26,465 nucleotides of DNA, taken from positions 1 through 26,465 of the IMG/VR virus record IMGVR_UViG_3300030060_002131. One strand, given 5' to 3'. Source of the stretch: a virus. Position numbers and translations under genes: made by a program. Positions 1 to 26,465 of this stretch are shown here, one piece after another. Position 1 is the stretch's first letter. Each line of letters begins with the position of its first letter. Under the pieces are notes generated by a model, which made no database searches, was not told the DNA's origin, and worked only from the letters and a program-made list of their open reading frames with translations.

Positions 1-495
1 GCTGCTTCAATGGCTATTGCTATTGATGATGCTGCATTAGAAGGATCAGGAAGTTCAGGTAATCCAACAGGTATTACAAACACTTCAGGAATTAACACAG
101 TATCACTTTCAAGTGCTGCTGCGCCCACCTTCGCTGAGATGGTGAGCATGGAATCTGCTGTCAGAGTGGATAACGCATTAGTAGGCGATTTAGCTTACAT
201 AGTGCATCCAACTAACTATGGCACATTGAAAACTACTGAAAAAGCAACCAATACAGCACAATTTGTTGCTGTTAATGACGAGATCAATGGCTATAAAGCA
301 GTTGTATCTCCACAGTTAACTGCTAATAATTACGTGTTTGGTAACTTTAGTGATTTACTAGTTGGTATGTTCGGGGGGTTAGATGTTGTGGTTGATCCAT
401 ATACTGCGTCAAGCTCAGGAACAGTCAGAATAGTTTGCTTACAATCAGTTGATGTAGCTGTAAGACATGCTGTGTCTTTCTGTGCTGCTTCATAA
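1..495 (+). CDS. Major capsid protein, C-terminal part (5'-truncated)
   Basis: The reading frame is open from base 1, so the N-terminus lies outside the window; the ATG at 10 is an internal codon. The visible 164 residues look like the C-terminal half of an HK97-fold major capsid protein. The region contains a Gly/Ser-rich stretch, a segment of the form AYIVHPTNYGTL, a conserved-looking FGNFSDLLVGMFGGLDVVVDP segment and an ending in DVAVRHAVSFCAA, all typical of HK97-type capsid subunits. The subunit would form the icosahedral shell. The position directly upstream of head-tail joining and tail genes supports the call. No ribosome binding site or scaffold/protease gene is visible because the upstream part is missing. 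Confidence 0.85.
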   Translation, partial: AASMAIAIDDAALEGSGSSGNPTGITNTSGINTVSLSSAAAPTFAEMVSMESAVRVDNALVGDLAYIVHPTNYGTLKTTEKATNTAQFVAVNDEINGYKAVVSPQLTANNYVFGNFSDLLVGMFGGLDVVVDPYTASSSGTVRIVCLQSVDVAVRHAVSFCAAS

Positions 496-521
496 TTGAG
501 TGGTTTTAACGACTAAAAAAA

Positions 522-543
522 TGGGTGGCGCTATTGCCACCCA
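522..543 (-). terminator. Hairpin with T7 tract on the minus strand, after the capsid gene
   Basis: TGGGTGGC (522-529) pairs perfectly with GCCACCCA (536-543) around a six-base loop. Seven A residues (515-521) lie immediately on the left, so on the minus strand the GC-rich stem is followed directly by T7, the classic intrinsic terminator form. There is no T tract to the right, so it does not look like a normal terminator for the + strand genes. On the + strand transcript it could instead stabilise or punctuate the 3' end of the capsid message. Confidence 0.6.
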
Positions 544-562
544 ACTTAAAAAAGGTGAATTT

Positions 563-772
563 ATGAAATACTTAATATTAACTGACACAGTTGCAAACAA
601 AGAAAAGGTTAAAGCAGGCGATGTTGTTGAACTACCAGTAGATGAGGGTAGAGCTTTAGTTGGCTATGGCAAAGCTGAAGAGTACAAGGGCAAAGCTAAA
701 AAAGAAACTAATAGAAGTGTAGGACTTGAAGAGTCAGATGCTCCAAAGCCAAAGAAAAGAACTAAGAAGTAA
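563..772 (+). CDS. Small phage protein between capsid and head-tail joining genes
   Basis: This is a 69-residue protein. An upstream in-frame GTG/ATG region from 500 is open, but it runs through the hairpin at 522-543. The ATG at 563 has a good AAAGGTG ribosome binding site at 551-557, so I chose 563. The N-terminal half (MKYLILTDTV, then KVKAGDVVELPVDEGRALV) resembles the small beta-rich proteins often found after the capsid gene in siphoviruses. The C-terminal third is Lys/Glu-rich and probably disordered. Its stop overlaps the next start (TAATG). The layout, a short folded head plus a basic tail, recurs in the 48-residue gene at 1577. The function is unknown; a minor head or connector role is only suggested by position. 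Confidence 0.75.
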   Translation: MKYLILTDTVANKEKVKAGDVVELPVDEGRALVGYGKAEEYKGKAKKETNRSVGLEESDAPKPKKRTKK

Positions 773-1119
773 TGGCTCTTGAGTTTGATAGGGATTTTAA
801 TGGCTATCTTGATGCAGATTTAGGTCATGGTATGACTGTTACCTATACTCCTCAAGGTGGCTCTGGATCATCTATCAATATTGTCCTGGAGCAAGAATAT
901 TTTGGTATTGATGTTGGTACTGTAGATGTTGAGGGCTTTCAGCCAATAGCATTTTGCAAAACAACCGATGTACCGAGTGTTGCTCATGGCGATACTATAG
1001 TCGCTCCTGCATATAAAAATCTTGATGGTACTACTATTAAAGCAGGTGCTACCTATAAAGTTATTAATGTGCAACCTGACAATACAGGAATAACGCAACT
1101 TATTCTTCAGGAGCAGTAA
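772..1119 (+). CDS. Head-tail joining protein, putative (gpFII-like position)
   Basis: A 115-residue protein whose start overlaps the previous stop (TAATG at 770-774) and whose stop overlaps the next start. It is rich in beta-strand-forming residues. Its size (lambda gpFII is 117 residues) and its place between capsid and the tail-terminator-like gene fit a head-tail joining protein that sits on the connector and binds the tail. No catalytic or cysteine motif is visible. The assignment rests on gene order, length and predicted beta-rich character rather than on a diagnostic motif, so the role is inferred. Confidence 0.6.
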   Translation: MALEFDRDFNGYLDADLGHGMTVTYTPQGGSGSSINIVLEQEYFGIDVGTVDVEGFQPIAFCKTTDVPSVAHGDTIVAPAYKNLDGTTIKAGATYKVINVQPDNTGITQLILQEQ

Positions 1120-1565
1120 TGGCAAACCATGTGCGCCAGCAAATTCGTGAGAGAGTAGGTACTGTTTTAACAGGCCTAACTACCACAGCTTCTAGAGTCT
1201 TTGAAAGCAGAGTTTATGCTTTGCAAGATAATGAGCTTCCTGCTTTAATTATTTATTCAAAATCAGAAACTTCAGAACCCTTAGTAATGCACACCGATAG
1301 AGTAACACAACGTGAATTATCTTTAATTGTTGAGTGTTATGCAAAGGCAAATTCTAATTTTGATGATACTATTGATACAATATGCAAGGAGGTTGAAGAA
1401 GCTATAGCTGCTGATACTACTCTAAATAACTTGGCTAAAGATGTTTACATAGAGTCAACAGAAATAGAGTTTAATGCAGAAGGCGAAAGTCCTGTTGGTT
1501 ATGCAACTTTGACTTTTTTAACAACTTACCATGTTAAGGAAACTAATCCTGATGTGGCTGTTTAG
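1119..1565 (+). CDS. Tail terminator / minor tail protein U-like
   Basis: A 148-residue protein starting one base into the previous stop. Its N-terminus (HVRQQIRERVGTVLTGL) followed by a segment of the form SRVYALQDNELPALIIYS and then RELSLIVECYAK resembles lambda gpU-type tail terminators. These cap the tail tube at the head-proximal end and stop its polymerisation. A later helix containing DDTIDTICKEVEEAIAAD and the strand VGYATLTFLTTYHVKE fit the same alpha/beta fold. Length and position, directly before the tail tube gene, agree with the call. Recognition is by eye from pattern and order; a profile search would settle it. Confidence 0.7.
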   Translation: MANHVRQQIRERVGTVLTGLTTTASRVFESRVYALQDNELPALIIYSKSETSEPLVMHTDRVTQRELSLIVECYAKANSNFDDTIDTICKEVEEAIAADTTLNNLAKDVYIESTEIEFNAEGESPVGYATLTFLTTYHVKETNPDVAV

Positions 1566-1576
1566 CGAGGAAAATT

Positions 1577-1723
1577 ATGAAATTAGTTAGTCCAAATGGC
1601 AAAACTATTATAGATGCACAACCTGATAGTGTTGAGTATCTAAAAAGCAAGGGTTGGAAAGAAGAAGCAACCCCATCGAAAGATAAAGTTAAATCTTCTT
1701 CTAAAACTAAAAACGAGGAATAA
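1577..1723 (+). CDS. Small 48-residue phage protein before the tail tube gene
   Basis: This short gene starts at ATG 1577 behind a GCGAGG ribosome binding site (1565-1570) and ends with TAA at 1721-1723, two bases before the tail tube start. The product begins MKLVSPNGKTIIDAQ, continues with VEYLKSKGWKEE and ends in a Lys/Ser/Glu-rich tail that is probably disordered. It fills the otherwise empty gap between the terminator and tube genes, has a good ribosome binding site and is followed by a second good one (ACGAGGAA) for the next gene. Its architecture parallels the protein at 563-772. I do not recognise a family; a small structural or assembly role is inferred from position only. Confidence 0.7.
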   Translation: MKLVSPNGKTIIDAQPDSVEYLKSKGWKEEATPSKDKVKSSSKTKNEE

Positions 1724-1725
1724 TT

Positions 1726-2115
1726 ATGGCAACACATCTTGGAAAAGAAGGCACAGTACAAGTTGGTTCAAACGCTATTGCTGAAATAAGAAGTTTTAGT
1801 ATTGATGAATCTATAGACGTTGTAGAAGATACAAGTATGGGTGATTCATCAAAGACATACTTAGCTTCTATCAAAGACTTTAGTGGATCAGTTGATGTTT
1901 TATATGATGAAACTGATACTAACGGACAAACAGCTTTATCAGTTGGTTCATCCGTAACACTTAACTTTGCTCCTGAAGGAACAACAAGTGGCGATGTAAA
2001 ACTTACAGGTACAGCAATTGTTACAGGTAAATCTGTATCATCTTCATTTGATGGTTTAGTAGAATCTACTATTACTGTTCAAGGAACAGGTGGCTTAACG
2101 ACAGGCACTTATTAA
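1726..2115 (+). CDS. Major tail tube protein
   Basis: A 129-residue protein with ribosome binding site ACGAGGAA at 1713-1720. It is dominated by beta-strand patterns. The N-terminal segment GKEGTVQVGSNAIAEIRSFS, the middle segment SGSVDVLYDETD and the C-terminal LTGTAIVTGKSVSSSFDG, ending in TVQGTGGLT, are characteristic of siphovirus tail tube subunits related to lambda gpV and TP901-type tube proteins. These stack as hexameric rings around the tape measure. Its place immediately upstream of the G/GT frameshift cassette is the conserved siphovirus order. It lacks any C-terminal Ig-like extension, which is consistent with the short length. Confidence 0.85.
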   Translation: MATHLGKEGTVQVGSNAIAEIRSFSIDESIDVVEDTSMGDSSKTYLASIKDFSGSVDVLYDETDTNGQTALSVGSSVTLNFAPEGTTSGDVKLTGTAIVTGKSVSSSFDGLVESTITVQGTGGLTTGTY

Positions 2116-2450
2116 TGTCAGTTATAGATAAAGCCAAAGAGCATTTTGATTCATTAGAAATAAAATGCATCGAAGTTCCTGAATGGTCAGACGAAAATGC
2201 AGTATTTAAAGTATATGCAAAGCCATTGACACTTGGAGAAATGTCAAAATTGCAAAAATACGCAAAAAATGACGATGTAGCGTTAATGGCTTATTGCTTA
2301 ATTCATAAATGTCTTGATGCAGAAGGTAATAAAATGTTTGATCTTAATGACAAACACGATCTTATGAATAATGTCGATCAAAAAGTTGTAACAAAAATAG
2401 CTACTGAAATAATGTCAGTCCAAAGTATAGAGGTGCAAGCAAAAAAGTAA
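2115..2450 (+). CDS. Tail assembly chaperone, gpG-like (zero-frame product)
   Basis: A 111-residue protein that starts one base into the tube gene stop (TAATG). It is a charged, helical protein; a typical segment is KPLTLGEMSKLQKYAK near residue 38. Its place between the tube and tape measure genes is that of the G chaperone, which binds the tape measure and recruits tube subunits. The last codons are GCA AAA AAG TAA, so the gene ends on a canonical slippery heptamer. A fraction of ribosomes should shift to make the longer GT form. This makes the functional call much stronger than sequence similarity alone. Confidence 0.85.
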   Translation: MSVIDKAKEHFDSLEIKCIEVPEWSDENAVFKVYAKPLTLGEMSKLQKYAKNDDVALMAYCLIHKCLDAEGNKMFDLNDKHDLMNNVDQKVVTKIATEIMSVQSIEVQAKK

Positions 2451-2602
2451 GAGATGATGAGGAATTATTTGCTAAATATTATTTAGCAGAAATGTTGCAT
2501 ATAACTTTAGATGAATTAGAGCAAAAAATGACCTTATCAGAATTTTATGGATGGCTTGCTTATTTGAAAGAAAAAGGAAGGCAAATTAAAAATGGCAGTT
2601 GA
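2115..2602 (+). CDS. Tail assembly chaperone GT fusion made by -1 ribosomal frameshift
   Basis: If ribosomes slip back one base on A AAA AAG (2441-2447), translation continues GTA AGA GAT GAT GAG from 2447 to a TGA at 2600-2602. This adds 51 residues and gives a product of about 162. The extension contains VRDDEELFAKYYLAEMLH and then MTLSEFYGWLAYLKEKGRQI. That pattern (short helix, then E-x-x-x-W and Gly-Arg-x-Ile near the end) is the lambda gpT-like domain seen after G in many siphoviruses. The extension has no credible start of its own and overlaps the tape measure start by 11 bases. Frameshifting in G/GT cassettes is established for siphoviruses; its use here is inferred from the site and the conserved extension. 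Confidence 0.85.
2430..2490 (+). promoter_or_regulatory. Programmed -1 frameshift signal
   Basis: The slippery heptamer A AAA AAG occupies 2441-2447 in the correct phase and is followed at once by the zero-frame TAA stop. A Shine-Dalgarno-like GAGGTG lies at 2430-2435, just upstream. An 8-bp hairpin, TGCTAAAT (2470-2477) with ATTTAGCA (2481-2488), lies 22 bases downstream of the heptamer. That spacing is longer than the usual 5-9 bases, so the hairpin may be a weak stimulator or unrelated. Slippage may rely mostly on the stop codon and the strong heptamer. Confidence 0.8.
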
Positions 2603-4124
2603 TTACAGAATGAAAATAAAAGCTACAGATAATACTTCTGGCGCTTTCAAAAAAGTTAATAAAAATGTAAACACAACTACAAGTGCTGTTAAAAAGCTTG
2701 CAGGTGCTTTTGCAGGTGCTTTTGCAGTTAGACAAATTGTACAATTTGGTAATGAAGCCTTACAAGTAGCTGATACTATTGGAAAAGTTGCAGATTCTAT
2801 TGGTGTTAATGTTGAATTTTTACAAAGATTTCAATTTGCTGCTCAACAAGCAGGTTTAACTACTGAAGAGTTTAACAAGGGGATGCAAAACTTTACAAAA
2901 ATGGTTGGTCAAGCTCAACTTAGAACAAGTGAAGCTGGGAGAACTTTAGAAAAGCTTGGTGTTCAAGTTAAAAATGCAGATGGTTCTGTTAAGGGTGCTG
3001 AAGAGGTTTTTGTTGAGTTATTTCATGCTTTAGATGGAGTAGGAAGTCAATTTGAAAAAAATGCAATATTAGCTGATCTTATGGGAAGAGCAGGTGTAAA
3101 ACTATCTGTAATGGGTAAAGCAGGCGCAGAAGCTATGGAAGAATTAGCTGCAAGTGCTACAGGTGTTTTTACAGAGGATACTGTAAGAAAAGCAGAAGCA
3201 TTTAATGACACAATGAATCGACTTAAAAGACAAGTAATGTTGCCACTTAAAACAGCTTTTATAGATACAGCAAAAGCAATTTTAAATTTTGCTGAAGCTA
3301 TGGGTTTCATAAAACCTGATTTATTTACTAAAAGCATGGATGAGCTAAATACATTATTGGATGAACAAAAAAAGAAAAGAGATGAGCTTATAGCACAACA
3401 AGAGGGTTTTTTAGATGTTTTTAAAGGCACTATTTTTGAAGGTACTGTACCAAAACAGATTGAAGATACAAAAAAATTGATTATAGAAATAGAAAAAATG
3501 ATTGCCTCAAAAACAAAGCAGGAAGAAATACAAAAAAAACTTAATGAATCTTTAGCTCTTGGAAATGAAGAAGGAGAGGAACAGATAAATCAAATTAAAG
3601 ATACAATACAAGTTGTTAAAACTTTTGCTGATACTATTGAGGGTAAATTAACTACTGCATTTACAGATTTCTTTGATATTGCAAGTGATGGTTTTGGAGA
3701 TTTCAAACAACTAGCTACTTCTATTATAAGAGCAATTATATCAGAACTAATACAACTCTATATTGTTCAACAAGCAGTAGGAATGGTAAAAGGTGCTTTA
3801 TCTGCTCCAAATTTAAGTGGAGGTTATACAGGCACACCAGACATATCAGATTTTGAGCCAATTACTTTTGCAGGTGGTGGATATACAGGCATGGGTGCAA
3901 GAACAGGTGGCGTGGATGGACGTGGTGGCTTCCCTGCAATATTGCATCCAAACGAAACAGTTATAGATCACACAAAAGGACAAGGCGTGGGTGCTACTGT
4001 AAACTTTAATATATCTACAGTAGATGCAGCAGGTTTTGATGAACTGCTTGCCACTAGAAAAAACATGATTATAAGTATGGTTAATCAAGCTTATAACTCA
4101 AGAGGTAAAATGGGGATAGCATAA
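2592..4124 (+). CDS. Tape measure protein
   Basis: A 510-residue protein that sets tail length. The N-terminus is helical, with a hydrophobic stretch AGAFAGAFAVRQIVQFG near residues 37-53. Long Lys/Glu/Gln-rich helices suggesting coiled coils cover roughly residues 240-330. The C-terminal part is Gly-rich with the segment GFPAILHPNETVIDH, followed by a beta-rich VNFNISTVDAAGFDELL and the ending MVNQAYNSRGK. That is the conserved tail end of lambda-type tape measures. At roughly 0.15 nm per residue, 510 residues would give a tail near 75 nm; this is an inference. It follows the G/GT cassette, and its ATG lies inside the GT reading frame. No lytic transglycosylase or peptidase domain is visible. 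Confidence 0.9.
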   Translation: MAVDYRMKIKATDNTSGAFKKVNKNVNTTTSAVKKLAGAFAGAFAVRQIVQFGNEALQVADTIGKVADSIGVNVEFLQRFQFAAQQAGLTTEEFNKGMQNFTKMVGQAQLRTSEAGRTLEKLGVQVKNADGSVKGAEEVFVELFHALDGVGSQFEKNAILADLMGRAGVKLSVMGKAGAEAMEELAASATGVFTEDTVRKAEAFNDTMNRLKRQVMLPLKTAFIDTAKAILNFAEAMGFIKPDLFTKSMDELNTLLDEQKKKRDELIAQQEGFLDVFKGTIFEGTVPKQIEDTKKLIIEIEKMIASKTKQEEIQKKLNESLALGNEEGEEQINQIKDTIQVVKTFADTIEGKLTTAFTDFFDIASDGFGDFKQLATSIIRAIISELIQLYIVQQAVGMVKGALSAPNLSGGYTGTPDISDFEPITFAGGGYTGMGARTGGVDGRGGFPAILHPNETVIDHTKGQGVGATVNFNISTVDAAGFDELLATRKNMIISMVNQAYNSRGKMGIA

Positions 4125-4726
4125 TGTCAGGTACTTTTCCAACAACCATAAAACCAAGCAGTCTATCATTGCAAGACAATAGACCTAACTTAATTAATCA
4201 ATCTGTATCTGGTAAAAGAGTTACTAGAAAATATGGATCACAATTTTTTACTTTGGATATTACATTGCCACCTTTATCAAAGGATGATGCGATGGATGTT
4301 TTTGCTTTTCTTAAAAAACAGCAAAACTCTTTTGATAAATTTGATTACACATATCCAATAACAAACAGAGGTGCTAACAGAACGCAAACAGATATTGTTG
4401 TAAATGGCTCTCATAGTGTGGGTGATACAACAATAACATTGTCAGGATTTGATAATTCTACATCCAATGTTTTAAAAGCAGGCGATGTAATAAAGTTTGC
4501 TAATCACGATAAAGTTTATATGGTTGAATCAAATTTAACTTCTGATAGTAGCGGTAATGCAACAGTAACAATTTCACCAAGTATAATAGCTACACTTGCA
4601 GATAGCGAAGCTGTAACAGTAGACCAACCAAATTTTAAGGTTTATCTTAGTAGCGATATTCTTTATACAACAAATACTTCAGGTTTGTTTTCAATCAGTT
4701 TTTCATTGCGAGAGTGTATTGAGTAA
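4124..4726 (+). CDS. Minor tail protein, gpM-like position
   Basis: A 200-residue protein starting one base into the tape measure stop. The N-terminal region has SVSGKRVTRKYGSQFFTLDI, a pattern (basic residues, then aromatic-beta strand) common in distal-tail minor proteins. A middle beta-rich insert covers residues about 90-160 (SVGDTTITLSGF, then AGDVIKFANHDKVYMV), resembling the small beta-barrel modules found in marine phage tail proteins. The C-terminus ends FSISFSLRECIE. The position between tape measure and the L-like gene matches lambda gene M, whose product helps build the tail tip. Sequence evidence for a specific family is limited, so this is a positional call. Confidence 0.7.
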   Translation: MSGTFPTTIKPSSLSLQDNRPNLINQSVSGKRVTRKYGSQFFTLDITLPPLSKDDAMDVFAFLKKQQNSFDKFDYTYPITNRGANRTQTDIVVNGSHSVGDTTITLSGFDNSTSNVLKAGDVIKFANHDKVYMVESNLTSDSSGNATVTISPSIIATLADSEAVTVDQPNFKVYLSSDILYTTNTSGLFSISFSLRECIE

Positions 4727-5274
4727 TGCCAAGATCACTAAGCAATACACTTTTAACGCAGTTAGCGAATCCTACAAATACATTTTGTTTTTTACTTGAA
4801 ATCAATACATCAACAGTATTTAGGCTTACCGACAATCAGTTTGATGTAACTTATGATTCAAATACTTATACATCTTCTGGTGAAATAATATCCGTAAATA
4901 CAACACCAGAAACAGGTGAACTTAAAGTTGAAGAAACATCTATAGAATTATCTAATATTAACTCAACACTAATATCGGTATTTGACGATCAAAACTACAT
5001 AGATAATATAGTTAATATTTATCTTGGTTTTTTTGATTCTAATGATTCTTTCATTGATGCATTTACCTATTTCTCAGGCAACATAAAGAATGTAGAAGTT
5101 GATGAAAGTAAAACAGATTCAAAAATTACTGTTACCTGCTCAAATCATTGGTCAAATTGGAACTTAAAACAAGGAAGGCATTTTACCGATGAATCTCAAC
5201 AATTAGCTTTTACATCCGATAAAGGTCTTGAATATGCTCATGTAACAAAAGCAAATATTAGGTGGGGTAGTTAA
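4726..5274 (+). CDS. Minor tail protein, gpL-like tail tip hub component
   Basis: A 182-residue protein, start overlapping the previous stop (TAATG). It begins MPRSLSNTLLTQLANPTN, then FCFLLEINTSTVFRLTDN, and contains GEIISVNTTPETGELKVEET followed by a long beta-rich segment. Near the C-terminus is NLKQGRHFTDESQQ, a motif reminiscent of the conserved Gly-x-x-(C/H)-x-D segment in gpL and DUF2163-type hub proteins, where lambda-type proteins often carry an iron-sulfur-binding Cys-rich region. That Cys cluster is absent here: the only Cys residues are at about residues 21 and 139. It lies directly before the J-like gene, as expected. K and I homologues (peptidase/chaperone) are not present. Confidence 0.7.
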   Translation: MPRSLSNTLLTQLANPTNTFCFLLEINTSTVFRLTDNQFDVTYDSNTYTSSGEIISVNTTPETGELKVEETSIELSNINSTLISVFDDQNYIDNIVNIYLGFFDSNDSFIDAFTYFSGNIKNVEVDESKTDSKITVTCSNHWSNWNLKQGRHFTDESQQLAFTSDKGLEYAHVTKANIRWGS

Positions 5275-8200
5275 ATGGCATTGTTAGAAGCTGCAACAAA
5301 AGCAGCACTTAAAAAAGCTTTTCAATATATTGCAGGTGCTATAACTGTAATAACAGGTATTAAAAATTTTAGAACAATACAAAAATTAAAAGATCAAGGT
5401 CAAGATATATTAGCTACTAAAACTGCTCAAGGTGGCAAAATTCCAATTATTTATGGGAGAAGAAGAGTTGGCTCAACACTTCTTTATATGGATACAGACT
5501 CAGGTAACTCAAAAGAATTATTTGTAATATATGGTTTATGTCTAGGCGAAGTTGATTCAATAGAGCTAGATACCATAGAAATTAATGGCGTGCCTTTATC
5601 TGATACAAAGGTTTTTAGACAAGGTTATTATGCAGGATCAGATAAAATATCTAGTGGTGCAGGATCACTCAATACAGCAAGTCAGTTAGGTAATGTAAAC
5701 AGCACAACATCTAGTGGTCGTTCTGGTCTTGATCCAAGTAAAAGATATAGAATGGTTTTAAATGCTCATCATGGAGCAGACGACCAAACAGTTGATCCTA
5801 TGCTCAACGCTTCACAGTCTACTAAATTTACAAGCAATCACAGACTTAGAGGAATTGCTTACATAGCAGCATCTTTTCAGTATGACACAAAAGGCATGTT
5901 TACTTCTGTTCCAGAATTAACAGTAGTTGTAAAGGGAAGAAAACTTTACGATCCTAGACTTGATGGCTCAATAACTGGTGGTACAGGTTCACATAGAATA
6001 GCTGATAAAACTACTTATGAATGGTCTAATAATGCAGCTTTAACTCTTCTTGATTATATGCATCAAGATTATGGTAAAGGTTTATCAGCATCATTAATAG
6101 ATTTACAGTCTTTTCAAACAGCAGCTAACACAGCAGATACTATTGTTGATGTTCCTGATTATAGTGGCTCATACGCTTCTGCTACTTTTTCAGCAGACGT
6201 TGAAGATAATTTTATTACAGTAAATGAAGCAACTTGGAAAAAAATTAAAGGTGGTGAATTATTAAGCGTTAAGGATAGCGGTGGTTCTGTAATAATAAAT
6301 CAAAACAATGTTATTGATGCTCAAAGATTTACACCACATACTGAAAGCACAAATTTTAGAATTTATATAGATGGAGTACCACCTGCGAAAGTAAGCAAAA
6401 GCGTTACGTTTTCTGCTACTAATGGAGATGCAACTATTACTGTATCTTGTACTTCACATGGTGCATCTGCTAACGATAGAGTGCTTTTTGCAGGTGCAAC
6501 AAGTCTTGGTGGCAATATTACAGCAACAGTTTTAAACAAAGGTTATACCATTGCAACAGTTGTAGATGCTAACAGTTTTACGATTGAAGCAACTGATTTA
6601 AACTTAACAACCGTATTAGCTAACAGTTCTGATACAGGTAATGGTGGTGGAAGTGCTGTTGGTAAATTTATGTATGCAGATGAATCTGGTCTTTTCTTAG
6701 CACAAACTAGAAGATTACAATGTGATGGTGTTTTAGATACCAATGAAACTGTATTAGATAACGCAAGAGATTTACTATCTAATATGCGAGGATTCTTAAA
6801 TTACATAGATGGTAAATATAGCGTTCTAGTAGAAGATGCAACATCATCATCCTTTAGTATTACCGATGATCACATAATAGATCAGGGTATAAAAATACGT
6901 TATGAGGATAAAGCAGAAAAACTAAATAAAGTTGTAGTACAGTTTTTTAACGCACAGAAAAAATATGAATCAGATACTAAAACTGTATTTCATAATAATA
7001 GCACTTCAACTTATAAAAATGATGATGGTGGTGAAGAGCTAGAGACCACAGCAGAGTTTCAATACATAACCAATCCCTATAACGCCTTTAACATGGGTAA
7101 AGGCATACTTGAAAGAAGTAGAAGGCAAAAAACAGTTAGCTTTATTGGTACGCCAAGATTGTTAAATCTTACAGCAGGGGATGTAGTTAGTATTACCTAT
7201 ACACCTTATAACTTATCAAATGCTGCTTATAGAATAGAAACAATTAATTTATTAGATAATGGCTTAGTAGGTATACAAGCAATAGAATATTTTGATCTTT
7301 ATACATGGTCAGCTACACCGCCAGAGGAAAATGTAGGCGCTGATCCAGACTTGCCTACAGGCACAGAAGCAGAGCCACCAACCAACCTAACATTTACCGA
7401 TGCTACTTCAACAAGGAGAGCTTTTTTAACCTGGACAGCAGCAACTAATTATCCTGCAAAAGAGTTTAGAGTAATAATTAAAAATTCTTCAGGCCAAGAA
7501 ATACATAACAGAATTGTAAGTGATGCTTTTATAGACTTAGATTTTATTGCTAAAGCAAATGGTTATGTTGCATCTATAACATCAATTAGTAGTACTGGTG
7601 CTGAATCAAGTGCAACTTCTATTACCTTTAATGTAACTCAACAACCTGTGAAGTTAGGTGACATTCAAGCCAATGTAATTACTGCTACTGAAATACAAAC
7701 AGGAACACTTACTTCTGCTTCAGGTGTCTTTGGTGCTATAAGTGCCGATGATATAACTACAGGCACTCTAGACGCAGCTAACGTAACTGTAAGTGGTGGC
7801 GATGTAACTATTAATAATTCTGGAATTTCTATTAATGGTTCTTCCTCATCAATTAATTTAGGATCAGGAGCTTTTACAGTTAGTTCTTCTGGTGTAATGA
7901 CTGCAACAGGAGCAACAGTATCAGGTGCGATAACAGCTTCATCTTTAAATGTTACTGGTGCAACTGTTACAGGAACAATTGATGCCAGTAAGATTACACT
8001 TAATGGCGATCCGTTGACTGATATATTTGCTTTAGCCTCTGATACCGAAGGAGAGAATATATTATTAAAAGAAAGTGGCACAAGTTATGGCTCTTTAATA
8101 AAAAGTGGATCAAATTTTAAAATTAAATCAATGGTAAATAATGGCGATATTAAATTAAGCGGTATAGATGGCGGTGTACCAAGAGATGCCTTAACACTTG

Positions 8201-11200
8201 ATATGTCTCTAGAAGGCGCAGCAACATTTCATTCAACACAACCTGCTTCGTTTGGTGGGCATTTAACAATTGGTGGAGCTATAACTGTTTTTCAAAATGT
8301 ATTAACTTCCACAAACGCACTTAAATTAAATAGTGGTCAATCTTCTATAACGCTTTTCAATACAAATACTTTTAACGCTATATATGAAGCAGGTAATCAT
8401 ATTTTTAAAGATGCTTCTGGCTCAAATGAAAGATTTAGAATTACAGGAACAGGTCTTATAGGATTGGGTGGTGCAAACTATGGTACTTCTGGTCAAGTTT
8501 TAACATCTAATGGAAGCTCAACACCGCCAACTTGGCAATCGACAGGTAATGTTGTTGCTTCATATTCAAATGGCGTTAATAATAGATTAGTTACATCAAC
8601 TGGCGCAGCAGGTATAAATGGCGAATCAAATTTAACTTTTGATGGTTCTACTCTCAATGTAACAGGTAACATAATAGTTTCTAACGATCTAACTGTACAA
8701 GGTACAACCACAACAATTGACACCACTAACTTAGATGTAAAAGATAAAAACATAACTTTAAACTTTGCAACAGGTGATTCTTCTGCAAATGCAGATGGAG
8801 CAGGTATCACTATTCAAGATGCAGTAGATGCTTCAACAGATGCGACTATTCTTTGGGATGCAACCAATGATGAGTTTGATTTTTCACATAAAATAAATGT
8901 TACAGGCTCAATAACTTCTGATGGTGTTGCCATTACTGATGATGCAGCAAATTTAAGCATACAAAATGCAGCAGCAGATACAGGTCAAAAATTTAGAAGA
9001 AATGGAAATAATGATTTAATTATTGAAAGATTTGCTAGTGGTTCAACCTCAGAAACAGCACGTATTGATTCTTCAGGCAACGCCACCTTTGCAGGAAATA
9101 TCTCAGTTGCAGGCACTACAGTTTTAACTGGCGATACTAGAATTGGCTCAGCAAATCCATCTGGTACACATGCATTAAAGGTTTACCATACAGACAACTT
9201 TGAAGCAGCAAAATTTGAAACTAATCAAGGAGGTTCATTAGCAAGATTTACTTGCGACAATACAAATGCCAGCATAGAAATAGGAAATCAAAGTGGAGAG
9301 GCTGTATTAAGAACTGGGAATAGTGTTAGATTAGCAGCTAATGTAAATGGTGATGTAAGAATTGCAACTGGTCATTTACAAATGGGATCAACAACTATTA
9401 TTACATCAGGAACAAGAAACATACAAAACATAGGAACTATCTCTAGTGGTGCAATTACAAGTAGTGGCAATGTAACTGTTCAATCAGGTGGTGTTTTGCA
9501 GTTACGACCTACAGATTCTAGCGATACAGATGCTTGGCTTCTGTATCAGTACACCGATAACACATTTCGCATAAATTTTACAGGTGCAGGTGCAGATGAA
9601 TTTACTTTAACCAGTTCAGGAAACGCCACCTTTGCAGGAACTATCAATAGTGGTGCTATAACTAGTTCAGGTTTGATACGAAGCAATAATTCAAACTATT
9701 ATGGCAAGGTTGATGCTGCCGTAAATTACAGAGGTTTTGGTGATGTTCCTATTATGACAGGTGTTAGTGGTGCAACCTATCTATATGCAGGTGGAAGCAC
9801 CTCAGTTTGTCTTACTTTACAATCAAGCAGAACAATCGCACCTCAACTAGCAATAGGTCAAGTTAATAATTTTACTACAATCATAGATTCTTCAAGAAAC
9901 ATCTCAAACATTGGAACTATCTCTAGTGGTGCAATTACTAGTACTGGTAATATCACAACCGATTGGAATGACACAATATCTATGAATTATGCTCCAAGTT
10001 TAGGAAGCTATCATAAAGGTATGTCAGGCACATCTTTTGCTTCAGGAAATACTGCAAGAGGTCTGCATTTATTTAACTTTGATAATGACACCAACTTAGG
10101 AATCAACTTTTGGGTAGGCACAACAGCATCAAAAGTATTTGCAGCTCGTATTGATAGCTCAGGGCGAGTTGGTATAGGAACTACAAGTCCTAGTCAAAAA
10201 TTAGAAGTTCATGGTGCTATTCGGTTTGGAGATACTGTATCAGATGTTGCAGATGGTGGAAGACCACTAATATATGCAAGTGATGGTACTGGGTCGCACA
10301 CAGGTCACGCCCTAGTAATTCAGGCAAGAGATGGAGCAGGGTCAGAGATTGACTTCGTAACTGGAACAACACCAACAACACGAATGCACATAGATTCTTC
10401 AGGACGAGTTGGTATAGGAACTACAACACCTGCAAAAGCTCTGCAAGTCAAAACTGATACAAATGGCGATGGTATTAATATTCAAAGAAACAGCACAACA
10501 GCAGATCATTATGGTCAATTAAGTTTTAGCGTATCTACTAATGATGTTTACACAACACCTAATGTTTGGATTCGTGGCGTAAGAGGTAGCACTTACTCAA
10601 ATAACTTTATAACTTTTGGAACTGGTGGCAGCACAGGAACAGAAAGATTCCGTATAGATGCATCTGGGAATTTCCAAATAGGAACTTCTGCAACAACAAT
10701 TATAGATGCTAATAGACATATTAGAAACGTAGCTTCATTATCAATGCATGACAACATTCTACGACTTAGAAGTAATGGAGACAGTAACCATTATATACAA
10801 TATAAAGCTACAGGTCATTCAGGAGTGGCTATTGATGGAGCGCAATTACAAGGGCATCAAGGTGGAGAGCTTACAACAAACTTAGGTGGTAATAATTATT
10901 CTTTACGTTGGAATAATTCAGGAGATATTATTGTAAGAAATGCAATAACAGCAGGTGGAGATATAACAGCATTTTCAGATGAAAGACTTAAAGACAATAT
11001 ACAAACATTGGATGGCAAAAAAGCTCTACAAATGCGAGGTGTGAGCTTTACTAAAGATGGCAAAGAAGGAAGTGGTGTCATTGCTCAAGAAATAGAAAAA
11101 ATCGCACCAGAGCTAGTCTTAACAGCAGACGATGAGCAAGGTACAAAGTCTGTAGCTTATGGCAATCTAGTAGGTTATCTAATAGAAGCTATCAAAGAAC

Positions 11201-11250
11201 AACAAGAACAAATAGAAGAACTGAAAGCTAAATTAGAGGAGGTTGCATAA
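5275..11250 (+). CDS. Tail tip attachment protein J-like, fused to fibre and S74 chaperone domain
   Basis: A 1991-residue protein and the largest gene here. Residues 1 to about 690 resemble the lambda gpJ hub: a hydrophobic N-terminal segment, then GGKIPIIYGRRRVGSTLLY and ELFVIYGLCLGEVDSIEL. A fibronectin-III-like segment follows at about 700-795 (EPPTNLTFTDATSTRRAFLTW). Residues about 800-1890 are Ser/Thr/Gly/Asn-rich fibre repeats with recurring SSGNATFAG, IGTISSGAITS and SSGRVGIGTT motifs. The C-terminus is an intramolecular chaperone of the peptidase S74 type: FSDERLKDN gives the Ser1901-Lys1906 dyad, and a coiled coil follows at about 1965-1988. Self-cleavage next to Ser1901 after trimer folding is known for this family. 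The protein should recognise the host surface and trigger DNA ejection. Confidence 0.9.
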   Translation: MALLEAATKAALKKAFQYIAGAITVITGIKNFRTIQKLKDQGQDILATKTAQGGKIPIIYGRRRVGSTLLYMDTDSGNSKELFVIYGLCLGEVDSIELDTIEINGVPLSDTKVFRQGYYAGSDKISSGAGSLNTASQLGNVNSTTSSGRSGLDPSKRYRMVLNAHHGADDQTVDPMLNASQSTKFTSNHRLRGIAYIAASFQYDTKGMFTSVPELTVVVKGRKLYDPRLDGSITGGTGSHRIADKTTYEWSNNAALTLLDYMHQDYGKGLSASLIDLQSFQTAANTADTIVDVPDYSGSYASATFSADVEDNFITVNEATWKKIKGGELLSVKDSGGSVIINQNNVIDAQRFTPHTESTNFRIYIDGVPPAKVSKSVTFSATNGDATITVSCTSHGASANDRVLFAGATSLGGNITATVLNKGYTIATVVDANSFTIEATDLNLTTVLANSSDTGNGGGSAVGKFMYADESGLFLAQTRRLQCDGVLDTNETVLDNARDLLSNMRGFLNYIDGKYSVLVEDATSSSFSITDDHIIDQGIKIRYEDKAEKLNKVVVQFFNAQKKYESDTKTVFHNNSTSTYKNDDGGEELETTAEFQYITNPYNAFNMGKGILERSRRQKTVSFIGTPRLLNLTAGDVVSITYTPYNLSNAAYRIETINLLDNGLVGIQAIEYFDLYTWSATPPEENVGADPDLPTGTEAEPPTNLTFTDATSTRRAFLTWTAATNYPAKEFRVIIKNSSGQEIHNRIVSDAFIDLDFIAKANGYVASITSISSTGAESSATSITFNVTQQPVKLGDIQANVITATEIQTGTLTSASGVFGAISADDITTGTLDAANVTVSGGDVTINNSGISINGSSSSINLGSGAFTVSSSGVMTATGATVSGAITASSLNVTGATVTGTIDASKITLNGDPLTDIFALASDTEGENILLKESGTSYGSLIKSGSNFKIKSMVNNGDIKLSGIDGGVPRDALTLDMSLEGAATFHSTQPASFGGHLTIGGAITVFQNVLTSTNALKLNSGQSSITLFNTNTFNAIYEAGNHIFKDASGSNERFRITGTGLIGLGGANYGTSGQVLTSNGSSTPPTWQSTGNVVASYSNGVNNRLVTSTGAAGINGESNLTFDGSTLNVTGNIIVSNDLTVQGTTTTIDTTNLDVKDKNITLNFATGDSSANADGAGITIQDAVDASTDATILWDATNDEFDFSHKINVTGSITSDGVAITDDAANLSIQNAAADTGQKFRRNGNNDLIIERFASGSTSETARIDSSGNATFAGNISVAGTTVLTGDTRIGSANPSGTHALKVYHTDNFEAAKFETNQGGSLARFTCDNTNASIEIGNQSGEAVLRTGNSVRLAANVNGDVRIATGHLQMGSTTIITSGTRNIQNIGTISSGAITSSGNVTVQSGGVLQLRPTDSSDTDAWLLYQYTDNTFRINFTGAGADEFTLTSSGNATFAGTINSGAITSSGLIRSNNSNYYGKVDAAVNYRGFGDVPIMTGVSGATYLYAGGSTSVCLTLQSSRTIAPQLAIGQVNNFTTIIDSSRNISNIGTISSGAITSTGNITTDWNDTISMNYAPSLGSYHKGMSGTSFASGNTARGLHLFNFDNDTNLGINFWVGTTASKVFAARIDSSGRVGIGTTSPSQKLEVHGAIRFGDTVSDVADGGRPLIYASDGTGSHTGHALVIQARDGAGSEIDFVTGTTPTTRMHIDSSGRVGIGTTTPAKALQVKTDTNGDGINIQRNSTTADHYGQLSFSVSTNDVYTTPNVWIRGVRGSTYSNNFITFGTGGSTGTERFRIDASGNFQIGTSATTIIDANRHIRNVASLSMHDNILRLRSNGDSNHYIQYKATGHSGVAIDGAQLQGHQGGELTTNLGGNNYSLRWNNSGDIIVRNAITAGGDITAFSDERLKDNIQTLDGKKALQMRGVSFTKDGKEGSGVIAQEIEKIAPELVLTADDEQGTKSVAYGNLVGYLIEAIKEQQEQIEELKAKLEEVA
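9079..9640 (+). repeat. 19-bp exact direct repeat pair in the fibre region
   Basis: AACGCCACCTTTGCAGGAA occurs at 9079-9097 and 9622-9640. Both copies encode NATFAG after an SSG lead, in the same reading frame (543 bp, 181 codons apart). The frame is preserved between the copies. Confidence 0.75.
9433..9938 (+). repeat. 26-bp exact direct repeat pair in the fibre region
   Basis: GGAACTATCTCTAGTGGTGC continuing AATTAC occurs at 9433-9458 and again at 9913-9938, exactly 480 bp (160 codons) apart. It encodes the motif GTISSGAIT. A diverged third copy lies near 9638-9660. Such repeats in phage fibre genes can promote module duplication or loss by recombination. Confidence 0.8.
10165..10425 (+). 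repeat. 21-bp exact direct repeat pair in the fibre region
   Basis: The sequence starting CGAGTTGGTATAGGAACTAC occurs at 10165-10185 and 10405-10425, 240 bp (80 codons) apart. Both copies encode RVGIGTT after a Ser-Ser-Gly. This spacing is half that of the 26-bp repeat pair, suggesting an 80-residue module size. Confidence 0.75.
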
Positions 11251-11963
11251 TGGCTCTTGCAACAAGTGGTGTTTTGTCTGTAGGAACAGCAGCAGGTGCA
11301 AATCAAAACCCAAAACGATCAATAAATGAAGAATTAGGTGTTGCAGTAACAACTACACAAAGTTTAGGCAATACAGCTTTACGAGATTTAGCAGGTGTAT
11401 CATCTGGTGCTATTTCTTTTTCTGATTTTTATGGCAAATCAGCAGGTGAACTGGTATTAGATCAAGATGTAACATCAACAGGTACAGGTGGTGGTGGAAC
11501 GATAGCAACTTATGGCACAGGATATACTGCTGCATCCCCAAATCCTGTTGTAACAGGATCACCTGCAATAGCAAATGGTGATGATGTTCGGATTACAATA
11601 ACGGATAATTCAAGCAATATAAAAGTTAAATTTGAATGTCAATTCACAGTAACAACTAATACATCTTTTCCATTTTTTACAACTTGGGCTATTACAGGCG
11701 GCACAATCACAAACATTTCAACGCCAAGTGGAGCTAGTGTAAACTCTAGTAATAATACAATTTTAGATGTACCAAGTGGCACTTTTAGTTATCCAAGTGG
11801 GACACCTGCAACAAAACTAAGTTTTAGTGGTATTAGCCCAACAGCATCTACACCAAACTTTATAACAGGATCAAATTCAATAATTTACGCACCTTTAAGT
11901 GGATCAACTCCACCTAATGCGATAGCAACAGAAGGATTTAATTTAAAGATTCACAAGATATGA
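11250..11963 (+). CDS. Putative tail- or virion-associated protein of unknown function
   Basis: A 237-residue protein whose start overlaps the stop of the tip protein (TAATG). The first 65 residues (MALATSGVLSVGTAA, then RSINEELGV, then SFSDFYGKSAG) form a distinct N-terminal segment ending in a SDFYGKS motif. I associate this type of segment with proteins encoded next to tail fibres in marine phages. The rest is Ser/Thr/Gly/Pro-rich, with beta-strand patterns resembling fibre or adhesin modules, including TITDNSSNIKVKFECQFTV. No enzymatic motif is visible. Immediate coupling to the tip gene suggests a virion or fibre-accessory component; this is inference. Confidence 0.7.
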   Translation: MALATSGVLSVGTAAGANQNPKRSINEELGVAVTTTQSLGNTALRDLAGVSSGAISFSDFYGKSAGELVLDQDVTSTGTGGGGTIATYGTGYTAASPNPVVTGSPAIANGDDVRITITDNSSNIKVKFECQFTVTTNTSFPFFTTWAITGGTITNISTPSGASVNSSNNTILDVPSGTFSYPSGTPATKLSFSGISPTASTPNFITGSNSIIYAPLSGSTPPNAIATEGFNLKIHKI

Positions 11964-12097
11964 GTTTTACCAAACAACAAGTTGAACAATTTTTACAGGA
12001 TTTGTATGATGCAAAAGAAAACAACCCAAATGCTTACTTGCCTGGCGTATGGTATGATGTAGAAAAACAAATTAAGGCAAAGATTAATTCTTATTAG
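11960..12097 (+). CDS. Small 45-residue hypothetical protein
   Basis: The ATG at 11960 overlaps the previous TGA (ATGA), and the gene ends with TAG at 12095-12097. The product starts MSFTKQQVEQFLQDLYDAKE and ends with a Tyr/Trp-containing helix (GVWYDVEKQIKAKINSY). It looks like a compact helical protein. ATGA coupling, the fact that it fills an otherwise empty 140-bp gap, and the ribosome binding site for the next gene overlapping its end all support a real gene. I do not recognise a function. Confidence 0.65.
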   Translation: MSFTKQQVEQFLQDLYDAKENNPNAYLPGVWYDVEKQIKAKINSY

Positions 12098-12106
12098 GAG
12101 ATATAT

Positions 12107-12379
12107 ATGGCAATAAGTAATACAGTTTCAGTCCAAAGGATTGAAGTTTACCCATTAGCAGATAGTTCTGCGGATGATACAACAAATGCAAAACACCCAA
12201 CATTGATGGTTGTATATAACAATACACTATCAGGCACAGGTTCAGATGCAAGTCTTGATGGTTCTGTAAGCACACAGGTTAAGAACTTTGCAAAGTTTGT
12301 TGAAGATGGTGGCTCTGCTACTGACATGTCTGGCGAAGATGCCTTAGTGCAAACAGTTGCAACTGCTGTGTGGAGTTAA
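12107..12379 (+). CDS. Hypothetical 90-residue protein
   Basis: It starts at ATG 12107 behind a strong AGGAG ribosome binding site (12096-12100) and begins MAISNTVSVQRIEVYPLADS. The N-terminal half is rich in beta-strand patterns (HPTLMVVYNNTL), the C-terminal half contains FAKFVEDGG and ends VATAVWS. It lies between fibre-associated genes and the lysis region. No motif allows a functional call. The strong binding site suggests abundant translation, as for a virion-associated or assembly protein, but this is only suggestive. Confidence 0.7.
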   Translation: MAISNTVSVQRIEVYPLADSSADDTTNAKHPTLMVVYNNTLSGTGSDASLDGSVSTQVKNFAKFVEDGGSATDMSGEDALVQTVATAVWS

Positions 12380-12380
12380 T

Positions 12381-12533
12381 ATGGAAAAAGAAATTAATTT
12401 AGAGGGTGTCTATCAATTAGCATTGCAGGAAAACTCCGAATTGCGACACGCATTAAGAGTCTTGACTGTAGCACATGCAGAACTAGAAAAAAAACTAGCC
12501 GATAAAGATACAGGAAAGAAAAAAGCTAATTAA
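12381..12533 (+). CDS. Small 50-residue coiled-coil-like protein
   Basis: The ATG at 12381 follows the previous stop by one base, with TGTGGAG (12369-12375) as ribosome binding site. The TAA at 12531-12533 is four bases before the next ATG. The product has heptad-like hydrophobic spacing (LRHALRVLTVAHAELEKKL) and a Lys-rich end, suggesting a short coiled coil. It fits exactly between two genes with no spare sequence, which is good support for a small gene. The function is unknown. Confidence 0.65.
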   Translation: MEKEINLEGVYQLALQENSELRHALRVLTVAHAELEKKLADKDTGKKKAN

Positions 12534-12536
12534 ATA

Positions 12537-12887
12537 ATGGAGTCTGCTGTAACAGTAATTCAAGAAGTTGGGTTTCCTATTGCAGCAGCACTTGGTCTTG
12601 GGTGGTTTATCTACAAACTTATTATGCGTATTGTTGATGGCATGGAGACAAAACTTGATACTGTTGATGAAAAAGTAGAAAGTCAGATTGCTGCAATAGA
12701 AGGTAGATTAGGCACAAAGCTTGATTCACAACATAAGATATTAGTTTCATTAATAGACCGAGTAAGAAGTGTTGATAATGAAATTATTAGACAAGATACC
12801 TTAATTAAGACTATATTAGGTGTACCACAATTAATTGATAGCAATAAAATAGCTAAAGCAGATAGGAATGACCAAAGAAAAGATTAA
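12537..12887 (+). CDS. Holin-like single-span membrane protein with coiled coil
   Basis: A 116-residue protein. Residues about 8-30 (EVGFPIAAALGLGWFIYKLI) form one transmembrane helix with a short exterior N-terminus. Residues about 35-90 are a charged heptad-rich helix (MDGMETKLDTVDEKVES-type), and the C-terminus is basic. One N-terminal membrane helix followed by a coiled coil is the plan of small phage holins or antiholins of the BhlA/UviB type. It is also the plan of membrane-anchored phage accessory proteins. It lies upstream of the lysozyme but is separated from it by the curli-like insert; its 3' end overlaps the csgF-like start by 20 bases. The holin role is inferred. Confidence 0.5.
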   Translation: MESAVTVIQEVGFPIAAALGLGWFIYKLIMRIVDGMETKLDTVDEKVESQIAAIEGRLGTKLDSQHKILVSLIDRVRSVDNEIIRQDTLIKTILGVPQLIDSNKIAKADRNDQRKD

Positions 12888-13356
12888 GTTACCAACACAT
12901 TATAAAATTATTATTATTTGGGCGCTTGTCATGTTTATAGGCATAATTTCTTTAAATTTAAAAGCAGATCAAATAACTTTTAAGTTTAAGTCACCATCTT
13001 TTTCAGGCGTAAATACAAGCTCACATTATCTTACGATTGAGAACCAAGAACACATGCGGAAAATGACAATAAAAGAAGAAATAAAAGCATTACAAGATGA
13101 AATTAAAAGAGATGAAGAGAACACTACTTTAAATCGCTTCCTTAAGAACCTCTCTTCACGCATCTATGCACAAATATCCAGACAAATTGTGGAAAATATG
13201 TTTGGAGAAAATCAATCAACAGAAGGTACATTTGAATTAGAGGGCAATATAATATCTTACGAGATTATTGATGGTATGATAATTTTAACAATTTTTAACT
13301 CAAATGATGGAACTACGACTGTTATTGAATTACCTCTTGGTGATTTCTCTTTCTAG
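12868..13356 (+). CDS. csgF: Curli assembly protein CsgF homologue
   Basis: A 162-residue secreted protein. The N-terminal 33 residues form a signal peptide (basic start, then KIIIIWALVMFIGIISL, then LKA) with likely cleavage before Asp34. The mature N-terminus reads DQITFKFKSPSFSGV. This matches the hallmark of CsgF, whose mature E. coli protein starts with a T-F-x-F-x-N-P-x-F-x-G segment that inserts into the CsgG pore. A charged helical middle follows, then a C-terminal beta hairpin ending DGTTTVIELPLGDFSF, close to the family's C-terminal pattern. It is longer than E. coli CsgF (138) because of a longer signal and a more charged middle. It overlaps both neighbours and is directly followed by csgG, as in curli gene sets. 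CsgF couples the CsgG secretion channel to surface nucleation of curlin. Confidence 0.85.
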   Translation: MTKEKIKLPTHYKIIIIWALVMFIGIISLNLKADQITFKFKSPSFSGVNTSSHYLTIENQEHMRKMTIKEEIKALQDEIKRDEENTTLNRFLKNLSSRIYAQISRQIVENMFGENQSTEGTFELEGNIISYEIIDGMIILTIFNSNDGTTTVIELPLGDFSF

Positions 13357-14116
13357 TTGCGCTGTCTTTGATATTGTCAAAGATACACGACCTGAAAGGT
13401 TTGAAAGCAAAGGACTTAATAAATACTCTATATTTGATTTACAATCAAAAGAACTTGCATTTGTAGAAGCTCCGATTGTAAAACCTGTTGTTGCTGTCTA
13501 TGCTTCGTCTTTTACAGATCAAACAGGCCAACGTAAAAGCAATAGTGAGTTTGCATTATTTTCTTCTGCTATTACTCAAGCACCACACACAATACTAATA
13601 CGTACTTTAAAACACGCAGCTAATGGTAATTTTTTCCGTGTAGTTGAAAGGATAGGATTAGATAATCTTACAAAAGAAAGACAACTCATAAGATCAACAA
13701 GAGAACAATTAGATGATGAAAATGTGCTTTCACCTTTGCTCTTTGCAGGTGTTTTACTAGAAGGCGCTGTAGTTAGCCTGGATAGTAACTTACAAACAGG
13801 AGGCATTGGAGCAAGATGGCTTGGACTAGGCTCAAGCATGCAATATAGAGAAGATTCAATAACCGTAAGTCTGCGTATGGTGTCTGTTGCTACAGGTGAG
13901 ATACTTATTGAAGTAATGTCTCAAAAAACAATATACAGTTATGGACAATCGCAAGATATTTTTAAATTTATAGAAATGGGTACAGAGCTTGTAGAAGTTG
14001 AGATTGGCTCTGCTTCTAACGAAAGCACAACTATAGCTTTAATGAAAGCAATTGAAGGCGCAGTTTTACAACTTATAAAAATAGGATATGATAGAGGGTA
14101 TTGGAAATATGAATAA
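13304..14116 (+). CDS. csgG: Curli secretion channel lipoprotein CsgG homologue
   Basis: A 270-residue lipoprotein forming an outer-membrane secretion pore. Residues 1-18 are a lipoprotein signal ending in lipobox LSSC, with lipid attachment at Cys19. The mature part carries CsgG hallmarks in order: VVAVYASSFTDQTGQRK (60s-70s), RVVERIGLDNLTKERQLIR (about 112-130), LLEGAVVSLDSNLQTGGIGA with RWLGLG (151-176), VSLRMVSVATGEILIEV (188-204), and a C-terminal helix ending KIGYDRGYWKYE. These match E. coli CsgG segments (for example LERQGLQNLLNERKIIR and SGGVGARYFGIG) in order. Its length (270 versus 277) suggests a complete channel. The start lies inside the csgF 3' end (53-bp overlap). E. coli CsgG is a nonamer that exports unfolded curlin. 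Confidence 0.92.
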   Translation: MMELRLLLNYLLVISLSSCAVFDIVKDTRPERFESKGLNKYSIFDLQSKELAFVEAPIVKPVVAVYASSFTDQTGQRKSNSEFALFSSAITQAPHTILIRTLKHAANGNFFRVVERIGLDNLTKERQLIRSTREQLDDENVLSPLLFAGVLLEGAVVSLDSNLQTGGIGARWLGLGSSMQYREDSITVSLRMVSVATGEILIEVMSQKTIYSYGQSQDIFKFIEMGTELVEVEIGSASNESTTIALMKAIEGAVLQLIKIGYDRGYWKYE

Positions 14117-14834
14117 ATTATTAAACATAGCTTTATTTTTGTCGTTATCTGTACTTGCAGATAATGAGATATATGTAGATCAGTCTGGTAACACAGCAAA
14201 TATTGATCTTGAGCAGTTGGGCGGATCAAACTTAATTGGCGGCTCTGAGGCTACTTCTGGAACAATGACTGCTCTTGATCTTGATGGTGTTTCTATGACA
14301 CTTGACATAAACCAAATAGGATCATCTAACATATTTAGATCAGATGCAATTGATGGTGATAACTTTACAGGCTTTTTTGAATTTGAGGGGGACAGCAACA
14401 TATTAGATATACTTCTGAATAGTACAGGACTTATATCCGCAGATTATATTGATTTAAATATTGATGTAACAGGAGGAAGTAACCAGATTGACCTTGCTAT
14501 AGCTGAAAACTCTGATTCATCATATCTTGATCTAGATTGGATTATTTTAGGTGATAGTAATAATCTTGATTTTGATATTGATTATGCAAACGCAATAAAT
14601 TACGTTGACATAAACGGTAATTCAAACGATTTAGATTTTAGTGGTAGCGGTTATGGTGGCACTACATCTGCTGATTCTGCATATTTTTATCTTGATTTAG
14701 ATGGTAGCTCAAATGATATTGACATTACGCAAGCATCTACGCTTGCAAGAGATTATCTTAAAATTATTAGTAATACTTCTAATTCCACTATTTGTGTCGT
14801 TCAAAACGATCAAGGCACAACAACAGGATGCTAG
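14109..14834 (+). CDS. Secreted curlin-like repeat protein
   Basis: A 241-residue protein. I chose ATG 14109, which starts a clean signal peptide (MNKLLNIALFLSLSVLA, cleavage about residue 17), over an upstream ATG at 14088; it overlaps the csgG stop by 8 bases. The first mature repeat, IYVDQSGNTANIDLEQLGGS, closely resembles the curlin pattern of hydrophobic-x-hydrophobic-x-Gln-x-Gly-x-x-(N/A). Further repeats of the form hydrophobic strand-x-G-x-S-N-x-(I/L)-D have Ser-Asn at 40-41, 73-74, 96-97, 124-125, 150-151, 172-173 and 201-202. This looks like a beta-solenoid amyloid or fibre subunit. It is very acidic, and the two Cys residues near the C-terminus (229 and 241) are odd for curlin. It is the likely cargo of the CsgG/F-like pore, by context. 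Confidence 0.7.
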   Translation: MNKLLNIALFLSLSVLADNEIYVDQSGNTANIDLEQLGGSNLIGGSEATSGTMTALDLDGVSMTLDINQIGSSNIFRSDAIDGDNFTGFFEFEGDSNILDILLNSTGLISADYIDLNIDVTGGSNQIDLAIAENSDSSYLDLDWIILGDSNNLDFDIDYANAINYVDINGNSNDLDFSGSGYGGTTSADSAYFYLDLDGSSNDIDITQASTLARDYLKIISNTSNSTICVVQNDQGTTTGC

Positions 14835-15864
14835 TATTGGTGATGTCTCTGAACTAAGAGGTAACGCAAAGATAATAAGGGATGCACCCTTAAATGCTTT
14901 TGTAGATTTTGATATACAAAGCAACGATGAAGCCATTACATCAAATGGTCGTATGGCTATTACATTTCTTGATGATTCTATTGTACGACTTACAGAACAT
15001 AGTCAGTTACTAATTAACGAATATGTTTACAATCCTAACCCTGCAAAATCTAAAATGGCTCTTACTTTCGCACTAGGAACGACCAGGTTTATATCTGGCA
15101 ACATTGATAAAATAAACAAAAAAAATATTTCATTAAAAACACCAACAGCAAATATTGCTATTCGTGGCACGGACTTTACAGCAACAGTTAATGAGCTTGG
15201 TGAAAGTTTGATTATACTTTTGCCTGATAAGTATGGATTATCTAGTGGTGAAATAGAAGTTATAACTGCAACAGGAAGTGTCATACTTAATAAACCATTT
15301 GAAGCAACTACAGTTTCTGTGTTTGAAAATGCACCTAGCAAGCCTGTAGTTTTAGATTTATCTTTGGACTTGATAGATAATATTTTAATAGTTTCGCCAC
15401 CAGAAGAAAAAGTTTTAGAACAAGAAAAAATAATCACACAGTCAAAAAGTATTCTTGATTTTAATGATCTTGATATAGATTATTTAGAAGAAGATTTTTT
15501 AGACAATGAAAGTGAATTAGAATTTACAGAATTAGATATAAATTACTTAGATGTGAATTTTCTAGAAGATTTGCTAAACATATTAGATGAATTAGAAATA
15601 CAAGAAGAACAAGACCAACTACAAGCAGATGTAAGCTCTGTACAAATAGCAGGCACAAATTTTGGCCAAGATTTAGATACACAAATCACAACATTTCTTA
15701 CTGGTGAAAAACTTACTGTTTTAAGAAGTATTAACAGTACAGCAAGGTTAGACATAAATTCAGATGATAGCTATACAGTTATTATTATCCAGGATGGCGT
15801 TTCAAGAACTATTAAAATTAATGGCGGAAGTGATAGTATTATAAGAATAAAACAAGAGAACTAA
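14701..15864 (+). CDS. Secreted FecR-domain protein with acidic repeats
   Basis: Up to 387 residues from ATG 14701; ATG 14713 or TTG 14743 are alternative starts. The N-terminal signal peptide (basic RKHLR, then ILKLLVILLIPLFVSF, then KTIKA) is encoded inside the 3' end of the curlin-like gene, a 134-bp overlap. A FecR domain follows at about residues 47-200: SELRGNAKIIR, ITFLDDSIVRLTEHSQLLI, FALGTTRFISGNI, and ISLKTPTANIAIRGTDFTA. The pattern is that of periplasmic FecR-type domains. Residues about 245-300 hold an acidic tandem repeat (DLDIDYLEEDFLD and ELDINYLDVNFLE). The C-terminus is beta-rich (YTVIIIQDG, then RTIKINGG). It probably acts in the periplasm or on the surface and may signal to the CHASE2 cyclase next door. 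No TonB or sigma-factor partner is visible. Confidence 0.8.
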   Translation: MVAQMILTLRKHLRLQEIILKLLVILLIPLFVSFKTIKAQQQDASIGDVSELRGNAKIIRDAPLNAFVDFDIQSNDEAITSNGRMAITFLDDSIVRLTEHSQLLINEYVYNPNPAKSKMALTFALGTTRFISGNIDKINKKNISLKTPTANIAIRGTDFTATVNELGESLIILLPDKYGLSSGEIEVITATGSVILNKPFEATTVSVFENAPSKPVVLDLSLDLIDNILIVSPPEEKVLEQEKIITQSKSILDFNDLDIDYLEEDFLDNESELEFTELDINYLDVNFLEDLLNILDELEIQEEQDQLQADVSSVQIAGTNFGQDLDTQITTFLTGEKLTVLRSINSTARLDINSDDSYTVIIIQDGVSRTIKINGGSDSIIRIKQEN

Positions 15865-15865
15865 C

Positions 15866-17617
15866 TTGAAAAAACTAATATTTATCATTTTGCCATTGCT
15901 AGCAATACCTCTAATATTTCAATGGACTTTTGTAGAAGTTATTAAGCTTAGAACTTTTGATGCTTCAGTAAAAGAATATGATGAGTCTGGTTTCTTTACA
16001 ATTCTTAATATTACTGAAGAAGATGTAGCAAGAGAAGGCGGATACCCACTACCTAGAAAAAGATTAGCAGAGATACATATAGAGCTTTTACAAAGAGGAG
16101 CTTTAGGTGTTGGATGGGTTTTAGCTTTTCCACAATCAGACAGATTTGGCGGTGATGCAGCTTTTGCTGAAGCTCTTTGTTATGGTGGTTCTGTGCTGGC
16201 AATGTTTGAAGATGGTAGCAGTAATTATCCTGCAACATCTGGCACAGTAATACTTGGCAATAATGCGGTTACAGGAATAACATCAACAGGTGTAGTGCAA
16301 AATATAGATGCACTTGCAGATTGCGCAAATCAAGGAATAGCAGTAGCACCAACAGAAGTTGATAACTTGGTAAGAAGGATACCTCTTATGTTACAAACAC
16401 CAGATGGTTTTGTTTCTGCGTATGGAACTGAGGTAATGAAAGTTTTAGCTGGCAATAGTTCATACATCATAAAAACAAGTGATCTTGGTATAGAAGAAAT
16501 TACTGTACAAGGTTTAGCTCCTGTAAAAACAGATAGTCTTGGACGTAAATGGATAACTTGGGTTAATACGCAACAAACAACACTACAAGAAATGGACGTT
16601 GAGGGTAGATATGTTTTTGTCGGTTTTACTGCTGCTGGCATAATGCCTCAAATAGCAGTACCAAACAATCTACTTGAGCCGCACAAGATACAAGCTGCTT
16701 TAGCAGAATCTATATTAATACCTGATTCGCCAAGCATACCTGATTGGAGTTTTGGCTTAGAAATAGCTATTTTTACAATTTTTGTCGCTTTGTCGTGGCT
16801 TGTACTAACTTATTTTGGGTTTGCATGGGGTTTAGGTATAGGTAGTTTTTTAATGCTTTGTGTGGCTTCTGGTGGCTACATAATGATTCAAAAAGGTCTT
16901 TTAATAGACGTAACCTGGACTTTAATATCACAATTTATAACAAGTGCTACAGCTTTCTATTTACGCTTTATGGAGCAGTACAAATTAAGACAATTGATAA
17001 AAAAACAGTTTGAGCATTATCTTGATCCAAGACAGGTTAAACAATTACAAGAAAGTCCTGGATTGCTAAAACTAGGCGGTGAGAAAAAATATTGCACTTT
17101 TTTATTTACGGATGTTCGTGGGTTTACATCTTTATCAGAAAGACTTGAGCCAGAACAAGTTACAAACATTATGAACAAAGCTTTGACAATACAAGCAAAT
17201 GCAGTTAAAGAGTATGGTGGCATGGTTGATAAGTATATAGGTGATGCGATGATGGCTATATTTAATGCACCTATAGATTTGCCTGAACATGAGAATAAAG
17301 CCATAGCAGCAGCATTGAAAATACAGGAAGATATGGAGCAAGCCGATCTAGGTATAGAGATAGGTATAGGCATAAACTCAGGAGCAGCAATAATAGGTAA
17401 TATGGGAAGCGACACACGCTTTGATTATAGTGCAATAGGTGATGCTGTAAACACAGCAGCAAGGTTTGAAAGTGCCACTAAGGATGTAGGCGCAGATTTA
17501 GTAATTGGTCACAATACTAAAAAAAATACCAAATATAGGTTAAAATCTCTAAAGCCTATTAAAGTTAAAGGCAAAAGTAATAAATTAAAGATATATACTT
17601 ATGAAAGCAATACTTAA
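15866..17617 (+). CDS. CHASE2-domain membrane adenylate cyclase (class III)
   Basis: A 583-residue protein starting at TTG 15866, two bases after the FecR stop. An N-terminal membrane helix (4-20) precedes an extracytoplasmic CHASE2-like sensor domain (about 25-290). Three transmembrane helices follow at about 296-318, 320-341 and 348-367, then a short coiled segment. The cytoplasmic class III cyclase domain (about 405-583) contains FLFTDVRGFTSLSE, GGMVDKYIGDAMMAIF and YSAIGDAVNTAARFE. Expected catalytic residues are all present: metal-binding Asp416 and Asp460, substrate-contact Lys456 and Asp526 (a Lys/Asp pair that favours ATP), and transition-state Asn529 and Arg533. It should make cAMP in the host cytoplasm in response to an external or periplasmic signal. 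An active phage-encoded cyclase of this type is unusual. Confidence 0.93.
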   Translation: MKKLIFIILPLLAIPLIFQWTFVEVIKLRTFDASVKEYDESGFFTILNITEEDVAREGGYPLPRKRLAEIHIELLQRGALGVGWVLAFPQSDRFGGDAAFAEALCYGGSVLAMFEDGSSNYPATSGTVILGNNAVTGITSTGVVQNIDALADCANQGIAVAPTEVDNLVRRIPLMLQTPDGFVSAYGTEVMKVLAGNSSYIIKTSDLGIEEITVQGLAPVKTDSLGRKWITWVNTQQTTLQEMDVEGRYVFVGFTAAGIMPQIAVPNNLLEPHKIQAALAESILIPDSPSIPDWSFGLEIAIFTIFVALSWLVLTYFGFAWGLGIGSFLMLCVASGGYIMIQKGLLIDVTWTLISQFITSATAFYLRFMEQYKLRQLIKKQFEHYLDPRQVKQLQESPGLLKLGGEKKYCTFLFTDVRGFTSLSERLEPEQVTNIMNKALTIQANAVKEYGGMVDKYIGDAMMAIFNAPIDLPEHENKAIAAALKIQEDMEQADLGIEIGIGINSGAAIIGNMGSDTRFDYSAIGDAVNTAARFESATKDVGADLVIGHNTKKNTKYRLKSLKPIKVKGKSNKLKIYTYESNT

Positions 17618-18074
17618 AAATATAGTTGGCGCAGTAGCACCGACACTTGGAACAGCGCTTGGTACGCCTATGGGTGGTATGGCAGCAAATCTTATAGCTA
17701 AGACTCTTGGTGTTTCTAATGATCAAAAATCAATACAACAAGCATTACAAAATGCAACGCCAGAACAAATGCTTGAACTTAAGAAAGCAGAGCAAGAGTT
17801 TGAGACACAAATGAAAGAGTTAGACGTTGATATATTTAAATTAGAAACGCAAGACAAACAACATGCAAGAAGCATGTTTAGTAAAGACTGGACAGCAAGA
17901 ATCATTGGGTTATTCACTATAGGTGGGTTTTTAGGTTATATATTTTTAGTAACCTTACAACCACCAGAGCAAAATAGTGAAGCTTTAATTAACTTAGTTC
18001 TAGGATATTTAGGTGGATTAGCTAGTGCGATCATATCTTTTTATTTTGGAGCATCACATACTAAAGAGGATTAA
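17601..18074 (+). CDS. Holin-like membrane protein (three-segment holin type)
   Basis: A 157-residue protein that starts inside the cyclase 3' end (17-bp overlap). The N-terminus has a Gly/Ala-rich hydrophobic segment (GAVAPTLGTALGTPMGGMAA), then a charged helix rich in Gln/Glu/Lys (about 45-95). Two C-terminal transmembrane helices follow (RIIGLFTIGGFLGYIFLV and LVLGYLGGLASAIISFYF), ending in FGASHTKED. This architecture and the FGAS-type ending match the Holin_3TMs family found in many environmental phages. Such holins form membrane lesions that release or activate the endolysin. The lysozyme is three genes downstream, supporting the role. Confidence 0.7.
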   Translation: MKAILKNIVGAVAPTLGTALGTPMGGMAANLIAKTLGVSNDQKSIQQALQNATPEQMLELKKAEQEFETQMKELDVDIFKLETQDKQHARSMFSKDWTARIIGLFTIGGFLGYIFLVTLQPPEQNSEALINLVLGYLGGLASAIISFYFGASHTKED

Positions 18075-18075
18075 T

Positions 18076-18231
18076 ATGAAATGGTTTGGTAATATGTTGG
18101 CAAAAATTGGTTTAGTAGAATCAGAGGAAGTCAGAACTAGGGACAAAAAAGGTAGGTATATAGCGGACGATCCTACAACTGCAAAAAACGAAGCTTACAA
18201 GACTGTTAAGAAGAGAAAGAAGAAAAAGTAA
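18076..18231 (+). CDS. Small basic 51-residue protein
   Basis: I chose ATG 18076, which has AAAGAGGA (18063-18070) as ribosome binding site, over a longer upstream reading frame from 18025 that overlaps the holin-like gene. The product begins MKWFGNMLAKIGLVESEEV and ends in a strongly basic tract (KKRKKKK), suggesting nucleic-acid or membrane-surface contact. It contains the segment TRDKKGRYIADDP. It lies between the holin-like and nuclease genes and its stop overlaps the next start (TAATG). I do not recognise a family. Confidence 0.65.
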   Translation: MKWFGNMLAKIGLVESEEVRTRDKKGRYIADDPTTAKNEAYKTVKKRKKKK

Positions 18232-18608
18232 TGTATGAGTATAAATGCACGCTTCGGTCTGTTACCGATGGCGACACCATACGCCTAGAAACTATTGATC
18301 TAGGTTTTTCTGTCTTGCTGTATAACAAGGTGGTTAGAATTGCTGGTATAGACACTCCAGAATCACGCATCAACACAAAAAGATACCCACACAGAGCAAA
18401 AGAAAAAGAGCTTGGCTTGTTAGCAAAAGATAAGTTAAAAGAATGGCTTGTAGGTGAAATAACTATAAAGTCCTACGGTGTTGATAAGTATGGTAGGATT
18501 TTAGGTGATGTGTTCTGTGAAAAAGGCAATGTTGCAGATTTGCTCAGAAAAGAAAATCTTGCAGTTGATTATGACGGTGGCACAAAAACTAAAGTCTGGG
18601 GAGAATAA
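18231..18608 (+). CDS. Staphylococcal-nuclease-fold endonuclease (SNase/thermonuclease)
   Basis: A 125-residue protein with the OB-fold nuclease motifs in order: VTDGDTIRLE (residues 11-20), VVRIAGIDTPESR (34-46) and YGVDKYGRILGDVF (82-95). Catalytic and calcium-binding residues of staphylococcal nuclease are matched: Asp15, Arg36, Asp41, Thr42, Glu44 and Arg89 correspond to Asp21, Arg35, Asp40, Thr41, Glu43 and Arg87. There is no signal peptide, so it should act in the cytoplasm on DNA or RNA, for instance in host DNA breakdown. It starts one base into the upstream stop and ends one base before the lysozyme start, so it is translated with the lysis genes. Confidence 0.88.
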   Translation: MYEYKCTLRSVTDGDTIRLETIDLGFSVLLYNKVVRIAGIDTPESRINTKRYPHRAKEKELGLLAKDKLKEWLVGEITIKSYGVDKYGRILGDVFCEKGNVADLLRKENLAVDYDGGTKTKVWGE

Positions 18609-18609
18609 T

Positions 18610-19053
18610 ATGCAAATATCAGAGGAAGGCAAACAGTTAATAAAGAAGTTTGAAGGGTGTAGGCTAGAGGCCTATAAGTGTAGTGCTGGTGTATGGACAA
18701 TAGGTTATGGTAGGACTACTAATGTTAAGGAGGGCGATACTTGCACGCAAGAAGAAGCTGAAAAGTGGCTTAACGAAGAGCTAGTTGTTTATGGTGCTTA
18801 TGTTAATGATGCTGTGCTAATTACCTTAGAACAAAATGAGTTTGATGCCTTAGTAGCCTGGACATATAATTTAGGATCAACAAATTTAAACAACTCTACT
18901 ATGCTAAGAGTTCTTAATGAAAATCAAAAAGAAGATGTACCGCATCAAATGCGTAGATGGAATAAGGCTAATGGCAAGGTGTTAGAAGGTCTGGTACGCA
19001 GAAGAGAAGCCGAAGCTTTGCTGTTTGAAGGCAAAGAGTGGCACGAAGTCTAA
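18610..19053 (+). CDS. Endolysin, GH24 lysozyme
   Basis: A 147-residue phage lysozyme. I chose ATG 18610; a longer frame from 18505 would run inside the nuclease gene. The N-terminal motif LIKKFEGCRLEAYKCSAGVW, followed by TIGYGRT, is typical of glycoside hydrolase family 24. The catalytic Glu15 is followed by Cys24 and Thr30, matching the E-x8-(D/C)-x5-T pattern, so Cys replaces the usual Asp. Downstream helices include QNEFDALVAWTYNLGS and LVRRREAEALLFE, both conserved in the family. No signal-arrest-release or Sec signal is seen, so release to the cell wall probably needs a holin. It cuts peptidoglycan at lysis and closes the late gene block. Confidence 0.93.
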   Translation: MQISEEGKQLIKKFEGCRLEAYKCSAGVWTIGYGRTTNVKEGDTCTQEEAEKWLNEELVVYGAYVNDAVLITLEQNEFDALVAWTYNLGSTNLNNSTMLRVLNENQKEDVPHQMRRWNKANGKVLEGLVRRREAEALLFEGKEWHEV

Positions 19054-19074
19054 AAAAATAATCATAAATATATA

Positions 19075-19102
19075 TTGACATATTTATATATATGTATATA
19101 TA
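19075..19102 (+). promoter_or_regulatory. Sigma70-like promoter for the recombination/replication block
   Basis: A consensus -35 TTGACA lies at 19075-19080, and TATATA at 19097-19102 gives a 16-bp spacer. TATAGT at 19099-19104 would give 18 bp. The 84-bp gap after the lysozyme is very AT-rich and otherwise empty. A strong ribosome binding site AAAAGGAG (19121-19128) precedes the first gene at 19138. This is the clearest promoter in the window and marks the switch from late to probable early/middle genes. Confidence 0.7.
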
Positions 19103-19137
19103 GTTAGTCATGTTTAACAAAAAAGGAGTAGCTAAAC

Positions 19138-19314
19138 ATGAAAATAGAACTTACAGAAAAACTAGCAAAAGCTAAAGATAATAAATTATTGATGTTCCAT
19201 AAACATCTGCTTGATCAAGAAGAAAAATATGAAGGTTATGATATTTTACTTGCAGCAGTAGAGAATGAAATATATCAAAGAGGTCTAGATACTAATAATC
19301 AGGAGGTGGCGTAA
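19138..19314 (+). CDS. Small 58-residue protein, first gene of the early/middle block
   Basis: It starts at ATG 19138 behind AAAAGGAG (19121-19128) and ends with TAA at 19312-19314, directly abutting the next ATG. The product is charged and probably helical (MKIELTEKLAKAKDNKLLMF, then YDILLAAVENEIYQRGL). Strong translation signals and promoter-proximal position suggest an early, abundant small protein, which in phages often modulates the host. No family is recognised, so the role is open. Confidence 0.75.
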   Translation: MKIELTEKLAKAKDNKLLMFHKHLLDQEEKYEGYDILLAAVENEIYQRGLDTNNQEVA

Positions 19315-19494
19315 ATGGAAACTAATTTCAACTATTGGATTATGCAAGAGCCTAAAGACAATGCTCATAGGCAAGACTTCACGATGATCGCTAGATACAG
19401 AGATTACGATGAGGCTAAGTTGAGAGTCTTGCGTGAACTGGCAAAAGGTAAGCGTAGCTATATGAAGTCTGTTGAGATTAAAGATGGTAGGTAA
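19315..19494 (+). CDS. Small 59-residue hypothetical protein
   Basis: ATG 19315 follows the previous TAA without a gap, and a good ribosome binding site AGGAGG (19301-19306) lies within the upstream gene's last codons. The product begins METNFNYWIMQEPKDNAHRQ and contains RYRDYDEAKLRVLRELAKG. It ends inside the YqaJ-like gene start (11-bp overlap with 19484). It is probably a compact alpha/beta protein. I do not recognise it; its position in front of the recombination exonuclease suggests shared regulation rather than a known function. Confidence 0.7.
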   Translation: METNFNYWIMQEPKDNAHRQDFTMIARYRDYDEAKLRVLRELAKGKRSYMKSVEIKDGR

Positions 19495-20437
19495 GCTTAC
19501 AAGAGACGATATACCAACTGCATCTATATCACCTTACTTATTCAATGAGTATAAGTATGGCTCTAGGAATGAAGCACTCAAAAGATGTATAGATGCAAAG
19601 CATGGCAAGCCTACAAGGTTTGAGCAGACTGGCATACAAAGAATGGGCGATGTTTTAGAAGCACCCTGCATAAAAGAAGCTTGCAACATACTAGGCTTGA
19701 CCGATGTGCAAACAGATATTAATGTTGTAGCTAAACATCCATATTTGTTATTTGAAGCATCATTAGATGGTATGGCTCATGCAGACAACTTAGTCATAAA
19801 AGAGGATGAAAGCAAAGGTATTTATTTACCAAATGCGACAGAGGTGAAGCTGGATGGTCAAGGGGTAGTTGAGAATAAGGTTACAAATTCATATCCTGAA
19901 AGCCCTCCAGCTTTGTGGCGTGGCGTGCTTCAACTGCAAGCACAAATGGAGTGTGCTGGTGTTGATTGGGGTGTTTTATGTGTATTGTACCAATCAACAA
20001 CTTTTAGAATATTTGTCTATAAACGTGATCCTGCTTTCGCAGACAAGCTTAGAGATGCAGTAGAAGATTGGAATGGGCGTATCAAAGAAGAGGATTACTT
20101 TCCATTTGAGCTTTTAGATGACAAGCGTAATGATGGTGTTTTAGTGCATCCAGAGGCCACAGAAGAAGAGCTTATTGATTTAGATATGTTATGTGAGGAT
20201 CATGCAAAACAGATAATGTTATCAGATGAAGCTATAAAAAATGCAAAAGCAAATAAACAAAGAGCAACAGCAGCGTTGATGGAAGCTATGGGAAATCATA
20301 GCAAGGCAAAAGCAGGAAATTATGTTATAAATTGGGGTATGACACATTACAAAGCAAAAGAAGAAAAGATAGTGCCAGCAAAAGAAGCGTATAGTGTTAG
20401 AAGAAAGACTTTAAGTATTAAGAAATATGAGGACTAA
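19484..20437 (+). CDS. YqaJ-like phage recombination exonuclease
   Basis: About 317 residues from ATG 19484 (a TTG start at 19472 is possible). Motifs of the YqaJ/lambda-exonuclease PD-(D/E)xK fold appear in order: RMGDVLEAPCI (Glu59), LLFEASLDGMA (Asp95), GQGVVENKV (Glu130 and Lys132), then WRGVLQLQAQMECAG. The Asp...Glu-x-Lys set is the metal-binding catalytic core. The enzyme is expected to degrade one strand of double-stranded ends to prepare DNA for annealing. No Erf/RecT/Bet annealing partner is recognised nearby; the SSB-like protein at 21254 might serve. The C-terminal 90 residues are helical and Lys/Ala-rich. Confidence 0.85.
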   Translation: MVGKLTRDDIPTASISPYLFNEYKYGSRNEALKRCIDAKHGKPTRFEQTGIQRMGDVLEAPCIKEACNILGLTDVQTDINVVAKHPYLLFEASLDGMAHADNLVIKEDESKGIYLPNATEVKLDGQGVVENKVTNSYPESPPALWRGVLQLQAQMECAGVDWGVLCVLYQSTTFRIFVYKRDPAFADKLRDAVEDWNGRIKEEDYFPFELLDDKRNDGVLVHPEATEEELIDLDMLCEDHAKQIMLSDEAIKNAKANKQRATAALMEAMGNHSKAKAGNYVINWGMTHYKAKEEKIVPAKEAYSVRRKTLSIKKYED

Positions 20438-20645
20438 AACAACAGACTTTATGGATGATAAGACTATGGAGAAAGTAGGCAAGGAGGCTATTTGGGTATA
20501 TAAAGATGTGCATAAAGAATTAAAGGTGCTGTCAGCACAGACTGGTAAACCGATGGGACAGCTTGCAGAATACTTTTTAAAGCTAGGTATAAATTCTGTA
20601 AAACATGATTTGACAAATGTTGATTTTGACGTGGAGGGTTTATAA
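20427..20645 (+). CDS. Small 72-residue protein, possible ribbon-helix-helix type
   Basis: It starts at ATG 20427, 11 bases before the exonuclease stop, and ends at TAA just before the next ATG. The central segment VYKDVHKELKVLSAQTGKPM, followed by GQLAEYFLKLGI, fits the layout of a small MetJ/Arc-type ribbon-helix-helix DNA-binding fold (short strand, helix, turn, helix). Such proteins are common small phage regulators. The family call is only by pattern. It sits in the middle of the recombination genes and has no promoter of its own. Confidence 0.55.
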   Translation: MRTKTTDFMDDKTMEKVGKEAIWVYKDVHKELKVLSAQTGKPMGQLAEYFLKLGINSVKHDLTNVDFDVEGL

Positions 20646-21065
20646 ATGGTAAACGCTAGAGCTAAAGGCGCTGCGTTTGAAAGAGAGTGTGCTAAGCAAA
20701 TAAATGCGATGCTAGAAACAACACATGTACAAGATAGAGTCAGCAGAAACCTCAACCAATACCAAGAAAAAAACCAACCAGATTTAAAGTTACGTTACCT
20801 TTATTTTGAGTGCAAAAATTATGCAAGAAGTAGCAATAATTGGTACAAAGATAAATGGTGGCAACAAGTTTGTGAAGCAGCAGGTGATGATAATGTACCT
20901 ATTTTGATTTTTAAGTTTAACCACTTACCAGTCAGAGTAGCTTTCCCCTTGAGTATGATTAACTCTAATATAAGCGATAGAGAATTGCATCATCCTGTTG
21001 CCTTCACATCTTTTGAGCAGTTTTTAGATATCCTTAAATATGAGGTTAGTTCATGGAAGAACTAA
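20646..21065 (+). CDS. PD-(D/E)xK nuclease, Holliday junction resolvase-like
   Basis: A 139-residue protein. MVNARAKGAAFERECAKQIN at the N-terminus (Glu12), NQPDLKLR (Asp46) and YLYFECKNYAR (Glu55-x-Lys57) form the complete PD-(D/E)xK metal-binding set in the order used by archaeal-type resolvases and related phage nucleases. Lys7 is also typical. The basic middle region suits DNA binding. It follows the YqaJ exonuclease, so a role in resolving branched recombination or packaging intermediates is plausible. An alternative is a general phage endonuclease of the same fold. Its 3' end overlaps the next gene by 13 bases. Confidence 0.8.
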   Translation: MVNARAKGAAFERECAKQINAMLETTHVQDRVSRNLNQYQEKNQPDLKLRYLYFECKNYARSSNNWYKDKWWQQVCEAAGDDNVPILIFKFNHLPVRVAFPLSMINSNISDRELHHPVAFTSFEQFLDILKYEVSSWKN

Positions 21066-21241
21066 TTTACTTTGATCCAGAGTTTGAGAAGTTTTGCTGG
21101 GACGAGTTTTGCAAAGCTAGGAGAAGTGCGGAGTATTTAGGCATGTCCACAATAGAAGATTTTAGTAGTTTTAAGGACACTAATGCTAGTGTTCTTAAGG
21201 CAGTTTTTGACAGTATTGCTACCAAAAAGGTAGTTCATTAA
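21053..21241 (+). CDS. Small 62-residue hypothetical protein
   Basis: ATG 21053 lies 13 bases before the resolvase-like stop, and TAA at 21239-21241 is part of the next gene's ribosome binding region. The product is aromatic- and acid-rich near the N-terminus (LIYFDPEFEKFCWDEFCKAR) and continues with helical character. Two Cys residues lie near residues 15 and 20. I do not recognise a family. Tight overlap on one side and immediate Shine-Dalgarno on the other support a real gene. Confidence 0.65.
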   Translation: MEELIYFDPEFEKFCWDEFCKARRSAEYLGMSTIEDFSSFKDTNASVLKAVFDSIATKKVVH

Positions 21242-21253
21242 AGGAGATATATT

Positions 21254-21847
21254 ATGGAAATACTACAAGAAAGCGATAATTCAATTTATCTTAAATTTAT
21301 AAGCAAAGAAAAGACTTTTAAGCTTGCAGACCAGGAGTGTAAGTTTAAATATATGCAACTTGATCTAGATACATTGCAAACAGGTTGGGGAAGATATGAA
21401 GGTGGCTATGAGTTTGTCTGGGATGATGTTGTTGGTGCTAAATCACAACCACCAGCAGGACATGGTTGGACAAGAGCCTTTTCTATCTGGGTTATGGTTG
21501 ATGGCGTAGAGGATAGACCTTTACTGTGGCAACGCAACAGCGTGAATGAGTATCAAACAATGTTAGAGATACTTAGAGGGTGTTACAACCAATGGAATGA
21601 GAAAAAACCTGCGCTACCATGTTTTGCATTTACTGGCACAGAAACTATAAAAGGTAAGATGAATGACTTTAACAGAGCTAACTTTTCTTTTGTAGATTGG
21701 AAACCAAGAAAAGATACGTTTGTTATTCCTACGTTTGATGCACCCAACGATGATGATTGGGTTAGTCCAAATGCAGGCCTTAGCGATAAGGTCGATGAAC
21801 AGGTCGCTAAAAGCGGTGATATTACAGAAGATGATTTGCCATTTTAG
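21254..21847 (+). CDS. Putative single-stranded DNA-binding protein with SSB-type acidic tip
   Basis: A 197-residue protein with the strongest ribosome binding site of the block (AAGGAG at 21241-21246, seven bases before ATG). The body is rich in aromatic residues and beta-strand patterns (YMQLDLDTLQTGWGRYEGGY, WTRAFSIWVMVDG), compatible with an OB-fold. The C-terminus is acidic and ends GDITEDDLPF, closely matching the D-D-D-(I/L)-P-F tip with which bacterial SSB and functional phage analogues recruit replication proteins. Position between recombination nucleases and primase-helicase fits. The body does not match E. coli SSB by eye, so it is probably a diverged phage family. Confidence 0.65.
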   Translation: MEILQESDNSIYLKFISKEKTFKLADQECKFKYMQLDLDTLQTGWGRYEGGYEFVWDDVVGAKSQPPAGHGWTRAFSIWVMVDGVEDRPLLWQRNSVNEYQTMLEILRGCYNQWNEKKPALPCFAFTGTETIKGKMNDFNRANFSFVDWKPRKDTFVIPTFDAPNDDDWVSPNAGLSDKVDEQVAKSGDITEDDLPF

Positions 21848-21850
21848 ATC

Positions 21851-23722
21851 ATGCAAGATAAGTGGGTTAATGTAGCTCCACAGATTGCTTTAGAGGTATT
21901 AGGAGAACCGAAAACTAAAACAGATAAAGAATGGCGGTGGGGATCAAAGGGAAGCTTTGTATTTAATAAAGAAGCAGGTACTTTCTTTGACTTTGAAAAT
22001 GACGAAGGCGGTGGAGTAGCCTGGTTATTAGAGACAAAGAATGTAGATAAAGACATTTTGCAAAAGTTTGATTTAGGCTTTGCACCAAATGGCAACAGCA
22101 TAATTACCTCCACTGAAAAAGATGTTGCCATAGCTACTCCTAACATAGTGGGTGCAAAGCCGATCTCTAGAGATAAATTACTACAGCTTTGGTCTGAAGC
22201 TGTTGTTAAGCTTAAATACAATGACAGCTTTATAGTCTTACGCTTTCCAGACAATCATCCTATAAAACAAAAGTACGCACCTTTTACTAAGGTTGGTGAT
22301 AGTTGGGTAATGCGTAGACCAGAAGGCAAGTTGCCTATCTATAGCGAGTGCAATTATCCCAACAAGCCAGTCCTCATCAACGAGGGTGAGAAGGCGTGCT
22401 TGGGAGCAGGCAAGCTGTATGATGGCGATGTTGCCTGTTGGCATGGAGGAGCTAAGTCTTGGGAGAAGTCAGACTGGTCGCCTGTATTTAATAGAGATGT
22501 TTATATCTTTCCAGACAATGATGATGTGGGTAGGGAAGCTGCGTGGGAGTTAGGCAAGTATTTAAAGAAGAACGGATGTAGTGTAAGGATAGCTTTACCA
22601 CCAAAAGACTTTGCGGATAAGGACGATCTTTGGGATGCCAATGAATCTAATTACTTTGATAATAGTTTTGCTTTAGAACAATATATTAAAGGTAATCAAA
22701 TGTTACCACCCAAAAGCGATATTTACTTCCAACGCATCGATGAAGTTATGGCGGAAGTAAAAGAGCCTGATTGGTTAATACAAGATATGTTTGAAAGAGA
22801 ATCAGTTATGTCTATCTTTGGTGCTGCTAAATCAGGTAAATCTTTTGTAGCTATCGCTATGGCGTGTGCTGTTGCTATGGGTGAAGAATTTTATGGAAGT
22901 GCAAGTAAACAGGCAACTACACTTTACCTCTGTGGAGAGGGGAAGCGTGGAGTTGGTCGCCGCATTAAAGCTTATGAGCAATACTTTAATAAAGACTTAT
23001 CAAAAGCACCGCTTCTATTATCTAACAGAGGTGCAAGGATTACAGAGGATGATGAGTTTGATAAGTTGTTGACAACTTGCAGAGAAATAGAGGAACAATA
23101 TGGAAGTATTGGTCTAATTATTTTTGATACATTTCAACGAAACTTCTCAGGTAATGAGAACTCTAGTGAAGATGTAGGACTATTTATACAAAGATTAGAT
23201 AAGTTAGTTGCTGAGTTTGGTGCTACTTGTTGTTTTGTGCATCATACAGGTCATGGATCAAATGCAAGAGCTAGAGGATCAAGTGTTATTCAGGCTAGTT
23301 TAGATTATGAGTTTAAGGTTAGTAGAGACGATATTATTGATGAGATGTGGGTTGATTTTGAGCAGACACTTAACAAAGACGGAATGGGTATGGCTAAGAT
23401 GCAATATAAGTTCCACGAAGTAAATCTGCTTGGCTTTGATAACCTAACAAGTGGTGTACTGATACCTGAAGATAAGCCAATAGATATTAAAGAATCTACA
23501 GTTAATGAAGAAACTATAAAAGCACTTATAACTGTAGCTGAACAGCAATGCCCTGATGATCCTGTAAGTGTATGGTTAAATGCAGCAGACATAGAGGGTA
23601 TATTGAAGGTAAAACGTAAGACTGCTCAAGGAAGATTGAAGCAATTAAAGGAAAAAGGATTGGTGCATTACAAAGAAAATTATGGTTATCAGGCTAAAAA
23701 ATGGGATGAAGGAGTGTTCTGA
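21851..23722 (+). CDS. Primase-helicase: Toprim plus RepA-like AAA ATPase plus C-terminal winged helix
   Basis: A 623-residue replication protein. The N-terminal 100 residues contain GSFVFNKEAGTFFDFENDEG, resembling a primase N-domain, but no zinc-binding Cys/His set is visible. A Toprim domain follows: VLINEGEKACLGAG (Glu178 and Glu180) and YIFPDNDDVGREAA (Asp222 and Asp224). A RecA-like ATPase (RepA/AAA_25 type) has Walker A GAAKSGKS at 324-331, Walker B GLIIFDT (Asp426) and a conserved CCFVHHTGHGSNARARGSS segment. The last 80 residues contain VKRKTAQGRLKQLKEKGLVH, a winged-helix-like DNA-binding end. It probably primes and unwinds phage DNA. The stop overlaps the methyltransferase start by one base. 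Confidence 0.88.
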   Translation: MQDKWVNVAPQIALEVLGEPKTKTDKEWRWGSKGSFVFNKEAGTFFDFENDEGGGVAWLLETKNVDKDILQKFDLGFAPNGNSIITSTEKDVAIATPNIVGAKPISRDKLLQLWSEAVVKLKYNDSFIVLRFPDNHPIKQKYAPFTKVGDSWVMRRPEGKLPIYSECNYPNKPVLINEGEKACLGAGKLYDGDVACWHGGAKSWEKSDWSPVFNRDVYIFPDNDDVGREAAWELGKYLKKNGCSVRIALPPKDFADKDDLWDANESNYFDNSFALEQYIKGNQMLPPKSDIYFQRIDEVMAEVKEPDWLIQDMFERESVMSIFGAAKSGKSFVAIAMACAVAMGEEFYGSASKQATTLYLCGEGKRGVGRRIKAYEQYFNKDLSKAPLLLSNRGARITEDDEFDKLLTTCREIEEQYGSIGLIIFDTFQRNFSGNENSSEDVGLFIQRLDKLVAEFGATCCFVHHTGHGSNARARGSSVIQASLDYEFKVSRDDIIDEMWVDFEQTLNKDGMGMAKMQYKFHEVNLLGFDNLTSGVLIPEDKPIDIKESTVNEETIKALITVAEQQCPDDPVSVWLNAADIEGILKVKRKTAQGRLKQLKEKGLVHYKENYGYQAKKWDEGVF

Positions 23723-24249
23723 TGATACCTTTTCCAAATAAAAAATATAATATTATTTACGCTGATCCACCTTGGGATGTTAAGAGGGGATGTGATTGGA
23801 ATAGTAATGGTAAAACAAGAGAATTACCTTATCCAACAATGGATATAGAAAATATAAAAAAATTACCTATAAGTGATATAGCTGAAAAGAATTGCAAATT
23901 ATATATGTGGACAATTAACAAATATTTAGATCAATCTTTTGATGTCATAAAAGCTTGGGGGTTTAAATACAGTACAACTTTAATTTGGGTTAAAAAACCA
24001 AGAGGATTAGGTTTAGGCGGCACTTTTACAACAAATGTTGAATATCTTTTGTTTGCCTATAAAGGTAAGCAAAACGCACAAAAAAAATATGATAGTTGTT
24101 GGTGGGAATTGCCTAGAAGTTATCACAGCAAAAAACCTGACTTTTTTAGAGACATTATTGCGGAAACCTATGACAGCGAAGAAAAAAAGATAGAGCTTTT
24201 TGCTAGAAATAAATATAAAGGATGGGATTGTTGGGGTAATGAGGTTTAA
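23722..24249 (+). CDS. MT-A70 family adenine-N6 DNA methyltransferase
   Basis: A 175-residue protein starting one base into the previous stop. The catalytic DPPW motif lies at residues 15-18 in NIIYADPPWDV. MT-A70 marks follow: CKLYMWTINKYLDQSFDVIK, STTLIWVKKPRGLGLG, and the C-terminal EEKKIELFARNKYKGWDCWG. All blocks needed for the fold are present, though the protein is short. It probably methylates adenines in phage DNA to evade host restriction or to mark replication, with S-adenosylmethionine as donor. No cognate restriction enzyme is nearby, so it is an orphan methyltransferase. Confidence 0.92.
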   Translation: MIPFPNKKYNIIYADPPWDVKRGCDWNSNGKTRELPYPTMDIENIKKLPISDIAEKNCKLYMWTINKYLDQSFDVIKAWGFKYSTTLIWVKKPRGLGLGGTFTTNVEYLLFAYKGKQNAQKKYDSCWWELPRSYHSKKPDFFRDIIAETYDSEEKKIELFARNKYKGWDCWGNEV

Positions 24250-24253
24250 GTTA

Positions 24254-24403
24254 GTGGATATAAAAGTGGATAGATGTGGATATAAAGTGGATATAAATTG
24301 GCTATTTTCTATCCGAAATCAACATATAGTGGATATACTGGATATATATATACCTTGTATATATCCATGTATCCATAATGATCCAAGTTTTTTCATATAT
24401 CCA
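24254..24403 (+). repeat. Iteron-like GTGGATA repeat cluster in a gene-free stretch
   Basis: GTGGATA starts at 24254, 24266, 24276, 24287 and 24329, mostly extended to GTGGATATAAA. The first four starts are 12, 10 and 11 bp apart, about one helical turn each. The last is 42 bp further, about four turns. The right part has the complement form TATATCCA at 24360-24367 and 24396-24403, and TATCCA at 24370-24375. The 153-bp stretch lies right after replication genes and holds no credible gene, so an origin or an operator for a repeat-binding protein is possible. Confidence 0.65.
24339..24367 (+). other. Strong hairpin inside the repeat cluster
   Basis: TGGATATATA (24339-24348) pairs perfectly with TATATATCCA (24358-24367). 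A further G-T wobble and one A-T pair extend the stem to 24350/24356, leaving a five-base loop. The arms are one direct and one inverted copy of the repeat motif. No T tract follows, so it is not a typical terminator. In DNA it could extrude as a cruciform or bind a dimeric protein. Confidence 0.7.
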
Positions 24404-24906
24404 TGAAACAAATATATAAAGATAATGCTTTGTTGCAGATTAAGATACTTAGGAAGCTTGAATCTGAAATTGCAAACAAGTGGGGTGGTAAGAAAAGATT
24501 ATTAAAAATAATACCAAGCAATGTTGCATTAAAGTTTGAAAGAGCAGAGTGGATATTTAGAGAGTCATTAAAAGAACAAAATTATAAAAAGATATTTTCT
24601 ATGTGTGAGATGATGCAAAGAGCATATGATGCAATTATTGAAGCTGCTACAGATAATGGATATGTAGAGCTTGATCCAAATGTATCTTGCTACAAATACA
24701 ATAAAGATAAGTATGTCCTCATAGTTGGTAATGACTATGAGTTAAAAAATGTATATGATAAATATAAACAAGAACAAGACTGTATCATATTTAGTATTGA
24801 AGAATTGTTTAGATGTATTCCAGAACATTGCATAGATGCTAAAGAAGAACTTACACAAAGCAACCTTAGTCCAACTTTTAATAAAATAGATTATGTCAAA
24901 AGGTAG
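24403..24906 (+). CDS. Hypothetical 167-residue phage protein
   Basis: It starts at ATG 24403, within the last repeat copy of the upstream cluster; no good Shine-Dalgarno is visible. The N-terminal two-thirds is helical (LLQIKILRKLESEIANKWGG, then NVALKFERAEWIF). The C-terminal third has a strand-helix pattern (YVLIVGNDYELKNVYDKYKQ, then CIIFSIEELFRCIP). It may be a two-domain alpha/beta protein, but I do not recognise a family. The start inside the repeat array suggests its expression could be controlled by whatever binds there. It ends 14 bases into the next small gene. Confidence 0.7.
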   Translation: MKQIYKDNALLQIKILRKLESEIANKWGGKKRLLKIIPSNVALKFERAEWIFRESLKEQNYKKIFSMCEMMQRAYDAIIEAATDNGYVELDPNVSCYKYNKDKYVLIVGNDYELKNVYDKYKQEQDCIIFSIEELFRCIPEHCIDAKEELTQSNLSPTFNKIDYVKR

Positions 24907-25015
24907 TAAGCGCAGGCCAGAAGATAAAAAGAAAATAGATTTAAATTGGGATAAAATATTTAAGAATGACAAACTTGAAGAAAAGGATTATCAACTATAC
25001 AAAAATCATAAGTAA
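24893..25015 (+). CDS. Small basic 40-residue protein
   Basis: ATG 24893 overlaps the end of the previous gene, and TAA lies at 25013-25015. The product begins MSKGSKRRPEDKKKIDLNWD and has a basic N-terminus with one Trp near residue 19. Short proteins starting SKGSKRRPED occur, to my recollection, in several unrelated tailed phages, which supports a real gene; this is not checked. Basic charge suggests nucleic-acid contact. The function is unknown. Confidence 0.65.
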   Translation: MSKGSKRRPEDKKKIDLNWDKIFKNDKLEEKDYQLYKNHK

Positions 25016-25106
25016 AATAATTGATAATCATGTTGAGAGATCATTACAAAAGCAAGAAGATAGATTACATAGGAGAGCATTAGATGAAAAAGATACAAAG
25101 TATTGA
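24966..25106 (+). CDS. Possible 46-residue protein bridging the gap before the DUF6378-like gene
   Basis: An open frame from ATG 24966 to TGA at 25104-25106 overlaps the 40-residue gene by 50 bases and the next gene by 23. It begins MTNLKKRIINYTKIISKIID and continues with a charged helical part (RSLQKQEDRLHRRALDEK). It would fill the 68-bp gap at 25016-25083. There is no clear Shine-Dalgarno. A 17-codon frame at 25030-25083 is a competing but weaker reading. Confidence 0.35.
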   Translation: MTNLKKRIINYTKIISKIIDNHVERSLQKQEDRLHRRALDEKDTKY

Positions 25107-25347
25107 TAAGCTTTTAGCTGAAAAAGCAAAAGATTATGGTGAGCCAATAGATTATATGAGTCAGCTTGCTCAGATATGGGGTGCTATGTTGGGTAAGACA
25201 ATCAGCACAAATCAAGTAGTTGCTATGTATGTAGCTGCTAAAGCATTGCGTGGCTACAATAAACCAGATCATTTTGATAGTTTCTTAGACATAAAAGGAT
25301 ATGGCGCTATCGGTTGCAACCTCATAGATGAAATAGAGCAGGAATGA
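25084..25347 (+). CDS. DUF6378-like phage protein
   Basis: An 87-residue helical protein with ribosome binding site AGGAGA (25071-25076). LLAEKAKDYGEPIDYMSQLA, then IWGAMLGKTISTNQVVAMYV, then a Lys-x-x-Arg segment and DHFDSFLDIKGYGAIG form the pattern of a phage domain often annotated DUF6378, related in layout to MazG-like all-helical folds (conserved YG, then K..R, then D...D..GY). MazG-type proteins hydrolyse nucleotides, but the metal-binding E-x-x-E set is not evident here, so enzymatic activity is uncertain. Its stop overlaps the next start (ATGA). Confidence 0.75.
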   Translation: MKKIQSIDKLLAEKAKDYGEPIDYMSQLAQIWGAMLGKTISTNQVVAMYVAAKALRGYNKPDHFDSFLDIKGYGAIGCNLIDEIEQE

Positions 25348-25508
25348 GTAAGTTAATTAGTGTTACTATTTTAAAGAAGAAAATTGATAGTGGTGCATCA
25401 AGCTATGACTGTGCAAGAACTTTTGGTGTTAGTCAGTCAACAGTAATTAGAAGAGCTAAACAATATGGTTTACAGTTTAAAGGTAAATCAACATGGAGAA
25501 ATCTATAA
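25344..25508 (+). CDS. Small helix-turn-helix DNA-binding protein
   Basis: A 54-residue protein with ATG 25344 overlapping the previous TGA, and TAA at 25506-25508 overlapping the next ATG. Residues about 18-43 (ASSYDCARTFGVSQSTVIRR, then AKQYGL) form a clear helix-turn-helix of the Hin/resolvase or transposase type: Ala-x3-Gly in the first turn, then Ser-x-Ser-Thr-Val-x-Arg in the recognition helix. The family could be a mini-regulator or a small-terminase-like DNA-binding subunit, given that packaging genes probably follow outside the window. Which one cannot be decided here. Confidence 0.75.
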   Translation: MSKLISVTILKKKIDSGASSYDCARTFGVSQSTVIRRAKQYGLQFKGKSTWRNL

Positions 25509-26119
25509 TGGCTAAAGTAAGTATTGAGACAAATGCTAAAGATGTTAAAAGGCGTTTGGGATTATTTAAAAGCAGACATATTCCTATAGTGCTTTCTGAA
25601 TCTATCAACGAAGTTGGTATTAAGTCTGTAAATGCTATGCGATCACAAATACAAAAGAAGCTTGATAGACCAACACCATTTACTATTAAATCACCTAGCA
25701 TAGTAAAAGCGAGACCAATGAAGAATCCCTTTGCAACTGTTTTTATACATAATGCGGCTCAAAAATATTTATCAAAGTTATTTGAGGGTGGCGTATCTGT
25801 TCCAAATAAGTCTAAGATACCTGTACCATATACAGCAGGCGGACATATATCATTGAATAAATATGGTAATATTAGAGGTAAAAGATCAGGACTTGCTAAA
25901 GGTAAAAAAGACTTTATTGCTAATATAAAAGGTGTTGAGGGTGTTTATAGACGAGCAGGTGGCAAAAGAAATCCGCACGTTAAGTTGCTGATTGGTTTTG
26001 AGAGTTCTGTTACATATAGAAAAACTTTGGAGTTTTTTAAAACAATAGAAGGTGTAGTCAAAAACAATATAGGCAAAGCAATTGATAAAAATATAAAAGA
26101 AGCATTTAGGTCATTATGA
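25508..26119 (+). CDS. Minor tail protein Z-like / tail completion protein
   Basis: I chose ATG 25508 (203 residues), which overlaps the HTH gene stop, over an upstream ATG at 25493. The segment MRSQIQKKLDRPTPFTIKSP, followed by PFATVFIHNAAQKYLSKLFE and GGHISLNKYGNIRGKRSG, resembles lambda gpZ-type minor tail proteins (Arg-Pro-x-Pro-Phe-Thr, then a Gln-x-Tyr-Leu, then Asn-x-(Y/F)-Gly-Asn). The protein is very basic. In lambda, Z lies among the head-tail completion genes; here it stands apart, after the replication block and probably before the packaging genes. The assignment is by motif recognition and needs a profile search. Confidence 0.6.
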   Translation: MAKVSIETNAKDVKRRLGLFKSRHIPIVLSESINEVGIKSVNAMRSQIQKKLDRPTPFTIKSPSIVKARPMKNPFATVFIHNAAQKYLSKLFEGGVSVPNKSKIPVPYTAGGHISLNKYGNIRGKRSGLAKGKKDFIANIKGVEGVYRRAGGKRNPHVKLLIGFESSVTYRKTLEFFKTIEGVVKNNIGKAIDKNIKEAFRSL

Positions 26120-26418
26120 ATATAGCCATAGACTATGACAACACCTACACCTTAGATAAAAAAATTTGGAATCAAGTAATTAATACATTTTTGAATAATG
26201 GACATAAAGTTTTTTGTGTTACCAAAAGATATGAACACATTGCAGACGATATAAGACAGGATATGCAAATACCTATAATTTACGCAACAAAATCTAAACT
26301 AGAAGCAACATTGCAAAAAGATATAAGGATAGATATATGGATAGACGATAAGCCACAAACAATTTATCCGTATATAAGAGCTAGAAAGCCTTTAAATAAA
26401 GGCTTTGCGAGGTATTAG
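26116..26418 (+). CDS. HAD-like phosphatase, small
   Basis: A 100-residue protein overlapping the previous gene by four bases (ATGA). MNIAIDYDNTYTLD carries the HAD motif I Asp6-x-Asp8. VFCVTKR supplies a Thr (36) for motif II, IIYATKSKLEA a Lys (59 or 61) for motif III, and IDIWIDDKP the motif IV Asp-Asp (77-78). The protein is at the short end for HAD enzymes and has no cap domain, so it is probably a minimal phosphatase acting on a nucleotide or polynucleotide end; the substrate cannot be read from sequence. Such genes are common in tailed phages. Confidence 0.85.
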   Translation: MNIAIDYDNTYTLDKKIWNQVINTFLNNGHKVFCVTKRYEHIADDIRQDMQIPIIYATKSKLEATLQKDIRIDIWIDDKPQTIYPYIRARKPLNKGFARY

Positions 26419-26420
26419 TT

Positions 26421-26465
26421 TTGCGTAGGTTCTTTCTAGACAAACTATCAACGGTTATTCGTGAT
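26421..26465 (+). CDS. Possible next gene, 3'-truncated by the window end
   Basis: A TTG at 26421 sits nine bases after a GCGAGG ribosome binding site (26406-26411), a form also used at 1565. The frame stays open to the window end and encodes a basic start (MRRFFLDKLSTVIRD if TTG is read as Met). Fifteen codons are too few to name a product. Confidence 0.4.
   Translation, partial: MRRFFLDKLSTVIRD

Follow-up and report, generated by a model that had tools for sequence, protein, structure and literature searches.

Origins of replication that lie beside the gene of an initiator helicase are already known, as in the crr region of P4, in SaPI and PICI elements and in pRN1. The alpha protein of P4 unites a primase, a helicase and a winged-helix origin-binding domain in one polypeptide (PMC4234260). 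In SaPI and PICI elements the C-terminal domain of the initiator helicase recognises repeats downstream of its own gene (PMC7581432, PMC6092414); for the SaPI and SCCmec helicases the repeats read by this domain are described as following the gene or operon immediately (PMC7581432), and PICI origins are described as two repeat sets around an AT-rich region (PMC6092414). In the archaeal plasmid pRN1 a large stem-loop needed for replication is found directly 3' of the gene for a primase-helicase with a C-terminal winged helix, and the oriV of the plasmid RSF1010 is described as combining a helicase of the RepA type with repeats and with stem-loops at which priming starts (both PMC4234260). The RepA treated in PMC7157519 is of another kind, and the initiator treated in PMC7145576 is a RepA_N protein. 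A search of titles and abstract openings, which mostly covered papers outside subscription journals, found no description of a repeat-hairpin layout for RepA-like helicases.

The window analysed here, i.e., the whole stretch of DNA, is an entire IMG/VR record of a marine phage with a length of 26,465 bases and without a completeness estimate. It contains at positions 24254–24403 a block of repeats around a hairpin that, judging from sequence comparison, is very probably the replication origin of the phage, bound by the winged helix of the primase-helicase encoded upstream. The observed basis of this reading comprises the anatomy of the block, its conservation, the concerted change of all its copies among relatives and their co-variation with the winged helix.

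On the plus strand, the word GTGGATA occurs in four exact copies at 24254–24260, 24266–24272, 24276–24282 and 24287–24293, which follow each other in steps of 12, 10 and 11 bp, and in a fifth copy at 24329, 42 bp or about four helical turns further on. An exact word search thereby bears out the five copies and the phasing given in a preliminary description of this DNA, which had undercounted the copies overall, since it missed the TGGATA that starts at 24339 as well as four inverted copies (24310, 24362, 24370 and 24398). The inverted copy at 24310–24314 (minus strand) is partial, TATCC, and is conserved in the 12 aligned relatives. The left arm of the hairpin (24330–24348, plus strand) holds two TGGATA at 24330 and 24339 with a bulge at 24338, the right arm (24358–24375, minus strand) holds two TATCCA at 24362 and 24370, and the apex between them (24349–24357, assigned to neither strand) reads TATACCTTG, or CCTTTAGG in 5 of the 12 aligned rows. 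The stem described earlier is real and longer than the 12 pairs then counted, as 24330–24337 and 24339–24348 pair with 24358–24375 to give 18 pairs, one of them G-T, and a single bulge. A last inverted copy, TATCCA at 24398–24403 (minus strand), overlaps the ATG at 24403 of the next gene, as had been noted. Several short direct repeats at roughly helical spacing next to a proposed initiator gene, one mark of an iteron origin, are thus seen here.

The word is more frequent than in shuffled sequence. Exact GTGGATA occurs 8 times in the window compared with a mean of 2.4 in 100 shuffles (sd 1.5, largest 7), and TGGATA/TATCCA, counted on both strands, has 9 starts within 160 nt, whereas no 6-mer exceeded 5 copies in 60 dinucleotide shuffles of the whole window. 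In 500 shuffles of the block itself the largest 6-mer count was 5, compared with 8 in the real block. The claim that this is the only stretch of its kind in the window also held, the runner-up cluster having 5 copies when 6-mers with three or more different bases are counted. Folded as single-stranded DNA, the region is more stable than its shuffles (z = -2.4), with 4 of 200 being equally good.

The upstream gene (21851–23722, plus strand) encodes the proposed initiator, a primase-helicase of 623 aa with a weak Toprim domain, a RepA-like AAA_25 helicase domain (Pfam, E 6e-33) and a C-terminal winged helix; PHROG primase/helicase families match it, and its Toprim_3 match stays under the cut-off (23.6 of 27.2 bits). 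The proposed repeat reader, the winged-helix domain, corresponds to codons 546–623 (23486–23719, plus strand) and is based on a structural model and on co-variation. In an AlphaFold2 model built on 45 aligned C-terminal segments, a winged helix is predicted with a pLDDT of about 90–94 over residues 554–613, consisting of helices at 546–566, 578–585 and 589–601 followed by two strands. VIA-align gave Z scores of up to 9.1 against winged-helix proteins such as MntR and DtxR, while Foldseek returned no match for the model at E 0.001; the 50 VIA-align matches listed do not include the origin-binding domain of P4, an absence that excludes nothing. Between helicase and block lies an MT-A70 methyltransferase gene (23722–24249, plus strand; E 4e-24), and the block is followed by the gene of a 167-aa protein (24403–24906, plus strand), the constant downstream neighbour in relatives. 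This protein lacks a Pfam match, has one weak PHROG match to a function-unknown family and, despite a good model, has no structural match at E 0.001.

One protein of the window has a clear helicase domain, a modelled winged helix and a sub-cut-off Toprim match, the last accompanied by matches to PHROG primase families, and may resemble the P4 alpha protein in this make-up. The helicase of P4 belongs to another superfamily, SF3, whereas that of the window is of the RepA-like AAA_25 type. In the P4 record the crr repeats are annotated directly 3' of the primase gene and occur in both orientations. P4 differs further in having another repeat cluster, at ori, about 2 kb past the opposite end of that gene; a second cluster of the word is absent from the incomplete window and from the complete genomes of the phages CRP-406 and CRP-822. 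The arrangement resembles the rep-ori of PICI elements in that the repeats of the window's relatives lie directly 3' of the initiator gene, and differs in its single direct array, which stands next to a hairpin composed of copies of the word, and in its helicase class. Like pRN1, the window has a stem, here of 18 pairs, 3' of a replication gene, whereas pRN1 is described as lacking iterons and as having another type of primase and helicase (PMC4234260); an archaeo-eukaryotic primase with an SF3 helicase, as in pRN1, is not what the window encodes. The likeness to RSF1010 is one of description, with three separate proteins there compared with one in the window (PMC4234260).

Close relatives were collected by scans with the primase-helicase (21 loci) and with the 167-aa protein (10 loci). 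As the preliminary description had suggested looking for, the repeats recur: the block is present and near-invariant in 13/13 close relatives that span it (L002–L012, L016 and L018), and the contig of L014 stops 49 nt into it. In the clade alignment of twelve rows, window included, all cells of the 16 counted stem pairs (192/192) are standard; 13 pairs are invariant, two vary one-sidedly and in one pair both partners have changed, in three sequences, so that covariation of the stem within the close clade is real but thin. The usual arrangement in relatives has the block directly after the helicase stop, about 147 nt ahead of the next gene, and in eight more distant loci the distance from helicase to gene is 648–1,208 nt, consistent with inserts. 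The position after the helicase given earlier stands, while the methyltransferase gene, named together with it, is an optional insert outside the origin that within the close clade occurs only in the window and in L009. Most relatives have no gene in the methyltransferase slot, and the enzyme that fills it in L009 is 42% identical.

More distant relatives keep the layout and change the word. In L019, with a helicase 50% identical, the array consists of four repeats of the GGTTTGG type at 11-bp intervals, accompanied by one inverted copy, a hairpin with both arms built of its word, and a last inverted copy at the start of the next gene. A wider set was drawn from scans with the L019 helicase (best 80 of 101) and from a 167-aa protein alignment (71 loci), giving 151 loci with the downstream gene and enough preceding DNA, 88 of them distinct. 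By eye, about ten word classes can be told apart: GTGGATA, GGTTTGG, TTGGATTGG, GGTTGG/GGTCGG, TTGGGTG, TGGGGTA, AAGGAA/ACGGAA, GGAAGT/CGGAAG, CAGGGAA and TGTGTG. Measured against 11,856 control windows, the block has the top repeat count of its locus in 80/88 loci, the top hairpin energy in 52/88 and both in 48/88. A count barring two-letter words ranks the block first in only 30/87 loci because it misses the GGTTTGG arrays, and the figure of 80/88 comes from the count allowing such words. Only three direct copies are present in L058 and L074, compared with the usual four, and L159 has neither repeats nor a hairpin ahead of the downstream gene. A strict CC-T..A-GG hairpin is found in 14/88 viral loci and is thus recurrent, not universal.

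Which protein reads the word was addressed by comparing word distance (5-mer profiles) with protein distance in 81 of the 88 loci, those with a near-complete helicase and downstream gene. The words of array and hairpin change in concert (r = 0.94, 81 loci). The array correlates with helicase residues 1–130 at r = 0.38 and with 131–290 at 0.50, with the AAA domain (300–500) at 0.84, with 501–545 at 0.79 and with the winged helix (546–623) at 0.81, and with the downstream protein at 0.37. Partial correlations are 0.30 for the winged helix given AAA and 0.47 for AAA given the winged helix; they are 0.82 for the winged helix given the downstream protein and 0.41 for the reverse. The overall correlation hence picks the C-terminal half of the helicase without separating AAA from winged helix. 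These two are set apart by discordant pairs, which are non-independent and may go back to few swap events. L160 shares 92–94% identity in AAA with L166, L168, L169, L172 and L174 and only 36–39% in the winged helix, and the word similarity is 0.04; with L166 and L174 it is 92–95% identical over residues 1–500. Compared in 30-column blocks, L160 and L174 have an identity of 0.9–1.0 wherever the block starts no later than about residue 456; the two blocks that follow have 0.73 and 0.87, and from about residue 539 onward the values are 0.40–0.47. The winged helix of L133 is nearer to that of L160 (52%), and the two have a common word (0.81). Among the 323 pairs with AAA above 85%, word similarity falls below 0.2 in 65% of the 26 pairs with winged helices under 40% identical, compared with at most 1% in the other winged-helix identity groups. 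Against a one-to-one code speak 88 pairs (AAA >85%) with winged helices of 40–60% identity and similar words (mean 0.79). Since near-identical cores with differing winged helices have unrelated repeats, the winged helix is the likely reader, and among the three binders named in the preliminary description the comparison likewise points to the winged-helix end of the primase-helicase as the likely one. Its likening of the block to iteron origins gains support from the same data, as relatives keep the block and its words track the C-terminal half of the helicase.

Several other functions were weighed against an origin. The block could be an operator only, with the 167-aa protein, the small HTH protein (25344) or the RHH-like protein (20427) binding the repeats and controlling the gene at 24403, the start codon of which is overlapped by the last copy; several word classes have a copy close to the downstream start, and genes for small DNA-binding proteins lie in the neighbourhood. 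The words, however, follow the C-terminal half of the helicase (0.84, 0.81) and not the downstream protein (0.37), 57 pairs with downstream proteins more than 85% identical but AAA below 50% have unrelated words (mean similarity 0.06), and no promoter- or terminator-like pattern, sigma-70-like sites included, was found to overlap the block. An operator alone is insufficient because the repeats track the helicase and not the gene that they would regulate, which makes this reading improbable, and an operator role may exist as a second function beside the origin. Host DnaA starting replication here is extremely unlikely. The DnaA box has the consensus TTATNCACA, part of which GTGGATA resembles, and TGTGGATAT at 24275 matches it at 8 of 9 positions; DnaA boxes were rejected nonetheless because relatives carry unrelated words at the same place (GGTTTGG, GGAAGT, TTGGGTG, CAGGGAA and others, unlike DnaA boxes), which confines the resemblance to the close clade.

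A hairpin that works in the transcript, as an RNA element or terminator, is highly improbable and was rejected. The stem is stable, its one-sided changes within the clade are U-G, and G-T exceeds A-C on the coding strand (15 vs 8 cells), yet A-G and C-T mismatches are even (28 vs 26), and the mismatch count has no clear strand bias; an Rfam scan of the window gave 0 matches, no terminator-like site was seen, a T run follows 0/25 of the downstream apical hairpins of the genome loci treated below, and the matching direct repeats would be left unexplained. It is likewise very unlikely that an endonuclease nicks the hairpin to start rolling-circle replication, a type of origin once proposed for pRN1 (PMC4234260). 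A hairpin beside repeats and a one-signed GC skew would suit such an origin, but no HUH-type initiator was found among the 18 window proteins scanned, and the skew follows the coding strand and is unspecific. In two complete circular relatives and three long contigs the skew is monotone without a switch and tracks the coding strand, for which reason it was rejected as an origin marker and neither helps nor hurts the origin reading; the skew change elsewhere that the preliminary description would have taken as refutation was not seen, and the skew is as uninformative in favour of an origin.

If the block is the origin, the winged helix would bind the phased GTGGATA copies and their inverted partners, as the co-variation suggests, and binding would gather helicase subunits next to the hairpin. 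The hairpin would be the site of strand opening and of helicase and primase loading, as the analogy with P4, SaPI/PICI, SCCmec and pRN1 suggests. Each separated strand could fold back into a duplex that would still carry initiator sites, because both arms of the hairpin consist of copies of the binding word, and such foldback sites would allow helicase-primase loading on single strands. Binding, opening, loading and priming at the block are steps that we infer from sequence.

The layout is also found in isolated phages, among them the roseophages CRP-406 and CRP-822, which belong to the CRP-822-type group (PMC12629253); the words "iteron" and "repeat" have zero occurrences in the main text of that paper. 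Each of the two phages matches 9/32 window ORFs in collinear order. At the DNA level, window positions 20400–26465 showed no similarity to named phages. Both resemble the window in the repeat-hairpin layout after the helicase gene and differ in their words: in CRP-406, GCTGGA repeats with a hairpin follow the helicase directly, within an annotated small CDS, and CRP-822 has ten GTATAA copies and a hairpin. The CDS that spans the block of CRP-406 (CRP406_2, L119 161–487) may be partly a false gene. P4 aside, in which no CC-T..A-GG hairpin was found in crr, clusters lie directly downstream of the helicase in 7/12 named phages, i.e., CRP-406, CRP-822, 1N2-2 (GGTACA), CGphi29 (GGGACA), PB15 (GGTTCA), X2_25 (GCGTGACA) and Vibrio 1.076.O (GGACA). 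Squash has a repeat cluster inside the 3' end of the helicase gene, and MW202475, Mae-JY30, Hangman and BFK20 (4/12) have a related helicase without a cluster.

In prokaryotic genomes, a scan with the helicase alignment gave 139 loci, the best 80 of which were taken regardless of their downstream sequence, and 77 were testable. Against an earlier, mostly coding control, 34/77 had at least 6 copies of one 6-mer and exceeded all control windows of their own locus (1,725 in total), and hairpins were found in 26/77 compared with 9/797. Because repeats may be more frequent in intergenic DNA, the comparison was redone against intergenic windows: within 300 nt past the stop, at least 6 copies of one 6-mer occur in 36/77 loci compared with 1/152 windows, and a CC/GG-closed stem around a T..A loop in 25/77 compared with 1/152. 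About half of these 77 loci (from the best 80 of 139) have no repeat cluster. With the close relatives L189–L191 left out, 33 strong genome loci have 31 different top 6-mers, and hairpins such as CCCCTTTAGGGG, CCCCCTAAAGGGGG and CCCCCCTATAGGGGGG stand amid unrelated repeat words. L191, a SAR86 single-cell genome contig with a helicase 45% identical and an AGGGAA-type block, fits the SAR86 host predicted for subgroup V (PMC12629253).

A wider reading, for which we put the balance slightly below even, is that self-coded origins are widespread among phages and prophages of many bacterial groups: RepA-like helicase initiators would carry an array of a private word directly 3' of their gene, read by their own winged helix, often around a CC-T..A-GG hairpin where single-strand loading and priming would take place. 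Winged helix and array would be exchanged jointly as a compatibility module, and in the phage family of the window the hairpin arms repeat the word. Only a minority of environmental phages have a known origin, and the layout offers a rule for candidates, directly 3' of the RepA-like helicase gene. The pairing of winged helix and word could be decoded and tested with phage isolates and with the prophages that culturable bacteria carry. The recurrence of the hairpin beside unrelated words points to a common step, e.g., strand loading or priming, and the swap pattern suggests that origin compatibility of coinfecting phages may drive module exchange.

Some observations concern other parts of these genomes. 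An 87-aa protein of the window (25084–25347) matches Pfam DUF6378 and PHROG families named phosphofructokinase, a name that looks doubtful. Clusters of 5–10 copies of ATTTGC lie apart from the origin block in L110 (~8608), L148 (~7882), L137 (~5007), L143 and L136 (~5548), L161 (~4081) and L133 (~4248). CRP-406 (L119 28180–28330) and CRP-822 (L177 1–205) have in common a noncoding element before the small terminase gene, consisting of TTAGGTTCTTCTGGC followed by a GGGTAAT..GACC stretch, which is a possible packaging site.
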